Positions 1 to 64,000 of a stretch of DNA of 64,000 bases are shown piece after piece. The DNA is taken from contig NZ_CP091819.1 in NCBI RefSeq assembly GCF_019740355.2, positions 3,348,001 to 3,412,000 on the forward strand, given 5' to 3'. Position numbers and translations under genes: made by a program. The stretch comes from Paracrocinitomix mangrovi. Its GTDB lineage: Bacteria; Bacteroidota; Bacteroidia; Flavobacteriales_D; Crocinitomicaceae. Every line of letters begins with the position of its first letter. Positions within the stretch are counted from its first letter, which is position 1. The notes beneath the pieces are model-generated. The model ran no database searches and was not told the DNA's origin. It saw only the letters and a list, made by a program, of their open reading frames with translations.

Positions 1-371
1 TCTACCAAACAACCAAGTGGTTTAAGTGGAGAGTCAAATTTGAAAACATCAGTCATAATTGTCTGTTCTCCTTTTTGTTCAAAAAGATGTTGATGCTCTA
101 GCTTTGCAAAAGGCCCCTTAATCATTCTGTCTTCAAATGAATGCGGAAATTTCATCTGAGTAATGGCTGAGGTCAAGGTTTGCACAATTCCAAAGTGTTT
201 TCCTTTCCATGTTACATACTCGTTTTCATTAATAAGCCCTGATTTTCTTCCGGAAATTACTTTTTCACCGGTTCTCTCAAATGAGATTAAATGAAGGTCA
301 ATACTACGCGCCAAATCAAAAACCCTTTGAATAGGTGCATTTATTTTGGTGGTTAAATGAATGGTACTCAT
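1..371 (-). CDS. SRPBCC-family protein, 3' end outside window
   Basis: The reading frame starts at an ATG and runs off the window edge, so only the first 123 residues are visible. It begins MSTIHLTTKINAPIQRVFDL, the usual opening of SRPBCC/START-like ligand-binding proteins (a strand, then 'aP...vFd'), with no signal peptide. The stretch 'SFEDRMIKGPFAKLEHQHLF' also fits Bacteroidota SRPBCC proteins. It lies 10 bases downstream of the fatty acid desaturase and on the same strand, so it is probably the last visible gene of the GbsR-led operon. The ligand is unknown; a hydrophobic or lipid-like ligand is inferred from the fold and the desaturase neighbour. Confidence 0.75.
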   Translation of the reverse strand, partial: MSTIHLTTKINAPIQRVFDLARSIDLHLISFERTGEKVISGRKSGLINENEYVTWKGKHFGIVQTLTSAITQMKFPHSFEDRMIKGPFAKLEHQHLFEQKGEQTIMTDVFKFDSPLKPLGCLV

Positions 372-381
372 AACTTTTATT

Positions 382-1164
382 TTAAAATGTTTGTTTTGTT
401 TTCATTGAAGGAAATGCCTTATCAATTCTTCTTGCTAATTCGGGCATTTTAATTGTTGGAACCGCAGGAAAAAGATGATGTTCCATGTGATAAAACATAT
501 TAAAACTTAACATGTTCTTCCATTTGGTTCGCTGGGTTCTAGCTTGATGAGGTTGATCTTCAGAATGATGATGAACAGACCACACTGCAAAAAATGCAGA
601 GAAAAATTCTGCTAGGAACATGGTTAAAATGTGGTATATAAGAACCTTAATCTGTAAGGCAAAAACCACTGTAATAAATATCGCGATCAAGCTTAATTCA
701 AGGATGACATATTTTTTATATTGATGGTTACCATATTTAAAAGTGAAATAGTGGAGGTTAAATATGTGAATCGGGCCATATAAAATTGCTTGATACCAAT
801 TCAATCTTGCACATTTACCTTCATAGTCTTTTTCACCTAGACAGTATTTATGATGTCGTAAGTGATTAAATTTTACGGCGTGCATAGAAGCTAACATTAA
901 TACACTGTTGAGTAGTAAATTGATTTCAGTGAGTTTTTTATTAATGCCTAATGAATTGTGAAAGCCGTTATGTACTTGACGCAAAGCCGTTAAGAAGAAA
1001 AAAAATGACAAGGGCAATGCCAACCAATACAATTGATAATGTGCAGCAAGGAGAGATCCAACAAACCAGGGAACAGTAATGGAGTTTTCAATAAAAATTT
1101 CCTTTTTACTCAAATTAGTGAGATCATGCCAATGGACGGATTTTTTAATTTCAGTTGTTTTCAT
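382..1164 (-). CDS. Membrane fatty acid desaturase family protein
   Basis: This 260-residue integral-membrane di-iron enzyme carries the histidine boxes of the fatty acid desaturase/hydroxylase family: HNGFH (residues 65-69), HLRHH (101-105), HHHSEDQPH (about 198-206) and HMEHH (226-230). Hydrophobic segments lie at about 30-60 and 150-195, between the boxes. The family uses O2 and two irons to desaturate or hydroxylate lipid chains or related substrates; the substrate cannot be told from sequence. It sits between a small membrane protein and an SRPBCC protein, downstream of a GbsR/MarR regulator. An inverted repeat matching the one at the regulator's own promoter lies 25 bases upstream of the ATG, so it probably has its own repressible promoter. 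Confidence 0.88.
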   Translation of the reverse strand: MKTTEIKKSVHWHDLTNLSKKEIFIENSITVPWFVGSLLAAHYQLYWLALPLSFFFFLTALRQVHNGFHNSLGINKKLTEINLLLNSVLMLASMHAVKFNHLRHHKYCLGEKDYEGKCARLNWYQAILYGPIHIFNLHYFTFKYGNHQYKKYVILELSLIAIFITVVFALQIKVLIYHILTMFLAEFFSAFFAVWSVHHHSEDQPHQARTQRTKWKNMLSFNMFYHMEHHLFPAVPTIKMPELARRIDKAFPSMKTKQTF

Positions 1165-1188
1165 AGCTTAATTTTTAATTAATTCAAA

Positions 1189-1210
1189 ACTTTCAGAAAA
1201 AAATGAAAGT
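1189..1210 (-). promoter_or_regulatory. Probable GbsR/MarR operator, desaturase copy
   Basis: This is a perfect inverted repeat ACTTTCA-N8-TGAAAGT with an A-rich spacer, 25 bases upstream of the desaturase start. Six flanking bases (TCAAAA at 1184-1189) and most of the spacer also match the copy at 2275-2296. The regulator encoded in the same operon is the obvious candidate ligand (inference). Confidence 0.65.
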
Positions 1211-1226
1211 ATTCGTGAAAAAAATA

Positions 1227-1739
1227 TTAGTTTATCTCTTGATCATCCATGTCAAAGTCATCAATTAGGTCAGTGTTTTCAGCTTTTACTTGATCAGTTG
1301 TAAATACTCTTCCCTTATGCAATAAATACCAGGTTCTAAGTCCTTGAGTAGTAAATACGGCCAAACCTAAGGTGATAACTAATTCATTTCCAAACCCAAA
1401 GAATCCCATATCTCCAAGTAATAAATAAGGAATAAGAAAAGTAGCTATCAGAGCCTCAGCAGCTAAAACGCCAAACAGGGCCTGTCTAGTTCGCATATTG
1501 GTAAGGATAATTGCTTCAAACGCCAAACAAAGCAATACTGTTGGAATCCAAATGATAGCACCGTAAACCAGTCCAAGGGTTGACATCAGTAAAAAAGTCT
1601 CAAATCCGCCTCCTCCTAAGAATCCATCAAAAATTTGAAGAATATCAATGTACAATCCAAAAAACGGAACCGCCATTGGTATAAAGAAAAGTGAAATAAA
1701 TACTTTTTTAGGTAATATTTTCTCCTGGATACTTGCCAT
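1227..1739 (-). CDS. Four-helix membrane protein of unknown function
   Basis: I do not recognise this 170-residue protein. It has about four hydrophobic segments (residues 12-32, 45-75, 85-110 and 115-140) and an acidic C-terminal tail ending DLIDDFDMDDQEIN. It starts 2 bases after the stop codon of the GbsR/MarR regulator and precedes the desaturase, so it is probably co-transcribed with both. The context suggests a membrane or lipid role, but nothing in the sequence fixes one. Confidence 0.75.
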   Translation of the reverse strand: MASIQEKILPKKVFISLFFIPMAVPFFGLYIDILQIFDGFLGGGGFETFLLMSTLGLVYGAIIWIPTVLLCLAFEAIILTNMRTRQALFGVLAAEALIATFLIPYLLLGDMGFFGFGNELVITLGLAVFTTQGLRTWYLLHKGRVFTTDQVKAENTDLIDDFDMDDQEIN

Positions 1740-1741
1740 TT

Positions 1742-2248
1742 TTAGCCCATTATATTGATCATTTTTTTAAAGAAAAAGTTATCCTTTAGTTTTAGCCAGA
1801 TTTCTGATAATTGATCCAATTGTTTGATAAAGTCATCTAACTCTATCATCAATTTTCTAAAGTGTTCAACATCTGCTTCCTTTCCTTCCAATTCCTCGTT
1901 TTGAAGTTTCACTAATAACTCCATTACCGGTTGTAATTCTCTTTTTTTACGTTCTTGAACAATGTTTTGAGCCATCATCATAACGTCTGAATTGGCTGTA
2001 AAAAATTCCCTTCTTTCCCCTAATTTGTTTTGTTTAGAAACCAGCTGCCAATTAATCAATTCTCGCAAATTTGTATTTGCATTTCCACGAGAAATTCTGA
2101 TTTTCTCCATTACATCCTCAGTTGAAAGTGGATCCTTATTTGCCAAAAGTAGTGCATGAATTTGTGCCATTGAGCGCGGAATGCCCCACGAACTGCCAAT
2201 AGAGCCCCAGCTTTGAACAAATTCCATTTTAGCTTCTTCTAGTTTCAT
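1742..2248 (-). CDS. GbsR/MarR-family transcriptional regulator
   Basis: A 168-residue winged-helix regulator. The N-terminus 'KMEFVQSWGSIGSSWGIPRS' followed by 'MAQIHALLLANKDPLSTEDV' and 'ISRGNANTNLRELINWQLV' is the typical GbsR-type HTH of Bacteroidota. A coiled-coil C-terminal half (about 95-160) probably dimerises. It is the first gene of the operon. A promoter (TTG at 2280-2282, 19-base spacer, TACATTTG at 2253-2260) directly precedes it, and an inverted repeat overlaps the -33 region, so autorepression is likely. The -7 box ends 4 bases before the ATG, suggesting a leaderless transcript. The chosen start keeps the conserved KLEEAK N-terminus. Confidence 0.88.
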   Translation of the reverse strand: MKLEEAKMEFVQSWGSIGSSWGIPRSMAQIHALLLANKDPLSTEDVMEKIRISRGNANTNLRELINWQLVSKQNKLGERREFFTANSDVMMMAQNIVQERKKRELQPVMELLVKLQNEELEGKEADVEHFRKLMIELDDFIKQLDQLSEIWLKLKDNFFFKKMINIMG

Positions 2249-2252
2249 AATC

Positions 2253-2284
2253 CAAATGTATTAAATATTTCAAAACTTTCAATA
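2253..2284 (-). promoter_or_regulatory. Promoter of the GbsR/MarR operon
   Basis: On the minus strand, TTG (2282-2280), exactly 19 bases, then TACATTTG (2260-2253): a full match to the Bacteroidota -33/-7 consensus TTG-N19-TAnnTTTG. The -7 element ends 4 bases before the regulator's ATG. Confidence 0.75.
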
Positions 2285-2296
2285 AAAAATGAAAAT
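2275..2296 (-). promoter_or_regulatory. Probable GbsR/MarR operator, autoregulatory copy
   Basis: Inverted repeat ACTTTCA-N8-TGAAAAT, one base from perfect and near-identical to the copy at 1189-1210. It covers the -33 element of the regulator's promoter, where a bound repressor would block polymerase. Confidence 0.68.
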
Positions 2297-2363
2297 AAAT
2301 AAAAATTTTGTTTTTGGTCTGCTATTTGCGTAACTTATAGAAACAGATTAACCAGTTTATACC

Positions 2364-3371
2364 ATGAAGAGACTATTAGTTATGGCTAGTTTGCTATTAG
2401 CAAGCTTGCCGCTTGTCGCACAGAACATCATTTATTCTACGGGACAAACGTACACAGATGCATGGACCGGTTGGACAGTTGTATCCAGCAGTCCCAATGT
2501 TTCAGCACCCAATATTATGGGTAATAATTCTTGGAACTTCCCCTTATCAGGTAATGGAAGTGCTTATGACTTAACAGTGACAAAATTATTTAGCATAACA
2601 GATGCTCCTTTAAACATGTACATGGATATTACCACCCAAAGTTCATTGGTTTCAATGGAATACAGTACGGATGGCGTTAATTACACATTAGTGGCATCAA
2701 AATCATGGGGAGCAAATTCAACTCAGACATTGACACTATTGAATTATACGCCTTCACAAGGAGATTTTTACTTGAGAGTAAAGGTGGAAGGTGTAGTTGG
2801 AAGTCCTCCAAAAACAATATTAAACAATATGTACATTGAAAGTGTGATTGTGAATGACGTTAACGTCACTCCTGGAGGAGTTCAAAATATTTTAGTTGGA
2901 GCTAATGGTAATACATTGACAGCAACTGAATCACCTTCAGCTGCAACTTCAAGAGAATGGAAGTATTCAACGGTTTCCGGTTCGGGTTACGTTTCTTTTG
3001 GACCTTCACAAACCGGTTTAACATATACACCAAATTTTGTAGCTGCAGGTACATATTATATTGTTTGTGTAAGTGATTTTGGAGGAGCCATAGTTACTTC
3101 AAATGAGGTTACGATCAATGTAACAAATGCGCCAAGTGGAATTGAGGAAAACGAAGTGTCTAATAAAATGATTTTTTATCAAGGAAATCTAAGTGTACTT
3201 AATCCTACGGGTCAATATGAAGTTAGTATTTATGATGTAATGGGAAAACTAGTTCATCAGGAGAAAAATTTGCAGGAATTTGACACCTCTGAATTGATGA
3301 AAGGAATTTATTTTATTAGCTTGATAAATAAAGTAGGCGAACGAAAAACAATTAAGATTATTGCAGGATAG
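2364..3371 (+). CDS. Secreted protein with T9SS type A sorting domain
   Basis: 335 residues. A signal peptide (MKRLLVMASLLLASLPLVAQ) is followed by a beta-rich N-terminal module of about 150 residues (GQTYTDAWTGWTVVSS and on), then a second, Ig-like module (about 165-255). The C-terminal type IX sorting domain (about 265-335) has the core 'YEVSIYDVMGKLVHQEKNL' and ends 'KGIYFISLINKVGERKTIKI'. It is therefore predicted to cross the outer membrane through the T9SS and be anchored or released. The next gene is a shorter paralogue of the N-terminal module and sorting domain, without the Ig-like insert. The function of the module is unknown. Confidence 0.87.
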   Translation: MKRLLVMASLLLASLPLVAQNIIYSTGQTYTDAWTGWTVVSSSPNVSAPNIMGNNSWNFPLSGNGSAYDLTVTKLFSITDAPLNMYMDITTQSSLVSMEYSTDGVNYTLVASKSWGANSTQTLTLLNYTPSQGDFYLRVKVEGVVGSPPKTILNNMYIESVIVNDVNVTPGGVQNILVGANGNTLTATESPSAATSREWKYSTVSGSGYVSFGPSQTGLTYTPNFVAAGTYYIVCVSDFGGAIVTSNEVTINVTNAPSGIEENEVSNKMIFYQGNLSVLNPTGQYEVSIYDVMGKLVHQEKNLQEFDTSELMKGIYFISLINKVGERKTIKIIAG

Positions 3372-3458
3372 ATTCACATTTAACAATTTGTTTTTATCAA
3401 CATTCGTTGATTTGTTCATTTGAGTACCTATATTTAGGATGTCTCAAAAAACAATGAA

Positions 3459-4190
3459 ATGAAAAACTTATACGCTCTAGTGGGATCTCTATTGATCTCC
3501 GCAACTCTTTTTGCCCAGACTACTGAATATACTACCGGGCAAACTTATGGTGATGGATGGACAGGATGGTCCACTCCTGTAACTTCTAATGTGACAAGTT
3601 CTAGTGTAAATGGTATTTACCTTTATACATTTAATGGAAACACAAGTGACAGTTATACAATTGAAATGTATCGTCAATTTGATATCAATTCAAATGACAT
3701 TGATATTTACTTGAATGCTACATGTGAGAATGCTACGGTATCTATAGAACATAGTACTGATGGAGTTTCTTACACTCAAATTGGTAGTGGAACATGGGGA
3801 TCTGGGTTTTCTATGTCTTCAGTAATCGTTCCTACTTTTGATCCACAAGTATCCAATTTTTATTTAAAATTGAAAATAGCTGGAACTTTCGGTTCACCCG
3901 GACAAGCTGTTTTTAACAACCTTAAAATTGATGCTGTTGTAAATACAGGTGCCAGCATAGGTGCATCATTTGAATTAAACAACAGAATGGTTTTTAGCCA
4001 GGATATTTTAAAGGTAATTGATCCAATTGGCGAGTATCAAGTTGAAGTGTTCAATATCAATGGACAAAGAGTTCACTTTGAGAGCAATTTAACCGAGATG
4101 AGCACTGCGGATTTTGTTCAGGGAATTTATTTTGCCGCTTTAACAACAAAGGAAGGCAGAAGAAAGACAATCAAAATTGTAAAACAATAA
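3459..4190 (+). CDS. Secreted protein with T9SS sorting domain, paralogue of upstream gene
   Basis: 243 residues, with signal peptide MKNLYALVGSLLISATLFAQ and then 'TTEYTTGQTYGDGWTGWSTP', clearly homologous to the start of the mature upstream protein. It lacks that protein's Ig-like insert and goes directly to a type IX sorting domain ('YQVEVFNINGQRVHFESNL', then 'GIYFAALTTKEGRRKTIKIV'). The pair is a tandem duplication with loss or gain of a domain. It converges with the PqqB-like gene, with only 2 bases between the stop codons. Confidence 0.86.
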   Translation: MKNLYALVGSLLISATLFAQTTEYTTGQTYGDGWTGWSTPVTSNVTSSSVNGIYLYTFNGNTSDSYTIEMYRQFDINSNDIDIYLNATCENATVSIEHSTDGVSYTQIGSGTWGSGFSMSSVIVPTFDPQVSNFYLKLKIAGTFGSPGQAVFNNLKIDAVVNTGASIGASFELNNRMVFSQDILKVIDPIGEYQVEVFNINGQRVHFESNLTEMSTADFVQGIYFAALTTKEGRRKTIKIVKQ

Positions 4191-4192
4191 GG

Positions 4193-5188
4193 CTAAAGAG
4201 GAAGTACATCTCCTTTTTTAGCAATGTGATATCCTGAAGATATTACTTTCTTGTATTCAGCACTTTCTTCATTTAACAGAGGGTTGCTGTGATTAATATG
4301 AATGAAATATATTTTGTCTTTTTCATTGTCAGAAAGTTGATCAAACAAAGACATGCTTTCTACAACAAATGGATGAGGTATTTCATTCATATTTCTATTG
4401 TCAAGTTCATTTTCGTCGTAGAAGGTACCATCAATCAACAGATAATCAACTTTGGCCACCCACTCTACAATATTGTCTTCCCATCTGTCCCATTTGTCAA
4501 TATCCGGAATAAATAAAGCAGATTTGTTTGGACCGGTGATTTGAAATCCAACAGTTTCAGAATACTCATCTCTGTGTGGAACTTGTATTGGAGTTATAGA
4601 GATATTTTCGTTAGCAGCAAATGCTTGTCTGTTGTTGAGTTCAATTAATTTGATATTTTGATAGTTCACCAATTGATCCCAGGGACCATTACTGCTCAGA
4701 TAATTCACCATTTTTGGCATAGCCATCACTTTGACACCTTGCGCATTGCAGCCCTCTTTTCCTAGCTGCATTAATCCAGTGTAATGTCCAATATGAGCAT
4801 GTGTTACAAATATTCCGTCAGGAATGTCGTCCTCTCCAAAACCTGCATGTTTATGTAAATCAGATATCTGCTCATTCATGTTAGGACTAGCTTCAATTAG
4901 GAATCTCTGTTTTTTATCAGTGTCAACTATCCCTAAACTAACCACCAACCTGCTATTGTCTTTATTGGCTTTTAAAGTAGCGCAGCATTTTTTTTGACAA
5001 TTAATATGTGGAGAACCGGCATCTTGACAAGTGCCCAGAATAACAATACTGCTAGTTTTAACAGGATTTATTGAGGTTATAGGCTGAGGATTACCTTCAA
5101 CATTATTTTCAAATGAGTCGGTACTTTCACAGGCAAATAAAAAAAGCCAGGAAAAATACAGGAGTAGCTTTGGTTTAATGTTTTGCAC
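4193..5188 (-). CDS. PqqB-like metallo-beta-lactamase-fold lipoprotein
   Basis: 331 residues with a lipoprotein signal peptide (LFLFAC, lipidated Cys 20) and then an MBL-fold hydrolase resembling PqqB of PQQ synthesis. Visible features are 'GTCQDAGSPHINCQKKCC' near residue 55, the metal motif THAHIGHYTGL (in which Gly replaces the usual Asp of HxHxDH) and 'VPHRDEYSETVGFQI'. No other pqq genes are present and the protein is exported, so it is more likely a periplasmic or surface hydrolase than a PQQ enzyme. Its start overlaps the end of the moaC-moaB fusion gene by 14 bases, indicating co-transcription with molybdenum cofactor genes. The substrate is unknown. Confidence 0.82.
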   Translation of the reverse strand: MQNIKPKLLLYFSWLFLFACESTDSFENNVEGNPQPITSINPVKTSSIVILGTCQDAGSPHINCQKKCCATLKANKDNSRLVVSLGIVDTDKKQRFLIEASPNMNEQISDLHKHAGFGEDDIPDGIFVTHAHIGHYTGLMQLGKEGCNAQGVKVMAMPKMVNYLSSNGPWDQLVNYQNIKLIELNNRQAFAANENISITPIQVPHRDEYSETVGFQITGPNKSALFIPDIDKWDRWEDNIVEWVAKVDYLLIDGTFYDENELDNRNMNEIPHPFVVESMSLFDQLSDNEKDKIYFIHINHSNPLLNEESAEYKKVISSGYHIAKKGDVLPL

Positions 5189-6089
5189 CCTTCAATATAC
5201 CAAAAAGGTGTAAAATAAAAGGAAAAACAGCATCCATACTCTCTTTCGCTCCATTTGTTGATCCCGGTAAACACATGAGTAGAGAATTGTCTTTGACTCC
5301 CACTAAGCTTCTTGACAACATAGCAAAAGGCATTCTTTCTTGACCATATGAACGAATAGCTTCCTCCACACCCGGAATTCGTTTGTCAATCAAATCTTCC
5401 AGTGAATCAGGTGTAACATCTCTTACTGATAAGCCAGTTCCTCCAGTATAAATGATGAGGTTAGTTTTTTCATGAACAAATGACTCAAATTTGCTTCTAA
5501 TATCATCTCTCTCATCTGGAATGATATTGTATGCAATTACATCAATATTATATGACTTCAGTTTTTCTACAATTGCCTTTCCTGCCTTATCCTCTTTTTG
5601 TCCTGCAGAAATTGTATCTGAACAAACAATTACAGCTGCTTTTAAATGACTGCTATCAATAAATTTGTCCTTAAAATCAGATTTTCCACCTTTCTTACTA
5701 AGCAATTTAATTGAACCAATTTCAACGCCTTTGTCAATAGGTTTAAGCATATCGTACATGTTTAAAGCCACTACGCTTGCACCATGCATTGCTTCAACTT
5801 CCACACCTGTTTTATATATTGTTTTTACCGTTACATTGATTGTAATCGATAAGCCTTCAATTTCGTACGTAATTCCTGTAAATTCAATTGGAATTGGATG
5901 ACAATCGGGAAGTAGGTCCGGTGTTTTTTTTACGCCAAGTAAACCTGCGGCTTTAGACATTTCAAAAACATCTCCCTTAGGAACCTTGTTTTGCTTTATT
6001 GCGTCAATTGTATCTTGAGAACTCACCTTTAAAATCGCCTGTGCTACAGCAATTCTTAAAGTATTTGTTTTAGCTGTGATATCTACCAT
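5175..6089 (-). CDS. moaCB: Fused MoaC-MoaB molybdenum cofactor protein
   Basis: 304 residues. Residues 1-150 are MoaC (cyclic pyranopterin monophosphate synthase), with 'TPDLLPDCHPIPI', 'MHGASVVALNMYDMLKPID' and the catalytic-region 'KKGGKSD'. Residues 155-304 are MoaB/MogA-like (molybdopterin adenylylation), with 'YTGGTGLSVRDVTPDSLEDL', 'SRSLVGVKDNSLLMCLPGS' and 'NGAKESMDAVFPFILHLF'. One cytoplasmic polypeptide thus covers an early and a late step of Moco synthesis. Such fusions occur in Bacteroidota. The other Moco genes (moeA, moaD, moaE) lie upstream on the same strand; moaA and moeB are not in the window. Confidence 0.93.
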   Translation of the reverse strand: MVDITAKTNTLRIAVAQAILKVSSQDTIDAIKQNKVPKGDVFEMSKAAGLLGVKKTPDLLPDCHPIPIEFTGITYEIEGLSITINVTVKTIYKTGVEVEAMHGASVVALNMYDMLKPIDKGVEIGSIKLLSKKGGKSDFKDKFIDSSHLKAAVIVCSDTISAGQKEDKAGKAIVEKLKSYNIDVIAYNIIPDERDDIRSKFESFVHEKTNLIIYTGGTGLSVRDVTPDSLEDLIDKRIPGVEEAIRSYGQERMPFAMLSRSLVGVKDNSLLMCLPGSTNGAKESMDAVFPFILHLFGILKGAKH

Positions 6090-6123
6090 CTTAAGCTAAA
6101 ATTAGTCATTTCTACAGACTAAC

Positions 6124-6426
6124 TTACAATGATGAGTCATCAATATTGTTTAGCTTATTTTCTAGTTGTATGATGTATTCATCCTTTTCATTTACCCTTT
6201 CAAGCAAATTCAAGATAACATCAATTCCTGCAAGGTTTACATCCAGTTCTCTATGTAAACGAACAATCTTTTCTAATCGATCAATATGATCGTCATGGAT
6301 GTATTCTATTTGTTGAATAATGTCTATTTGAATTAAATCATGATCATTCAAAGCACTGAAAAAGCTAGATTCTAATTCGTAAACAGTACACAAATGTGCT
6401 ACGGCTATGTATCCTTCCTTTTTCAT
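6124..6426 (-). CDS. cbpM: Chaperone modulator CbpM-like protein
   Basis: A 100-residue MerR-like helical protein of the CbpM family, which binds the J domain of CbpA and inhibits its co-chaperone activity. The sequence '[20 protein letters not shown]', then '[20 protein letters not shown]' and '[17 protein letters not shown]', matches the family layout (short HTH-like N-terminus, then long helices). Its ATG overlaps the stop codon of the DnaJ-family gene (ATGA-type overlap at 6423-6426), the usual cbpA-cbpM coupling. Confidence 0.85.
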
Positions 6427-7307
6427 TTTCTAAGTGCTTTTAATTGTTCAAACAATTCCTTCTCTTTATCGCTTAATTTGGTAGGGAGTTCAATATTATA
6501 GGTAATGAATAGGTCTCCAAATTTGCCTTCTTTTTTATAAACAGGAAAACCTTTACCTGCCAGCTTCACTTTAGTGCCATTTGTAGTTTCAGGTTTTATT
6601 TTGAGTTTAACTTTTCCATTAAAAGTGCTCACCGTAATTTCTCCTCCTAATAAAGCGGTATACAAATCAAGATTGACCTGAGAATATAAATTTGATTTGT
6701 CTCGTTTAAAAGAGGTATTGTTTACAATATTGAACTTGATATAAAGGTCTCCCGAAGGACCGTTGTTCATTCCCGCACCACCTTTGCCTTTGATTTTAAT
6801 TACTTGACCATTAGTTACTCCTGCAGGAATTGTAAGGCGAATATTTTTGTTGTTTACAGTTAAGGTACGTTTATGTGATTCAAACACATCTGTTAAGTTT
6901 AACTGTAATTCAGCATGGTAATCCTGACCTTTAAATTTGACTGAACTTCTGCTTTTTCCTCCACCAAATCCTCCCCCAAACATAGAGCTGAAAAAATCAG
7001 AAAAATCCTCTCCTGAATATTGTTCATATCCGGCTTGTTGTTGACCTCCTGAAGATCTTCCGGCCTTCTCAAATTCATCCGCATGTTTCCAGTTTTCGCC
7101 GTATTTATCATATTTCTCACGGTTTTCTGGATTGCTCAGAACTTCGTTGGCCTCATTTATTTCTTTGAATTTTTTTTCTGCTTCTTTGTCATTAGGATTG
7201 ACATCTGGATGATACTTCCTTGCCAATTTTCTGTAGGCCTTTTTTATTTCATCCGGAGTAGCATTTTTTGAAACACCCAGTGTTTTGTAGTAATCAATGT
7301 ACGCCAT
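6423..7307 (-). CDS. cbpA: CbpA-like DnaJ-family co-chaperone
   Basis: 294 residues. The J domain at 1-70 carries the HPD motif ([11 protein letters not shown]) that stimulates DnaK ATPase. A Gly-rich linker (about 85-120, [15 protein letters not shown]) leads into two C-terminal substrate-binding beta domains ('[20 protein letters not shown]' and '[19 protein letters not shown]'). There is no zinc-finger CxxCxGxG region, which makes it CbpA-type rather than DnaJ. It is followed by cbpM with a 4-base overlap and preceded by a sigma-like factor 31 bases upstream. Cytoplasmic protein folding is the expected role. Confidence 0.93.
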
Positions 7308-7338
7308 TAAGCACTTTGTTCTTTGATTTTAAAATGGA

Positions 7339-8088
7339 TTAACTTTCATATACATATCTGCTATGAAAACTCTTCACAATTTTGTCTTTAGCATTTTTAA
7401 TTTTTGAAGAAACGTCCTCTACTACAGATTTGGTAATAGATGCAATATCTACATCTTTTAAGCGGTTGATAATTGAAAGTTGGTAAGCAACTCTTTCTTC
7501 AAAAGGTAGATTACTAACAACCAATTTGATGTGTTTATTGATTTCTTCTTCAGTTAATTTATCACTTATTTTTTGAATAAGTGCATCCTGATCATTATCT
7601 ACAAAAACATCTTTCAATTGATATTCATAATCAGGATAAGAAGGATCATTCAATTCTTCTGCCATTATATAATCACCGTCTGCATCCATGTAATAATTTT
7701 CTTCCATGCTCTTCCACTCGTCTGAAGTATATTGCTCAATATTCTGAAAGAAGAAATCATCAAATTCTTCATCTACAATCGTATCTTCTAAAATTTGATC
7801 TGTTTTTTGGTACAACCAGTTCCCAAATTGTTGGGCAGAAGTAAAATCTGTGATTTTATCATAAGCAGCCAAATAAAGCTCATTTACAAAATCGTCAACT
7901 TTATATTTTCTAGCTGGAAGCTTTCCTTTTTTAATGCTTACTCTTAAACGTCTAGCTATGTATTTTCTCAGTTCTGGAGTTGAGTCTGCAATTAGTTTGT
8001 TAAACACGGTTTGGTTATCCGAGTTTCTACTGTTTAAAAGCTCATCCCACAAATCGGATAAATTCAAATAGATTAGAGTGTTCGTCAT
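7339..8088 (-). CDS. Sigma-70/ECF-like factor with long acidic linker
   Basis: 249 residues. About 55-100 resembles sigma region 2 ('VDDFVNELYLAAYDKITDF', then 'QFGNWLYQKTDQILEDTI'), and about 190-245 could be region 4 ('LPFEERVAYQLSIINRLKDV', 'ITKSVVEDVSSKIKNAKDKI'). The intervening 85 residues are strongly acidic and aromatic-rich, much longer than the usual ECF linker. The region 4 match is weak, so promoter recognition is uncertain. Its position directly upstream of cbpA/cbpM suggests a stress-linked regulator. A -7 element TACTTTTG (8106-8113) lies 17 bases upstream of the ATG. Assignment rests on pattern resemblance only. Confidence 0.6.
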   Translation of the reverse strand: MTNTLIYLNLSDLWDELLNSRNSDNQTVFNKLIADSTPELRKYIARRLRVSIKKGKLPARKYKVDDFVNELYLAAYDKITDFTSAQQFGNWLYQKTDQILEDTIVDEEFDDFFFQNIEQYTSDEWKSMEENYYMDADGDYIMAEELNDPSYPDYEYQLKDVFVDNDQDALIQKISDKLTEEEINKHIKLVVSNLPFEERVAYQLSIINRLKDVDIASITKSVVEDVSSKIKNAKDKIVKSFHSRYVYES

Positions 8089-8105
8089 GGTGTACTAATT
8101 TTATT

Positions 8106-8113
8106 CAAAAGTA
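8106..8113 (-). promoter_or_regulatory. -7 element upstream of the sigma-like gene
   Basis: TACTTTTG on the minus strand, a perfect TAnnTTTG, 17 bases before the ATG at 8088. No convincing -33 TTG at 19 bases, so an alternative or weak promoter is possible. Confidence 0.45.
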
Positions 8114-8188
8114 CAGCCATAAAAATGCTTGATGAATGACTTTCATCAATTTTTAAAATGACATTTCCAATGTCACTTCACTATTAAC

Positions 8189-8632
8189 TTATTGATTTAC
8201 TTTCCATTGGTATGAATCATCCTCAAATAATTCTTTACCAAATATTGGTGCTTTTTCCTTTATTTCTTCTACTATCCATCTACAGGCGTCCATTGCAGGT
8301 TTGCGGTGAGCGGATGAAGTAAAAACAAAAAGACAAATTTCGCCTGATTTTACAACTCCTTTACTGTGATAGATATGCATACAGGTAAGGTCAAATTTTT
8401 CAAATGCAGCTTCTCTAATCTCGTGAATAGTTTTCAAAGCCATTTCGTCATATGCTGTATATTCAATAGCTTGAACCTCTTTTCCGTCAATTTCATCAGC
8501 ACGTACTTGACCTAAGAAAATGTCATGGGCACCTATCTGCGTTTTAACTTGATGATGCGCAATAGAAGTTGCTATTTTTTCAGCACTTATTGCTCCTTCT
8601 ACGAATATGTTTTTGTATTGTGATTCTGACAT
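8189..8632 (-). CDS. moaE: Molybdopterin synthase catalytic subunit MoaE
   Basis: A 147-residue cytoplasmic enzyme that, with thiocarboxylated MoaD, converts cyclic pyranopterin monophosphate to molybdopterin. Family motifs are 'AHDIFLGQVRADEIDGKEVQ', 'IEYTAYDEMA', 'HIYHSKGVVKSGEICLFVFT' and 'AHRKPAMDACRWIVEEIKEK', followed by the active-site-region 'KAPIFGKELF'. It follows moaD with an 11-base gap on the same strand, the normal pairing of the two subunits. Confidence 0.94.
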   Translation of the reverse strand: MSESQYKNIFVEGAISAEKIATSIAHHQVKTQIGAHDIFLGQVRADEIDGKEVQAIEYTAYDEMALKTIHEIREAAFEKFDLTCMHIYHSKGVVKSGEICLFVFTSSAHRKPAMDACRWIVEEIKEKAPIFGKELFEDDSYQWKVNQ

Positions 8633-8643
8633 AATTATAAATT

Positions 8644-8883
8644 TTATCCTCCGGCAAAGGGCGGTAATAAAGCAACTTCGGTATTTTCAGATAATTCAAC
8701 CTTATCTACAATCAGTAATTGATTTACTGCAATTTTATAAACTGAATTAATCAATTGAGGATACATAGTTTCCAATAGTTTGGTGAGATCCTCAGTTGTG
8801 TTTCCCTCTACCAGATCAATTATCTCTTTTGATTTTCCTGTGATATCAGAAATTTGCGCGAAGTAAACCAGTTTTAATTTCAT
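8644..8883 (-). CDS. moaD: Molybdopterin synthase sulfur-carrier subunit MoaD
   Basis: A 79-residue ubiquitin-fold protein ending in the diagnostic Gly-Gly (ALLPPFAGG), which is adenylated and thiocarboxylated before sulfur transfer to MoaE's substrate. The length is typical for MoaD. It lies between moeA and moaE. A -7-like element TATCTTTA (8888-8895) ends 4 bases before the ATG, suggesting an internal promoter in addition to read-through from moeA. The E1-like activating enzyme MoeB is not in the window. Confidence 0.93.
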   Translation of the reverse strand: MKLKLVYFAQISDITGKSKEIIDLVEGNTTEDLTKLLETMYPQLINSVYKIAVNQLLIVDKVELSENTEVALLPPFAGG

Positions 8884-8911
8884 TTGTTAAAGATACGGAT
8901 TAGAAAATCAC

Positions 8912-10084
8912 TTATTCAATTATCAAAACATCCACTTCATCTCCTTCCTTTAAACTTGTAGTTGTATCGGGGATAAATGTAAGTGCATTTGAATGTGAAA
9001 ATGATTTGAGCATAGCAGAACTTTGACCATCCAATATTTCAACTTTACCGTCTTTAATTGTTGACTTCAGTATTTCTGTTCGATCAGATTTTCGGTGATA
9101 ATCGTGTGCTAAAAACAGCTTTTCTTTTACAAGTGTTTTAAACCCCAAACCACTCAATTTACGAATAGAAGGCAAGATGTAAACATAAAAAGAAGTTAAG
9201 GCTGCTGCAGGGTTTCCAGGAAGGGCAAAAATTGGAATATTTCCCTTGGTTCCAAAAAACAATGGCTTTCCGGGTTTTTGATTCACCTTATAAAAGATTT
9301 CTTTTACGCCCAATTCTCTTAAGGCTTTACCTACAAAATCATAATCTCCAACAGATATCCCGCCGGATAAAACCAATAAATCAGATGAGGTCAAAGCATC
9401 CTCAATGGCTTGCAAAGTTGCTTGATAATCATCTCGAATCTCTTTGTGCGAAATTTGAGAATAACCAAAACGTGCAAAAGCAGCTTCTAACATGATTGAA
9501 TTGCTTTCGTAAACCTGACCGTATGCTAGATCATTACCCGCTTTTACTAATTCATTACCGGTAGTTAAAATGGTAATTCTAGGGTTTGAAAATACGGGTA
9601 CTTCAACAATACCTAAAGAACTCAAAAAACCAATTGAAGCAGGATTCAGCTCTGTATTTTTAAGTAAAGCCAGTTCACCTTTTTTTATTTGTCCACCTTG
9701 AGGTCGGATGTTAGCATTTAATTTCGGAACAATAAAGTTGATTTCGCTATCATTAACAGTAACATCTTCTTGACGCACTACCATGTTGGCAGTTAGCGGA
9801 ACAGCAGCACCGGTAAATATACGAACAGCCTCTCCTTTTTGTAATTCAAACTGTTGGCTGCTTCCGGCCTGTATTTCACCAATCAATTTGTAGGATGAAT
9901 AATTATCATCAAAATTGACAGCATAACCATCCATTGCAGATTGCGGAAATGGAGGCATATCAATAGGTGAAAGCACGTCATCTGCAAGAATTAAGTTAAA
10001 AGCCTTTTGTATTGGGATATTAACCTTGTCCGACACTAAAATATTGGCTTCTACTAACCTTATTGCTTCATCAACTGAGATCAT
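8912..10084 (-). CDS. moeA: Molybdopterin molybdenumtransferase MoeA
   Basis: 390 residues, normal MoeA length. MoeA inserts molybdenum into adenylylated molybdopterin. Visible motifs are 'PPFPQSAMDGYAV', 'IFTGAAVPLTANMVVRQEDV', 'ITILTTGNELV', 'LVLSGGISVGDYDFV' and 'FALPGNPAAALTSFYVYILP', covering the N-terminal, MogA-like and C-terminal domains in order. It heads the moeA-moaD-moaE set. The promoter -7 element TATATTTG (10089-10096) ends 4 bases before the ATG, so its mRNA is probably leaderless. Confidence 0.95.
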   Translation of the reverse strand: MISVDEAIRLVEANILVSDKVNIPIQKAFNLILADDVLSPIDMPPFPQSAMDGYAVNFDDNYSSYKLIGEIQAGSSQQFELQKGEAVRIFTGAAVPLTANMVVRQEDVTVNDSEINFIVPKLNANIRPQGGQIKKGELALLKNTELNPASIGFLSSLGIVEVPVFSNPRITILTTGNELVKAGNDLAYGQVYESNSIMLEAAFARFGYSQISHKEIRDDYQATLQAIEDALTSSDLLVLSGGISVGDYDFVGKALRELGVKEIFYKVNQKPGKPLFFGTKGNIPIFALPGNPAAALTSFYVYILPSIRKLSGLGFKTLVKEKLFLAHDYHRKSDRTEILKSTIKDGKVEILDGQSSAMLKSFSHSNALTFIPDTTTSLKEGDEVDVLIIE

Positions 10085-10088
10085 GTTA

Positions 10089-10096
10089 CAAATATA
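10089..10096 (-). promoter_or_regulatory. -7 element of the moeA operon
   Basis: TATATTTG on the minus strand (perfect TAnnTTTG) followed by TAAC and the moeA ATG. This geometry puts the transcription start at or within a few bases of the start codon. Confidence 0.55.
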
Positions 10097-10186
10097 CCTT
10101 TAAATGGACGAAGGAGTTTGGATGAATCAAACAATTTATTTGCACGAATTGCGTAAACTAAATATATTAGACCTTATTAAATCTCT

Positions 10187-11308
10187 ATGAAATCTCAAGT
10201 ATTTTTAGTTATCTGTTTGACAATTTTTGCAATTTCTTGTAAAAATAAAGGGTGCACAGATCCAGATGCAACAAACTACAATTCTGAAGCAAAAAAGGAT
10301 GATGGTAGTTGTGAATTTGATACAATTGTCATTGTTCCACCTATTACAGATTCTTCTACTGTGATGGGGTATTCTATCATGTCAAAATTACCGGGTATTT
10401 GGAATGGTCCTGTAACTAGCACAACCGCATTAGGGAGTTACCCGGAGTGGATAGTAGATTTTAGACCCATTTCTGCGGCACAAGTTTCAGCAAAAAACGA
10501 GTTGGATTCATTGAACGATATTTTCATGAGCTATTTTATCGTGAAACATGATGGTGCATATAAAATTGCCTTTAGAAATGGGGGTGGATTCGCAGGAAGC
10601 ATCAGAACATCTTATTTGATTGTAGATAGTTTGGATGATAGTGGAACAGATAGTTATTACAGGTTTATAGATCCGGCTGGTGGAAAAACAAGAGCATATG
10701 TTGAATTGGTTTTTAAGCAGGATAGCCTCAAAATGAGAACATACACCAATCAATACCAAACACTTTCTGAACCCACTTTACACATGAAATGGGACGCAGA
10801 TTTAAGAGATGTTTCATCTGCTCAAAATGCCATTAATAGTTTTGGTTACCCTAAAAAAGAACAGGTAAAGGACTTTTCAACTGTTTTTGATGGAGCGGGA
10901 GAAGCTGTTTATTATGGAAATGTTGGAGATCCTTACCCTGAAAGTGAACAGCCATATGTAGGTGAATCTACTGTTAATATCAACATTACTAATCCCGCAT
11001 CACCAAGTGCAACCAAAAAGATATTAATCTTGATTACCACGCAACCACTTTTTAGCGGTGTTACTTTTCAGCCACAAAATCTGGATTATAGATCGCGTTA
11101 TGTATTTGTTTCAGCAAATAATCCGTCATCTTTTGTTTTTAATTACATGCATCCGGGAAACTATTACGTGAATACTATTTATGACGAAAATGGTGATTTT
11201 TCATTCTCTAGTGGTGATTATATGAACAGTAATTTTGATGTTCCGCTAAACTTGAATGCTGAAAGTACTGCAACGGCAAATATTACAATTGACTTTTTGA
11301 TCCCATAA
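10187..11308 (+). CDS. Lipoprotein with GCTDPxA calcium-motif segment
   Basis: 373 residues with a lipoprotein signal (MKSQVFLVICLTIFAISC, Cys 18). It is followed by 'GCTDPDATNYNSEAKKDDGS', the short GCTDPxAxNYNxxAxxDDGSC motif common in surface proteins of Bacteroidota and thought to bind calcium through its acidic loop. The rest is beta-rich and unrecognised, including 'FPKKEQVKDF'-like and 'YVNTIYDENGDFSFSSGDYM' segments, the latter resembling acidic calcium loops. It is followed 32 bases later by a LytTR regulator. Predicted location is the cell surface or periplasm; function unknown. Confidence 0.78.
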   Translation: MKSQVFLVICLTIFAISCKNKGCTDPDATNYNSEAKKDDGSCEFDTIVIVPPITDSSTVMGYSIMSKLPGIWNGPVTSTTALGSYPEWIVDFRPISAAQVSAKNELDSLNDIFMSYFIVKHDGAYKIAFRNGGGFAGSIRTSYLIVDSLDDSGTDSYYRFIDPAGGKTRAYVELVFKQDSLKMRTYTNQYQTLSEPTLHMKWDADLRDVSSAQNAINSFGYPKKEQVKDFSTVFDGAGEAVYYGNVGDPYPESEQPYVGESTVNINITNPASPSATKKILILITTQPLFSGVTFQPQNLDYRSRYVFVSANNPSSFVFNYMHPGNYYVNTIYDENGDFSFSSGDYMNSNFDVPLNLNAESTATANITIDFLIP

Positions 11309-11340
11309 AATTGCAATGAGATTTCATGTAAATTCGTAAC

Positions 11341-12207
11341 ATGAACCTCATCCAAATTTTAAAGAGACCATTTTATTCAGATACAAGTCCAATGTATTGG
11401 GTTAAAATGGCCGTGCTCTTTGGGCTGTTTGTTTTTCTTTTTCTTTATTTATTCAGACCGTTTCAAATTGAAGGAGTAGAAGGGGATTTGTTGATGGTGT
11501 GCCTTACATTCGGCGGAATTACAACAGGAGCAATGCTTGTTTTGGATTTAATTTTTCTTCCATTGCTGGTAAAAAAAGTTTGTGAAGAAAATTGGAATGT
11601 GGGATTATCTATTTTATGGACTGTGATTCACATTGGGGTAATTGCTCTGCTAAACAGTCTTTACTTTTCATATACATTTTTAGATGGATTTGAATGGAGA
11701 AATCTGATTTGGTTTTTTGCTACAACAATGATGGTGAGTGTTTTTCCTGTGGGATTTGTTTTTATTCTTCAAGAAAGAAGAGATAACAGCAAGTATCAAA
11801 AGGAATCACGGGTGATTATGGATCACATCAAAGAGATACAGTTAGTGCCTAAAGAGCAGATGATTTTGATTAAATCTAAAAATGCCAACGAGGATGTGGA
11901 ATTGAGTGTTGATCATTTACTTTACTTACAATCGGCAGATAACTATGTAACGGTTTTTTATTTGGATGGGAATGATCAGATTCAGAAGAAAATTATTAGA
12001 AATTCCTTGAGTTCAATAGCAATAGACTTGTCTGATCAAGATCAATTGTTCCATTGTCATAGAAGCTATCTTGTCAATCTATCTAAAGTTGATAATGTAA
12101 GTGGTAATGCGCAAGGGTTTAGACTGCATATTCAAGGTGCTAGTCAAGAAATTCCGGTTTCTAGAAAATACAATGATTTTGTCAAATCTTATTTTAGTAA
12201 AAATTGA
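11341..12207 (+). CDS. Membrane-anchored LytTR-family DNA-binding protein
   Basis: 288 residues. Four hydrophobic segments in the first 145 residues (for example 'MAVLFGLFVFLFLYLFRPF' and 'NLIWFFATTMMVSVFPVGFV') are followed by a LytTR DNA-binding domain (about 185-288: 'DHLLYLQSADNYVTVFYLDG', 'FHCHRSYLVNLSKVDNVSGN', 'IPVSRKYNDFVKSYF'). This membrane-LytTR layout, with no receiver domain, is common in Bacteroidota. It presumably senses a membrane signal and controls nearby genes directly. A -7-like TAAATTCG (11329-11336) ends 4 bases before the ATG. Confidence 0.87.
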   Translation: MNLIQILKRPFYSDTSPMYWVKMAVLFGLFVFLFLYLFRPFQIEGVEGDLLMVCLTFGGITTGAMLVLDLIFLPLLVKKVCEENWNVGLSILWTVIHIGVIALLNSLYFSYTFLDGFEWRNLIWFFATTMMVSVFPVGFVFILQERRDNSKYQKESRVIMDHIKEIQLVPKEQMILIKSKNANEDVELSVDHLLYLQSADNYVTVFYLDGNDQIQKKIIRNSLSSIAIDLSDQDQLFHCHRSYLVNLSKVDNVSGNAQGFRLHIQGASQEIPVSRKYNDFVKSYFSKN

Positions 12208-12210
12208 CAA

Positions 12211-13815
12211 TTACTTATCGTTGTGCTTGTAAAGTATAGCACGATCGTTTGAGGAGGTAAAAATCTTTTCGTAATGAGTATTCAAGACATTAAAAGTCCG
12301 TGCAACATCATCAATATCGGCCATATTATCTTGATAACAAAACAATAATACATAGTCAATAGTACCTCCGGTTCTCTCGGGGTATTCCAATAAATCCGGA
12401 TTAGGAGGTTGACCCTCAATATTTCCCAAATTTGCAAAGGGATTTTTCTCGTCTTTGTAGTTAAGCGGGAAGTATCCAGTATTCGCTTCGTAATTACCAA
12501 GTGTAACTACTGCTTTTTCTGTTCCAATGTAATCTCCAATATGCATAAACACCCAAAAGTGATCTGCAATTAATTCCCCATCTGTGGTACAACCAGAGTG
12601 ATTGTAACTTAATGGCAATAAAGTTGACTCATCTTTAATAAAAGGAGCAGCTTCTAACACTTCTTCCGCAGCTTTGGACATCTTATGAGTTGTAGGTATT
12701 CTTATACACATTAATACAAGATTTGCCGCACAGGCCAAAGCGGCATAACTGAATCTTAGTTTTAAAGGAATTTCAATACTTGCTAACCAGAAAAGGAGAA
12801 TGAAAAATATGATAAACTGAAGTCTTTCAACAAAAAATGCACCGCCTGCAACATACCCCGGAAGATTAAAATAAAGGAGCACGAGCAGTAGGAATAAGAT
12901 CCCAAAAACATCTCCCATTTTAAATGACCTTTTTTTGTATTTGAAGTAGATTGCTGTAAAAAATGCCAATCCAAATGTAGCTGCAAAAATTGCGGCGATC
13001 AATTTTTCTGAATTGTTAAAGTTGAACAAAAAATTACCCTCTATTAGTTGATGGAATAATACTTTAGTGGAAGTAGCAAGCTCTTGACTTGGCTGATTTG
13101 ATCTAAGCATATAACTCAGCATTAATATAACTGAGGGCAAAATGGCAAGAAGTAATATCAATGACTTTTTACCTTTAGCCAAAAGCGCTTTTTTTGATCT
13201 AAAATCATCACTAAAGAATTCATACAAAAAGATAGCACCAATACAAGCAATACTTAAAAACAGACCCATTGGATGCGTAAAATAAGTTATGACGAGTAGT
13301 AGCATGATTAGCAAACCATGACCGAACTTTAATTTGTCCTTTCTTTTGAGATAGTAATTGAGCACCATCATGAAAAAGATATAACTGAAGGCACAGTTAA
13401 AAAATCCCATTAAAAAGATCTTTTGATACAAAAGAGGCATCCCTAACATTAAAAGCCAATAAGCTTTGTCTTTTCCAATTGTGTGTAACAGCTGTTTTAA
13501 AGAAAACACAAATCCAAACAAATAGGCGGACATTAGTATTTTTTCAGCTAGAAATGGAGGGAAAATTAATTGTAAAAAAGTGTAAGCGGCATGAGTAAAC
13601 CAATTGGGCTCCAGTTCAGGATTAAGGGTGTAATAATTAGCATAAAATTCAGTGTGATTTCCCAAAAACAAGTCTTTTAAAACAGCTGAATTGTAAAGAT
13701 GACATGGTCCATCATTGGTCACGAAAAACTTGCTTTGCCAAATGGGGATTACTAATCCTATCAATGTAAGATAGAAAAGTACCTTAAGCCATTTTTGATA
13801 AGAAGTTTCGTTCAT
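12211..13815 (-). CDS. Polytopic membrane protein, possibly GT-C-like
   Basis: 534 residues from the chosen ATG. A longer frame could start at a TTG at 13881, but a -7-like TATCTTTA at 13836-13843 lies inside that extension, so the ATG is preferred. There are about ten to eleven membrane segments and a soluble C-terminal region of about 140 residues ('SYNHSGCTTDGELIADHFWV', 'RTGGTIDYVLLFCYQDNMAD'). An acidic loop after the first helix (FVTNDGPCHLYNSAVL) resembles GT-C glycosyltransferases, but I cannot confirm catalytic residues. Neighbours give no clue. Treat as an unassigned membrane protein. Confidence 0.7.
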   Translation of the reverse strand: MNETSYQKWLKVLFYLTLIGLVIPIWQSKFFVTNDGPCHLYNSAVLKDLFLGNHTEFYANYYTLNPELEPNWFTHAAYTFLQLIFPPFLAEKILMSAYLFGFVFSLKQLLHTIGKDKAYWLLMLGMPLLYQKIFLMGFFNCAFSYIFFMMVLNYYLKRKDKLKFGHGLLIMLLLVITYFTHPMGLFLSIACIGAIFLYEFFSDDFRSKKALLAKGKKSLILLLAILPSVILMLSYMLRSNQPSQELATSTKVLFHQLIEGNFLFNFNNSEKLIAAIFAATFGLAFFTAIYFKYKKRSFKMGDVFGILFLLLVLLYFNLPGYVAGGAFFVERLQFIIFFILLFWLASIEIPLKLRFSYAALACAANLVLMCIRIPTTHKMSKAAEEVLEAAPFIKDESTLLPLSYNHSGCTTDGELIADHFWVFMHIGDYIGTEKAVVTLGNYEANTGYFPLNYKDEKNPFANLGNIEGQPPNPDLLEYPERTGGTIDYVLLFCYQDNMADIDDVARTFNVLNTHYEKIFTSSNDRAILYKHNDK

Positions 13816-14058
13816 TGAATATTCTTTTGGGTATCTAAAGATAGATTTTTCATCTTCTCTTTTCTTAGTCACTAGAGACAATAATTTGTTTTTGTTTCAT
13901 TTTCAAATGTTACAGAGTTCTAATTGTTGATTTGTCACTCACATTATTTCTTTGTAATTGATCCCTGAAGGTTGACCTTCACCAAAATACCTTGACAATC
14001 GCCAAACCTTTTTGGAAATACACTATTTCAATGCAAATATTTGTTCAAAATCAATCAA

Positions 14059-14685
14059 ATGGAAAATATAGCGTATTACACTTTTATTATTCTACACATT
14101 GCTGCAGGACATTTAGCATTGTTGGCGGGAATTATCATTTTTATTCGAAAAAAGGGAGATCAAAAGCATAAGGTTTTTGGTAAAATTTACACATGGTCAA
14201 TGTTGACGATTGCATTCTCTGCTTTTTATCTTTCAATTGCCAAGAATATTCCATTTCTGTTTTTAATAAATGTCTTTGTCTTATATCAACTTTCTGCCGG
14301 ATGGTTATCTGTTCGTAAGAAAATGAAACCAATCAACATTTTAGAAGTCATCTTGCTTGTAGTTTTTATAGTAAATGGAACATACATGATAACTACCGGA
14401 AATGTGGTGTTAATAGGTTTTGGTGCATTATCTATTTTGTTGGCAATAAATGAAATTAGATTTTTCTACGGTGTCCACAAGCAAAAAATTGCAGCTAACA
14501 AATGGTTAGCCAGACACATTGGCCTTATGATAGGGTCTTTTATAGGAGCAGTAACAGCATTTGCTGTTGTAAATATCAGATTTGTTGAACCTGCTTGGAT
14601 AGTTTGGTTCGCCCCTACGGTAATTATGGTTCCATTAATTCAAATTTGGACTAAAAAGTATGTACCTAACAAAGCAAAAGTATGA
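14059..14685 (+). CDS. DUF2306-like membrane protein
   Basis: 208 residues with about seven hydrophobic segments. The opening 'FIILHIAAGHLALLAGIIIF' followed by 'KKGDQKHKVFGKIYTWSM' matches the His-containing DUF2306-type pattern (HI.AG.lALl.G ... kG..H...G..Y). The ATG at 14059 is chosen over an upstream TTG (14041). Its stop overlaps the start of the next gene by 4 bases, so the two are translationally coupled. Function unknown; the conserved histidines could bind metal or haem (inference). Confidence 0.72.
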   Translation: MENIAYYTFIILHIAAGHLALLAGIIIFIRKKGDQKHKVFGKIYTWSMLTIAFSAFYLSIAKNIPFLFLINVFVLYQLSAGWLSVRKKMKPINILEVILLVVFIVNGTYMITTGNVVLIGFGALSILLAINEIRFFYGVHKQKIAANKWLARHIGLMIGSFIGAVTAFAVVNIRFVEPAWIVWFAPTVIMVPLIQIWTKKYVPNKAKV

Positions 14686-15911
14686 GGCTATTTTTATCTC
14701 TTTTTGTATTTCTCTTTACCAACTCTATTTCTGCTCAAGTTTATATAGAAGGAGGTAATACCAGACATAGATTTGCTCAATTAAACTTGGGGTTAGAATC
14801 AAAGGTCTATTTGCCTCTTGGAACCAGTGCCTATCGATTGGTAGAATCTGGTTGGGTTCAGGAATCATTGGATGTGCAATTTCAACAGAATATTGTAATT
14901 GGTGGCACACATTTTTGGGGTCATGCTGATTTTTACATCTCAATACCCACATTTAGTATTGGAGAATCTAAGTATCGTAGATCCGTGGAAACGGGAGCAA
15001 AATTCTATCCATGGAGAATAGAACATCATAAACTGAAACCATTTGTTGAGCTAGCCTGGGCCCCATCTTCTTTTGGAACCGTTGAAGGTTCTCGTAAATA
15101 TCAACATGAGTATCCAATTGGATGCGGCGTTTCTTTTTCACATAAGAATTTTTTATTTGAACTAAGTGGACAATATGTTTTTAATAATCAATTTCAATAC
15201 GCAACTTCTATTTCTACTTTTCATGCTGTTTCAACTCCCAAATTAAATGTGAATGTTGGAGTTAAATGGATATTTGATTCAACACTAGGGGCAGAAGAAA
15301 ATTGGAAAAGTGGCAGAACTAAACTACTTACAGATACGCTAAGTGTTTTGAAAAAATTAAGTGGTTTTACTTTATCCGCCGGTCCATCTTCATCAATTTT
15401 TATCGGTGAGTCAAATCACAATACATTAAATAGCCCATACATACATGAACACAGGTTTAGTAATCTTTTTGCAGAATTAGGAATAGGTTATTATTGGTTT
15501 AAACCGGATATGCATTTTAATATCGCATTCAGGGGAATTAGGTCTAAACAAAAAGGATTTGGGCTTTCTCAATTAGCTAAAAGACAATCTTTGGCATTAG
15601 AAACAACCAAATTTTTGTTTGATTATCATGGCTTTGTGCCATTTATAGGTGTTTGTGGATCATATGAATGGTTAAATCTGACTGAATCTTCTATTCAAGA
15701 CTCTAAAACATATAAAAAGGAACAATTAGCTGCAGGAGTTGTTTTTGGATGGGACATCAGACCAGATCATTTACAATCCTTTTACTTGCGTACAACTTTG
15801 AGATGGTATCCCAACTTAAAATTGATTACCGCACCCCAGTCTTCCTTTTCTTTTAGTCAAATGGAGTTTAACTTTATCACCTTGGTGATAATGGTGGATA
15901 GACTTTTATAG
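14682..15911 (+). CDS. Predicted outer-membrane beta-barrel-like protein
   Basis: 409 residues. A signal peptide (MRLFLSLFVFLFTNSISAQ) is followed by alternating beta-strand patterns with many aromatic residues ('FLFELSGQYVFNNQFQYATS', 'FKPDMHFNIAFRGIRSKQ') and a Phe/Tyr-rich second half, as expected for an outer-membrane barrel. No family is recognised. It is coupled by a 4-base overlap to the membrane protein upstream, so an inner plus outer membrane pair is plausible. Confidence 0.68.
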   Translation: MRLFLSLFVFLFTNSISAQVYIEGGNTRHRFAQLNLGLESKVYLPLGTSAYRLVESGWVQESLDVQFQQNIVIGGTHFWGHADFYISIPTFSIGESKYRRSVETGAKFYPWRIEHHKLKPFVELAWAPSSFGTVEGSRKYQHEYPIGCGVSFSHKNFLFELSGQYVFNNQFQYATSISTFHAVSTPKLNVNVGVKWIFDSTLGAEENWKSGRTKLLTDTLSVLKKLSGFTLSAGPSSSIFIGESNHNTLNSPYIHEHRFSNLFAELGIGYYWFKPDMHFNIAFRGIRSKQKGFGLSQLAKRQSLALETTKFLFDYHGFVPFIGVCGSYEWLNLTESSIQDSKTYKKEQLAAGVVFGWDIRPDHLQSFYLRTTLRWYPNLKLITAPQSSFSFSQMEFNFITLVIMVDRLL

Positions 15912-15947
15912 TAGCAAGTATTGATTATATTTTCCTAAAAATAATAC

Positions 15948-18869
15948 CTACTTAACTATGATTTGCTTAGATAAGAATGTACTTCCTGACTGAATTTGTA
16001 CTACATATACTCCTGCATTTAAATGGGATAAGTCCAGGTCGAATTTGTTTGTATATAAATTATTCACCTTAAGAACATTTCTACCTTCAAGGCTAAATAC
16101 ATTTATTGATTCTATTTTACTTTCAGAAACAACACTGCTAAATCCACTTGTTGGATTTGGATAAACTGAGAAGTTGAAATCTTCAGTCTCATTTTCTTCT
16201 ATACTACTTGATTGTACAGTATACTTCCAAAGTTCGATTCCATGTACACCATCATTTCCGGTAAAATAAACTGTATTTCCGAAGCCATACAAATAAGCTG
16301 TTTCACTGCTGGTTGCGCCTGGAAACAAATCTACTGCTATAGTTGTTCCCGCCAATGTCCCATCAGATTGCCACAGTTCTTTACCATTGCTTCCGTCGTT
16401 GGCATTAAAAAATATATGATTCCCTGCGGTAACTATATATGAAATTTCACTCGGAGAGCTTCCCGGATTTACATCTTTCAACAAACTTGTGCCTGTTGAG
16501 GTACCATTTGAAACATAAATTTCGTTTCCATAAGCAGTTCCTCCATCATTTGCAGTAAATACCAAAAGTGAGTCTCCTACATTGGTCATTAAGTTAATAG
16601 ACGATCCTCCTGCTCCAACATTGATATCTGCCAATTGGATAGTACCTGCCGCAGTTCCGTCACTCACAAATAACTCCTCTCCATAGTTTCCATCATCTGC
16701 TATAAAAAAGAATTGATTTCCAACTACGGTCATGTTAATTGGAAAAGAACTTGCGACACCAATTTGTAATTCAGTAACTTGTGTTGTGCCTGCAATAGTT
16801 CCGTCACTTTTCCATAATTCGTATCCATCCGTTCCTTCATTGGCAGAAAATACTAGTGTCCCATTAAAATTGGCCAAGTTCGTAGGGTTGGAACCTGTAG
16901 CGCCCGGATAAATATCTTGAACGATAGTTGTTCCTATTGCCGTTCCGTCACTTTTCCATAATTCCTGTCCATTCATACCGTCATTAGCAGCAAAATATAA
17001 TGTATTGCCTACTACAGTTAATTCTTGGACATCTGCATTAGCGACTCCAGAATTAATATCCTTTACTATTTCCGTTCCAGCTAATGTTCCATCACTTTTC
17101 CATAGTTCATGACCATATGTGTTTTCATATATAGTCATATAAATTGTCCCATTCATGATTACTATCTCATCTACAAATATGCTTCCAATACCCGGATTGA
17201 AATCAAACAACATATTTGTTCCTAATGTCGTACCGTCAGAAATCCATAGTTCTTTTCCATTTGTCCCATCATTACTTGTGAATAGAAGCTTATTGTTGAA
17301 CTCAATAAATTGATTTGGATATGAACTTGAAGATCCCGGTAAAATATCTTTTACAAGATCAGTTGTAGATGAAGTACCGTTGGTTTTGTATAATTCTTCT
17401 CCAATGATTCCATTATAAGCGACAAAAAATAAGGTGTTTCCAATAGCATGTAAATTATAAGGATATGCAGATTCTGTAGCAGTGTTGATGTCAAGTACAA
17501 AGCTAGTTCCACTTTCAGTCCCGTCGGTTACCCAAAGTTCATAACCGTAATCATTCAATGCTGAAAACACAATATTTCCATTAGCACATTGCGTAAAATA
17601 AGCCGGATTACCATCTCCAGTTCCTGTGTAAAGATCTTTAACTAAAACGGTTCCACCTGAAGTGCCATCAGACTTCCATAGCTCTTTTCCTGTTATTCCA
17701 TTGTTTGCAGAAAAATAGATTTCTGAACCAATTGCCCGAAAGCTTGTAGCGTTTGAGCTTGCTGTACCCGGATTTATGTCTTTTAGTATTGTTGTTCCTC
17801 CTACGGTTCCGTCAGTTTTAAATGCTTCCAAACCATATGTTGATGAGTTTATGTAAAAAATGCATTGATTCCCAAATTTGGTTAGTATTTGAGGTGATCC
17901 GGATGCACTACCTGCTTGGGCATCCATAAGCATTATTGTACCGGCTGTTGTTCCATCACTTGACCATATTTCACTTCCGTATGTAGAATTATATGCGCTA
18001 AAAATGAGCTTATTTCCAATGCTTGTAAACCAAATTGGATTAGAACTACTTGAACCTGAAAAAATATCTTTTACCAATACCGTTCCTCCACTTGTGCCAT
18101 TAGTTTTCCATAATTCTTTACCATTTGTTCCATTGTCAGCAACAAACAACATTAGTCCATTAACACTAGTCATGTACTTAGGAAATGAAGAAGAAGAAGG
18201 ATGAATGTCCTTTACTAATACAGTAGAGCCGACAGTTCCACCTGTTTTCCATAATTCAGCACCTATTCCTGATCCGTCATCTGCAGAAAAATAGACTAAT
18301 GAAGAACCATCATATGAAATGTATTTTGGATCAGAACTTGGTGCCCCGGCCTTAAGATCCAATAACATATTTGTTCCTGAAATTGTGCCATCTGATTTCC
18401 AAAGTTCCTTTCCGTTGACACCGTCGTCTGCAGCAAAATACATTGAACTACCAGCTACCATAAGGTAGTCTGGGTTACTGTCTGCACTTCCTGGATTGAT
18501 ATCCATAAATATTTCAGTTCCTGCTGCTGTTCCGTCACTTACCCATACCTCATAGCCATTAATGCCGTCGTTTGCTCTGAAATACAACTTGCCGTTTGTA
18601 AAAGCTGTCATATTGGAAATAAAGGATGATGTAGCTCCTGAGGCAATATCTTTCAGCATGTAAGTATTGGCGGCTGTTCCATCTGTAATCCAAAGCTCAT
18701 TGCCATGAATTCCATCATTAGCGATAAAGAAGGTATTACCACCAACCGTGATGAAAGAATGAGGTTGACTATCGTCACCAATTGTATTTAAGTCGCTAAC
18801 TAATTCTACTTGTGAATATGTTGAATATGCTAAAACAGACAAGATGATTGAGGTAAAAAGTGCTTTCAT
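15948..18869 (-). CDS. ELWxxDGT-repeat secreted protein with T9SS sorting domain
   Basis: 973 residues from the ATG; a TTG three codons upstream is less likely. A signal peptide (MKALFTSIILSVLAYSTYSQ) precedes 17 ELWxxDGT-type units plus a truncated eighteenth, spaced about 49 residues apart, each followed by a 'lvkDI.pGs.ss.P..l' segment. The regular spacing suggests blades of beta-propellers. A type IX sorting domain closes the protein ('NFSVYPNPTSGFSSVVSES', 'GVYVVQIQSGSTFLSKQI'). It is predicted to be exported and surface-bound or released, in an adhesive or structural role; no enzymatic motif is seen. Confidence 0.9.
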   Translation of the reverse strand: MKALFTSIILSVLAYSTYSQVELVSDLNTIGDDSQPHSFITVGGNTFFIANDGIHGNELWITDGTAANTYMLKDIASGATSSFISNMTAFTNGKLYFRANDGINGYEVWVSDGTAAGTEIFMDINPGSADSNPDYLMVAGSSMYFAADDGVNGKELWKSDGTISGTNMLLDLKAGAPSSDPKYISYDGSSLVYFSADDGSGIGAELWKTGGTVGSTVLVKDIHPSSSSFPKYMTSVNGLMLFVADNGTNGKELWKTNGTSGGTVLVKDIFSGSSSSNPIWFTSIGNKLIFSAYNSTYGSEIWSSDGTTAGTIMLMDAQAGSASGSPQILTKFGNQCIFYINSSTYGLEAFKTDGTVGGTTILKDINPGTASSNATSFRAIGSEIYFSANNGITGKELWKSDGTSGGTVLVKDLYTGTGDGNPAYFTQCANGNIVFSALNDYGYELWVTDGTESGTSFVLDINTATESAYPYNLHAIGNTLFFVAYNGIIGEELYKTNGTSSTTDLVKDILPGSSSSYPNQFIEFNNKLLFTSNDGTNGKELWISDGTTLGTNMLFDFNPGIGSIFVDEIVIMNGTIYMTIYENTYGHELWKSDGTLAGTEIVKDINSGVANADVQELTVVGNTLYFAANDGMNGQELWKSDGTAIGTTIVQDIYPGATGSNPTNLANFNGTLVFSANEGTDGYELWKSDGTIAGTTQVTELQIGVASSFPINMTVVGNQFFFIADDGNYGEELFVSDGTAAGTIQLADINVGAGGSSINLMTNVGDSLLVFTANDGGTAYGNEIYVSNGTSTGTSLLKDVNPGSSPSEISYIVTAGNHIFFNANDGSNGKELWQSDGTLAGTTIAVDLFPGATSSETAYLYGFGNTVYFTGNDGVHGIELWKYTVQSSSIEENETEDFNFSVYPNPTSGFSSVVSESKIESINVFSLEGRNVLKVNNLYTNKFDLDLSHLNAGVYVVQIQSGSTFLSKQIIVK

Positions 18870-18959
18870 GTTAATCAAGATTTACCGCAAAGTTTCAAAT
18901 AGATAAGAGAATGTTATATGAGCCTTATCATATTCTCAGTTGATTTTAATCAAAACGTT

Positions 18960-20795
18960 CTAACTGATGAACTCCCAAGCAGTTCTGTACGACCCTACTT
19001 TTTCAACGTAGTCTAGAAATCTACCGTAAAACTCATCTTGTCCTAAGGTAGCCGAATCACCTATCATAATGAGTTTTAATTTGGCCCTCGTCATAGCAAC
19101 GTTCATTCTTCTGTAATCTTTTAAAAAGCCTATTTCACCCTTTTCATTGGATCTAACTAAAGAAATTACAATGATGTCCCTTTCTTGCCCTTGAAAACTA
19201 TCTACCGTGTTAGAATATTCTGTAATTTCTTTGAGTTCATCCTGTATCAAATGCAGTTGCGCACGATAAGGGGTAATTACTCCTAAAGAATATTGTTGCG
19301 GTTTGTGCTCTTTTAAAACTGCCTTAATGATTTCTACCTCTCCAATATTGTGGATAGCCCCACTTTCCTCATCTTTGGTTTCATCCATTGAACATCCTGC
19401 TGTGTCAATAAACTCAACGGGTTCAAATTGATCATAATCCAATACTTTTCTGGCTACCGACTCATGAGCTGATAGTAAGCCTTCATAAAACTCAAAATCA
19501 GAGAATCCCATGATGCGCTCATTCATTCTGTATTGAACGTTCAGTAAATGTTTAGGGAAATTAATTTCAGTTGCTATTTCTAATACGGATTTTGATAATC
19601 CCAATTTATCAGCCTCCATAGACTTAACTGTTGGAGGAAGTTGTAAATCATCTCCTGCTATTACCAATTTTCTGGCATAATGCGCTACACTCCAAATTGA
19701 AGGTTCAATAGCTTGTCCTGCTTCATCTATTACAACAGCATCAAAATTTTCAATCGATCTGGCAATACCTTGCACACCAACAAAAGTCCCACAAATCACA
19801 GTAGCGTTTTCCAAAATATTACGTGTGATATCTTTTTGCAACTGTTTTATATCTGCCCGCAATGACCTGAATTCATTCTTTAATCTTTTGCGTTCTTCGT
19901 ATTCTTCCTTACCAAAGTTTCTTTTGTATTTAAAAGCCTTTTCTCTGATTTTATTGGCTTGATCTTGCAAGTTTTTAATCAGTTTGAAAGATTGATCTTT
20001 TTGAACGAGGAAATCTAAATCCGCTTGTTGTGCTGCATCTGTAGCTTTTGCTGCATTTCCTACTCTTACAACCTTAACATTTTCTTTTATCAGCTTTTCA
20101 CAAACATTATCTACGGCGGCATTAGATGGTGCACATAACAGTATTTTTTTGCCTTCGTGAATCATTGCTTTCATTCCAGCCACTAGAGTTGTTGTCTTTC
20201 CAGTACCGGGTGGGCCATGAATTATGCTGACAGAATTGTCTGAAAGCATTTCTTCAACTGCCTCTATTTGAGAATTATTCAGTTTGCTATTTTGATATTC
20301 AATTGACTCAAAATCACGGGTTCTTAAATTGTAAAAGTCACTTAATACAGGATACTTTAAGCCATTGATGATTTGTAATACTATTGACAAGTATAATTCG
20401 TAGGTTTTTGTATCTACAAGTGCATTCAATCCTACATTTCCATCTTTGATCCAATCTCTAACATCATCATCTAATATGCGGATTTTGAGCGTTTTTTCTC
20501 TTTCCTGAATCAATTGTCCTTCGCAAGATTCACCGTCATTATTAAATATAGATACCAATTGCCCTACACCAAAAGCTGATCCTTCCTGCGTAGGATTTTT
20601 AAGTACGGTAATTAGTTGATCTCCAAATTGATTATAGCTCAATTCTCTAAATTCAATTGGATAAAGTGTGATTCCGGCTTCTATTCTTTCTAAAAAACTC
20701 GATTTTTCGGTCAGCTTTTTGTACAGTGCCAGCTCCTCATTTTTCTCAATTTCTAGCGCACGTTCTAATTGTCTAAAGTGTTCTGTTATATCCAC
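18960..20795 (-). CDS. UPF1/IGHMBP2-like superfamily 1 helicase
   Basis: 611 residues. Helicase motifs in order are Walker A GPPGTGKTTT (about 195), Walker B DEAGQAIEPS (about 353), 'QYRMNERIMGFSDFEFYEG' (motif IV region), 'TVDSFQGQERDIIVISLVRS' (motif V) and 'RRMNVAMTRAKLKLIMIGD' (motif VI). An N-terminal OB/stalk-like region precedes Walker A and a coiled-coil insertion lies at about 270-320. The family unwinds DNA or RNA with 5'-3' polarity; a cytoplasmic nucleic-acid role is expected. The start is GTG: the -7 element TATTTTTG (20800-20807) ends 4 bases upstream, giving a leaderless GTG-initiated message. Confidence 0.9.
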   Translation of the reverse strand: MDITEHFRQLERALEIEKNEELALYKKLTEKSSFLERIEAGITLYPIEFRELSYNQFGDQLITVLKNPTQEGSAFGVGQLVSIFNNDGESCEGQLIQEREKTLKIRILDDDVRDWIKDGNVGLNALVDTKTYELYLSIVLQIINGLKYPVLSDFYNLRTRDFESIEYQNSKLNNSQIEAVEEMLSDNSVSIIHGPPGTGKTTTLVAGMKAMIHEGKKILLCAPSNAAVDNVCEKLIKENVKVVRVGNAAKATDAAQQADLDFLVQKDQSFKLIKNLQDQANKIREKAFKYKRNFGKEEYEERKRLKNEFRSLRADIKQLQKDITRNILENATVICGTFVGVQGIARSIENFDAVVIDEAGQAIEPSIWSVAHYARKLVIAGDDLQLPPTVKSMEADKLGLSKSVLEIATEINFPKHLLNVQYRMNERIMGFSDFEFYEGLLSAHESVARKVLDYDQFEPVEFIDTAGCSMDETKDEESGAIHNIGEVEIIKAVLKEHKPQQYSLGVITPYRAQLHLIQDELKEITEYSNTVDSFQGQERDIIVISLVRSNEKGEIGFLKDYRRMNVAMTRAKLKLIMIGDSATLGQDEFYGRFLDYVEKVGSYRTAWEFIS

Positions 20796-20799
20796 AGTT

Positions 20800-20807
20800 C
20801 AAAAATA
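20800..20807 (-). promoter_or_regulatory. -7 element of the helicase gene
   Basis: TATTTTTG (perfect TAnnTTTG) followed by AACT and the GTG start at 20795. It supports the GTG as the real initiation codon. Confidence 0.5.
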
Positions 20808-20882
20808 TTGATTTGTTTATCACCTTAATCGTTTAACTAAATTTTTGGTGGAATTTATTTGGTTTGAAGTATCTGAAATGTA

Positions 20883-20890
20883 TAGCTTTG
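20883..20890 (+). promoter_or_regulatory. -7 element of the PHP-hydrolase gene
   Basis: TAGCTTTG, perfect TAnnTTTG, 21 bases before the ATG at 20912 and downstream of an in-frame TTG at 20864. It therefore argues for the ATG start. Confidence 0.5.
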
Positions 20891-20911
20891 CGGCCAAATT
20901 ACAAGCTGAAA

Positions 20912-23545
20912 ATGAAGAATTTTATATTGATACTTACATGTTTACTAGGTTTTAGCACTTTTGCTCATAGAGGTGAAATTTTAGCCATTGAAAAGGTGAA
21001 AATTTCTGAAACTGAAAGTCAGATTTCATTTTCTTATGTAATTGAAAATATTGTTGAGCAAAATATTGCAGGGGTTAGAATTGAATTTTGGCAAAACGGG
21101 GTATCAATAGATCATCATGATTTTGAATTGATTAAAGCGGATCAAAAGTATACTGAGGATGTTTTTAGTTTTCCAAAAGATCAAATTGATCTTGATAATG
21201 ATCAACTTCAAATAGAAATCACCCACATTTTTTCTAAACATAATGACTGGGGAGGTTGGGACGGACCGGGATTTGACAGACAAACTAATACACTTTATTC
21301 TGAGTTTTATGCAGATGCACCCTGGAGGATGAAAAGGACTGATATTGCTGGTAATGATAATAATCTTCCGGTACACTTTTTTCTTCATGACGCAGATTTG
21401 GTGATTGGGTACACCATGAAAATAGATTATATAGACATTAAGATTAAAAATGCAACTGACAATAATTTCGGTTCAACGCTTCTTTTTGACACCTTGTCTG
21501 TAGCTGCGCAAAATCAACTTTATAGTAGTTTGTCAATTAACAATGCTGCACTGAACATGCAGATATTTGAAACATCTGCCTTGAGTATGACATCATCTCA
21601 CACCATTGATTTTGATGGTGAAACTGACTTTTTAGATGATTTTGTATCTGTTGACGCTACTTACTGGTATTTTACTTTTAATATCCCCGGAGAGGTATTA
21701 GAAACTTATGACAACATCATAGATGTTGAAGCAACCATCAGTTATGCCAATACTTTAATTCCTGGTGATGACGTGATTAGAATGCGTGTTTTTAGATCTG
21801 ACAATGACATTCCAACTCAAAATGGATTTTATAGAGGAGATACACATTTACATTCCTTGTTTACTCAAAATGATGCTGAAATTGGATTGCCCTTGAATGC
21901 TACAAAAGAAGCCGGTAAATTGATCGGTTTGGATTGGATTACTACAACAGATCATACCTCAGATTTTGATAATTATGGGAATGGAGATATCAATACAAAT
22001 TGGGGAATTATTCAGCAACAGGCATCAGTATTGAATGGTTTAGACTCTTCATTAATATACATTGCAGGACAGGAAGTGGCGGCTAACAATGCAAAAGATG
22101 AGCTTGTGCATATGTTGGTTTATCCAAGTTATAATGACCCTTTTAGTCTTCAGTTTTTAGGTGATGGGAATGGAGATTTATCTGCTACTTCTGTTAGTGT
22201 TGACAATGTGGTAAATGATATGGCAACAACCAATGCGTTTTCATATTGTGCACATCCTTATGCCACTGCAGACAAATTACCTGATATTCCTGTTAATGGA
22301 GGGATTTGGAATCTGGGACACAATGGTTTTGAAGTTAACGGTAATAATTTTCCATTAACAGGTGGTGAAATTATTTGCAATGACATTAACAGTCCTTCTG
22401 ATGTTCTTAGTGCTTCTCCAAATGAGTTGGTAAAAGAGGGAATTAAAGGAAGTCAAATTTGGAATCTACGTTGGACACTTGGACTAAATGGATTATCAGG
22501 AGATGAACTAGATCCTTTTGACGTGACTAATTCAGGCAATTCAATGTCACCGGTAGATACGGCAGGTCTTAACTTTCATATGAAGCGTTTTAGACAAGGG
22601 CAGGAAATTGTAAATTACATTAATCAATTGGGGTTGAGCTTGAGAAACAATGATCCTTCAATATTGAACTGGAAAATGTATTATTCCGCCGGATCTGATG
22701 CGCATGGCTCATTCAACTCAAGTAATACAGATGATTTTGGAGGTGCAGGAGATATTCATAATAATGCAGTAGGAAAATTAAATACCCTCGCTTATTGTCC
22801 AAATGGGATGGGTGCCAACGGGACAAATGTGCTAAAAGCACTTTACAATGGTAATACAACAATTTCTGACGGACCAATTTTAACTATTGGTTTGAGTACA
22901 GATGGTGATAATTCGTCCAATGAAGTTTTGATGGGGCAAGATCAATTAATTGACTATTATGGTAAAGATGACATCTTTTTAAATATCAATTATACCACAA
23001 CTGCAGAGTTCGGAGACATTGACTACATACATTTATACATTGGAACTGAATTAGGAGAACAAAAAGTAATTATTCCTCTTACTCAAACATCAGGTAATAA
23101 TACCCTTTCATTTAATCTGTATAATTTATTAGATTCTACTTTATCTAATGTTGCAGTGGGTGAATTCATGTACATAAGAAGTGAATTGCAAACATCAGTG
23201 AATTACGGTGCTCAATCAAATGTATATTTAACAAGCTATGATGTATTCCACTCTTTCTCAAATCCTATTTGGATCAATTGGGATGTAAGTTCGGGATTAG
23301 AGGATTTTCAAGCGGCCGTTTCTATTTATCCAAACCCTTTTAATGATCAACTTTATATCAGTGTAGTAGGACATGTAATAGAATCGTTGGAAATTTATAA
23401 TGATTTGGGACAAGTGGTTTTTACCGCTAATCCAAATACATCTCAAGAAGTGCTGAAATTAAATTCACTTTCTCACGGATTGTATTTAATTAAAATTCAT
23501 ACAGATAATGGTTTGATATTGACTGAGAAGTTGATAAAACATTAA
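20912..23545 (+). CDS. Secreted CehA/McbA-like PHP-domain hydrolase with T9SS signal
   Basis: 877 residues from the ATG, which gives a clean signal peptide (MKNFILILTCLLGFSTFAH). A beta-rich N-terminal region (20-310) precedes a PHP-type metallohydrolase core: 'RGDTHLHSLFTQND', 'GLDWITTTDHTSDFDNYGN', 'AFSYCAHPYAT' and 'YYSAGSDAHGSF', which supply the metal-binding His/Asp set. A type IX sorting domain ends the protein ('AAVSIYPNPFNDQLYISV', 'SHGLYLIKIHTDNGLILTE'). It is predicted to be an exported phosphoesterase or related hydrolase; the substrate is unknown. Nine bases separate it from the DNA glycosylase. Confidence 0.87.
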   Translation: MKNFILILTCLLGFSTFAHRGEILAIEKVKISETESQISFSYVIENIVEQNIAGVRIEFWQNGVSIDHHDFELIKADQKYTEDVFSFPKDQIDLDNDQLQIEITHIFSKHNDWGGWDGPGFDRQTNTLYSEFYADAPWRMKRTDIAGNDNNLPVHFFLHDADLVIGYTMKIDYIDIKIKNATDNNFGSTLLFDTLSVAAQNQLYSSLSINNAALNMQIFETSALSMTSSHTIDFDGETDFLDDFVSVDATYWYFTFNIPGEVLETYDNIIDVEATISYANTLIPGDDVIRMRVFRSDNDIPTQNGFYRGDTHLHSLFTQNDAEIGLPLNATKEAGKLIGLDWITTTDHTSDFDNYGNGDINTNWGIIQQQASVLNGLDSSLIYIAGQEVAANNAKDELVHMLVYPSYNDPFSLQFLGDGNGDLSATSVSVDNVVNDMATTNAFSYCAHPYATADKLPDIPVNGGIWNLGHNGFEVNGNNFPLTGGEIICNDINSPSDVLSASPNELVKEGIKGSQIWNLRWTLGLNGLSGDELDPFDVTNSGNSMSPVDTAGLNFHMKRFRQGQEIVNYINQLGLSLRNNDPSILNWKMYYSAGSDAHGSFNSSNTDDFGGAGDIHNNAVGKLNTLAYCPNGMGANGTNVLKALYNGNTTISDGPILTIGLSTDGDNSSNEVLMGQDQLIDYYGKDDIFLNINYTTTAEFGDIDYIHLYIGTELGEQKVIIPLTQTSGNNTLSFNLYNLLDSTLSNVAVGEFMYIRSELQTSVNYGAQSNVYLTSYDVFHSFSNPIWINWDVSSGLEDFQAAVSIYPNPFNDQLYISVVGHVIESLEIYNDLGQVVFTANPNTSQEVLKLNSLSHGLYLIKIHTDNGLILTEKLIKH

Positions 23546-23554
23546 CTTTAGTTC

Positions 23555-24178
23555 ATGCGACCATATCCTGAATTAATTGAAGAATTAAAACAAGCAGATC
23601 CTGTATTAGCAATTGTTCATGATCACATGGAGCGGGAGTTTCATCCTACACCAAGTATTGATGTTTATTATTATTTACTCAATTCAATTGTTTCGCAGCA
23701 GTTATCAGTTAAAGTTGCTGATGTCATTTGGCATAGATTATTGGATCTTTTTCCGGATAGATATCCCCATTCAAATGAGTTAATGAATACCAGTGATGAG
23801 GTGTTGAGATCAATTGGATTATCCAGACAAAAAATTGGCTATTTAAAGAATGTCGCAGATTTTTCAGATGAGTATGGGATGGACTTTGAAATGTTGGATG
23901 ATTGGACTGATGCAGAAATCATTAAATATCTTTCACAGATTAAGGGTGTTGGTAAATGGACGGTTCAAATGATATTGATGTTTCCAATGGATAGGCCCAA
24001 TGTTTTTCCGGTAGATGATTTGGGTATTCAAACCAAGATGAAACACTTTTATCAGTTAAAAACAGATAAAAAAGAACTGAGACAACAGTTAGAAAAAATA
24101 GCTGAAAATTGGGATCCATTTAAAACCGTGGCATCTAAGTTGTTGTGGTCAGCACAAATTCCTAAGGAAAAACGCTAA
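23555..24178 (+). CDS. DNA-3-methyladenine glycosylase (AlkA-like)
   Basis: A 207-residue helix-hairpin-helix base-excision repair glycosylase. The HhH 'LSQIKGVGKWTVQMILMF' is followed by the catalytic-Asp region 'VFPVDDLGIQTKM', and upstream helices carry 'LLNSIVSQQLSVKVADVIWH'. There is no iron-sulfur cluster Cys set, so it is AlkA/MagIII-type rather than EndoIII. It should remove alkylated purines from DNA in the cytoplasm. A -7-like TAACTTTA (23543-23550) ends 4 bases before the ATG, so it may be transcribed separately from the gene 9 bases upstream. Confidence 0.91.
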   Translation: MRPYPELIEELKQADPVLAIVHDHMEREFHPTPSIDVYYYLLNSIVSQQLSVKVADVIWHRLLDLFPDRYPHSNELMNTSDEVLRSIGLSRQKIGYLKNVADFSDEYGMDFEMLDDWTDAEIIKYLSQIKGVGKWTVQMILMFPMDRPNVFPVDDLGIQTKMKHFYQLKTDKKELRQQLEKIAENWDPFKTVASKLLWSAQIPKEKR

Positions 24179-24206
24179 TATTTTTATTTTTGACAAAATT
24201 CAACGC

Positions 24207-25073
24207 ATGAAAAACATCTTACTCCTATTTGGATTATTCACTTTTGGAAACCTTTTTGGTCAAAATATTACAGGTAACTGGCAAGGTATAATGACTCATC
24301 CAAAAGATACCGGAACATTCTTTACAGACAACTTTGCTTTTTGGTTGAACATTGAGCAAGAGGGAGATACAATAATCGGTCAATCAAGAACAGAGATGGG
24401 GAATAGTAAGAATTTTTGTGTGATGAATTTTAAAGGAGCTTTTCAAAATGGTCACATGACAATTATTGAAACATCTTGGGAAGAATCCTATATGCAAGAC
24501 AATGTTTACATCCACTGGTGCTTGAAAAGAGTGAGCCTAATTTATACTTTTGAAGATTCAACAGAAACCTTGCGTGGATTATGGACTTCAACCGAGGAAG
24601 GTTGCGGACCGGGAGAAATTTATTTACACAGATCTATTAAGGAATTTAATGACCGTACATCTTCATCTCATGACTATGTCACTTTTGCTGAGTTTAAAAG
24701 AAAATTGAGAATGGGCGAATCTGTTAAAGGATTAAAAGTGGTGCTCTCAGAAGTCGTTTTTGATTTTAATGAAGCAAAGTTGTTGCCTAAATCAAGAGCA
24801 ATCTTAAAAGAATTGAAAGAAATTATGGACAAATATCCCGGTTTAAAATTGGATATTATTGGACATACCGGGAACCTTGGAAGTGACAGGTTCAATTTAA
24901 CTTTATCACTTCAAAGAGCCAAGACAGTAAAAGACTTTTTGGTAAAGATGGGAATTAGCGAATCTCGCTTTCAATATCACGGATTTGGAGAATCAAGACC
25001 AATTGCTACCAACACCACAGATGAAGGGCGTAGAAAAAACAGAAGAATTGAATTTGAAGTTTTTTCCGAGTAA
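24207..25073 (+). CDS. OmpA-family protein
   Basis: 288 residues. After a signal peptide (MKNILLLFGLFTFGNLFGQ) comes a lipocalin-like beta domain (20-140, 'NITGNWQGIMTHPKDTGTFF'), then an OmpA C-terminal peptidoglycan-binding domain (about 170-288: 'VVFDFNEAKLLPKSRAILK', 'DIIGHTGNLGSDRFNLTLSL', 'RFQYHGFGESRPIATN', 'EGRRKNRRIEFEV'). It is likely periplasmic or outer-membrane-linked and bound to the cell wall. A -7 element TATTTTTG (24185-24192) lies 14 bases before the ATG. Confidence 0.88.
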   Translation: MKNILLLFGLFTFGNLFGQNITGNWQGIMTHPKDTGTFFTDNFAFWLNIEQEGDTIIGQSRTEMGNSKNFCVMNFKGAFQNGHMTIIETSWEESYMQDNVYIHWCLKRVSLIYTFEDSTETLRGLWTSTEEGCGPGEIYLHRSIKEFNDRTSSSHDYVTFAEFKRKLRMGESVKGLKVVLSEVVFDFNEAKLLPKSRAILKELKEIMDKYPGLKLDIIGHTGNLGSDRFNLTLSLQRAKTVKDFLVKMGISESRFQYHGFGESRPIATNTTDEGRRKNRRIEFEVFSE

Positions 25074-25211
25074 TAATAGTATGATTCTCAGTGTTTTCAA
25101 TACTTTTTGTGTATAACACAATTCACGTTAACCTCATAGGACTCAACATTTTTGTTATATTCATAGAGTCGAGAGTCGGCAATATTTATTACTAACCTTA
25201 AAATTTTCAAC

Positions 25212-25355
25212 ATGAAGAAGCTATTATTTATGTTATTCCTTTTAGGAGGAGTTGCCATGGGATTCACTAGCTGCGGAGGAGGAGAAGAAGGTGGGGATGA
25301 AGACACTACGGAGTCTGCAGAAGGTGATGGAGAATCAGAAGAAGCTGCTCACTAA
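25212..25355 (+). CDS. Small acidic lipoprotein (47 aa)
   Basis: A short frame encoding MKKLLFMLFLLGGVAMGFTS followed by Cys and Gly-Gly-Gly, i.e. a lipoprotein signal with the lipidated Cys at 21, then a Gly/Glu/Asp/Ser-rich acidic tail ending EEAAH. The mature peptide is only about 27 residues. A strong hairpin terminator follows 23 bases later, supporting a real transcription unit. Similar mini-lipoproteins are frequent in Bacteroidota; the function is unknown. Confidence 0.68.
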   Translation: MKKLLFMLFLLGGVAMGFTSCGGGEEGGDEDTTESAEGDGESEEAAH

Positions 25356-25378
25356 GCACTTATTCTGTTTAAAATATC

Positions 25379-25408
25379 AAAGCTTTCCTATATGGAAAGC
25401 TTTTTTAT
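25379..25408. terminator. Bidirectional hairpin terminator
   Basis: Ten-base stem AAAGCTTTCC / GGAAAGCTTT with loop TATAT, followed by a T-run on the plus strand. The 3' arm touches the stop of the convergent rhodanese gene, and A-tracts on the far side allow use in both directions. Confidence 0.75.
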
Positions 25409-25914
25409 TTTAGCTCAACTTCAACTTTTTCTTTATTGAGGTATTTTGACCATTCTTCGTCAAATCCATGTACTTTTTTCGTGATTTTCCCTTTGGTATT
25501 CACAATAGGAAATCCTTGATTTGCCCAGCTAAACAAACCGCCTCTTAAATTGTAAACGTGCTTGTATCCTGCTTTGTTAAGTTTTTCTCCAATATGCTCG
25601 CTTCGCACACCCACTGAGCAGTATACACAGATATAGGCATCTTTTGGTATACCATTCAATAAATTCATATTAAAGTCATTGTAACTAACAAATTTGGCTC
25701 CTTTGATATGACTTACTTTGTACTCGTTTAATTCACGCGTGTCTAAAAGAAATATATTGGATTGTTTTTTAATTTTAGCATTTAAATCGGCAGGATTCAA
25801 TTGCTCAACCGTTCCTTTCAATTCTTTGTTTAGCATTTTGTCAAATCCTTGAGGATCCTGGCTGAAACCAAAACTTGTTAAAAACAGGAATATTATAGGT
25901 AAAGTTCGCTTCAT
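25405..25914 (-). CDS. Exported rhodanese-domain protein
   Basis: 169 residues. A signal peptide (MKRTLPIIFLFLTSFGFSQ) is followed by one rhodanese domain (about 40-150) with 'LDTRELNEYKVSHIKGAKFV' and the active-site loop CVYCSVGVRSE, whose Cys accepts sulfane sulfur. It is predicted to be periplasmic. It is divergent from the SulP permease and persulfide dioxygenase genes, forming a sulfur-metabolism neighbourhood. Confidence 0.87.
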   Translation of the reverse strand: MKRTLPIIFLFLTSFGFSQDPQGFDKMLNKELKGTVEQLNPADLNAKIKKQSNIFLLDTRELNEYKVSHIKGAKFVSYNDFNMNLLNGIPKDAYICVYCSVGVRSEHIGEKLNKAGYKHVYNLRGGLFSWANQGFPIVNTKGKITKKVHGFDEEWSKYLNKEKVEVELK

Positions 25915-26003
25915 ACAGTTAAATTAGAAAAAATCGTTCCACTTATTTTTAACTTGGACGAAAATATGTGATCAATATTACAATGAAGATGTGTTTAGCA
26001 TCT

Positions 26004-26011
26004 TATTTTTG
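26004..26011 (+). promoter_or_regulatory. -7 element of the SulP gene
   Basis: TATTTTTG (perfect TAnnTTTG), 6 bases before the ATG at 26018 and downstream of an in-frame GTG at 25991. It supports the ATG start. Confidence 0.5.
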
Positions 26012-26017
26012 TTGTCA

Positions 26018-27742
26018 ATGAAGAGATTTATACCCATACTTGAATGGTTGCCAAAATACTCGAAAGAGCAGTTTAAAGGAGATTTACCAGCAGGCTTGAC
26101 AGTTGGGATTATTCTCATCCCACAAGGGATGGCGTATGCCATGATTGCAGGATTACCTCCTGAATTTGGTTTGTATGCCGCTCTTTTTCCTCAAGTAATT
26201 TATGCTATTCTGGGTACTTCTAGGCAATTGTCAGTTGGTCCCGTGGCCTTGGATTCAATGCTGGTAGCTTCAAGCTTGGGGATGTTAAAGCTGTCCGGTA
26301 TTTCTGATTACATAAGTATGGCAATTTTCTTGTCTCTACTCATTGGTTCTATTCAGTTATTGCTTGGGTTTTTAAGAATGGGATTTTTAGTCAATTTTCT
26401 TTCAAAACCTGTTATTAGTGGATTTACTTCGGCAGCAGCCATTATAATAGCTCTCTCGCAATTAAAGCATTTATTGGGAATTGATATTTCTAGAAGTAAT
26501 AAAGTTCATGAATTGGTTCAGTCCACAATTCCTTTGCTAAAAGACACTAATATGTATGCACTAATTGTTTCTTTGGTGTCAATTGCAATCATTTTTGGGA
26601 TTAAAAAATGGAAAAAAACTATACCCGGAGCGCTCATTGTGGTAATCCTGGGTGTTGTAGTTTCGTATTATGCAGGATTAGGAGATTATGGTGTCAAATT
26701 AGTAGGTGAAATCCCTTCAGGATTACCTTCATTTCAAGTTCCAACTATTAAGCAAGATCAGATTTTAGATTTATTGCCAATGGCATTAGCTTTAGCTTTG
26801 GTAGCTTTTACTGAGTCAATCTCTATTGCCAAATCTATGGAGCATCAGCATCAGGATTATAAGATTAGACCTAATCAGGAATTAGTGGCACTTGGGGCTT
26901 CAAATGTGGTAGGATCCTTTTTTATGTCTTATCCATCTACAGGAGGATTTTCAAGATCAGCTGTTAATAATGAAGCGGGAGCAAGAACCGGAATGGCATC
27001 CATTTTTGCGGCTATAGTTGTGGCAATTACTTTGCTGTTTTTAACGCCAATGTTTTATTATTTGCCTAAACCTGTTTTAGGTGCAGTAATCATGATGTCT
27101 GTTTTTGGTTTAATTGATTTGAAATATCCAAAACAACTTCTTTCTCAAAGAAAAGATGAATTGGCCTTGCTGCTCATTACTTTTTTAGTTACGCTTTTTG
27201 TAGGAATTATTGAAGGAATTGTAGTTGGGATTTTGTTCTCACTATTATTGTTGGTGTACCGTACAGCCAAACCTCATGTGGCCGAATTGGAAAGGATCAA
27301 AGGGACAGAGTATTTTAAAAACATTGAAAGATTTGCCGGAGAAACTGAAAGCCGTGATGATTTATTAATCTTCAGATTTGATAGCCAATTATATTTTGGA
27401 AACACCAATTATTTTAAAAGTGATTTGGCCAAACGTTGTGCTAAAAAAGGTGATAAACTCAAGACAATAATTTTAAATGCAGAAACAATTAATTATATTG
27501 ATTCTACAGGGATTAATGTTTTAACCAATGTAATCAAAGAGATGCAGAGAAAAGGCAGAACCTTTATGATTACTGGAGCCATTGGTCCAATAAGAGATAT
27601 ATTATTTAAAAGTGAAATAATTGACATCATTGGTCGTGAAAATTTGTTCGTTAAAACAAGTGAAGCGGTTGATTTTGTTGATACAGGGAAACGAAATACT
27701 GATGTACAGGAGAAAATCGTGCAACAGCGAAAAGATAAGTGA
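26018..27742 (+). CDS. SulP-family anion permease with STAS domain
   Basis: 574 residues from the ATG. The SulP signature 'DLPAGLTVGIILIPQGMAYA' opens a 10-14 segment membrane domain ('QVIYAILGTSRQLSVGPVAL', 'SYPSTGGFSRSAVNNEAGAR'), followed by a cytoplasmic STAS domain (about 435-555, 'INYIDSTGINVLTNVIKEMQ'). The family carries sulfate, bicarbonate or other anions in the inner membrane. It is followed 94 bases later by the persulfide dioxygenase-rhodanese gene, so export or import of sulfur oxyanions in sulfide detoxification is a reasonable inference. An upstream GTG (25991) is rejected because of the promoter position. Confidence 0.91.
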   Translation: MKRFIPILEWLPKYSKEQFKGDLPAGLTVGIILIPQGMAYAMIAGLPPEFGLYAALFPQVIYAILGTSRQLSVGPVALDSMLVASSLGMLKLSGISDYISMAIFLSLLIGSIQLLLGFLRMGFLVNFLSKPVISGFTSAAAIIIALSQLKHLLGIDISRSNKVHELVQSTIPLLKDTNMYALIVSLVSIAIIFGIKKWKKTIPGALIVVILGVVVSYYAGLGDYGVKLVGEIPSGLPSFQVPTIKQDQILDLLPMALALALVAFTESISIAKSMEHQHQDYKIRPNQELVALGASNVVGSFFMSYPSTGGFSRSAVNNEAGARTGMASIFAAIVVAITLLFLTPMFYYLPKPVLGAVIMMSVFGLIDLKYPKQLLSQRKDELALLLITFLVTLFVGIIEGIVVGILFSLLLLVYRTAKPHVAELERIKGTEYFKNIERFAGETESRDDLLIFRFDSQLYFGNTNYFKSDLAKRCAKKGDKLKTIILNAETINYIDSTGINVLTNVIKEMQRKGRTFMITGAIGPIRDILFKSEIIDIIGRENLFVKTSEAVDFVDTGKRNTDVQEKIVQQRKDK

Positions 27743-27774
27743 TAAAAGTCACAAATTTTAAGGTACAATACTCG

Positions 27775-27782
27775 TACATTTG
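27775..27782 (+). promoter_or_regulatory. -7 element of the CstB-like gene
   Basis: TACATTTG (perfect TAnnTTTG), which would give a leader of about 50 bases before the ATG at 27837. It suggests the gene is expressed separately from sulP. The surrounding GTAC...GTAC (27774-27785) is a partial palindrome. Confidence 0.45.
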
Positions 27783-27836
27783 TACTAGTTAATTGATAAT
27801 CAAGTACCATTTAGGTATTAATATAAATTTTAAAAG

Positions 27837-29261
27837 ATGAAAGTTGAACAATTATACACAGGATGCTTAGCGCAAGGAGCCTATTACATTGAAAGTGATG
27901 GTGAAGCAGCTATAATTGATCCTTTAAGAGAGGTACAAGGCTATATTGATATGGCCAATGAAAGAGGTGCCAAAATCAAATACATTTTTGAAACACATTT
28001 CCATGCGGATTTCGTTTCAGGTCATCAAGATTTAGCTGCAAAAACAGGAGCTACAATTGTATACGGACCAACTACAATGGAAACAGGATTTGACATGCAC
28101 GTAGGAAAAGATGGTGAAATTTTTGAACTTGGAAGTGCCAAGATTAAGTTGATCCACACACCTGGGCATACTATTGAAAGTTCGTGTTACTTGTTAACTA
28201 ACCCAGAAGGGAAAGAAGAAGCGATCTTTACAGGAGATACTTTATTTATCGGAGATGTTGGTAGACCGGATCTTGCTCAAAAAGTGATAGAGGACTTAAC
28301 ACAAGATAAATTGGCCAGAATGATGTATCATTCATTGAGAGATAAAATTATTCCTCTAAATGATGATATCATTGTTTATCCTGGACATGGTGCAGGTTCT
28401 GCTTGTGGAAAAAACATGAGTAAAGAAACTTCGGATACTTTAGGAAACCAAAAGAAAACAAATTACGCACTTAACCTTGATTTAAATGAGGAAGAGTTTG
28501 TAACTGAATTGGTTGAAGGATTAACAGCTCCTCCTAGCTATTTTCCTAAAAATGTGATGATGAACATTCAGGGATATGATAGCATTGATGAAGTATTGAG
28601 TAGAGGATTGGAAGCTTTGTCTCCTGATAAGTTTGAAGAAGTAATGAATTCAGGTGATGTGCTTGTAATTGATACTAGAAAAGCTGCAGACTTTGTTGAA
28701 GGGTTTATTCCCGGATCAATGTTCGTAGGAATTGATGGTTCTTTTGCAACATGGGTAGGAACTTTAGTAAAAGACATCAACCAAAAAATCCTGATTGTAA
28801 CTGATAAAGGAAGAGAAGAGGAAGTTGTTACAAGATTGGCTCGTGTTGGATACGATCATGCAATAGGATACCTTGAAGGTGGTTTCGAAGCTTGGAAAGC
28901 ATCAGGAAAAGGTGTAGATAAAATTGAATCTATTACTGCTGAAGAAGCTTTTGAAAGATCTCACAACAAGGGAGAAGGTAAAATTTTGGATGTTAGAAAA
29001 GCAAGTGAGCACAATAGCGAGCATGTGATTGGATCTGTAAATGCACCTTTAGATTATATCGAGACAAGTATGGAGAAAGTGAATAAAGATGATACTTACT
29101 TTGTACACTGTGCGGGAGGATATAGATCAGTGATCTTTTCATCTATCTTAAAAGCTAAAGGATACGATCACTTGGTGGATATCAAAGGTGGATTCAAAGC
29201 CATTAAGGATAGCAATAAATACAATGTGTCGGCATACGTTTGTCCAACAACATTACTATAA
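27837..29261 (+). CDS. CstB-like persulfide dioxygenase with two rhodanese domains
   Basis: 474 residues. Residues 1-215 form an MBL-fold non-haem iron dioxygenase ('FETHFHADFVSGHQDLA', 'LIHTPGHTIESSCYL', 'FTGDTLFIGDVGRPDL', 'IVYPGHGAGSACGKNM'). About 250-345 is a rhodanese domain that lacks the catalytic Cys ('ILIVTDKGREEEVV'). About 360-465 is an active rhodanese (FVHCAGGYRS, Cys about 425). This MBL/inactive-rhodanese/active-rhodanese order is that of CstB, which oxidises low-molecular-weight persulfides to thiosulfate. A hairpin terminator follows. Cytoplasmic sulfide/persulfide detoxification is expected. Confidence 0.9.
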   Translation: MKVEQLYTGCLAQGAYYIESDGEAAIIDPLREVQGYIDMANERGAKIKYIFETHFHADFVSGHQDLAAKTGATIVYGPTTMETGFDMHVGKDGEIFELGSAKIKLIHTPGHTIESSCYLLTNPEGKEEAIFTGDTLFIGDVGRPDLAQKVIEDLTQDKLARMMYHSLRDKIIPLNDDIIVYPGHGAGSACGKNMSKETSDTLGNQKKTNYALNLDLNEEEFVTELVEGLTAPPSYFPKNVMMNIQGYDSIDEVLSRGLEALSPDKFEEVMNSGDVLVIDTRKAADFVEGFIPGSMFVGIDGSFATWVGTLVKDINQKILIVTDKGREEEVVTRLARVGYDHAIGYLEGGFEAWKASGKGVDKIESITAEEAFERSHNKGEGKILDVRKASEHNSEHVIGSVNAPLDYIETSMEKVNKDDTYFVHCAGGYRSVIFSSILKAKGYDHLVDIKGGFKAIKDSNKYNVSAYVCPTTLL

Positions 29262-29291
29262 GCTAGAACAAAGCAAATAACTATAAAAAAT

Positions 29292-29318
29292 AGCAGCTCC
29301 GCTTCAGGAGCTGCTTTT
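29292..29318 (+). terminator. Hairpin terminator after the CstB-like gene
   Basis: Stem AGCAGCTCC / GGAGCTGCT with loop GCTTCA and a short T-run. It separates the CstB-like gene from the downstream rhodanese gene. Confidence 0.72.
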
Positions 29319-29339
29319 AATCACTCTAAATAAAATATT

Positions 29340-29744
29340 ATGAAACTGATGATTTTAATCATGGGTTTAGCATTTGCTACGCCTAATCAAAACAAACTTG
29401 ACTCAAATAACCAACTTGAAAACGTACAACAACAAAAGGCTCAGGTTTGTAAAAGAGTAAAAAAAGAAGAGTTCAAAGCAAAAATGAATTCACTAAAAAA
29501 CTATCAATTAATTGATATCAGAACGGCTGGTGAATTTAAAAGAGGAACCATAGAAGGAGCTAAGAATATTGACTTTTATTCATCAAACTTCACCACTCAA
29601 ATTTCACAGCTTGATAAAAGCGAACCGGTATTGATCTTCTGTCAGTCTGGAGGTAGAAGCGCACAAGCATTGCAAAAATTTAAATCTTTAGGTTTTAGCT
29701 ACGTGCTTGAGCTAGAAGGTGGATACGGTAACTGGGTGAGATAA
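29340..29744 (+). CDS. Single-domain rhodanese
   Basis: 134 residues. A short hydrophobic N-terminus (MKLMILIMGLAFATP) is compatible with a signal peptide, followed by one rhodanese domain (about 40-134) with 'LIDIRTAGEFKRGTIEGAKN' and active-site CQSGGRSAQAL (Cys about 101). It acts as a sulfane-sulfur acceptor or carrier, plausibly serving the CstB-like enzyme. Its stop codon overlaps the start of the next gene (TAATGG), so the two are coupled. Confidence 0.87.
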   Translation: MKLMILIMGLAFATPNQNKLDSNNQLENVQQQKAQVCKRVKKEEFKAKMNSLKNYQLIDIRTAGEFKRGTIEGAKNIDFYSSNFTTQISQLDKSEPVLIFCQSGGRSAQALQKFKSLGFSYVLELEGGYGNWVR

Positions 29745-29983
29745 TGGAGAGAATCGAAGCGTTTTTTAACAAAAACATTTCAGTGTTTTTGATCGCATCA
29801 CTTACTTTAGGATTGGCTCCATTTGCACCGGAGCCGCACATTTGGGGAAAGTTAAAATGGATTGCCGGAGGTGCTGTAGGTATGCAGCCAATGGATTGGT
29901 TTGATACTTTAATGCACGGGACTCCATGGATTTTATTACTTTTGGCACTTTTGTTTAAGTTGAAAAGCATCATAACAAAATGA
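29744..29983 (+). CDS. Small two-helix membrane protein, 'RND transporter'-like
   Basis: 79 residues with two membrane segments ('ISVFLIASLTLGLAPFAP' and 'GTPWILLLLALLFKLKSII') joined by a loop with 'EPHIWGKLKWIAGGAVGMQP'. This resembles small proteins often labelled RND transporter in databases, although they are far too short to be one. It is coupled to the rhodanese gene by a 1-base overlap, so a membrane role in the sulfur island is inferred. Confidence 0.7.
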   Translation: MERIEAFFNKNISVFLIASLTLGLAPFAPEPHIWGKLKWIAGGAVGMQPMDWFDTLMHGTPWILLLLALLFKLKSIITK

Positions 29984-29991
29984 TGCTTTTT
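29963..29991 (+). terminator. Hairpin terminator overlapping the coding end
   Basis: Stem AAAAGCATCAT / ATGATGCTTTT with loop AACAAA, then one more T. The 5' arm is coding sequence and the stop codon lies in the 3' arm, so the last codons (KSIITK) double as terminator. Confidence 0.7.
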
Positions 29992-30031
29992 AAGATACTT
30001 TAAGTTTACATAAAGCGAACATTTTTGCTTG

Positions 30032-30049
30032 AGTAACGTTAGAGTTACT
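30032..30049. repeat. Inverted repeat in the leader of the 77-aa gene
   Basis: AGTAAC-GTTAGA-GTTACT, 15 bases before the ATG at 30064. Too weak for a terminator and not followed by T's; possibly an operator or leader hairpin. Confidence 0.35.
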
Positions 30050-30063
30050 GAAAACGGTCAACA

Positions 30064-30297
30064 ATGAGTGGAAAGTACGAAGATTTGAAAAAGCGTATCC
30101 TTAACAATGAATTGGACGGATGCGAGTTTGTAGAGAAGTTGAAAAACAACCTGCCTGGGATCATTTTATTCTTTGAATCTGATTCGAGAATTTATACAAT
30201 CGGACAGGAAAAACTTGAAGAGTTTAAAGAGCTTGTAAAGGATATGGAGCTGAGGTTTAAAACTTTCAGTAAAACCTTCTACGGCGCCGAATACTAG
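30064..30297 (+). CDS. Small protein of unknown function (77 aa)
   Basis: A soluble, charged 77-residue protein (MSGKYEDLKKRILNNELDGC ... FYGAEY) with predicted helix-strand-helix character and no signal peptide. No family is recognised. It is monocistronic, between the sulfur island terminator and the FecR-like gene. Its 5' region holds an inverted repeat AGTAAC-N6-GTTACT (30032-30049) that could be an operator or leader hairpin. Confidence 0.6.
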   Translation: MSGKYEDLKKRILNNELDGCEFVEKLKNNLPGIILFFESDSRIYTIGQEKLEEFKELVKDMELRFKTFSKTFYGAEY

Positions 30298-30425
30298 CTC
30301 GTAATTTTCAATTTTATTTGTACTGATTCTTTTTTTTGAATCAATCTATCACCTCCTACCCTTGTCCTTGACATTTATTTGCGTAGCTTAGATATTATCA
30401 ATTATCTAAACGATAAATATTTCCA

Positions 30426-31205
30426 ATGACTGAGGAACAAATATTTGCCTATCTCAATAGAAGCTTAAGTAATGAAGAAATGATTGAAGTTGATCTGTGG
30501 ATCGCTAAATCTTCTGAAAACATGACTTACTTTAATGAATTGAGAAAAAAATGGTCTGCACAAAAAAAATTGCAGTACCAATTAGAAAGAGAAGCAAAAT
30601 ACGGTAGCTCTGCAACCAAATCCAGACAAAAAAGAGAAATACCCTCTGAAGGAAATAACTATAACAGTGGAACCACAATTCCGGAAATTAAAAAGCCTAA
30701 TAAGATTATCATCTTTGCCTTTTTTGCAGGATTAATTGCTTTAGGTGGAGCAATTTCTGTTTTTACTGCTGTTAAAGCCGAAAAAGATAGTGGTGAATAT
30801 TATGAAAGTGAAATGCTTGAGCTTATTACAACTGATCAAGTAGATGTCGCTTTTTTATCTGATGGTTCATCTATTACCGTTTATGATCATTCTACATTTT
30901 ATTACCCATCAGAATTTGAAGATGGGGATAGAAATGTTGAGTTAATCGGATCTGCCTATTTTGATATTGTTTATGATAATGGTAATGATTTCATTATTAA
31001 ACTTCCTTATGACTCCTATGTTGAAACAACTGATGGTGCGGTTCAATTAACATATGATGATGTTAGCGGAACAACTGAAGTGTATGTTTCAGAAGGAAGT
31101 ATCAAAGTATATAATGATGAAGAAAAACACCGAATGACGCAAGGAGCTTTTGGTACATTCAATAATATTACCGGAGAATTAGAACTGCTTACAGAAGGAT
31201 TTTAA
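30426..31205 (+). CDS. Truncated FecR-like membrane protein without adjacent sigma factor
   Basis: 259 residues. The N-terminal cytoplasmic part ('LNRSLSNEEMIEVDLWIAKS') is paralogous to that of the FecR protein at 32635 and would bind a sigma factor. One membrane helix (about 97-120, 'IIFAFFAGLIALGGAISVF') leads to a periplasmic FecR beta domain ('DVAFLSDGSSITVYDHSTFY', 'VELIGSAYFDIVY', 'TEVYVSEGSIKVYNDEE'). The C-terminal STN-interacting domain (DUF4974-like) of typical FecR proteins is missing. No sigma gene precedes it. It may be a decoy or a second input to the sigma factor encoded at 32066. Confidence 0.78.
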   Translation: MTEEQIFAYLNRSLSNEEMIEVDLWIAKSSENMTYFNELRKKWSAQKKLQYQLEREAKYGSSATKSRQKREIPSEGNNYNSGTTIPEIKKPNKIIIFAFFAGLIALGGAISVFTAVKAEKDSGEYYESEMLELITTDQVDVAFLSDGSSITVYDHSTFYYPSEFEDGDRNVELIGSAYFDIVYDNGNDFIIKLPYDSYVETTDGAVQLTYDDVSGTTEVYVSEGSIKVYNDEEKHRMTQGAFGTFNNITGELELLTEGF

Positions 31206-31221
31206 ATTTTTTTTAGGGTAG

Positions 31222-31252
31222 AATAGGGGTAAACATTTTTTGAGTTGTCTTA
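31222..31252 (+). promoter_or_regulatory. ECF-type promoter, head-GIN/sigma/FecR/STN operon
   Basis: AATAGGGGTA-N13-TTGTCTTA, 26 bases before the ATG at 31278. The same two boxes with the same 13-base spacing occur at 36800-36829 before the TonB-dependent receptor. It does not resemble the housekeeping TAnnTTTG promoter, so recognition by the ECF sigma factor encoded in this operon is inferred. Confidence 0.7.
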
Positions 31253-31277
31253 CTAATGAACGACAAAATTTAAGACA

Positions 31278-32006
31278 ATGAAAAGAATGAAATTTTTTAT
31301 ACCGGTATTATCAGTTTTAGCTTTAGCATCATGTAAAAAGGGTGGTGTTTTTTGTTATCACGGAAATGGTGACATAATAACTGAAACCAGAACAGTAAAC
31401 AACTTTAGTCAAATTGAATTGGCTTCTCAAGGAACTGTTTACGTAACTCAATCTAGTGATTATAATGTGAAGGTTGAGGCCAGCTCCAATCTAATGGAGA
31501 TTCTTGAAACCAAAGTAGTAGGAAGCAAATTGATCATTGAAACCAAAAAAGGTAAATGCATCAAAGGAAACGAAGAGATCAATTACTACATATCTGCTCC
31601 TGAAATTAGTGCATTGATTATCTCAGGAAGTGGAAACATTTTGGCAGAAGATGGGATAAATGCAAATAATATGAAGTTTACTATCTCAGGAAGTGGAGAC
31701 ATCACTGCTAATAATCTTGACGTAAATGATGTAAAAGCTACAATTTCAGGTTCAGGATCTATTTATGCTCATTCAACAAATACGGTAGAAACTTCAGATT
31801 TAACCATCAGTGGTTCTGGAAACATAGATATGTATGAGATGCCTACTAAAGATGTAGATTGTAATATCTCGGGTTCAGGATCATGCTATGTAAACGCAAT
31901 AGAAACTTTGAAAGTGAATATTTCAGGATCAGGAGATGTAGTGTATATTGGACAACCGGTATTGAACACTAATATTTCAGGTTCTGGTAATGTAAGACCC
32001 TATTAA
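31278..32006 (+). CDS. Head-GIN (DUF2807) lipoprotein
   Basis: 242 residues with a lipoprotein signal (KRMKFFIPVLSVLALASCKK, Cys about 19) and then a DUF2807 'putative auto-transporter adhesin, head GIN' domain. The opening 'TVNNFSQIELASQGTVYVTQ' is diagnostic, followed by repeated SGSG(N/D/S) turns of a right-handed beta-helix (about 110-242, seven to eight repeats). It is likely attached to the outer membrane, facing the periplasm or surface. It is the first gene behind the putative ECF promoter and precedes the sigma factor gene, so it belongs to the signalling operon. Confidence 0.87.
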   Translation: MKRMKFFIPVLSVLALASCKKGGVFCYHGNGDIITETRTVNNFSQIELASQGTVYVTQSSDYNVKVEASSNLMEILETKVVGSKLIIETKKGKCIKGNEEINYYISAPEISALIISGSGNILAEDGINANNMKFTISGSGDITANNLDVNDVKATISGSGSIYAHSTNTVETSDLTISGSGNIDMYEMPTKDVDCNISGSGSCYVNAIETLKVNISGSGDVVYIGQPVLNTNISGSGNVRPY

Positions 32007-32055
32007 ATAAATGGTTGAACAGGACAAAAATCAGTTTTGTCCTGTTCGCTTTGTA

Positions 32056-32063
32056 TATCTTTG
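32056..32063 (+). promoter_or_regulatory. -7 element just before the ECF sigma gene
   Basis: TATCTTTG (perfect TAnnTTTG), 2 bases before a GTG and 5 before a TTG, both in frame with the sigma factor. It suggests a housekeeping, leaderless promoter in addition to read-through from the ECF-type promoter upstream. Confidence 0.45.
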
Positions 32064-32065
32064 AG

Positions 32066-32632
32066 GTGTTGAAAACAACTATTGCTAATATCGATATTGC
32101 CGAATACGAAAGTATTTTCAGAAGTCATTATCCTGAATTGTGCGGATTTGCCAATAAGTACCTGGATGATTTGGATGCTTCAGAAGAAGTGGTACAGCAA
32201 ATTTTTGTAAAGCTTTGGGAAAATAAATCTGAATTATCAATTGTAGGAAGTATTAGAAGTTATTTGTTTTCAGCTGTTAGAAACGGATGTCTCAACCAAA
32301 TAAAACACATAAAAATCAGAGAGACATTCAAAGAACACAACCAAAGAGAAATTGAGCAAAATGCACAATATGCAGATGAAGAAATGGATGCTTCAGAATT
32401 GGAGCTGAAAATAAAAGCAAGTATTGATGCATTGCCTGAGAAGAGAAAGAAAATATTCATTTTGAGCAGGTATGAAGGATTGAAGTATAAAGAGATTGCC
32501 GAAAAATTGAATATCAGTGTTAAAACAGTAGAACATCAAATGGGAAGCGCTATTAAACAATTAAAGTCAGATTTGGCCGATTACATGGTTCTCTTTTGTT
32601 TTTTCTGCTGGAATATTTTCAATAATTATTAA
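32066..32632 (+). CDS. ECF RNA polymerase sigma factor
   Basis: 188 residues from the chosen GTG; TTG at 32069 is an alternative, and a longer frame from a TTG at 32015 has no homologous look. Region 2 is 'EYESIFRSHYPELCGFANKY', 'ASEEVVQQIFVKLWENKSEL' and 'SYLFSAVRNGCLNQIKHIKI'. Region 4 is 'LPEKRKKIFILSRYEGLKYK', 'EIAEKLNISVKTVEHQMGSA'. This is the Bacteroidota RpoE/FecI-type that partners FecR proteins. A hydrophobic tail (VLFCFFCWNIFNNY) is unusual and might touch the membrane. The FecR gene starts 2 bases after its stop. It is the likely reader of the AATAGGGGTA/TTGTCTT promoters. Confidence 0.85.
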   Translation: MLKTTIANIDIAEYESIFRSHYPELCGFANKYLDDLDASEEVVQQIFVKLWENKSELSIVGSIRSYLFSAVRNGCLNQIKHIKIRETFKEHNQREIEQNAQYADEEMDASELELKIKASIDALPEKRKKIFILSRYEGLKYKEIAEKLNISVKTVEHQMGSAIKQLKSDLADYMVLFCFFCWNIFNNY

Positions 32633-32634
32633 AG

Positions 32635-33651
32635 ATGTCATACGAGGATAAAATAGACGAAGCAATCTTGCTGGCTTATCTCAATAAAGAGTTGAGTACA
32701 GAAGAAATGACTGCAGTTGATCTGTGGTTGGCTAAGTCTTCAGATAATATGAAGAGATTGAACGACATACGAAAAGTTTGGAGTCTAACAGCTGATGTGA
32801 AAGTAAAACCGGCAGATGTAGATACAGATGCTGCCTGGAACAAAGTTTTGAGTCAAATAAATGATCAACAACAAGTAATTCCAATCCAAAAGAATATTCA
32901 AAGAAGCATGTTTATCCGAATTGCCGCAGCAATTGTTGTGTTAATAGGGGTAGCCGGAGCTTACCTGTTCTTGGGTAAAAATGAAGAAATACATGACCTT
33001 ACTTTAACAGCAGATAATGGAGTTTTAACTCAAGATTTAGAAGATGGAACTACTATTACCTTGAATAAAAATTCAGTGCTTACTTATCCTGAAAATTTTG
33101 AAGGTGATGAAAGAAGAGTAGCCTTGCAAGGAGAATGTTTCTTTGATGTTGAAAGAAATGAAGAAAAGCCATTCATCATTGATTTACCTAATGAATCTTA
33201 TGTTAAGGTGTTGGGTACATCATTCAATATCAAAGCAGTTGAAGGTGATGAGTTGACTGAAGTATATGTCAATTCAGGAAAAGTTGAATTTGGTAATAAT
33301 GAGTCTAAAGTATTGTTAACTGCTGGACAAAAAGCCTTAATGAACAATGCAGATGGTTCCATTCAAAAAATAGATGACAGGGTTGAAGGTATGACCGATA
33401 TGTTTTGGATGGACAAGTACCTTGAGTTTGATGGAGAAAGCATGGAAGAGGTAGTACAAATATTGAATAGAGTTTATCAGGATCAGGTAATAATTGAGTG
33501 TGATAAATTAAAATCAAAAACCATCAGGTCTGTACACAGAGGTGAGGAACTTGTGGAAGTATTGCAAGTATTGAAAAGCAATATGGATTTTGAAATTGAA
33601 GAGCAATTAACAGAATCAGGTAATACCTACTTTTTAAAGTGTAATGATTAA
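32635..33651 (+). CDS. FecR-type anti-sigma factor
   Basis: 338 residues. The cytoplasmic sigma-binding N-terminus ('LLAYLNKELSTEEMTAVDLW') is followed by one membrane helix (about 98-118, 'MFIRIAAAIVVLIGVAGAYL'). The periplasmic FecR domain ('GTTITLNKNSVLTYPENF', 'RVALQGECFFDVERNEEKPF', 'VLGTSFNIKAVEGDELTEVY') leads to a C-terminal DUF4974 domain (about 258-338, 'YLEFDGESMEEVVQILNRVY') that contacts an STN domain. It is co-transcribed with the sigma gene upstream and overlaps the STN-protein gene by 8 bases, giving a complete sigma/anti-sigma/STN relay. Confidence 0.93.
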   Translation: MSYEDKIDEAILLAYLNKELSTEEMTAVDLWLAKSSDNMKRLNDIRKVWSLTADVKVKPADVDTDAAWNKVLSQINDQQQVIPIQKNIQRSMFIRIAAAIVVLIGVAGAYLFLGKNEEIHDLTLTADNGVLTQDLEDGTTITLNKNSVLTYPENFEGDERRVALQGECFFDVERNEEKPFIIDLPNESYVKVLGTSFNIKAVEGDELTEVYVNSGKVEFGNNESKVLLTAGQKALMNNADGSIQKIDDRVEGMTDMFWMDKYLEFDGESMEEVVQILNRVYQDQVIIECDKLKSKTIRSVHRGEELVEVLQVLKSNMDFEIEEQLTESGNTYFLKCND

Positions 33652-35506
33652 AAAGTTGTTTTTGATATTGTTCTTTTTCCTGGTAGGTTTTCGCTCCATT
33701 GCAGGGGGAGGTTTGTTGGATATCGTTGTCAACATTGACATTAAAAACCAAACTGTCAAGTCTATTCTCATTACAATCGAAGAAAAAACGGCAGTGAGTT
33801 TTACTTACAGTCCGGATATGATTGATGTGCAAAAAGTCGTCTCCCTCAGCATTCAAAATAAAACGATAAGGCAAGGATTACAAATGATATTTGGAGATGG
33901 GGTCAGGTTCAAAGAAGTCGGCAATCACATCATCCTACTTAAAAATGAAACAAAAGAAGATATCAAGGCTCTCTTAAAAGAGGACCTTGATTACATCTTT
34001 ATAGGGGTTATTACTGATAAGTCTACAGGTAAACCAATCAAAGAAGCAAGTATCTATGAAATTGAAGATAGAAATGCTACCCTTTCTGATGATCTGGGTT
34101 TTTATTCCCTGACCGTTCCTGCAACACATGAGGTTGTGAGTTTGTACATTAAAAAGAAAGGGTACAGAGAGAAGGTAATTGTGCTAAAGGGGGATGGTAA
34201 AGAAAAATTACTGAATGATATTGCGCTTGATCCAATAATGGCAGATGTATCATTGATGACCGGTAAAAGTGTGAGTAGGGTTCCTCAAAATATTAATGAC
34301 AGAGCAATTTCCGGTCAGCTCGTTTCTGATGAAACTTATTTGCACGGTGAAAACCTTGATGAAATTGATGAGACACGCTGGGCACAGGTTTCATTGGTGC
34401 CTTCTGTAAGTATTGGTTCAAATTTATCTACTAATGCCCTTATCAATAATCATTTTTCATTGAATGTCTTAGGTGGATATTCTAAAGGAGTTAAAGGTGT
34501 AGAGATAGGAGGATTGTTTAATCTAAACAAGGAGAATGTTACAGGGTTACAAATTGGAGGTATAGCTAATCTGGTTGGAGGAGATGTGACCGGTTTTCAA
34601 GTTGGAGGACTTGCTAACTTATTACAAGGAAATGCAACAGGTGCGCAAATTGCCGGCATATCCACTATTATGAAAAGAGATTTGAAAGGTCTTCAATTGG
34701 CGGGAGTATCTGCCATTGTAAGGGGAGGATTTGAAGGTGCACAAATTTCAGGAGTAAGTAATATCACATGGAAATCTTCCAGAGGTGCCCAAATTTCAGG
34801 AGTGTTTAATATGGTAAAAGACAGTTTGTATGGTGGACAAATTTCTGGTGTTTCTAACTTTTCAAATGGTGGTGTTAACTTTTTGCAGATTGCGGGTGTT
34901 TCCAATTTTGCCCACAAAAATTATGGCTTGCAAATAGCCTCAATACAAAATTTCACAAGAGAAAATAATGGATTACAAATTGGTTTGTTTAATTCAAGTA
35001 TTAGGGGAAAAGGTGTGGCAATTGGTCTTTTCAATTTTGTAAAAGAGGGATATCATAAAACCGAAATATCCGCTAATGAAATTTTCCCAATCAACGTAAT
35101 ATTCAAAACAGGAACGCAACGACTGTATAATACTTACAATTTTGGCGCAAGATTCGGAAACAAAAGAGCCTATGCAATGGGATTAGGATTTGGTTCATAC
35201 TTTAATCTTACTAAAAATGAGAAACTCAAATTAAGCTTGGATCTTTCTGGTCAATTGGTTTTTGAAAATGATTTTAAGGCGGTTGAATTTGCCCAATTGT
35301 ACAAAGTGTCTACCACAATAGATTATCAATTGGCTAAATGGGTGACGGTATTTGCAGGTCCGTCTTTCAATTTAAATATGCAGCAATTTGCGGATGTAGA
35401 TGGAGCTTATTCTACAGACATTTCTTTTATGCCAATTGCTGATAACTCTTACAGCTGGGGAAGATCAATTTATTGGATTGGTGGACAAGTTGGATTTAGA
35501 TTTTAA
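33644..35506 (+). CDS. STN-domain protein with GxQIxGxxN surface repeats
   Basis: 620 residues. A signal peptide (KKLFLILFFFLVGFRSIAG) is followed by an STN (secretin/TonB N-terminal) domain at about 25-105 ('NQTVKSILITIEEKTAVSFT') and a carboxypeptidase-regulatory-like beta domain at about 118-195. About eleven repeats of 17-22 residues with core G(L/A)QI(A/S/G)G(V/I)(S/A)N occupy 285-465, and a beta-rich C-terminal part (470-620) looks like a membrane barrel. There is no TonB plug. The repeats resemble those of Leptospira-type LA_2272 surface proteins. Its gene overlaps that of the FecR protein, so it should occupy the position a FecA-like receptor normally holds. Confidence 0.83.
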   Translation: MIKKLFLILFFFLVGFRSIAGGGLLDIVVNIDIKNQTVKSILITIEEKTAVSFTYSPDMIDVQKVVSLSIQNKTIRQGLQMIFGDGVRFKEVGNHIILLKNETKEDIKALLKEDLDYIFIGVITDKSTGKPIKEASIYEIEDRNATLSDDLGFYSLTVPATHEVVSLYIKKKGYREKVIVLKGDGKEKLLNDIALDPIMADVSLMTGKSVSRVPQNINDRAISGQLVSDETYLHGENLDEIDETRWAQVSLVPSVSIGSNLSTNALINNHFSLNVLGGYSKGVKGVEIGGLFNLNKENVTGLQIGGIANLVGGDVTGFQVGGLANLLQGNATGAQIAGISTIMKRDLKGLQLAGVSAIVRGGFEGAQISGVSNITWKSSRGAQISGVFNMVKDSLYGGQISGVSNFSNGGVNFLQIAGVSNFAHKNYGLQIASIQNFTRENNGLQIGLFNSSIRGKGVAIGLFNFVKEGYHKTEISANEIFPINVIFKTGTQRLYNTYNFGARFGNKRAYAMGLGFGSYFNLTKNEKLKLSLDLSGQLVFENDFKAVEFAQLYKVSTTIDYQLAKWVTVFAGPSFNLNMQQFADVDGAYSTDISFMPIADNSYSWGRSIYWIGGQVGFRF

Positions 35507-35617
35507 CCCCTATAAATCAGTTAATTGAAATTTTTTTCCAATTTTTTTTCAAAAAAATGCAATAGAATTAAAAGGCTTCGTCTTTATGGTCAAAGAAGTA
35601 ATTTTACAATTGCGTAA

Positions 35618-36154
35618 ATGTCTAAACCGGAACAAAATAACGAAGTAAAACTCAAGTCCTTTTTTAGCGAAGAGTATAAGTCTTTAAAAGCTTATGTCAA
35701 CTCTAAAATCGCTGAAACTACAGACAGAGATGCTGAAGATATTTTGCAAGATGTGGCTTTGAAATTGTTTTCTAGAAACAATACTTCTCCAATTCAAAAT
35801 GTAGCTGGTTTTGTCTACAGTGCTATAAGAAATAGAATTGTGGATATAATGAGGTCCAAAAAACCACAAACTACGCATCAAATTGAATTAGAGAACCATC
35901 CATTTGATTTGATAGAATCTATTGAATTTAATGATGATGAAGCTTATTCTGAAAAGGTTCAGCACGAATTGAAAAAGGCTATTTCTAATCTAAAGCCAAA
36001 GTACAGACAAATAATTATGGCAATAGATTTTGAAGGATATTCTTACAAAGAATTGTCCGAGCAATTTGAAATTCCAATAGGAACTTTAATGTCCAGAAGA
36101 CACCGAGCATTGGCATTACTTCACAAACAATTAGCAAGTAAAAACTTTAAATAA
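35618..36154 (+). CDS. Second ECF sigma factor
   Basis: 178 residues. Region 2 is 'SEEYKSLKAYVNSKIAETTD', 'DAEDILQDVALKLFSRNN' and 'FVYSAIRNRIVDIMRSKKPQ'; region 4 is 'LKPKYRQIIMAIDFEGYSYK' and 'ELSEQFEIPIGTLMSRRHRA'. It is of the ECF type without a C-terminal extension. No FecR gene follows; instead come a small membrane protein (8 bases later) and an HMA-like protein. A -7-like TACAATTG (35605-35612) ends 5 bases before the ATG. An adjacent regulator of this factor could be the membrane protein at 36162 (inference). Confidence 0.9.
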   Translation: MSKPEQNNEVKLKSFFSEEYKSLKAYVNSKIAETTDRDAEDILQDVALKLFSRNNTSPIQNVAGFVYSAIRNRIVDIMRSKKPQTTHQIELENHPFDLIESIEFNDDEAYSEKVQHELKKAISNLKPKYRQIIMAIDFEGYSYKELSEQFEIPIGTLMSRRHRALALLHKQLASKNFK

Positions 36155-36161
36155 AAAGAAA

Positions 36162-36569
36162 ATGGAAGATTTTTTTAAACACAAAATGAGATCTAAAAAC
36201 CCGGCAGTTATCGCCGGAATTGTACTACTGATTATAGTTGCAGTTATTGGTTTTGCAGCCTTGTTTGGCTTTGTTGTAATGTGGTTGTGGAATTGGTTGA
36301 TGCCTGAGATTTTTGGCTTGCCAATCATAACGTTCTGGCAAGGAGTTGGAATTGTAATTCTGTCTAAAATATTGTTTGGTGGCTTTGGTGGCGGCGGAAG
36401 CAAAGGCAAAAAGCATCATAAAGGACACAAAAAACACAATGATGGAAATGATGACTTTTCTAAATGGAAACATTATGGTCAGTTTTGGAAAGAAGAAGGA
36501 GAAGAAGCATTTAAGGCTTATGTGGCAAGAAAAGGAGGTGATGTAAACTTGTCTGCAGAAGAAGAGTAA
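36162..36569 (+). CDS. Two-helix membrane protein with Gly/His-rich loop
   Basis: 135 residues. Two hydrophobic segments (about 16-45 and 52-75) are followed by a Gly-rich stretch (FGGFGGGGSKG), a His/Lys-rich stretch (KKHHKGHKKHND) and an acidic C-terminal helix (FWKEEGEEAFKAYVARKGGD). No family is recognised. The His-rich segment might bind divalent metal. It lies between an ECF sigma gene and an HMA-like gene on one operon, so it may be the membrane sensor or anti-sigma partner (speculative). Confidence 0.65.
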   Translation: MEDFFKHKMRSKNPAVIAGIVLLIIVAVIGFAALFGFVVMWLWNWLMPEIFGLPIITFWQGVGIVILSKILFGGFGGGGSKGKKHHKGHKKHNDGNDDFSKWKHYGQFWKEEGEEAFKAYVARKGGDVNLSAEEE

Positions 36570-36788
36570 ATGAAAATCCTTGTATTTAAAACAAATATCA
36601 ATACTTCTGTTGATCTGGAAATGGTTGATGCTTACTTAAGTGACCATACACTGATAGATGATTGGTCTGTTGATATTGAAGATATAGATAAGGTACTGAG
36701 AGTGGTTTCTTCCTCCCATTTAATTGCAGATGAAATCAACCATTTAATCAATGGTTTGGGTTATCAATGCAGTGAATTATCAACTTAA
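36570..36788 (+). CDS. HMA-like ferredoxin-fold small protein lacking CxxC
   Basis: 72 residues. The order of elements (MKILVFKTNI strand, helix, 'IDDWSVDIEDIDKVLRVVSS' double strand, helix, 'GYQCSELST') resembles the beta-alpha-beta-beta-alpha-beta fold of heavy-metal-associated proteins, but the metal-binding CxxC is absent. Its ATG directly follows the stop of the Gly/His-rich protein gene (TAAATG), so the two are coupled. It may be a non-metal adaptor; the assignment rests on fold-like pattern only. Confidence 0.65.
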   Translation: MKILVFKTNINTSVDLEMVDAYLSDHTLIDDWSVDIEDIDKVLRVVSSSHLIADEINHLINGLGYQCSELST

Positions 36789-36799
36789 TTTTAATTTGT

Positions 36800-36829
36800 A
36801 ATAGGGGTAGTTTTGATTTGGATTGTCTT
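36800..36829 (+). promoter_or_regulatory. ECF-type promoter of the TonB-dependent receptor operon
   Basis: AATAGGGGTA-N13-TTGTCTT, 25 bases before the ATG at 36855. Boxes, spacing and distance to the start codon match the promoter at 31222-31252. Confidence 0.7.
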
Positions 36830-36854
36830 CTAATTGAACTGACAATTAGTAAAG

Positions 36855-39194
36855 ATGAAAACAATCAAAACTATTCTTATAATACTTGCTTTATCAAGCA
36901 CTTATTCCTGGTCGCAATTAACCCAAACAGTCAGGGGAACAATTGTAGACTTTGATACAAAAATTCCAATAATAGGAGCCAAAGTAATCATTGTTGATAC
37001 TGATCCAATTAAAGGGTCTGTTTCTGACATCAATGGAGATTTTAGGTTAGAAGAAGTTCCTGTTGGAAGAATCAATTTAAAAATCACCAGTGTAGGCTAT
37101 CAAGAAATTTATTTGCCTAATGCATTAGTAGAATCTGGCAAAGAAAAAGTACTTCAACTTCAAATGATAGAGGATATTAAAACACTATCAAAAGTTGAGG
37201 TTTCTGCCCAAAAAGACAAATCAGAGTCTATCAATAAAATGGCTACTACTTCTGCCAAAACCTTTACAGTTGAAGAAACAAGTAGATATGCCGGATCTTT
37301 CAATGACCCTGCAAGGATGGCATCCGGATTTGCAGGTGTTACCGGAAATCCTGAAGGGGATAATGATATTGTAGTACGCGGTAATTCACCAAGAGGAATT
37401 TTGTGGAGATTAGAAGGGATTGATATTCCAAATCCTAATCATTTTGCCAATACGGGTGGAACCGGTGGTCCAATTTCAGCATTAAATGGATCAATGTTGG
37501 CTAACTCAGACTTTTTCAGTGGAGCATTTGCTCCTGAATACGGAAATGCCCTTTCTGGTGTGTTTGATGTCAATTTCAGATACGGAAACAATGAAAAAAG
37601 AGAGTACAATTTCTCCATTGGAGCATTAGGTGTTGATGGAACTTTAGAGGGTCCATTTAAAAAAGGATACAGAGGATCTTATTTGGTGAATTATAGATAT
37701 TCTTCAATTGGATTACTTGACAAATTGGGAATCCTTGATTTTGGAGGAATTCCTATTTATCAAGACGCCGCATTCAAAGTGCATCTACCTACCAAAAAAG
37801 CCGGTACTTTCTCATTAATAGGAATGGGTGGAATCAGCCATATTCTGGAATCTTATGCACCCTATGAAGATACTATTTGGACCTATGATTTTGGCGCAAA
37901 CTTGGGAGTAGTTGGATTAAAGCATACTTACATTTTTAATGAAAAGGCTTATCTAAAAAGTTATGTAGCTGCATCTACGTCATCCAACTTTGGAGAAGGA
38001 AGATACATCAGAACGGATAGTTCCTCTTTGTTTGATGCAGAAAAGGATTTGTATAGAGATAATCAACTGAAGGGGCAAACCATCTTTAATTACAAATTGA
38101 ACAAGAAAAACTTGTTTCAAGTGGGAGCTACCTACACTCGTTTCAACTATAGATATTTCTATGAAGATGATTACGACAATCAAGATGGGATAATGAAAAG
38201 ATGGTTGGATGCTGATGGATCAGCAGATATGATTCAATCCTTTGTTAGTTGGAAGTACAGAATCAACCAGGATTTGACAATGGTTTCAGGTGTTCATCAC
38301 ACACAATTCTTTTTAAATAATAGCTATGCAGTTGAACCAAGAGTTGGATTAAAGTACAACATGCATCCAAGACACAGCATCTCATTAGGCGCAGGAATGC
38401 ACAGCAGAATTGAGAGTATTTCAACCTATCTGTACAATGAAATTCAGTCAGATGGATCATACAAAACATTGAATAAAAATCTGGGTCTTTCAAAAAGTGT
38501 ACATACAGTGGCCGGATACAATTTTCAATTGTCTGATAACATGTACATCAAAACTGAATTGTATTACCAGCATTTATACAATTTACCTGTAGCAAATGAC
38601 TCAAGTAGCTATTTCTCTTTGGTAAATTCTTCTGCCGGAATTCCGGATGTAGAACTGGTAAATAAAGGTACTGGAAGAAACTATGGAGTTGAATTGACTT
38701 TAGAGAGATTCTTTAACAACGGATACTATTACCTATTAACCGGATCATTGTACAAGTCTGAATATAAAGCATTGGACGGTATCACCAGAAGTACAAGGTT
38801 TGATGCCGGCTATGCTGCCAACTTATTGTTCGGAAAAGAATGGTCTTTTGGTAAAAAACAAAACAAAGCATTTGCCATCAACTCAAAAGTTTCTTTGATT
38901 GGTGGAAACAGATACACACCGGTAGATTTAGAAGCATCAAAAGATGCAGGATACACCATTTTTCAAACAGATAAAGGATTTTCAGCAAAAGGAGATAATG
39001 TATTTATCTGGAATTTAGGATTGACGTACAGATGTGACATGAAAAGAGCGACACACTCTTTCAAAATTGATGTACAAAATCTTACCAATAATCAGGCACG
39101 CATAAGAGAATGGTATAGCAATACAACTCAGTCTTTAGAGTACGACACGCAGTTGTCCATTATACCAAATGTTGTCTACAGCATCAAGTTTTAA
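36855..39194 (+). CDS. TonB-dependent outer-membrane receptor
   Basis: 779 residues. A signal peptide (ILIILALSSTYSWSQ) is followed by a carboxypeptidase-regulatory-like domain (about 22-115, 'VRGTIVDFDTKIPIIGAKVI'), then a plug ('DNDIVVRGNSPRGILWRLEG', 'GSMLANSDFFSGAFAPEYGN') and a barrel ending in aromatic-terminated strands (NVVYSIKF). It takes up an unknown substrate with TonB energy. There is no SusD partner and no N-terminal STN domain, so it is not itself a signalling receptor; its promoter is shared with the sigma/FecR/STN operon. The gene 18 bases downstream encodes a repeat protein. Confidence 0.9.
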   Translation: MKTIKTILIILALSSTYSWSQLTQTVRGTIVDFDTKIPIIGAKVIIVDTDPIKGSVSDINGDFRLEEVPVGRINLKITSVGYQEIYLPNALVESGKEKVLQLQMIEDIKTLSKVEVSAQKDKSESINKMATTSAKTFTVEETSRYAGSFNDPARMASGFAGVTGNPEGDNDIVVRGNSPRGILWRLEGIDIPNPNHFANTGGTGGPISALNGSMLANSDFFSGAFAPEYGNALSGVFDVNFRYGNNEKREYNFSIGALGVDGTLEGPFKKGYRGSYLVNYRYSSIGLLDKLGILDFGGIPIYQDAAFKVHLPTKKAGTFSLIGMGGISHILESYAPYEDTIWTYDFGANLGVVGLKHTYIFNEKAYLKSYVAASTSSNFGEGRYIRTDSSSLFDAEKDLYRDNQLKGQTIFNYKLNKKNLFQVGATYTRFNYRYFYEDDYDNQDGIMKRWLDADGSADMIQSFVSWKYRINQDLTMVSGVHHTQFFLNNSYAVEPRVGLKYNMHPRHSISLGAGMHSRIESISTYLYNEIQSDGSYKTLNKNLGLSKSVHTVAGYNFQLSDNMYIKTELYYQHLYNLPVANDSSSYFSLVNSSAGIPDVELVNKGTGRNYGVELTLERFFNNGYYYLLTGSLYKSEYKALDGITRSTRFDAGYAANLLFGKEWSFGKKQNKAFAINSKVSLIGGNRYTPVDLEASKDAGYTIFQTDKGFSAKGDNVFIWNLGLTYRCDMKRATHSFKIDVQNLTNNQARIREWYSNTTQSLEYDTQLSIIPNVVYSIKF

Positions 39195-39211
39195 TCATTA
39201 ATAAAGTAATC

Positions 39212-40369
39212 ATGAAAAAGATCATAATTTTTATCATCATGTATGTAATGGCTTTGGCTGCCATTGCACAAGAAGACAGTACAATGGTACGTCCGGCACA
39301 AGTCACATTTTTTTACCCTTTGGGAACCAATGGAACTTCAACAGCCTACACCAATAACTTTTCATTCAACATTTTGTATGGAGTAAATAATGGCGTAAAT
39401 GGAGCTGAAATTGGAGGTTTAGTGAATTCTAATTTGGGTCATGTTAATGGATTACAAATCGCCGGATTGGCCAATATGAATGCTAAAGCAGCTAACGGAA
39501 TGTTGATTGCGGGAATTGGGAATTTTGTAAAAGACACCAGTAACTCATTGGCCTTTGCCGGAATTTCAAATGTGATAGGAGGGAATGCTTTTGGAGCTCA
39601 TGTTGCCGGAATTTCCAATACAGTTAACGGAGACTTTTTAGGAGGTCAAGTAAGCGGAATTGTAAATGTGGTGAATGGAAATACTAACGGAATTCAGGTA
39701 GCCGGAATTACAAATGTTTCAGCAGGTGATATGCAAGGAGGACAAGTATCCGGCATCTCAAATATTGTAAAAGGGGATTTAAGTGGCGCCCAAATTGGTT
39801 TAATAAACAGAGCTGCAAATGTTAAAGGATTTCAGTTGGGATTGATCAATATCGCCGATTCTGTTTCAGGTGGTGTTCCACTTGGTTTGTTCAGCTTCGT
39901 AAAAAAAGGTTATCACTCTCTTGAATTGGAAGTAGGTGAGGCCATTTATGCCAATGCGAATTTTAAAATGGGAGTTGACAGATTATATACGATTTATAAG
40001 TTTGGTTATACCATGAATGGCGCAAATCAATACTGGTCGTATGGGTTGGGTTTGGGTTCTAAAATTAACGTGGCCAAAAATCTGGATATGTCTTTTGATT
40101 TGACAGGAAATCACATTGTTAAGCAAACGTTCAATCCTAATGTTGATTTGTTGGCAAAATTTGATCTGAAATTGAGATATAACATTGGTAAACATTTCAC
40201 AGTATTTGCAGGGCCTTCAGTCAATGGATATTTTTCAGAACATGACATAGACACTGAAACATCTGCACTTAAAGTTCCATATTCAATTCATACCTGGAAT
40301 TGGTGGAATGATGAAGGACAGTCTTATTTGTGGATAGGAGGAAATGCCGGAGTAGCGGTCAACTTTTAA
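39212..40369 (+). CDS. Surface-repeat protein, paralogue of the STN-protein C-terminus
   Basis: 385 residues. A signal peptide (IIIFIIMYVMALAAIAQ) precedes about eleven repeats with core GxQ(I/V)(A/S)GI(S/T)N (about 66-215) and a conserved C-terminal beta region. The block 'GLFSFVKKGYHSLELEVGEA' followed by a 'FKMGVDRLYTIYKFG' segment matches the STN protein at 35022-35155. It lacks the STN and carboxypeptidase-like domains. It is co-transcribed with the TonB-dependent receptor behind the shared ECF-type promoter. It is predicted to be an outer-membrane or surface beta-structure; ligand unknown. Confidence 0.82.
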   Translation: MKKIIIFIIMYVMALAAIAQEDSTMVRPAQVTFFYPLGTNGTSTAYTNNFSFNILYGVNNGVNGAEIGGLVNSNLGHVNGLQIAGLANMNAKAANGMLIAGIGNFVKDTSNSLAFAGISNVIGGNAFGAHVAGISNTVNGDFLGGQVSGIVNVVNGNTNGIQVAGITNVSAGDMQGGQVSGISNIVKGDLSGAQIGLINRAANVKGFQLGLINIADSVSGGVPLGLFSFVKKGYHSLELEVGEAIYANANFKMGVDRLYTIYKFGYTMNGANQYWSYGLGLGSKINVAKNLDMSFDLTGNHIVKQTFNPNVDLLAKFDLKLRYNIGKHFTVFAGPSVNGYFSEHDIDTETSALKVPYSIHTWNWWNDEGQSYLWIGGNAGVAVNF

Positions 40370-40389
40370 ATCTTTTTTACGTCATATGC

Positions 40390-40414
40390 AATGGGTCACT
40401 TTAAGTGACCCATT
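40390..40414 (+). terminator. Hairpin terminator after the repeat-protein gene
   Basis: Stem AATGGGTCAC / GTGACCCATT with loop TTTAA, followed by AATTTATTTT. It closes the receptor/repeat operon. Confidence 0.72.
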
Positions 40415-40426
40415 AATTTATTTTAC

Positions 40427-42001
40427 ATGACTACTACAATCCAATTCCGATTTTTCGGACTCATTTTCTTTATGCTATTTTTTAAGCTGGATATTTCAGC
40501 ACAACAGTTGAGTATTTCCATTCAAAACAATGATACAATTAACACAACTTATGCAGGAATAGATGATGCCGATAGTTTATATTATGCCGGCTATACTATT
40601 GTGAATCCCAGCAATAATCACCGAAAAATGGTTCAAATTTTTCAATTTGATACAACCGGAGTTTTAACGCAGGCTTTTGAATCTTCAGCTTTAGACCCTA
40701 ATTACTCAATTAGTTTGATTACAATGATGGCTGAGAATGATGGTTCGGTACTGGTAGTAGGAGAGTATAATCCGAATAACAGTACTCCTTATAAACCTGT
40801 AGTATTTAAGTTAAGCGAAAACGGTTCAGTTCTGTGGGCGAAAGTGATTGATTTGGCAGGAATATTTCAACCGAAATTAGCGAAATTGGGAGACGGAACA
40901 ACATTGTTTACTTTTAAATATAATGATGGTTCTCAGCACAAATATTTTTGTAAAATAGACCAAAATGGAAGCTTTAGTGATTTTTATTTTTTGAATTTAC
41001 ACTGGTTAAATCCAATTAAAATTTTGCCAAATTCAAGCAGTTTTGATATCCTTTTCCATGAAGGAACATTTGCTAATATTGAGAATGATTTTTCTCAAAT
41101 AAACTGGCAAAAAAAATACCATTCAGAAATTGGGATTAATTTCAGTCGTACCCAAAACGGAGATTATATTTTTTTTACAACAAAAACTGCATTTCCGGGA
41201 TATATGAATGTATTTAGAACAGATGATTCAGGAAATTTAATTTGGGCTAAATATATTGAAGCGTGGGAAGGTCAAATTCAAATTCAAACCTCAATTTTTG
41301 ATATTGTAGGTATAAACTATATCCAGGAAAACGAATTTGGTAATATCGTAGCGAGTGCCAATAGCGAGGGTGGGTTAAATGGATCTTTAAAAGTTGAAAT
41401 AGATCAAAACGGAAATGTTTTAAAGGTTTCCAAATCAACTTCTTATAAAGAAGTATTTGAAATTTTAGATGATAAATTTTTGATAAAGTCTGGATTGGAG
41501 AGTTTTGCATCTGTGAATACAGGGGATATAATTTTTGAAAAAAGAAGGATTGAAGATGTATTCCCATGTGATATAGAGATGTCATACTTTACAGTGGAAA
41601 GTTCAGATTCGCTGTTGTCATTAGATTCTCTTGAGTTAACACCATCATCCATGTTTAATGTGTTAGATGTTGATTTGGTATCAAGTGCTTTTTCACCATT
41701 GGTTAGTGATGGATGTGATTTGACAAGTCTAAATTCCAATACTTTTGACCTTGAACTAGATGATATAAAAGTTTATCCTAATCCTGTAAAAAGAAATATA
41801 TATATTGAATTATCTGACATTACTGATATAAATGATTTTGTAGTGTATGATTCACAAGGCAAAAAAATTCAGCTTTCATATCAGTTAACAGAGGGGGTAA
41901 TTGTTTCAGATTTATCTCACTTATCTAATGGATTATATGTTTTAGAAATTACGCTAAAAAATAATGAATTAGTCAGAAGAAAAATTGTGATTCAGAATTG
42001 A
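40427..42001 (+). CDS. Secreted protein with T9SS type A sorting domain
   Basis: 524 residues. A signal peptide (FFGLIFFMLFFKLDISAQ) is followed by a beta-rich region with repeated 'DxxGxxxWAK'-like segments ('LSENGSVLWAKVIDLAG', 'DDSGNLIWAKYIEAWEG'), as in PQQ-like beta-propeller proteins. The C-terminal sorting domain is 'DDIKVYPNPVKRNIYIELSD', ending 'NGLYVLEITLKNNELVRRKI'. It is predicted to be surface-exposed. Its gene converges with that of the response regulator, 3 bases between stops. Function unknown. Confidence 0.86.
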   Translation: MTTTIQFRFFGLIFFMLFFKLDISAQQLSISIQNNDTINTTYAGIDDADSLYYAGYTIVNPSNNHRKMVQIFQFDTTGVLTQAFESSALDPNYSISLITMMAENDGSVLVVGEYNPNNSTPYKPVVFKLSENGSVLWAKVIDLAGIFQPKLAKLGDGTTLFTFKYNDGSQHKYFCKIDQNGSFSDFYFLNLHWLNPIKILPNSSSFDILFHEGTFANIENDFSQINWQKKYHSEIGINFSRTQNGDYIFFTTKTAFPGYMNVFRTDDSGNLIWAKYIEAWEGQIQIQTSIFDIVGINYIQENEFGNIVASANSEGGLNGSLKVEIDQNGNVLKVSKSTSYKEVFEILDDKFLIKSGLESFASVNTGDIIFEKRRIEDVFPCDIEMSYFTVESSDSLLSLDSLELTPSSMFNVLDVDLVSSAFSPLVSDGCDLTSLNSNTFDLELDDIKVYPNPVKRNIYIELSDITDINDFVVYDSQGKKIQLSYQLTEGVIVSDLSHLSNGLYVLEITLKNNELVRRKIVIQN

Positions 42002-42004
42002 TTC

Positions 42005-42658
42005 CTAGTTCAAATCAACCAATCCATTTTTAATGGCATAAATAACCATCCCAACCCTTGATTTTACATCAAGTTTTTCAAATATGGATGCGCGATAACC
42101 ATCAATGGTTTTTACACTTAGGCACATCTTGTCTGCTATCTGCTCATAAGTGTCTTCTGAACAAGCTAAATTCAAAAAATCCAATTCCCTTTCAGTTAGT
42201 TTAAAAGCTTGATCGGTTTCATTTGGAAATCTAATTGATCTAACCAATTGAGCAGTAATTTTCTCATTGTAATGGAAACCTTTGTGAACCATGTTTTCTA
42301 TTGCCTCTTTAAGTTCACTTTGTTCAACATCTTTGCTTATATAGCCATTGATTCCTATGCGTAACATTTTTATTAATGATTCATCATCATCATTCATGGT
42401 GATAATTAAAATCTTGATTTCGGGATGCTCAGCAATTAACTTTTCAGCTGTTTTATAGCCATCCATGACAGGCATATTAATATCAAGTAAAACAATATCC
42501 GGTAAGTTGTTGGAGTCAAGTAATTCAAATAGATTTTTACCATTTTTTGCTTCCAGCATTACTTCAAAATCACTTGAGGTGGAATGTATCAACTCAATTA
42601 ATCCACCTCTAAAAAGTTGGTGATCATCTACTACGGCGATATTAATTTTATTACTCAT
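42005..42658 (-). CDS. NarL/FixJ-family response regulator
   Basis: 217 residues. A receiver domain (1-125) carries acidic 'VVDDHQLFRGG', phospho-acceptor VLLDINMP (Asp about 57) and 'LIITMNDDDESLIKMLRIG' with 'GYISKD'. A LuxR-type HTH (about 150-215) carries 'FKLTERELDFLNLACSEDTY' and 'IADKMCLSVKTIDGYRASIF'. Its start overlaps the histidine kinase gene by 8 bases, so the two are an obvious pair. Targets are not identifiable here. Confidence 0.93.
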   Translation of the reverse strand: MSNKINIAVVDDHQLFRGGLIELIHSTSSDFEVMLEAKNGKNLFELLDSNNLPDIVLLDINMPVMDGYKTAEKLIAEHPEIKILIITMNDDDESLIKMLRIGINGYISKDVEQSELKEAIENMVHKGFHYNEKITAQLVRSIRFPNETDQAFKLTERELDFLNLACSEDTYEQIADKMCLSVKTIDGYRASIFEKLDVKSRVGMVIYAIKNGLVDLN

Positions 42659-43424
42659 CTTTTATGGCTAAAGTTATTGTTGTTTTGGTTCCTTCTCCCA
42701 CTTTACTGTTGATATTCAATTTGGCACCAATCATTTCACATCTCTCTTTCAAGTTTACCAGGCCGGCTCCTTTTTTCGGAGAAGAAATATCAAAGCCTTT
42801 TCCATTGTCTTTTATCTCCATTTTAAAGGAATTATTTTCACTTGCAATCTCTAAATAGGCATTTGAACAGTCGGCATGTTTAACAATATTGTTGAATATT
42901 TCCTGGAACATTCTGTAGATAAAAATGCTTTGTTCTTGATTTATTAAAATTGGTTTTGAACTGATATTGGTTTCAATTTCCATTCCTCCTATGGTTTGAT
43001 ATCTGTTGACATCCTTTTTAATCATTTCTAGTAAACCAAAGCGATTGAGGTTTTCAGATTTTAAGCTGGTAGAAAGTGATTTAATTTCTGTGATTAAGTC
43101 ATTCAAAAGCTCCTTTAAATCTGTTATTTTTTGCTGATTGCTGGGATTGTCTTGTACTAATAAATTCAGTTGAATTTTTATTAATGAGGCCAGTTGACCC
43201 AGATTATCATGTAGTTCTCTGGAGATGTTGCTTAAGGTTTGCTCCTGAATTTCAATTTTAGTTTGCAAAAGTTCTCTTGCAAATTCTTCTCTTTCTTTTT
43301 GAAATGCTTTTTGCTTTTGTTGATACCTGAATATAAATATCAGAATGAATGCGATCAACAATCCCATTACTAAGGTCCCTGCAACAATTGGGATAATAAT
43401 GTCTTGATTATTTATATCATTCAT
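42651..43424 (-). CDS. Sensor histidine kinase, HisKA_3 type
   Basis: 257 residues. One N-terminal membrane helix ('IIPIVAGTLVMGLLIAFILI') is followed by a coiled coil, the HisKA_3 dimerisation helix with phospho-acceptor His (SNISRELHDNLGQLA, His about 71) and an HATPase domain ('EIKDNGKGFDISS', 'GAGLVNLKERCEMIGAKLNI'). There is no periplasmic sensor domain, so sensing probably depends on the 225-residue membrane protein encoded upstream, whose gene overlaps by 8 bases. Confidence 0.92.
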   Translation of the reverse strand: MNDINNQDIIIPIVAGTLVMGLLIAFILIFIFRYQQKQKAFQKEREEFARELLQTKIEIQEQTLSNISRELHDNLGQLASLIKIQLNLLVQDNPSNQQKITDLKELLNDLITEIKSLSTSLKSENLNRFGLLEMIKKDVNRYQTIGGMEIETNISSKPILINQEQSIFIYRMFQEIFNNIVKHADCSNAYLEIASENNSFKMEIKDNGKGFDISSPKKGAGLVNLKERCEMIGAKLNINSKVGEGTKTTITLAIKDE

Positions 43425-44094
43425 TTTTTGTGCTGAGGTTTAAATGGATGGCTAAAAAATAACAAGAATAGAGGAATATATTTCCCATCCAAATTAACCA
43501 ATATACCCAACTTGCCATTGTTGCGGTAGGATAAAAGACATTGAAAACAGAAAATATGGTAAATGTCAATCCATAAAAGACAAAGTTTCCTGTATTTAAC
43601 CAAAACATTGGTTGTTTTGTCAATGACACTTCTGAAGGGTGTTTTAGCATTTGTAAATACGAAAACAAAGCCAAAGAAATTGATTGAAGTCCATGTAGCA
43701 TTAAGCTGTGAGAAGGAAAAGTATTTATTGGTTGTACAAGAACACTGTTGAGTATACAAAGCGTTAAAAATACAGCTGAAATACCAATGATTATTGAATT
43801 ACTTTTTTTGTTATTGTAGCTCAGCTTTGTGTAAATCATTGCATTTAGAATGATACTAACAACAGCGATTATGTGATATAAAGGAAAAGTAGTTGCAGCA
43901 AACAAATAATAAAACCGGCTTAAGGTTTCGCTAATGAATGTGTATCCCACCAATAATACCAAAAGCTTGTAAGAGTTACTAAGCTTTTTAAAATGTACCA
44001 ATCCCCAAACAAGGGTGACAAAAAGTACAATGAGGTAAATGATAAAACGGGTACTAAACATATGGGATTTAATGAATGCAAGGGTGTGGTTCAA
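43417..44094 (-). CDS. Seven-helix membrane protein upstream of histidine kinase
   Basis: 225 residues with about seven hydrophobic segments and short loops ('FIIYLIVLFVTLVWGLVHF', 'IIAVVSIILNAMIYTKLS', 'LMLHGLQSISLALFSYL', 'LIWMGNIFLYSCYFLAIHL'). No family is recognised. The 8-base overlap with the kinase gene, and the kinase's lack of a sensor domain, make this a candidate signal-sensing subunit (inference). Confidence 0.72.
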   Translation of the reverse strand: MNHTLAFIKSHMFSTRFIIYLIVLFVTLVWGLVHFKKLSNSYKLLVLLVGYTFISETLSRFYYLFAATTFPLYHIIAVVSIILNAMIYTKLSYNNKKSNSIIIGISAVFLTLCILNSVLVQPINTFPSHSLMLHGLQSISLALFSYLQMLKHPSEVSLTKQPMFWLNTGNFVFYGLTFTIFSVFNVFYPTATMASWVYWLIWMGNIFLYSCYFLAIHLNLSTKNE

Positions 44095-44113
44095 TACACC
44101 CTTGCATTAAAAT

Positions 44114-44812
44114 TTATTTAATCAAATCACTGTGATTGTAACAAGCAGAAGGGCAAGGATCACAATACTCTCTTGCCGGACCACAAACCTGAATTTGCTC
44201 ATCTAATATTTCTTCAATTTTTGCAACTGCCAGGCTAATAAATGGGTTGTTGAAAGTGGTGATTTGTAAATCTTTCTCCCTGATCATAGGAATTAATATA
44301 AATTGATCATTTTTATTTTCATCTGTTACCGTTGCATTCAAACCAAGGTCAATGATGTCGTTATTATCTAAATGATATCCTTTTATCTTTTCATTTTTAG
44401 AATTAAAAAATTCGGTATTTGAAATATTTTGAAAATAATCTCCATGTCTGTTTATTAATACGGTAGGAGGGATAGGTTCACCCAGAATATTTTCGCAAAA
44501 AGTTATTGTTTTTGTTGTGATTAATTGAGGTAAGTGCAGCACGTCACTATTGGCAATTTCATTTTCAGTTAGATCTGTAACCAATGTGCAAAGTTTAGCA
44601 TCTTCGCCTTCGCCTTCAAGGCACCATAGTAAATAAATGCCATTAGATCCTATTGAGGAATTTAATGTTTCTCTAGTATAAACATAACCGGTGATTCTAT
44701 TGCCTGAAATTCTTGTGTGATTTGCACTTCCGTTATTCACGTGGTCTTTTAAAAGCGGTTTAGCCTGCGCTTTAGTTAATGGAGTCATAGCTTTAATTTT
44801 TAGTTCACTCAA
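44114..44812 (-). CDS. Unrecognised protein with Cys-rich C-terminus
   Basis: 232 residues, soluble, no signal peptide. Near the N-terminus it reads 'MTPLTKAQAKPLLKDHVNNG', and the C-terminus is Cys-rich (CGPAREYCDPCPSACYNHS, four Cys in 15 residues), suggesting metal binding or disulfides. No domain is recognised. A -7 element TAGATTTG (44830-44837) lies 17 bases upstream. It is divergent from the FDVP-repeat gene at 44968. Confidence 0.65.
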   Translation of the reverse strand: MSELKIKAMTPLTKAQAKPLLKDHVNNGSANHTRISGNRITGYVYTRETLNSSIGSNGIYLLWCLEGEGEDAKLCTLVTDLTENEIANSDVLHLPQLITTKTITFCENILGEPIPPTVLINRHGDYFQNISNTEFFNSKNEKIKGYHLDNNDIIDLGLNATVTDENKNDQFILIPMIREKDLQITTFNNPFISLAVAKIEEILDEQIQVCGPAREYCDPCPSACYNHSDLIK

Positions 44813-44829
44813 ATCTAAGTACTCATTTT

Positions 44830-44837
44830 AAAAGAAG
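44830..44837 (-). promoter_or_regulatory. -7 element of the Cys-rich protein gene
   Basis: TAGATTTG on the minus strand (perfect TAnnTTTG), 17 bases before the ATG at 44812. Confidence 0.42.
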
Positions 44838-44967
44838 CTGCTTTTAATCAACAGATTCGGGGTTTTTCTTTTTAGTAAGGGGATTTTTCCTAATTGGATT
44901 TGGGGGGATGTCCTCTTGATGTAATTGTTTGTTCTATAGAGATTTGTCAAAACAAAAAATTAGAATT

Positions 44968-45882
44968 ATGGCTACTGAAAATGATGCGATTAAAACAAAA
45001 ATCGAACAGAAACAAGAAGAATTAAAAACTAAAATTGAAGCTTTAAAAAGTAAAGCAGAACAAGAAATTGACGATTTAGAAGAACCGGACACTGGTGGGA
45101 CTTTTGGTGCAGTGACAAATGTGAGTATTGATGTGAAATGGAGAATGACTTCCATCAAGTTTGATATACCAAAATTTTCAATGGAAAGAGAGACAATTAA
45201 GTTTGATGTCCCCCAAGTGAAGATGGAATTAGAAAAAATCAGCTTTGATGTACCTGCTGTTAAAATGGTAACTAAATGTGCATTTAAAATTCCTGAATTC
45301 CATGGTTTAAAAATCTATTCGAAATGTGTTTATATGGATGTTCCGGAAACATATTCTAAAAGAATAGAATTCAAAACTGATATTCCAAAATTCACTTCAA
45401 AACGTGTTGAAATTAAGTTTGACAAACCTGTCGTGAGGATGGAAACTATTGAAATCAAACTTCATTTACCACAGTTTTTTGTAAAGTCTGTTGATGTTGA
45501 AATAAATGAATATTCTGAAAAAGCCCAGCAGATAAGTAATGAACTAAGTGCAGACGTAAATGAGTTGACTTCAAAATTTAAAACCGAAATGGATGCAGAG
45601 CTTAAAGAAGAAGTGAAATCATTGTTTGAAGGAATGAGAAAAGATTTGGTCGATTCAAGAAAATTAGTTTGTAGTAATTACGAAAATGCCATTTCTCAAA
45701 CCAAGACATCTATTAAAAGATTAAAGGAAGCAAATGCTGTTGAAAGGGTTAAAGAATTAGAGCAAAAATTGGCAGGAATAATTGCTGATTTTGACAAATC
45801 ACTCAAAGAAATTGATTCAAATCTGGAAGAACTTGCAAAACAAGAGACTGAGGCTTTTATGAATCTAAAAATGAGTGCTTAA
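44968..45882 (+). CDS. FD(I/V)P-repeat protein with coiled-coil ends
   Basis: 304 residues from the ATG; an upstream TTG (44929) only adds an unlikely leader. A charged helix (1-40, 'EQKQEELKTKIEALKSKAEQ') is followed by about seven beta-type repeats of 17-20 residues with core I(K/S)FD(I/V)P.(F/V).M ('IKFDIPKFSMERETIKFDVP', 'ISFDVPAVKMV', 'FKTDIPKFTSKRVEIKFDKP') at about 60-185, then a long coiled coil (190-300). The alternating polar/hydrophobic repeats recall AHNAK-type beta repeats. No signal peptide; cytoplasmic. No bacterial family is recognised. It is followed by a small exported protein and a membrane protein. Confidence 0.72.
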   Translation: MATENDAIKTKIEQKQEELKTKIEALKSKAEQEIDDLEEPDTGGTFGAVTNVSIDVKWRMTSIKFDIPKFSMERETIKFDVPQVKMELEKISFDVPAVKMVTKCAFKIPEFHGLKIYSKCVYMDVPETYSKRIEFKTDIPKFTSKRVEIKFDKPVVRMETIEIKLHLPQFFVKSVDVEINEYSEKAQQISNELSADVNELTSKFKTEMDAELKEEVKSLFEGMRKDLVDSRKLVCSNYENAISQTKTSIKRLKEANAVERVKELEQKLAGIIADFDKSLKEIDSNLEELAKQETEAFMNLKMSA

Positions 45883-45892
45883 ATCATTAATT

Positions 45893-46258
45893 ATGATGAG
45901 GCTAATACTTATAGGGTCACTTTCTTTAATCAGTTTGAAGAAAGTGACCGCTCAGGAAACTATGACACTTCAAGGGAAAATTGAAGGTACTGAAGAGATT
46001 AAAAAATTAAACCTCAAAGATCAGAAGATTCAAATTCCGATTAAAACTGATGTCAATGGTGAATTTTCAATTCAAATTAAAGACAATAAGGTAAAATCAA
46101 TTGAATTTAAAACTGACGATAAAACACAGTTGACGTTACCAAATTTGTATTACGTGTGTACTTCGCATGATCCTCATTGTAAAGGTAAGGACAAAACAAA
46201 ATTGGAGAAAGATCACGGTGTAGATGAAGTTTACAATTACATTTTTATAACACAGTAA
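45893..46258 (+). CDS. Small exported protein of unknown function
   Basis: 121 residues from the first ATG after the upstream stop; a GTG at 45875 overlaps the previous gene and gives no better signal. An N-terminal signal-like segment (MMRLILIGSLSLISLKKVTA) precedes a beta-rich 'MTLQGKIEGTEEIKKLNLKD' region resembling carboxypeptidase-regulatory beta domains ('DVNGEFSIQIKDNKVKSIEF'), and a C-terminal 'YVCTSHDPHCKGKDK' with two Cys and two His. Its stop overlaps the next start (TAATG). Confidence 0.65.
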   Translation: MMRLILIGSLSLISLKKVTAQETMTLQGKIEGTEEIKKLNLKDQKIQIPIKTDVNGEFSIQIKDNKVKSIEFKTDDKTQLTLPNLYYVCTSHDPHCKGKDKTKLEKDHGVDEVYNYIFITQ

Positions 46259-46896
46259 TGAGAAAGTTATATTTCACCGCGATATTTTTAATTGCAATAT
46301 ATTTTGTGATTGGCGGAATTGCAGTTTTAATGATTCAAGAACGAATTGAGTTACTTGATGAAATGACAAAAACTGACATTGTAAATGGTTCAGAATTGCC
46401 TATTAAAATTCAAATTCTTACTGAAGATATTGCTTTTGAATTAGAGAAAATCAAAAACTTCTATCCATTATATGATAAGTCAGGATCTACCATTTTTCAA
46501 ATCATTTTATTAATGTCTTTTGGGTTGTTGGGTGCATTGTTGCGGATTGTACTTATGCATATCAGAAAACAAATTGATTTCAAGACTTCATCATACATTT
46601 TTACATTACCACTTTTAGGTGTGCTAACCGGATTATTGGCAATTGTTTTATCTGAAATATTGCCAGATTTTGAGCTTAAATCAGGAAATGACAAGTTCTT
46701 TTTTGCTATGTCTTTAATGCTGGGGCTATATGCAAAAGAAGTATTTACCTTGATTGAACAAAAATTACCCGGTAATCTTCCAGATCAAGTTTTAGAACCT
46801 GAAAATGATGTAGCCCAAGAGGATTTAAATGAAGATTTACCTGCACAGGACGACATGCAAGAAGGATTAGCTCAAGAAATAACCCAAAACGAATAA
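46258..46896 (+). CDS. Membrane protein with acidic tail, unknown
   Basis: 212 residues. One N-terminal helix ('YFTAIFLIAIYFVIGGIAVL'), a periplasmic segment, then three more helices (about 77-100, 112-133 and 145-162), and a highly acidic Gln/Asp/Glu-rich tail ('DLNEDLPAQDDMQEGLAQEI'). No family is recognised. It is coupled to the preceding exported-protein gene by a 1-base overlap and is the last gene of the FDVP-repeat operon. A hairpin terminator follows. Confidence 0.66.
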   Translation: MRKLYFTAIFLIAIYFVIGGIAVLMIQERIELLDEMTKTDIVNGSELPIKIQILTEDIAFELEKIKNFYPLYDKSGSTIFQIILLMSFGLLGALLRIVLMHIRKQIDFKTSSYIFTLPLLGVLTGLLAIVLSEILPDFELKSGNDKFFFAMSLMLGLYAKEVFTLIEQKLPGNLPDQVLEPENDVAQEDLNEDLPAQDDMQEGLAQEITQNE

Positions 46897-46998
46897 TTTA
46901 ATCATCTTTTACAATTGGCTTGTCTCATTAGATTATGCATAGTAATCGGTTAAGGAAGGTGTAGCAGACAGCCTGCAATTTGTAACAGGATGGTACAA

Positions 46999-47027
46999 AA
47001 ATCCCCACTTAATTTAAGTGGGGATTT
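46999..47027. terminator. Bidirectional hairpin terminator
   Basis: Long inverted repeat AAATCCCCACTTAA / TTAAGTGGGGATTT separated by a single T (the effective loop is larger), with T-rich flanks on both strands. It separates the converging membrane-protein and dioxygenase genes. Confidence 0.8.
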
Positions 47028-47030
47028 ATT

Positions 47031-47906
47031 TTATTGAATAATAACAGATCTCATTGATCCTGAAGCAAATGCCATCTCTTCATTAAAAAAGCTCAATTTG
47101 TCTTCCTTGTCTTGTAATGCAAGTGTGTACAATAATGGCCAATAATGGTCAGGTGTAGGAATTGATAAAAGAGCAGATTTACCTAAATCTTTGTACTTGA
47201 TCAATGATGCGTGATCCTTTTTCTCAATCAATTCTTTAGACTTTTGGTCAAATTCTAATGCCCAATCATAAGGAGTTGGATTCTCTGCAAAAGAGGCCAT
47301 TCTTAAGTTGTGCACTATGTTTCCGCTACCAATTATCAGTACTCCTTTTTTTCTTAGGGCTGATAATTCTTTAGCAAGATCATAATGAAATTGCTCACCT
47401 TTTGAATAATCCAAACTCAATTGAAAAACCGGAATATCAGCTTTGGGATACATTTTTACCAAAACACTCCATGTGCCGTGGTCCAACCCCCATTCATGAT
47501 CTAAATCTACTGTTGTTGAAGTAATGATTTTCTTCGTTTCTGTTGCATATTTAGGTGCTCCAGGAGCGTTGTATTCAACATCAAATAGCTTTTGAGGAAA
47601 TCCATAAAAATCGTGAATCGTCTTAGGCATTTCCATGGCAGTAACCTTGGTTCCTTTTGTTAACCAATGAGCCGAAATACAAAGGATAGCCTTTGGAGTA
47701 GGCATGTCTTTTACTGAAGCAGCCCAACCTTGTGTAAAACTGTTATCTTCAACAGCATTCATTGGATTTCCATGACCAACAAACATGACCGGCATTTTTT
47801 TGGTAGTTGGCAGGTCATCAGTTAACTTCTTTAATCCTGATAATTTCATAGCTACAGGTGTTACGGCAAGTAAGCCTAATGATTGTATAAATTCTGATCT
47901 TTTCAA
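47031..47906 (-). CDS. YgiD-type 4,5-DOPA extradiol dioxygenase-like protein
   Basis: 291 residues starting at TTG. A longer frame begins at an ATG at 47948, but the promoter (-7 TAACTTTG at 47928-47935) and an 18-bp palindrome lie inside it, so that ATG is not used. The N-terminus then reads M-KRSEFIQSLGLLAVTPV, a typical signal or Tat-like start of Bacteroidota homologues. Family motifs are 'MFVGHGNPMNAVEDNSFTQG', 'AILCISAHWLTKGTKVTAME', 'HEWGLDHGTWSVLVKMYP' and 'LIIGSGNIVHNLRM', with conserved zinc/iron His residues. LigB-fold dioxygenases of this family open catechol rings. The substrate here is unknown. Confidence 0.87.
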   Translation of the reverse strand: MKRSEFIQSLGLLAVTPVAMKLSGLKKLTDDLPTTKKMPVMFVGHGNPMNAVEDNSFTQGWAASVKDMPTPKAILCISAHWLTKGTKVTAMEMPKTIHDFYGFPQKLFDVEYNAPGAPKYATETKKIITSTTVDLDHEWGLDHGTWSVLVKMYPKADIPVFQLSLDYSKGEQFHYDLAKELSALRKKGVLIIGSGNIVHNLRMASFAENPTPYDWALEFDQKSKELIEKKDHASLIKYKDLGKSALLSIPTPDHYWPLLYTLALQDKEDKLSFFNEEMAFASGSMRSVIIQ

Positions 47907-47927
47907 TTTAAAAATAATTGGTTGATA

Positions 47928-47935
47928 CAAAGTTA
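47928..47935 (-). promoter_or_regulatory. -7 element of the YgiD-like gene
   Basis: TAACTTTG (perfect TAnnTTTG) on the minus strand, 21 bases upstream of the TTG start and downstream of the in-frame ATG at 47948. It fixes the TTG as the initiation codon. Confidence 0.55.
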
Positions 47936-47943
47936 AATAAAAA

Positions 47944-47961
47944 TACATGTTTAAACATGTA
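47944..47961. promoter_or_regulatory. 18-bp perfect palindrome over the -33 region, probable operator
   Basis: TACATGTTTAAACATGTA is a perfect palindrome located 8 bases upstream of the -7 element of the YgiD-like gene, so it covers the -33 region. Its length and position suggest a binding site for a dimeric repressor, not encoded in the immediate vicinity. Confidence 0.6.
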
Positions 47962-48102
47962 AATTAACATAAAACTAACTTTTCTACTTTTAAATCATTT
48001 CCAAAAGCTCTGTATGAAATTACTATCAAGTAAAATAGATGATTGAGCATAATTCTAATTGTAAGGTTTGTTAATTTAGTATTCTCAATACAAAGTATAA
48101 CA

Positions 48103-48498
48103 ATGGAATTTACTTTAAAAGCAGTTGCTAATGCCACCGAAAAAGGAACCGTTCAAGTTGGTAAAAATCAAATAGAATTTGGAATTACTTCTGACAGTGA
48201 ATTACCAAGTCCTGCGGATCTTTTAGTATCTGCTTTTGCTGCTTGTTGCTTAAAAAATGTGGAAAGATTTTCAGAATTCCTGCATTATCAATATGAGTAT
48301 GCAGAGATCAGTGTAAACGCAATTAGAGCAGAGAAGCCACCAATGATAGAAAGTATTTCGTTTGATTTAAAAGTGAAATCTTTGGGTGGTAAAATAAATG
48401 GAGACTTACTTTTGAGAAATCTTGAAAAATTTGGCACTATTTATAACACTCTGAACAAGGTATGCACTATTAATGGTTCCATAGAAATTATTGAGTAG
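48103..48498 (+). CDS. OsmC-family peroxiredoxin-like protein
   Basis: 131 residues from the ATG; an upstream TTG frame is ignored. The OsmC fold motifs are 'ITSDSELPSPADLLVSAFAA' followed by CCLKNVERFSEF and 'LLRNLEKFGTIYNTLNKVCT'. The two catalytic Cys are present (CC at about 46-47 and Cys in NKVCT), supporting thiol-dependent reduction of hydroperoxides in the cytoplasm. It converges with the CDF transporter, 4 bases between stops. Confidence 0.87.
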   Translation: MEFTLKAVANATEKGTVQVGKNQIEFGITSDSELPSPADLLVSAFAACCLKNVERFSEFLHYQYEYAEISVNAIRAEKPPMIESISFDLKVKSLGGKINGDLLLRNLEKFGTIYNTLNKVCTINGSIEIIE

Positions 48499-48502
48499 TG
48501 CA

Positions 48503-49294
48503 TTATTTTGCCAACTTCAAAATTCTAAATGCACCTCTTAGAACTATTAGAAAAACTAACGTTCCAATGATTAAATCAGGAAGTTTGTCAGATAAGATAC
48601 TTACCAGGATACCGGCAATTATAACCCCGATATTTATAATAATGTCATTGCTTGTGAATATCATACTTGCTTTCATATGAGCTTCTTCAGATTTGGACTT
48701 TTGCAATAAATAAAGACAGAGCCAGTTGGCTAAAAGTGCAAAAACAGAAACAATAATCATTGTGGAGTATTCAGGTATTCGATCTTCCAAAAAATATCTT
48801 CTAAAAACTTCTAAAACTCCTATTAAAGCCAATCCAATTTGGATATATCCACTTAATCGAGCAATTTTTTTCTTTTTAAAAACTGCAGATCCAACAGCAA
48901 ACAAACTTAAACCATAAACAAATGAATCTGATAACATGTCTAAACTATCAGCCACCAAACCCATTGATTTGGAAATTAGACCAAAAGTCATTTCGACAAC
49001 AAAAAATAAAAAATTGATAAGGAGAACCTGCCAAAGTAATCTAGATTGCAATTTATCATCATTGACAATAACTTCATTTGTTTCTTGGGTATGAACCAAT
49101 TCAGTATCTAAGGCAAGTGTTTCAAGTGATTTTAATATTTCTTGTTCATCCCCTTCATGGTAAATTGAAAGTTCCCGAGCTTCAATATTAAATACCAGAT
49201 TTGAAATCGAATCATCTTCTTCTAGCTTCAAACGAATTAAATTTTCCTCTGAAGGACAATCCATTTTCTTTATATGGAACATACTTTTTTTCAC
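48503..49294 (-). CDS. CDF-family cation transporter with N-terminal HMA-like domain
   Basis: 263 residues. An N-terminal HMA-like domain ('FHIKKMDCPSEENLIRLKLE', single Cys) is followed by about six membrane helices with the CDF motifs 'GLVADSLDMLSDSFVYGLSL' and 'KASMIFTSNDIIINIGVIIA' (the Asp residues of the Zn/divalent site). The cytoplasmic C-terminal domain of CDF proteins is absent. It exports divalent metal across the inner membrane. The start is GTG (49294), 5 bases after a -7 element TAACTTTG (49300-49307), giving M-KKSMFHIKK, which fits homologues better than the internal ATG at 49282. Confidence 0.86.
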   Translation of the reverse strand: MKKSMFHIKKMDCPSEENLIRLKLEEDDSISNLVFNIEARELSIYHEGDEQEILKSLETLALDTELVHTQETNEVIVNDDKLQSRLLWQVLLINFLFFVVEMTFGLISKSMGLVADSLDMLSDSFVYGLSLFAVGSAVFKKKKIARLSGYIQIGLALIGVLEVFRRYFLEDRIPEYSTMIIVSVFALLANWLCLYLLQKSKSEEAHMKASMIFTSNDIIINIGVIIAGILVSILSDKLPDLIIGTLVFLIVLRGAFRILKLAK

Positions 49295-49299
49295 ACTGT

Positions 49300-49320
49300 C
49301 AAAGTTAAAGTATAACTTTA
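49300..49320. promoter_or_regulatory. Divergent promoter pair at an inverted repeat
   Basis: CAAAGTTA (minus-strand -7 TAACTTTG for the CDF gene) and TAACTTTA (plus-strand -7-like for the acetolactate-decarboxylase-like gene) face away from each other, sharing the inverted repeat AAAGTTA-AAGTA-TAACTTT. The two genes' expression may be coordinated. Confidence 0.5.
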
Positions 49321-49336
49321 TTCAAAATTGAATTAA

Positions 49337-50086
49337 ATGAGAGTAGTTGTTTTGGTTTTCCTCACTTCTTTTATGATTTCTTGTAATTCTAGCAATGAAA
49401 AGGATGTTGATGTTGAGGAAACAAATTATATTGACATCAATGTAGAGCACGCCGGTGAACTCAAAAAAATAATGCATAAAAATGATATTTCTGCTCATGC
49501 AAAACTTTCAGATTTTAATGGAGAAAGTCACCTTTACGCTTTAGGCGCAGTAGAAGGATTAAAAGGTGAGATATTAATTCTGGATGGTGTTCCATATATC
49601 TCTTCCGTTAATGGAGATTCACTAAAAATTGACAACTCATTTGATTACAATGCATCTCTATTGGTTTACGCCTCAATTGAAGAATGGCATGAAAAAGACA
49701 TTCCAGATGATGTAAAAACTTATGCTGATTTAGAAGAATTTGTTGCTTTTCAAGCTGAATTATCCGGTATTAATATGAATAAACCTTTTCCTTTTATGTT
49801 AAAAGGTGTTGCGGATACTTTGAATTGGCATGTGATCAACTGGCCCGAAGGTGATACAATTCATACGCATGAGAAACATGTATCTTCAGGACTTAATGGA
49901 ACATTTACTTCTATTGATACCGAAATCTTAGGTTTTTATTCAGATAGTCACCATGGAATTTTCACACATCATTCAACCAATATGCATCTACACTTTTTAA
50001 GTGATGACAAAAAAAGGTCGGGTCATCTGGATGATTTATACCTGGGTAGTGAAGTGAAATTGCTTTTACCTGTGACGAGGAAATAA
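49337..50086 (+). CDS. Exported acetolactate decarboxylase-like lipoprotein
   Basis: 249 residues with a lipoprotein signal (MRVVVLVFLTSFMISC, Cys 16) and an alpha-acetolactate decarboxylase fold: 'LYALGAVEGLKGEILILDG' and the metal-binding block NMHLHFLSDDKKRSGHLDD. The HxH and the following His are spaced as in the Zn-binding His194, His196 and His207 of known enzymes. The family makes acetoin from acetolactate in the cytoplasm; an exported lipoprotein form is atypical and may act on another substrate or at the cell surface. No other acetoin genes are nearby. Confidence 0.85.
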   Translation: MRVVVLVFLTSFMISCNSSNEKDVDVEETNYIDINVEHAGELKKIMHKNDISAHAKLSDFNGESHLYALGAVEGLKGEILILDGVPYISSVNGDSLKIDNSFDYNASLLVYASIEEWHEKDIPDDVKTYADLEEFVAFQAELSGINMNKPFPFMLKGVADTLNWHVINWPEGDTIHTHEKHVSSGLNGTFTSIDTEILGFYSDSHHGIFTHHSTNMHLHFLSDDKKRSGHLDDLYLGSEVKLLLPVTRK

Positions 50087-50221
50087 AATATCTATTTTCA
50101 ATTAATTGGTATTCAGTGTTTAATCTGCTTAATGGCTGTCAAACGCTAAATTAGAATCATTTTAAATTTTAACCCTTTTTAAAATCCCCGCGTTATCAAT
50201 AGTAGAACCAGCTACTGCTCC

Positions 50222-50881
50222 ATGAAATATACATTGATAATTTTACTCTTTCTCCCAACTGTTTTATTTGGTCAAAAACCTTCTGATTTGGAATTGTGGA
50301 CGGGAGGAACAGTCAACTTTAAATTCAACAAGCTTTTGTCACTTGATGTAACAGAGCAAGTTAGATTTAATAACAATATATCTTCCTACAAAAAGTCATT
50401 TACACAAGTTGGGCTCAAAATTAATTTACCCAAAGGATTTGGCATAGTACCGGCTTACCGTTTCAATGTTGAAGCTGGAGGAGTGTTAGATCATAGATTA
50501 AGTTTAGATGGGACTTATAAGTGGGATAAAAAGGGATTTCCTTTAACCGTAGGTTACCGTATGAGATTTCAACATAAGTTTATCGACACCAAAACTTATT
50601 GGCGGAATAAAGTCAAGTTAGGCTGGAAACTTTCTAAGTTAGTGGATCCTTTTATGGCGTATGAGTTGTTTTTTAGATTCAATGGTAAAAATGAATTCCG
50701 TGTGTCAAGGTTTACTGTTGGATTAGATTGGAGAATCACCAAGAGATTTTATGTGTCAACCTACTACAGGCTTCAAGACGACATTTTTGTAAAAAATCCC
50801 GAAAGGCAGCACATCATTGGTTTGATGTTGGATTATAAATTCAGACCTAAGAAAAAATCAAATCAGTCCAGTATTGAATGA
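50222..50881 (+). CDS. DUF2490 outer-membrane-like protein
   Basis: 219 residues. A signal peptide (KYTLIILLFLPTVLFGQ) is followed by alternating beta-strand patterns rich in aromatic residues ('SLDVTEQVRFNNNISSYKKS', 'YRMRFQHKFIDTKTYWRNKV', 'FMAYELFFRFNGKNEFRVSR', 'TYYRLQDDIFVKNPERQHII') that match DUF2490, a small outer-membrane barrel family. Monocistronic. Function unknown. Confidence 0.83.
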   Translation: MKYTLIILLFLPTVLFGQKPSDLELWTGGTVNFKFNKLLSLDVTEQVRFNNNISSYKKSFTQVGLKINLPKGFGIVPAYRFNVEAGGVLDHRLSLDGTYKWDKKGFPLTVGYRMRFQHKFIDTKTYWRNKVKLGWKLSKLVDPFMAYELFFRFNGKNEFRVSRFTVGLDWRITKRFYVSTYYRLQDDIFVKNPERQHIIGLMLDYKFRPKKKSNQSSIE

Positions 50882-50906
50882 TTGGATTAAACTCTTACTC
50901 CAATTA

Positions 50907-50931
50907 CCCTTCGACAGGCTCAGGATAAACT
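50907..50931. repeat. Dispersed-repeat-like intergenic element
   Basis: CCCTTCGACAGGCTCAGGAT, followed by AAACT, lies between converging genes. From memory this motif recurs in intergenic regions of many bacterial genomes; it can form a partial hairpin (CCTTCGACAGGCTCAGG). Only one copy is in this window. Confidence 0.4.
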
Positions 50932-50950
50932 GCTTAAATAGATGTTCGAA

Positions 50951-52378
50951 TTATATTCTCACACCTATTACGCAAACGTCATCCACTTGGTCTAATTTAT
51001 CTTTCCAATTTTCAAAGGTTTTATCAATTGCTGATTTTTGCTCTACCATTGACAAATTTTGAATGGAAAGTAATAATTCTTTAAAGGCTTTTGCTTTGTA
51101 TTTTTTGCCTTTTGGACCACCAAACTGATCTGTGTATCCGTCTGAAAAAATATAAAAAACGTCTCCTTTGTTAAGTTGAATTTTATGTGTTTGATAAGGT
51201 TGAGGAGAATCAAACTTCCCTATGGGCTGCTTGTCCGCTTTTATTTCTTCTACTGTTGTTCCACCATTTCGAACAATCCATAAAGGGTTGTGAGCACCCG
51301 CATACTTTAGAACAGAATGAGAATGAGTGTTGAGCGCAAGTGAAACAAGTGCAATGTCCATTCCGTCTTTTACTTCTACCTCACTTTTTTCAAATTCCTT
51401 TATTACTATCTCTCTGCACTGATCTAAGATTTTGCCTGGCTCAAATATTTTGTATTCTCGTACAGCTCTGTTTAAAGCATTATTGCAAATCACACTTACC
51501 ATGGCTCCGGGAACTCCATGTCCTGTACAATCTGCTGCAGCCAATAAAATGCCTTCAGTACCTGATGAATCTTTGAATGGCTCTAGCCAATAAAAATCAC
51601 CTGCAACAATATCTTTAGGTTTATAGATGATAAAACATTCTTGCAGGCATTCATTTACTCTTTTATCAGATGGTAAAATTGCTTTTTGAATACTTTTTGC
51701 ATAGGAAATACTATCTGTTATTTCTCTTAAAAGATTTTCTTTTTCAATATTGCTTTCCTCTAATTTGCCAATTGTAGCCGTTAATTCCTGTGTTCTTTCT
51801 TCAACCTGTTTTTCAAGCTCCTTTTGATGATTTCTCAATTTTTCTTGAATATGTGTTTCCACAATTTTAGAAGATGCCATGGCTGCAATAGTCGTCAGCA
51901 TTTGAAGATCTTCTTCAGAGTAAAAATCTTTTTCAGGGTGTTCTGAATCTATGACACCAATTACTTTGCCTTCTGATAATATAGGTACTGCAATTTCAGA
52001 TAAACGAGATGCGTCATCAATTTGATACCTGGCATCACTTGAAGTGTCAGAAATTAGCTCAGGTTTACCTGTTGCCGCAACATGACCACAAATTCCCTGA
52101 CCCACCTTTAGTTTTATGGGATTGTCAATGTCAAAATCAATTGGATTCTTTGGCCCATGAGCAGCACGTTGAATTAAAAATTCATTGTTTTCATCAAATA
52201 GGTAAACAACGCAATCTATAAATCCAAGCTTTGCTATTGCGTGTTTCGCAACTCCCCATACAATTTCATCTACAGTAGAAAATTTTAATAGTTGTACAGC
52301 AAATGAATTAATCACCTCTAAATAATGTGACCTTTTTAATAAGTCACTCATTTCATGATTATTGGATTTAGCTGGCAT
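50951..52378 (-). CDS. GAF-domain SpoIIE/PP2C phosphatase
   Basis: 475 residues. A GAF domain (about 20-165, 'IGVIDSEHPEKDFYSEEDLQ') is followed by a coiled coil (about 170-215) and a SpoIIE-type PP2C phosphatase domain (about 235-475) with 'DIVAGDFYWLEPFKDSSG', 'AADCTGHGVPGAMVSVICNN', 'VLKYAGAHNPLWIV' and 'DGYTDQFGGPKGKKYKAKAF'. Metal-binding Asp residues are present. It probably acts on a STAS-type anti-anti-sigma antagonist after sensing a small ligand. A -7-like TATTTTTA (52383-52390) ends 4 bases before the ATG. The divergent neighbour encodes a STAS-like protein. Confidence 0.91.
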   Translation of the reverse strand: MPAKSNNHEMSDLLKRSHYLEVINSFAVQLLKFSTVDEIVWGVAKHAIAKLGFIDCVVYLFDENNEFLIQRAAHGPKNPIDFDIDNPIKLKVGQGICGHVAATGKPELISDTSSDARYQIDDASRLSEIAVPILSEGKVIGVIDSEHPEKDFYSEEDLQMLTTIAAMASSKIVETHIQEKLRNHQKELEKQVEERTQELTATIGKLEESNIEKENLLREITDSISYAKSIQKAILPSDKRVNECLQECFIIYKPKDIVAGDFYWLEPFKDSSGTEGILLAAADCTGHGVPGAMVSVICNNALNRAVREYKIFEPGKILDQCREIVIKEFEKSEVEVKDGMDIALVSLALNTHSHSVLKYAGAHNPLWIVRNGGTTVEEIKADKQPIGKFDSPQPYQTHKIQLNKGDVFYIFSDGYTDQFGGPKGKKYKAKAFKELLLSIQNLSMVEQKSAIDKTFENWKDKLDQVDDVCVIGVRI

Positions 52379-52512
52379 GAGTTAAAAATAGCACAAATTG
52401 TATTGGGTTGAAAAATGAATGGGAAAAAAGCAGTCATTAATTTTTGATAAAAGCTTTATTGGAAAGGGTTTGTTCGCTGTGATCAATTAAATAGGATTGT
52501 TATATTAGGGTC

Positions 52513-52914
52513 ATGTCGTACTTGAAAGAGGTAAATATTGAATGTGCGGAAATTGCTTTGCTTGATTCAGGGATAATACAAATTAGGTATAAAGCTGATT
52601 ACGAAGTAGAGTTGAAAGATGTAATGGAGGTAGAAAAGGTCTTTATTGACTTTTCAGAGAGTGCTGAAATTTTTTGCTTAATGGACACATCTGGGAGGTT
52701 TAACATCTTTAGTAAAGAAGCTCAAAAATTTCTTTCAAATGAAGCATCAATTGTGAGGGAGAATAAGTTAAAAGGATCTGCGGTAGTCATTGATAATTTA
52801 CCAAACAGGATAATCGCCCAATTCTTCTCAAAATTTTACAAGCCTCAATTTCCTATGAAAATATTTTCAAGTCAAGAGGAGGGGATGAAATGGCTAAGTA
52901 TGTTGAAAGGGTGA
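52513..52914 (+). CDS. STAS-like / DUF7793 protein
   Basis: 133 residues, soluble. 'ALLDSGIIQIRYKADYEVEL' then 'FIDFSESAEIFCLMDTSGRF' and 'VRENKLKGSAVVIDNLPNRI' match a SpoIIAA-like STAS domain of the DUF7793 type found in Bacteroidota. It is divergent from the GAF-PP2C phosphatase, so it could be its substrate or partner (inference). A -7-like TATATTAG (52501-52508) ends 4 bases before the ATG. Confidence 0.72.
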   Translation: MSYLKEVNIECAEIALLDSGIIQIRYKADYEVELKDVMEVEKVFIDFSESAEIFCLMDTSGRFNIFSKEAQKFLSNEASIVRENKLKGSAVVIDNLPNRIIAQFFSKFYKPQFPMKIFSSQEEGMKWLSMLKG

Positions 52915-52941
52915 AAGAGGAGATTGTATTTTCAAACTGGA

Positions 52942-54000
52942 TTATCTTTTCTTTGATTTGTAATAATTCTTAATGTGTTTACTTAAAGCTTTTCCTTTCT
53001 GTTTTCTTTCAATCTCAGAAGATTCAAAATGTTCTTGTTCTTTTTGAAGTTGCATATAGTTATCGTAATCAGCTTGTGAGATTTCTCTATTTTCTAAAGC
53101 CTTTATAACTGCGCAACCAGATTCATTTAGATGTTTACAATCACTGAATTTACATGCAGATGCTATTTCAACAATGTTATCAAATGTTTCTTCAATTCCG
53201 GAAGATACCGAGACCATACCCACTTCTCGCATACCCGGGTTATCAATAATCATTGAGCCATTCTCAAGTACAACTAATTCTCGGTGACTTGTGGTGTGTT
53301 TTCCCCTTACAATGGTTTCACTTATGGCAGCCGTTTCCATCAATTTCTTTCCTGACAGTTTATTAAGTAAAGTACTTTTCCCAACTCCTGAAGAACCCAA
53401 AAGACAATAAGTTTGATTGGGTTTGAGGAATGCTAATAGTGATGCCAATCCTAAATCACTCTCACAACTAGTTATAATAATTGGAATGTTTGGAATTCTG
53501 TTATTAATCATTGACTTAAGTTCATCTCGTTTTTCACTTTCAATTAAGTCAATTTTATTTAATACAATAACCGCTTCTATCCTTGATTCAAGGACAATTG
53601 TAAGATACCTTTGAATTCTATTAATGCTAAAATCTCTATCCACAGCAACTATTATAAAAGCTGTGTCTATATTTGCTGCAATCAATTGCCTGTCACCTTC
53701 TTTTCCGACTGCTTTTCTTTCTAGTGTATTTAATCGAGGAAGAATATCGTAGATTATAGCCTGCCCTTCGTTGAACTCTTGAAAAACCACCCAGTCACCC
53801 ACAGCCGGAAAATCACTCCTGCTCTCAGCTTTATATCGCATCTGGCCAAGAATTTCAGCATCATATTCTCCCTCCTTATTTTTAAGAATGTAACGTTCTT
53901 TATGCTCAAGTATAACTCTGCCAACACGAAAATCTTCATACCCATTTTCAATGCGGTATTTCTCCATTTCTTCAGTATAGCCTAAATTGAAAGTATTCAT
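52942..54000 (-). CDS. rsgA: Ribosome small-subunit-dependent GTPase A
   Basis: 352 residues. An N-terminal OB domain (about 20-95, 'SDFPAVGDWVVF') is followed by a circularly permuted GTPase domain (G4 'VIVLNKIDLIES' before G1 'LLGSSGVGKSTLLNKLSG', then G3 'IIDNPGMRE') and a C-terminal zinc knuckle (CKFSDCKHLNESGCAV). RsgA tests and matures the 30S subunit late in assembly. A -7-like TAACTTTA (54006-54013) ends 5 bases before the ATG. Confidence 0.95.
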   Translation of the reverse strand: MNTFNLGYTEEMEKYRIENGYEDFRVGRVILEHKERYILKNKEGEYDAEILGQMRYKAESRSDFPAVGDWVVFQEFNEGQAIIYDILPRLNTLERKAVGKEGDRQLIAANIDTAFIIVAVDRDFSINRIQRYLTIVLESRIEAVIVLNKIDLIESEKRDELKSMINNRIPNIPIIITSCESDLGLASLLAFLKPNQTYCLLGSSGVGKSTLLNKLSGKKLMETAAISETIVRGKHTTSHRELVVLENGSMIIDNPGMREVGMVSVSSGIEETFDNIVEIASACKFSDCKHLNESGCAVIKALENREISQADYDNYMQLQKEQEHFESSEIERKQKGKALSKHIKNYYKSKKR

Positions 54001-54033
54001 TTACGTAAAGTTAGTAAACATACAGAAAGCCTC

Positions 54034-54051
54034 TCCCGATAGCTATCGGGA
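54034..54051. repeat. 18-bp palindrome TCCCGATAGCTATCGGGA
   Basis: Perfect palindrome between rsgA and the four-helix-bundle gene. From memory, similar CCCGATAGCTATCGGG elements are frequent in intergenic regions of Bacteroidota; the role is unknown. In RNA it would form an 8-9 bp hairpin. Confidence 0.5.
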
Positions 54052-54086
54052 CTATTCTTCTTCTCTTTCTGTTCTCAGAGAATGGA

Positions 54087-54434
54087 TTAATCTAAATTTT
54101 TAATCATAGTATATAGCATTCTTGAAAGTTCATCCGCTTGGTTTTCCAAATTAGCATAATCATCTTGAGAAATAATATTGTCATCTTTAAGAACATCAAT
54201 TGCAGCAACGCATTCAAAGACAGAACTTCTTGTTATCACGAAAAAATTTCTTCGATCTCTTTTGGTGTATCTACCTGAACCTTCTGCAAGATTTAAAACA
54301 ATACTGAATGATGCTCTTTTTAGTTGATCTTTTTCATACGATTCTAGTCTTTTACTAGCGGCAATTTCCTTTGCACTTTGGTGAAAAAGTTTAGCTTTTT
54401 TGTATACCTCGAGCTGTTGAAAATGAAATTTCAT
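54087..54434 (-). CDS. Four-helix-bundle (S23/IVS-type) protein
   Basis: 115 residues of the four-helix-bundle family first known from open frames within 23S rRNA intervening sequences. Key features are 'FQQLEVYKKAKLFHQSAKEI', 'DQLKRASFSIVLNLAEGSGR', 'RDRRNFFVITRSSVFECVAA' and the final helix 'NQADELSRMLYTMIKNL'. It stands alone beside tRNA genes rather than in rRNA. It forms pentameric bundles in known structures; molecular function unknown. Confidence 0.88.
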   Translation of the reverse strand: MKFHFQQLEVYKKAKLFHQSAKEIAASKRLESYEKDQLKRASFSIVLNLAEGSGRYTKRDRRNFFVITRSSVFECVAAIDVLKDDNIISQDDYANLENQADELSRMLYTMIKNLD

Positions 54435-54532
54435 ATCAATTAATTTTAGCGCGAGTTAAATGATTTTGAGAATGAGAAAGAAGAAAAACAGAAGAGAAGC
54501 CTCATTCTCATTCTGCTTCTCTTTCTGTTTTG

Positions 54533-54616
<84 letters not shown>

Positions 54617-54671
54617 AACCTCTTCCGAAGAAGAAATTTGTGGACTTCAGGCAGAAGTCCGTGGTTTGGCG

Positions 54672-54744
54672 AGCGGGAGACGGGGTTCGAACCCGCGACC
54701 TCGACCTTGGCAAGGTCGCGCTCTACCAGCTGAGCTACTCTCGC
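54672..54744 (-). tRNA. tRNA-Gly (anticodon GCC)
   Basis: The minus strand reads GCGAGAGTAGCTCAG..., with anticodon stem-loop CGACC-TTGCCAA-GGTCG (anticodon GCC) and T-arm GCGGG-TTCGAAC-CCCGT. The 3' acceptor strand is CTCCCGC, which leaves an A4-C69 mismatch against 5' GCGAGAG; a T in place of the central C would restore pairing. The rest of the molecule is canonical, so it is probably functional but worth checking. Confidence 0.93.
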
Positions 54745-54869
54745 TTTTATCGTATACCGAATAAATTCGGCGTAAAGGCTTTCATTTCAATATTCCCTAA
54801 AAAAACACGTCAGTTTTCATTTTCGGGAGGGCAAATATAATACTTAAAAATAAATTCGAAAAAGAAACT

Positions 54870-55760
54870 TTAAGACTTTTTTCTCTTATGTTTCTTATGA
54901 AGGTTGTAAATCATTCCATCTGAGAGTCCTATCTTAGGAACAAACACCTCTTTAGACCCCAGTTTTTTAAAGATTTTTCTATAAATTTCAAATGCCGGAG
55001 CAATTACATCAGCTCTGTCTGGCTTTAATTTAAATTCTGACACACGCTTTTCAAGACTCATTTTTGAAATTTCGTCAGCTAAATCATTGAACTCTTTCAT
55101 TCCAATTGGTTCTGCTGATTTTTTTCCAAGGAGCTTATGAATTTTATTGATATTTCCCCCTGTTGCAAATGTGATGTAATCAACATCTTTTTTGATGTAT
55201 TGATCAATCCATTTGTCAACTTCTTCCCAGATGTCGGATTTAACTTTTTCTTTCAAAAGCCTAATTGTACCAACTGTAAAAGATTGTGAAGCTACTTTTT
55301 CCCCTTTTTTAAAGATGGAAACCTCCGTACTTCCTCCTCCAACATCAATTACAATAAATGGAGATTTGCTGTTAAACTCTAATAAGAAAAAGGTAGATAA
55401 AATCAATTTAGCTTCTTCAGCACCTTCAATGATTTCAATCTCTACACCTGTTTCCTTTTTAATTTTTTTCTTAATCTGCTTTCCGTTTTCTGCTTCTCGC
55501 ATTGCAGATGTAGCACAAGCTCTCAATTCGTCAACGTTAAATACTTCCGCAATTAGTTTGAATGCCTGAATTGATTTTACAAATTCGGTGATTTTACTTT
55601 CAGATATTTTACCATTATCAAATACTTCCAAACCTAACCTAAGAGGAATACGGGTATATGATATCTTTTTGACGAAATGTTGGTCTCCTTCTTCTTCAAC
55701 TTCTCCTATCAAAAGTCTCGCGGCATTTGTTCCAATGTCAATAGCTCCAAATCTACTCAT
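54870..55760 (-). CDS. Ppx/GppA-family phosphatase
   Basis: 296 residues with an actin-like ATPase fold. Phosphate-binding loops are 'GAIDIGTNAARLLIGE' and 'FIVIDVGGGSTEVSIF', plus 'GTIRLLKEKVKSDIWEEVD' and 'KIGLSDGMIYNLHK'. The short length (no C-terminal HD-like domain) is normal for Bacteroidota homologues. It hydrolyses polyphosphate or pppGpp. Its ATG overlaps the stop of the polyphosphate kinase gene (ATGA), so synthesis and breakdown are co-expressed. Confidence 0.93.
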   Translation of the reverse strand: MSRFGAIDIGTNAARLLIGEVEEEGDQHFVKKISYTRIPLRLGLEVFDNGKISESKITEFVKSIQAFKLIAEVFNVDELRACATSAMREAENGKQIKKKIKKETGVEIEIIEGAEEAKLILSTFFLLEFNSKSPFIVIDVGGGSTEVSIFKKGEKVASQSFTVGTIRLLKEKVKSDIWEEVDKWIDQYIKKDVDYITFATGGNINKIHKLLGKKSAEPIGMKEFNDLADEISKMSLEKRVSEFKLKPDRADVIAPAFEIYRKIFKKLGSKEVFVPKIGLSDGMIYNLHKKHKRKKS

Positions 55761-57808
55761 TCAGTAATCTTGGCTTTATAGTATTTGTAAAGTTCTTTTT
55801 GCGAACTGAAAGGAATGTCATTTTGTCCCTTATATCGATCATTTTTTTGATCCTTATCTATAATTCGGGATTTTGTATTGTCTTTTAAAGCACTAAGCAC
55901 TATTTCTTTCAATTCTTCTTGAATGTCCTGGTCATAAATTGGGGTAGTAACTTCAATTCTTCTGTCCAGATTTCTTCCCATCCAATCAGCTGAAGAGATA
56001 AAATATTTTTCATCACCTCCATTTGCAAAAATAATAATTCTTGAATGCTCTAGATATCTACCTACAACACTTCTCACTTCAATGTTTTCTGACAAGCCTT
56101 TTACACCCGGAACCAAACCACAAATCCCTCTAACTATGGCATGAATTTGCACACCGGCATTAGATGCTTCATACAATTTCTTAATCATTTTAGCATCAAT
56201 GAGATTGTTGATTTTTAGATAGATGTAAGCGTCTTCGCCGTTTTGAGCATGCGTAATTTCCTGATCAATCAAACTATTAAGTTTTCTTCTGGTGTTAAAT
56301 GGAGAAACCATTAACTCCCTGAAAACAGAACGGTCAAAGTTATTTTTGAAAATTTTAAATACTTTATCAACTTCTTTAGTAATGTTTGGATTGGCAGTCA
56401 ACAAAGATACATCCGTATATACTTTTGCAGTCTTTTCATGGAAATTACCGGTTCCAATATGTGCTATTGATTGTGATTTTCCGCCCACTCTTCTTTTGAT
56501 AATGAAAAGTTTAGAGTGTACTTTCAAGTTTTGAACACCAAACAATACAGTCACACCATTATCCTCTAAATAGTTTGACCATTTAATGTTATTTTTTTCA
56601 TCAAATCTTGCCAGTAATTCAATTACCACAGCAACTCTTTTTCCATTTTTTGCAGCTGAAATAAGTGCATTAATGATTTGCGAATCTTTAGCAACCCTGT
56701 ATAAATTGATTTTTATTGAAGTTACTTTTGGGTCAATTGCGGCTTCACGCAAAATATCAATTACATGCTGAAATCTTTGATACGGATATGATAACATGAT
56801 GTCTTTTTCAACAATCTTATCCAGCATTGATTGGTTTTTTTCTACAAATGCAGGGTGTGATAAGGGTTCTGCTTTAGGAAATACAAACTCTTTTATTCCA
56901 AAGTCAGGAAATCCCATAAAGTCTTTAAAGTTATGATATCTACCTCCTGGAATAATATTTTCACCGGCTTCTAACCTTTGAACTTGCATTAAATAGGTAA
57001 GTAAATCTACTGGCATTGAAGCATCATATACAAATCTTACCGTGTCTCCTTCTTTACGCATTTCAACACTGTCCTGCATTTTTTCAAGGAAACTTTTAGA
57101 GATATCATCATCCAAATCTAACTCGGCATCTCGTGTAATTTTAAATGTATAAGCTTCTATTTTGTCAAATTCAAAAATGGTAAAGATGTTAGCTAAATGA
57201 AATCTGATAATATCATCTAACAAAATGAGTTTTTTAACCCCGTTTTCATTTTCGCTTGGGATGATATAAAATCTTGATACCGTATTGGGAATTTGAATCA
57301 AAGCATATTTCACTTTAGCTTTCTCAAAACTGGTCATCTTAATTGCCAGATAAATTCCTTTATCTTGTAGCTTTGGAAATGGACGCTTTGAAGAAAGCAT
57401 AATAGGCACAATCTGAGGTCTTACTCTACTTTCGTAGTATTCAGAAATGTGCTTAATTTCTTCCTCTTTTAAGTGAGATTCGTTCGTCTGTAAAACGTGT
57501 TTTTCTTTAAGTAAACCCAGCAATTTTTCATAAGACAACATGAAAAGTCTTTGCTGCTCAATTACCTCATTTTTAATTTCTGTTAATAGTTTTCTTGGGC
57601 CTCCTTTAAAACCTTCCACTTTTTTAGTGCCCAATGCATCCATTCTTCTTAATGTTGCAACACGGACCCTGAAAAATTCATCAAGATTATTAGAGTAAAT
57701 TCCTAAAAAACGAATGCGCTCAATTAGTGGATTGTTTTCATCAAGTGATTCTTGCAGTACGCGCTCGTTGAATGATAACCAGCTAAGTTCTCGGTTGTAA
57801 AGTTCCAT
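55757..57808 (-). CDS. ppk1: Polyphosphate kinase 1
   Basis: 683 residues, standard PPK1 length. The N-terminal 'NRELSWLSFNERVLQES' opens the enzyme. The two catalytic histidines are in 'LKVHSKLFIIKR' (His about 429) and 'LEHSRIIIFANGG' (His about 584), with 'HIGTGNFHEKTAKVYTDVSL' and 'ISSADWMGRNLDRRIEV'. It polymerises ATP gamma-phosphate into polyphosphate. It is the first gene of an operon with Ppx/GppA. A hairpin just upstream ends the previous transcript. Confidence 0.96.
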   Translation of the reverse strand: MELYNRELSWLSFNERVLQESLDENNPLIERIRFLGIYSNNLDEFFRVRVATLRRMDALGTKKVEGFKGGPRKLLTEIKNEVIEQQRLFMLSYEKLLGLLKEKHVLQTNESHLKEEEIKHISEYYESRVRPQIVPIMLSSKRPFPKLQDKGIYLAIKMTSFEKAKVKYALIQIPNTVSRFYIIPSENENGVKKLILLDDIIRFHLANIFTIFEFDKIEAYTFKITRDAELDLDDDISKSFLEKMQDSVEMRKEGDTVRFVYDASMPVDLLTYLMQVQRLEAGENIIPGGRYHNFKDFMGFPDFGIKEFVFPKAEPLSHPAFVEKNQSMLDKIVEKDIMLSYPYQRFQHVIDILREAAIDPKVTSIKINLYRVAKDSQIINALISAAKNGKRVAVVIELLARFDEKNNIKWSNYLEDNGVTVLFGVQNLKVHSKLFIIKRRVGGKSQSIAHIGTGNFHEKTAKVYTDVSLLTANPNITKEVDKVFKIFKNNFDRSVFRELMVSPFNTRRKLNSLIDQEITHAQNGEDAYIYLKINNLIDAKMIKKLYEASNAGVQIHAIVRGICGLVPGVKGLSENIEVRSVVGRYLEHSRIIIFANGGDEKYFISSADWMGRNLDRRIEVTTPIYDQDIQEELKEIVLSALKDNTKSRIIDKDQKNDRYKGQNDIPFSSQKELYKYYKAKITE

Positions 57809-57838
57809 TCGATTGTGAAGTAGGATTGCCTTAAAATA

Positions 57839-57875
57839 AAAATACCAGCTAATATCGTTTACTAGCTGGTATTTT
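57839..57875 (-). terminator. Hairpin terminator after the LuxE-like gene
   Basis: Stem AAAATACCAGCTA / TAGCTGGTATTTT (13 bp) with an 11-base loop, followed on the minus strand by ATTTTAA. It lies downstream of the LuxE-like gene and upstream of ppk1. Confidence 0.7.
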
Positions 57876-57966
57876 CACCTCAAAAAACTATGTTTCCATG
57901 AAAAAACAGTTCAAAGTTAAGTCTTATATTTTAATGACCAAAATAATTGAGAAAAAAATTTAAAAT

Positions 57967-58965
57967 TTATTGGATCAACAAATTGCAACCACGCAAATCT
58001 GCATTATCAAGTCTTCCTAAAACACTAAATCCATCTCCATTATACTTGCCCAAATCTTCTGTTTCAATGAATGAACAACTCCAGATATTTGCCAGGTCAA
58101 TTACATTTATTCCTCCTGAACCTTCTTCAATTATTTCAAATGGATCATTGTATCTGCGCAATAAAATTTTCATCCAGGGTGGAGTATAAAAAATACCATC
58201 TCCGGAAGAATATGCCTGACTTAATAATTCAGTCATGCCGTATTCTGAATGAATGCTTTCTACTTTTAGTCCTTTAGAAAGTGTGGCATGTAATTCTTCC
58301 TTTGTCATTTCTTGTCTGCGACCTTTCATGCCTCCGGTTTCCATGATAATACATCCACTTAAATCAGCTTGATAGTTCTCAACTAAGTCAAGAAGCGCAT
58401 AAGAAACTCCAATTAAGAGAATTTTTTTGTCGTTTTTTCTTCTGTTGATGACTTCCAACAATCTGTCTATATCGTTGAGAAAAAAACCACTTTCTTTATC
58501 TCTGCTCAACTGCATTAAATGATCAAACATGTAGATTAAAGAAGAGTTTTCATTTTCTAAATAATTGGGTAATAATCCTAAAATCAAATAGTCATCTATG
58601 GCACCATAAAATTGTTCAAACCCTTTAATAAATGATAACTGATAGATAGTTGGATCTACCAAATGATGTGTGCTTCTTGTTTGTCCGGTAGTGCCTGAAC
58701 TTTTGAAAATAATTGAGGTAGGAGCTGTTGATGATTTTATTTCGTGATGCTTGAAAAATGAAATGGGTAAAAAAGGTATTTCTTTTATTGATTTAATCCC
58801 CGAAATATCTTTACCCAGCAAGTCTACATATTGACGATAAACGGTGTTGTTGTCATATTGAAATTGAAAAATTTTCAGTGCCAGATCTTCAAATGCATCA
58901 GCAGACTGAATTTGAAATATACTTTTCAAATCAAATGGTAATTTATGCGTCACTTGTTCGTTCAT
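57967..58965 (-). CDS. LuxE-like acyl-protein synthetase/transferase
   Basis: 332 residues, soluble. An AMP-forming-type motif is visible in 'SIIFKSSGTTGQTRSTHHLV', and 'METGGMKGRRQEMTKEELHA' followed by 'VESIHSEYGMTELLSQAYSS' matches the LuxE / acyl-adenylate family. In Bacteroidota such genes occur outside luminescence operons, often next to surface polysaccharide or lipid genes; no such context is visible here. Activation of a fatty acid as an acyl-adenylate is the family reaction; the substrate is unknown. Confidence 0.83.
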   Translation of the reverse strand: MNEQVTHKLPFDLKSIFQIQSADAFEDLALKIFQFQYDNNTVYRQYVDLLGKDISGIKSIKEIPFLPISFFKHHEIKSSTAPTSIIFKSSGTTGQTRSTHHLVDPTIYQLSFIKGFEQFYGAIDDYLILGLLPNYLENENSSLIYMFDHLMQLSRDKESGFFLNDIDRLLEVINRRKNDKKILLIGVSYALLDLVENYQADLSGCIIMETGGMKGRRQEMTKEELHATLSKGLKVESIHSEYGMTELLSQAYSSGDGIFYTPPWMKILLRRYNDPFEIIEEGSGGINVIDLANIWSCSFIETEDLGKYNGDGFSVLGRLDNADLRGCNLLIQ

Positions 58966-58994
58966 CTATTATTAGCTAAATTCGCCTATACTAT

Positions 58995-59510
58995 ATGAAG
59001 GTAAAGACAAAAATAGTCGTAAATGTATCAACTCTAATGATGGTTTGGCTATTTCTTGCTTGTTTTAAAAGTGAGGAGTACCCTTTGGAACCTATTATTT
59101 TAGATGCTTCGGCTGTGGTTTATGGTGATAGTGCCATGGTGTCTTTTGATTTCACTGATGGTGATGCAGATTTGGGATTACCTGTAGAAGATACTACTGG
59201 AATTCATCATCCTGATTCATTTTACTACAATAATATTTACCTTGAGTATTATGAAAAAGATGATAATTTGGGTTGGGTAAAGGGACTCAATTTGTCTGGG
59301 GATACCATTGTGTTTGGATATAGAATAAAACCCCTTGAAGTTTCAAGTAACACTAAAGGAATTAAAGGAAGAATTGATGTGATGGTTTCTCCACAATACA
59401 GAAACATTACTTCTTCTCAGTCTGACACAGTAAAGTTTGTCATCACTTTAATTGACAGGGCGCTTAATCAAAGCAACAAATTTGAAACTCCTGAACTAAT
59501 TGCATTATAA
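58995..59510 (+). CDS. Lipoprotein with FxDGDxDLGL beta module
   Basis: 171 residues. A lipoprotein signal (VNVSTLMMVWLFLACFKSEE, Cys about 23) is followed by a beta-sandwich-like region with 'VSFDFTDGDADLGLPVEDTT', a short acidic loop motif shared by many Bacteroidota surface lipoproteins. It is otherwise unrecognised. It lies 29 bases downstream of the divergent LuxE-like gene start and 30 bases upstream of rimK. Predicted to be surface-exposed or periplasmic. Confidence 0.7.
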   Translation: MKVKTKIVVNVSTLMMVWLFLACFKSEEYPLEPIILDASAVVYGDSAMVSFDFTDGDADLGLPVEDTTGIHHPDSFYYNNIYLEYYEKDDNLGWVKGLNLSGDTIVFGYRIKPLEVSSNTKGIKGRIDVMVSPQYRNITSSQSDTVKFVITLIDRALNQSNKFETPELIAL

Positions 59511-59540
59511 TTCAAAATTATTTACTGATACTTGCATAGT

Positions 59541-60413
59541 ATGCTAATTTATTTACTCTCAAGGTCTGAAAGTTTATACACTACTAAACGTATTTTTCAG
59601 GCAGGAATTAATGGTAAACACAATATTCGCGTCATCAATTACATGGAATGTGACTTGTTGGTAGAACACGGAGAATATAAAGTGATTTACGAAAATGAAG
59701 AACTTATAACACCTGATTTTGTTATTCCCAGAATAGGTAGCTCAGTTACCTTTTATGGATGTACAGTTGTGAGACATTTTCAGATGATGGGTTCAAAAGT
59801 GTTGAATAAGCCTGAAGGGATTTTAAATTCTAGAGATAAGTTCAGAAGTCTTCAATTAATGGTGCAAGGTGGAATTCCAATTCCTAAAACATTTTTTTCA
59901 AATGACTTGTATTATGCTGAGCAGATGGTGAAAGATCATTTGGGATATCCATTTATAATGAAAGTGCTAGAAGGAACTCAGGGTCAGGGTGTGTTCTTAG
60001 TGAAAAATGAACAGGAAGCAGAAGCCCTTATTGATGAGCATGTGAGTAAAAAAACACGTGTGATTTTGCAGGAATTTATATCTGAATTTTCAGGGAAAGA
60101 TATTAGGGTTATTGTGGTTTATGGAAAAGTGGTAGCTACCATGATGAGACAGGCCAAAGAAGGAGATTTTAGATCTAATATTCATGCAGGAGGTAGAGGG
60201 TTAATTGTTGAATTGACAGCAGAAGAGGAGCAAATTGCAATAAATTCCCTCAGTGTTTTGGGTCTTGATATGGGTGGAGTTGATATTTTAAGATCAGACA
60301 AAGGACCTATGGTGATTGAGGTGAATTCATCTCCAGGTTTTGAAGGAATAGAGGGAGTAACTAAAATTCCTGTTGCAGAAATGATGATGGAGTCTATTGA
60401 ACAAAACTTTTAA
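59541..60413 (+). CDS. rimK: RimK-family ATP-grasp ligase
   Basis: 290 residues from the ATG (a TTG three codons earlier is ignored). The N-terminal 'LIYLLSRSESLYTTKRIFQA' and the ATP-grasp core ('ILNSRDKFRSLQLMVQGGIP', 'LGYPFIMKVLEGTQGQGVFL', 'LQEFISEFSGKDIRVIVV', 'GPMVIEVNSSPGFEGIEGV') match RimK, which adds glutamate residues to ribosomal protein S6 or makes poly-glutamate. It is followed 2 bases later by an aspartoacylase-family gene, the usual rimK neighbourhood. A partial -7 TACTTG lies 6 bases before the ATG. Confidence 0.91.
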   Translation: MLIYLLSRSESLYTTKRIFQAGINGKHNIRVINYMECDLLVEHGEYKVIYENEELITPDFVIPRIGSSVTFYGCTVVRHFQMMGSKVLNKPEGILNSRDKFRSLQLMVQGGIPIPKTFFSNDLYYAEQMVKDHLGYPFIMKVLEGTQGQGVFLVKNEQEAEALIDEHVSKKTRVILQEFISEFSGKDIRVIVVYGKVVATMMRQAKEGDFRSNIHAGGRGLIVELTAEEEQIAINSLSVLGLDMGGVDILRSDKGPMVIEVNSSPGFEGIEGVTKIPVAEMMMESIEQNF

Positions 60414-60415
60414 TC

Positions 60416-61360
60416 ATGGAAATAGCAGGAGTTCATATTCCACCCGGTAAAAATATAACGGTAGATATTCCAATATTTAGATTGCCTACCAATACTCCTA
60501 TTGATATAATTGCTCATGTTTTCAGGTCTAAGAATGAAGGTCCAACAATGTTGGTTCTTGGTGGAATTCATGGAGATGAATTAAATGGAGTTGAAATTGT
60601 TAAACGTGCTGAAAAAAGCAAGATGTTTCACAAGCTGCAAGCAGGAACAGTAATAGCTGTACCGCTTTTAAATGTTTTTGGATTCATCAATTTCTCCAGA
60701 GGGCTTCCTGATGGTAAGGATGTAAACAGAAGTTTTCCTGGAACGAAATCTGGCTCACTGGCTTCAAGAGTTGCTTATGCATTAACAAAGGAAATTTTAC
60801 CACATGTTGATTTCGGAATTGATTTTCATACAGGTGGAAAGAGTATTTACAATTTCCCACAGTCACGTGCATATTCTGCAGATCCGGCAAGCATTCAGCT
60901 AGCAGAAGAGTTTGGAATGCCATGTTTTATTAAAGGAGGATTGCTTAATAAATCATTGCGTAAAACAGCCCATAAAATGGGAATTCCTATGATTGTTTTT
61001 GAGGGTGGAGAATCTTCAAGAATGGATGAGTTTTCAGTAGATGAAGCATTAAAGGGGATTCAAAGAGTGCTAGTAGCAAGAAATATGGTGCCGGCTAAAA
61101 AAGTTGCCTCAAATAAACCGATTGTGATTGAAAGAAGTATTTGGGTGCGCGCAAATAGATCTGGAATTTTTAGATGCATTAAACAATCAGGAGATTTCGT
61201 GAAAAAAGGAGATATCTTAGGTACTATTTCAGGACCTTTTGGAAATTTTGAAGTAAAGGTCAAAGCCAAAAATGACGGCTTTATATACGGACACAATAAT
61301 TTACCGGTAATCTCTCAAGGAGATGCATTATTTCATATTGGAATTGTAGCGGTTACTTAA
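60416..61360 (+). CDS. Succinylglutamate desuccinylase/aspartoacylase-family protein
   Basis: 314 residues of the M14-like zinc amidohydrolase family: 'LVLGGIHGDELNGVEIVKRA' (zinc His and Glu), 'ADFGIDFHTGGK'-type 'HVDFGIDFHTGGKSIYNFPQ' and 'MIVFEGGESSRMDEFSV'. A C-terminal beta domain (about 230-314) resembles a lipoyl-like hammerhead. It directly follows rimK (2-base gap) and is probably part of the same ribosomal-protein or poly-glutamate modification unit, removing or recycling acyl-amino groups (inference). Its stop overlaps the stop of the tiny convergent membrane gene. Confidence 0.87.
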   Translation: MEIAGVHIPPGKNITVDIPIFRLPTNTPIDIIAHVFRSKNEGPTMLVLGGIHGDELNGVEIVKRAEKSKMFHKLQAGTVIAVPLLNVFGFINFSRGLPDGKDVNRSFPGTKSGSLASRVAYALTKEILPHVDFGIDFHTGGKSIYNFPQSRAYSADPASIQLAEEFGMPCFIKGGLLNKSLRKTAHKMGIPMIVFEGGESSRMDEFSVDEALKGIQRVLVARNMVPAKKVASNKPIVIERSIWVRANRSGIFRCIKQSGDFVKKGDILGTISGPFGNFEVKVKAKNDGFIYGHNNLPVISQGDALFHIGIVAVT

Positions 61361-61494
61361 AATACCAGTAAGACTGCTGTTGATACAATTACTAATGTGA
61401 TACTCACAACTAAGATTTTCTCTTTTAAAGAGATGTCAGACTTTGATTTGCTTTGAAACATTTGATCAAATACGTAGGTAACAACTTTAGTCAT
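61357..61494 (-). CDS. Tiny single-helix membrane protein (45 aa)
   Basis: MTKVVTYVFDQMFQSKSKSD followed by ISLKEK and one membrane helix (ILVVSITLVIVSTAVLLVF) up to the stop codon. Its stop overlaps the stop of the aspartoacylase-family gene by 3-4 bases on the opposite strand. A clear ATG, charged N-terminus and C-terminal helix make it a credible small membrane protein. No family is recognised. Confidence 0.58.
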   Translation of the reverse strand: MTKVVTYVFDQMFQSKSKSDISLKEKILVVSITLVIVSTAVLLVF

Positions 61495-61575
61495 GTGTAA
61501 GAGTTTTAGTAGTTCATTTAAAAGTAAACTGACTTTTTATGGTCAAATTCTTTTACTCTAATTTACAACAGAAAG

Positions 61576-62409
61576 TTACTTGACTAAAATCTCTTTTCGA
61601 CGATTGGAATAAAATACTCGGTAAGTGCCGGGAGGTAAATTGTGGAGGTCAACTGAGCTTCCATTCCCTCTTTTGAAAATGAGCTCATTTGAATCGTAAA
61701 TTTCATAGGACACAAATGAACTGAACGTCAATATTTTATCTGTAGGATTGTATTGTAGCTTTACTTTTTTCTGCTTGAATTTTTTTGAAGTGATTGGATC
61801 AGAATATGCACTTTGACCATTAATTGTTGCTACAACAGCTCTGAATTGGTTTTCTCCGGGATGAATGTATTTTGAAACATTAAAAGTGACAGGAATTGAA
61901 TCAGTGATATTAAAATTCTGATCAATTTTCACCCAACGATCCCATTTGAATTGTTCAATTTGAACCCATAATTTAAGGTCAGGATATACTTGCGACACTG
62001 TCCACTTAAGCGTGCTGTCGTTTTCAAATTCGAATGTCTTAACGGGTAAAATCTCCTTAGGCATGAAGTCATTAGGATTTAAAATTCTAAAATCACAACG
62101 CTCAGGATAATAGATTTGAACTTTTACAGATTGATACATATCTAGATCCAATTTGTTATTTATATCAATCTGATATCCTTCATAAAGTATATTCGGATAA
62201 ACTTTACCGTTTACCGCTACTGAATCAAAACAATCACATTCATGCCATGGTTTGGTAACACCATCTCTGCACTGCACAGTTAGGTTCATCCCATTAAAAA
62301 AACCATTGAATTCGTAAATTTTTGACTGTGTATTTCCATCTTTTGTCCAGATTAAAAAAGCGAAAAAGGCAATTAAAGATGTTTTAATATGTGTAGAATA
62401 ATCAGTCAT
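61576..62409 (-). CDS. Exported beta-rich protein with degenerate T9SS-like tail
   Basis: 277 residues. A membrane/signal segment (KTSLIAFFAFLIWTKDGNTQ) is followed by beta-rich modules, including a Cys-pair loop ('CRDGVTKPWHECDCFDSV') and a fibronectin-like segment ('FNVSKYIHPGENQFRAVVAT'). The C-terminus 'SSFVSYEIYDSNELIFKRGN' with 'LPPGTYRVFYSNRRKEILVK' resembles a type IX sorting domain but is shorter and lacks the YPNP core. Whether it is a T9SS substrate is uncertain. Confidence 0.68.
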   Translation of the reverse strand: MTDYSTHIKTSLIAFFAFLIWTKDGNTQSKIYEFNGFFNGMNLTVQCRDGVTKPWHECDCFDSVAVNGKVYPNILYEGYQIDINNKLDLDMYQSVKVQIYYPERCDFRILNPNDFMPKEILPVKTFEFENDSTLKWTVSQVYPDLKLWVQIEQFKWDRWVKIDQNFNITDSIPVTFNVSKYIHPGENQFRAVVATINGQSAYSDPITSKKFKQKKVKLQYNPTDKILTFSSFVSYEIYDSNELIFKRGNGSSVDLHNLPPGTYRVFYSNRRKEILVK

Positions 62410-62446
62410 TACAAAAGCATGTACAAATACTTGGCCGAAGTATAAT

Positions 62447-63205
62447 TTACAATAAAAAGCGCATTACAGCATCATAAAACTCATCAGGTGATTCAGCATG
62501 CACCCAGTGTCCTGCATCATCTAAAGTGTGAATTTTAGAAAAAGGAAATTTGTGATGAATCTCATCATAATCTGATTCAAGAATGTAATTACTCTTAGCT
62601 CCTCGAATAAATAAAGTATCAGTATCTATAGTTTCAAATGGAATTTCAGAAATAATGTTAGGCATTTGCTCAACTAACACAGGTAAATTAATGCGCCATG
62701 CTAGCTGTCCTTTTTCTTTCCAATAAAGATTCTTAAGTAAGAATTGCCTAACGCCCCAATTATCAATTTTTTTAGCCAATTCTTGGTCTGCTTCTGTTCT
62801 TGATTTAATAGTATCAAGATCTAAAGACTCCAATCCCTCAATTATAATGTCGTGATGCATTGGGTATCCTTTGTGACTGATATCCGCAACAATCATTTTA
62901 TCTATTAATTCAGGATATTTGGCAGCAAAACCAATGGCAGTTTTTCCTCCCATTGAATGACCCAAAATATTGATATTATTTTCTCCAAGATCTTCTACTA
63001 ATTCATGAAAATCTTCAACCATCAAATCGTAATCAAACTCATCTGAGTGAGGAGAGTGGCCATGATTTCGTTGATCTACAAAATATACTTTAAAGTATTC
63101 TCCAAATTTTTTACCCAGCGTCTGCCAATTATCAGATGAACCAAACAATCCGTGCAAAATAAAAAGTGGTTTTCCTTCTCCTATTGTTCTGTAGTGTAGT
63201 TTCAA
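62447..63205 (-). CDS. Alpha/beta-fold hydrolase (YbfF-like)
   Basis: 252 residues. '[20 protein letters not shown]' (oxyanion hole), '[18 protein letters not shown]', the nucleophile elbow [15 protein letters not shown] (Ser about 92) and '[20 protein letters not shown]' (catalytic His) mark an esterase of the YbfF type. It is cytoplasmic, probably a thioesterase or esterase. Its start overlaps the end of pdxJ by 4 bases, so the two are coupled. Confidence 0.9.
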
Positions 63206-63918
63206 AGTAATAATTTTTTATACATGTTAATGGTGTTCTCTAATCCCAAATAAATGGCATCTGAGATTAAAGCATGTCCTATGGATACTTCTAGTAAATC
63301 TGTAATTTCATCTGCAAAAAACTCAAGATTCTCTAAACTTAAGTCATGACCGGCATTAATACCAAGTCCATTTTTAGTCGCAATGGCAGCTGATTCCTTA
63401 TAAGGTGCTATTGCTGCTGCTTTGTCTTTTGAATAGTTGTGCGCATAAGGACCTGTGTAAAATTCAATTCTGTCAGCTCCAACTTTTGCAGCATTTTCAA
63501 TCATTTTGGCATCAGTTTCTATAAATAGAGAAGTTCTAATTCCCATACTGTGCAGCCTTTGAATAACTTCAACCAAAAAATCGTAATTCTTAACCGTGTC
63601 CCATCCATTTTCTGATGTTAAAACATCCGGTGGGTCTGGAACCAATGTTGCTTGAGTTGGTTTTACATCCGCAATTATTTTCATGAATCTTTCATCCGGA
63701 TATCCTTCAATATTGTATTCTGTAGTGATTAAAGGAGCTATATCATATACATCTTTTAACGTGATATGTCTTTCGTCCGGTCTTGGATGAATTGTAATTC
63801 CGTCTGCACCAAATAACTGGCAGTTTTTTGCAGCTTCAGTAACGCTTGGAGTGTTGCCTCCTCTGGCGTTTCTTAAAGTCGCAATTTTATTGATGTTAAC
63901 ACTTAATTTAGCTGACAT
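63202..63918 (-). CDS. pdxJ: Pyridoxine 5'-phosphate synthase PdxJ
   Basis: 238 residues from the ATG. An in-frame TTG at 63936 is rejected because homologues begin near '[17 protein letters not shown]'. The TIM-barrel motifs are '[16 protein letters not shown]', '[20 protein letters not shown]', '[11 protein letters not shown]', '[18 protein letters not shown]' and '[13 protein letters not shown]', the phosphate and substrate sites of PdxJ. It condenses 1-deoxyxylulose 5-phosphate with 3-amino-acetone phosphate to form pyridoxine phosphate. It heads an operon with the alpha/beta hydrolase. A -7 element TAAATTTG lies at 63947-63954. Confidence 0.95.
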
Positions 63919-63946
63919 TGTACTTGAATTCTTCAAAATTTGATTT

Positions 63947-63954
63947 CAAATTTA
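63947..63954 (-). promoter_or_regulatory. -7 element of the pdxJ operon
   Basis: TAAATTTG on the minus strand, perfect TAnnTTTG, 28 bases before the pdxJ ATG. No matching -33 box at 19 bases was seen. Confidence 0.42.
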
Positions 63955-64000
63955 TCATTGTTAGTACAATTAATAGTTACTTTAGTCGATATAATTAATA

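Follow-up and report, generated by a model that had tools for sequence, protein, structure and literature searches.

A FecI-FecR-type locus in Paracrocinitomix mangrovi with its STN domain on a predicted solenoid-barrel protein rather than a TonB-dependent receptor

Introduction

In textbook cell-surface signaling, the outer-membrane importer doubles as the sensor, so import and signaling are hard to separate. The described systems FecI-FecR-FecA, FoxI-FoxR-FoxA, and PupI-PupR-PupB combine an ECF sigma factor, a FecR protein with an STN-like C-terminal domain, and an STN domain carried by an outer-membrane protein (PMC9249621, PMC11637429). In one proposal, the signaling domain shields the anti-sigma factor from proteolysis until a signal arrives, the two proteins meeting via their STN domains (PMC11637429). 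In the PUMA3 system of P. aeruginosa (VreA-VreR-VreI), STN belongs to a small protein other than a TonB receptor: VreA is described as mostly soluble, with a TolA/TonB-like C-terminal domain and no barrel (PMC2729926). VreA was the only precedent for an STN domain off the receptor that we recognized in the open-access literature searched, a body of literature that cannot prove that nothing has been printed. A Parabacteroides gene table also names an 'STN and carboxypeptidase regulatory-like domain-containing protein', in a passage that gives neither its full architecture nor its neighbors (PMC12893687).

Here we describe a locus from Paracrocinitomix mangrovi (Bacteroidota; Crocinitomicaceae), located in a window of 64,000 nucleotides (contig NZ_CP091819.1, positions 3,348,001 to 3,412,000) whose own numbering is used throughout. 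Like the FecI-FecR-FecA type, it has an ECF factor, a FecR protein with FecR_C, and an STN partner gene beside fecR. It differs in that STN lies off the receptor, a predicted solenoid and 8-strand barrel replace the plug and 22-strand barrel, and the neighboring receptor lacks STN. The STN protein, here called the transducer, is also unlike VreA: its C-terminal part models as a solenoid and barrel (a predicted anchor), it has a CarboxypepD-like domain, and an STN-less receptor lies nearby in 53 of 87 transducer loci.

Results

Gene order

The run from 30426 to 40369 holds, in order, a truncated FecR paralogue, a DUF2807 gene, an ECF gene, fecR, a repeat-protein gene (the transducer), a second ECF gene with two small genes, a TonB receptor gene, and a second repeat-protein gene. 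A preliminary description of this DNA had given the same gene order and coordinates, and its 8-base overlap of fecR with the transducer gene (33644-35506) was found as described. The features are:

30426..31205, + strand: truncated FecR paralogue without FecR_C (PF04773 22.7 bits, just below the cut-off of 24; alignment A6)
31226..31251, + strand: promoter-like motif GGGGTA-N13-TTGTCTT, 5' of the DUF2807 gene (motif scan and comparison with relatives)
31278..32006, + strand: DUF2807 (head GIN) protein, predicted sigma target (PF10988, E 7.9e-44)
32015..32632, + strand: ECF sigma factor, FecI-like (TIGR02985 177.4 bits, cut-off 126.4)
32635..33651, + strand: FecR sigma regulator, with FecR_C at 33418-33600 (PF04773 52 bits and PF16344 33.3 bits, both above cut-off)
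33644..35506, + strand: transducer, with STN, CarboxypepD-like domain, linker, predicted beta-solenoid, and predicted 8-strand barrel (Pfam, AlphaFold2, fold comparison, alignment A1)
36804..36829, + strand: promoter-like motif GGGGTA-N13-TTGTCTT, 5' of the receptor gene (motif scan and comparison with relatives)
36855..39194, + strand: TonB-dependent receptor without STN (CarboxypepD_reg above cut-off, Plug below cut-off)
39212..40369, + strand: STN-less solenoid and 8-strand barrel protein, the transducer paralogue (39% identity to transducer residues 248-618; AlphaFold2; fold comparison)

The FecI-like ECF factor adjoins the FecR protein that bears FecR_C, with TIGR02985, PF04773, and PF16344 all above their cut-offs; of the 29 TIGR02985 matches in its own genome, none but this ECF factor exceeds the cut-off. 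From the lengths of its relatives, its true start perhaps lies about 20 codons downstream of the annotated TTG. The DUF2807 gene opens the run holding ecf, fecR, and the transducer gene, and is present in 39/87 transducer loci.

Two further features of the run stand apart. The FecR paralogue at 30426-31205, in which Pfam found no FecR_C, heads the locus with no ECF gene of its own, and at most one FecR per locus was seen in 29 loci of the order; this paralogue may be a local duplicate acting as an STN-blind brake, or anti-sigma factor. Between transducer and receptor (35618-36788) lie a second, more divergent ECF gene (35618) and two small genes of no clear family. This second ECF gene had no counterpart in the 29 order loci or in 9 named relatives and is left out of the model below; at the same place, a same-genus locus (L033) carries two other genes.

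Domain content of the transducer

The transducer STN domain (33794-33940) scored 29.2 bits against Pfam PF07660, narrowly above the cut-off of 28.4 bits (30.9 bits in a genome-wide search), in agreement with its earlier assignment from sequence alone. In many relatives' transducers the Pfam STN score stays below cut-off (e.g., G183, G232, G278, and G163), and one (G052) gave no match at E ≤ 0.001; in such weak-scoring relatives STN was assigned by homology to the window protein. A profile comparison links the CarboxypepD-like region that follows (about 33992-34240) to the N-terminal extension of SusC (9hfj; E 4.5e-9), while CarbopepD_reg_2 remains below cut-off (25.7 vs 32.2 bits, Pfam). No Plug or receptor-barrel family was found on the transducer by Pfam at E ≤ 1. 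A disguised TonB receptor was therefore rejected, given also the 8-strand model described below, and a chance STN match was rejected because STN presence tracks FecR adjacency.

By eye, the transducer contains 11 repeat units (E287 plus ten Q positions, 15-16 residues apart). Across 134 proteins (97 STN-type and 37 STN-less, a set that counts seven loci twice), units were spaced 16 residues apart 713 times and 15 residues apart 176 times. Scores with LA_2272_repeat (NCBIfam NF047436) fell just under the curated cut-off of 25 (transducer, 23.3 bits; paralogue, 23.0), so the repeats are a probable relative of the LA_2272 surface repeat rather than a formal member. An aromatic C-terminal F is expected for an outer-membrane beta-signal, and F ends 73/97 STN-type and 31/37 STN-less proteins. 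Transducers range from 536 to 711 aa across loci.

Predicted structures

The AlphaFold2 models rest on alignments of ten sequences, taken from the window and from named relatives. Confidence in the transducer model was modest (pLDDT 71.8, pTM 0.47), with residues 200-278, the linker, mostly below 50. The best paralogue (39212) model reached pLDDT 82.5 and pTM 0.70, its five models spanning 82.5 to 50.4. Both proteins end in a predicted barrel (transducer residues 468-620, about 35045-35503; paralogue residues 232-385), which aligned to NspA, the OprF N-domain, OmpA, and a designed barrel at Z 12-13.8 and rmsd 1.8-3.2 Å, with Foldseek E > 0.001. For this C-terminal block the models predict an outer-membrane barrel of eight strands, similar to that of OmpA.

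The repeats model as a solenoid, in the transducer at residues about 288-454 (about 34478-35041). The top rows of its fold comparison, YdcK and GlmU, had Z 14-16.4 at rmsd > 9 Å, and a tailspike had Z 12.3 at rmsd 3.2 over 204 residues; the paralogue solenoid aligned to a beta-helical antifreeze protein (Z 12.8, rmsd 3.6 over 204 residues). In both proteins' comparisons the leading solenoid hits had rmsd 9-11 Å. Repeat strands are drawn differently in the two proteins' models, and a predicted beta-solenoid of 16-residue units is the best reading, short of certainty. Transducer residues 117-199 resemble the transthyretin-like domain of carboxypeptidase D (Z 12.2, rmsd 1.4) and the SusC extension 9hfj (Z 10.9, 29% identity), and the STN region of the model resembles the PupA signaling domain (Foldseek probability 1.00, E 0.047, TM-score 0.68 by target length). 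At E ≤ 0.001, the only Foldseek match was on the transducer, to its CarboxypepD-like domain; the paralogue had none. Since the predicted barrel is even-stranded, with its aromatic C-terminus in the periplasm, the repeats probably lie in the periplasm, on the same side as STN and away from the cell surface.

The preliminary description had read the transducer as STN, a carboxypeptidase-like domain, about eleven repeats, and a beta-rich C-terminus, with no plug or receptor barrel. Its domain list stands, and the absence of a barrel applies to a receptor barrel only, given the 8-strand barrel predicted at residues 468-620. It had also asked whether the repeats form a solenoid and whether a barrel is present; AlphaFold2 predicts a solenoid and a small barrel, with no plug or receptor barrel.

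Receptor and STN-less solenoid-barrel proteins

The receptor at 36855 carries CarboxypepD_reg from residue 25 and a sub-threshold Plug match (20 vs 23.9 bits); Pfam found no STN on it. The adjacent paralogue (39212-40369) corresponds to the C-terminal two thirds of the transducer (39% identity, residues 248-618), bearing out the earlier observation of a second repeat protein with the same C-terminal block beside an STN-less receptor. A receptor homologue (> 500 bits) is present in the 53 transducer loci mentioned above and was not seen in the other 34. None of these 53 receptors carried STN, their scores being at most 3.2 bits vs 15.7-52.1 on 10/10 classical FecR-linked receptors at one setting. 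Two further receptor paralogues are encoded elsewhere in the P. mangrovi genome. In 6 of 14 STN-less loci (L175, L176, and L179-L182), a solenoid-barrel gene is followed by a gene of the same receptor subfamily, the upstream side of L176 and L182 being out of view; this order hints at a functional unit.

STN and FecR_C in the genome

The genome, 99.97% complete, consists of one 4.37-Mb contig. Pfam STN matched it once (E ≤ 0.1), on the transducer. As the Pfam model misses some relatives' STN, a second, wider profile combining three transducers with seven classical receptors was run, and it too had a single genome-wide match (E ≤ 1), again the transducer. FecR_C likewise matched once (E ≤ 0.1), on the FecR protein adjoining the transducer gene. 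Another STN protein serving FecR 32635-33651 was considered and rejected, neither profile having found one.

Linkage to FecR across relatives

Two samples of loci were compared. In the order sample, a protein search of 299 genomes matched 32, and 29 loci were examined (the P. mangrovi genome, G041, and G046 being left out). In the class sample, a profile search of 395 genomes matched 148, in 93/197 genera; 59 loci (L102-L160), one per genome and nearly all with a match that extends into the N-terminal part of the profile, were taken from among the matches listed, and other class matches of the same type (e.g., G501, G677, and G504) lie outside this sample. Since all 25 relatives in alignment A1, the source of the STN profile, belong to the order sample, STN there is partly by construction; the class loci are independent. 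The set of 87 transducer loci comprises frames with STN and solenoid/barrel, after removal of L160, whose frame is broken by a stop. In that locus (L160:6943-10000), the stop separates the STN part from the solenoid part.

FecR lies directly upstream of the transducer in 86/87 loci (gap -143 to +67 nt), bearing out the conserved linkage that the preliminary description had proposed looking for in other genomes. Both ECF and FecR are present at 84/87; the exceptions lack FecR and ECF (L051), begin at a contig edge (L057), or have FecR but no ECF (L125). No FecR was found at the 14 STN-less solenoid-barrel loci, 11 of which are informative, with at least 4.9 kb of upstream DNA; L171, L176, and L182, with 0-349 bases upstream, were not counted. 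One intended STN-less control (L168) carries STN with an adjoining FecR and was counted as STN-type, so FecR adjacency in STN-type vs STN-less loci is 87/88 vs 0/11 (Fisher p 9.5e-14). Several of the control genes belong to genomes in which a different contig carries an STN-type locus. The protein that bears STN is not a receptor, and its gene is linked to fecR with very few exceptions.

Promoter-like motif

The two exact motifs in the window end 27 positions before the DUF2807 start and 26 before the receptor start. With up to 3 mismatches the window gave 6 matches where chance predicts a mean of 2.08, and 6 was reached in 0/100 shuffles; only the two exact ones were used. GTC in the -10 element is a feature of ECF-type promoters, and GGGTA-N12-14-TTGTC looks like such a promoter. 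It occurred 32 times in the order loci vs 1 for its backward form (523 kb) and 50 times in the class loci vs 5 (998 kb), as against 2 in the STN-less loci (209 kb) and none in 10 classical FecR/STN-receptor loci (81 kb). The motif was present in 18/29 order and 33/59 class loci.

A looser form was found near DUF2807 starts (13/23 order, 6/18 class), ECF starts (10/27, 19/59), receptor starts (6/21, 10/32), STN-less paralogue starts (0/7, 10/20), and FecR starts (2/28, 10/59), and rarely near transducer starts (1/29, 1/59); its backward control appeared near gene starts once in all. Across the genomes of 12 relatives, GGGTAA-N12-TTGTC had 49 copies vs 24 backward, 20 of the 49 inside the 20-kb locus; both copies in G165 lie in the locus, and G033 has none. 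Genome-wide in P. mangrovi the motif showed no excess (6 matches vs 10 backward), and the argument therefore rests on position; on the same counts, the idea that the motif is merely common was rejected. Two of these six matches lie in the window, and one is inside a 664-aa frame. At another (L163:1501-2365; genome position 2142303), the motif precedes the gene for a predicted outer-membrane protein of 277 aa with a C-terminal F, ending 9 positions short of its first start codon; this protein is possibly a third regulon member.

Discussion

Because the only STN found in the genome lies beside the only FecR_C found, and because transducers are linked to FecR in other genomes, the role of signal input appears to have shifted away from the TonB receptor. 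The preliminary description had placed this input on a non-receptor surface protein: FecR linkage and the sole STN found uphold the non-receptor part, while the predicted barrel topology speaks against the surface. We consider it probable that the locus encodes a FecIR-type relay, in which the transducer is a dedicated non-transporting outer-membrane protein and the receptor is a target and perhaps a partner. Behind this reading stand the computed domain order, predicted folds, linkage, shared promoter-like motif, and, as far as the profiles reach, uniqueness of STN; membrane topology, the STN-FecR contact, the direction of signaling, and the assignment of the motif as the predicted promoter of ECF 32015 are steps that we infer.

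In the proposed relay, the 8-strand OmpA-like barrel would anchor the transducer in the outer membrane, and a solenoid arm of about 11-12 coils, with the CarboxypepD-like domain, would extend STN across the periplasm to meet the STN-like domain at the C-terminus of FecR. When the barrel or solenoid changes, possibly by way of the STN-less TonB receptor encoded in the same locus, the STN-FecR_C contact would be altered, and the altered contact would free the ECF factor. The free factor would then switch on two motif-led runs: DUF2807-ecf-fecR-transducer, and the receptor with the STN-less paralogue. This locus has the parts that the proposed shielding of an anti-sigma factor (PMC11637429) requires, with STN carried by another anchor.

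Two versions of this relay differ in what the transducer reads. It is quite possible, if not the outcome we would favor, that ligand sensing falls to the STN-less receptor, which would signal to the transducer laterally in the outer membrane, as though a classical transducer had been split in two. Such a division is consistent with the receptor homologue in 53/87 loci, none with STN, with the consecutive receptor and solenoid-barrel paralogue genes behind one motif in the window, and with the solenoid-barrel and receptor gene pairs of 6/14 STN-less loci; against it, no receptor homologue was seen in 34/87 loci, and two more receptor paralogues are encoded elsewhere in the genome. Those same 34 loci favor a rather more doubtful version, in which the transducer senses the outer membrane itself (barrel assembly, lipid, or crowding) as an envelope-stress relay, with the receptor only a regulated target. 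The modeled sensor would be a small barrel without transport machinery, and the motif also precedes DUF2807 and perhaps the 277-aa predicted outer-membrane protein. However, STN-less solenoid-barrel genes directly before the same receptor subfamily, in those 6/14 loci, suggest a functional pair.

Readings outside the relay as proposed fare less well. The NCBIfam name of the repeat, a surface repeat, would suit surface-exposed repeats that bind a ligand or neighbor cells directly, but this is unlikely, as the repeats come after STN, which could reach FecR only from the periplasm, and before the first strand of a barrel whose predicted strand number is even. It is highly unlikely that STN makes no contact with FecR, the genes being together by co-transcription only and FecR governed otherwise: the STN score just above cut-off, its weakness in several relatives, and the L051 protein without FecR would fit, but two profiles found no other STN in the genome, and STN presence goes with FecR adjacency (87/88 vs 0/11).

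In the classical control set, ten ECF-FecR-STN receptor loci of the same family, STN is likewise at the start of the gene after ECF-FecR (10/10) and the CarboxypepD-like profile matches 8/10, but the receptors are longer (852-889 aa vs 536-711 aa) and the promoter-like motif is present in 0/10. In several genomes of the family, an STN match (above cut-off in two, G064 and G091) falls in a 636-659 aa frame away from the studied loci; our guess is that this is possibly a secretin.

The repeats can be compared with a described protein through the template 1dab, which we take to be the beta-helix pertactin. Fold recognition for LA2272 gave this template (PMC2387172), in line with a solenoid. Unlike the LA_2272 surface repeat, the repeats here are fused to STN, a CarboxypepD-like domain, and a predicted barrel, and are probably periplasmic. 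The preliminary description had also suggested that the arrangement would be a new architecture. As far as our search reached, that applies to STN combined with a solenoid and barrel; VreA, as described, already has STN off the receptor, without a barrel (PMC2729926).

We lean, somewhat beyond an even balance, toward a widespread branch of cell-surface signaling that uses, in place of the TonB-dependent transducer, a dedicated non-transporting outer-membrane protein, a small barrel with a solenoid lever spanning the periplasm. This protein would read either a separate receptor without STN or the condition of the outer membrane, so that sensing and import are uncoupled. Sensing and import are apparently on separate proteins, and the sensing protein is FecR-linked in many sampled genomes of the class, so that the outer-membrane signal step could be studied without transport, with the predicted promoter as a ready reporter. 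The relay would also point to a role for repeat proteins of the LA_2272-like kind, as none is given in the portions of literature found. If so, a small-barrel protein with a long repeat arm, serving as the outer-membrane half of the relay, would be a new way to wire such signals.
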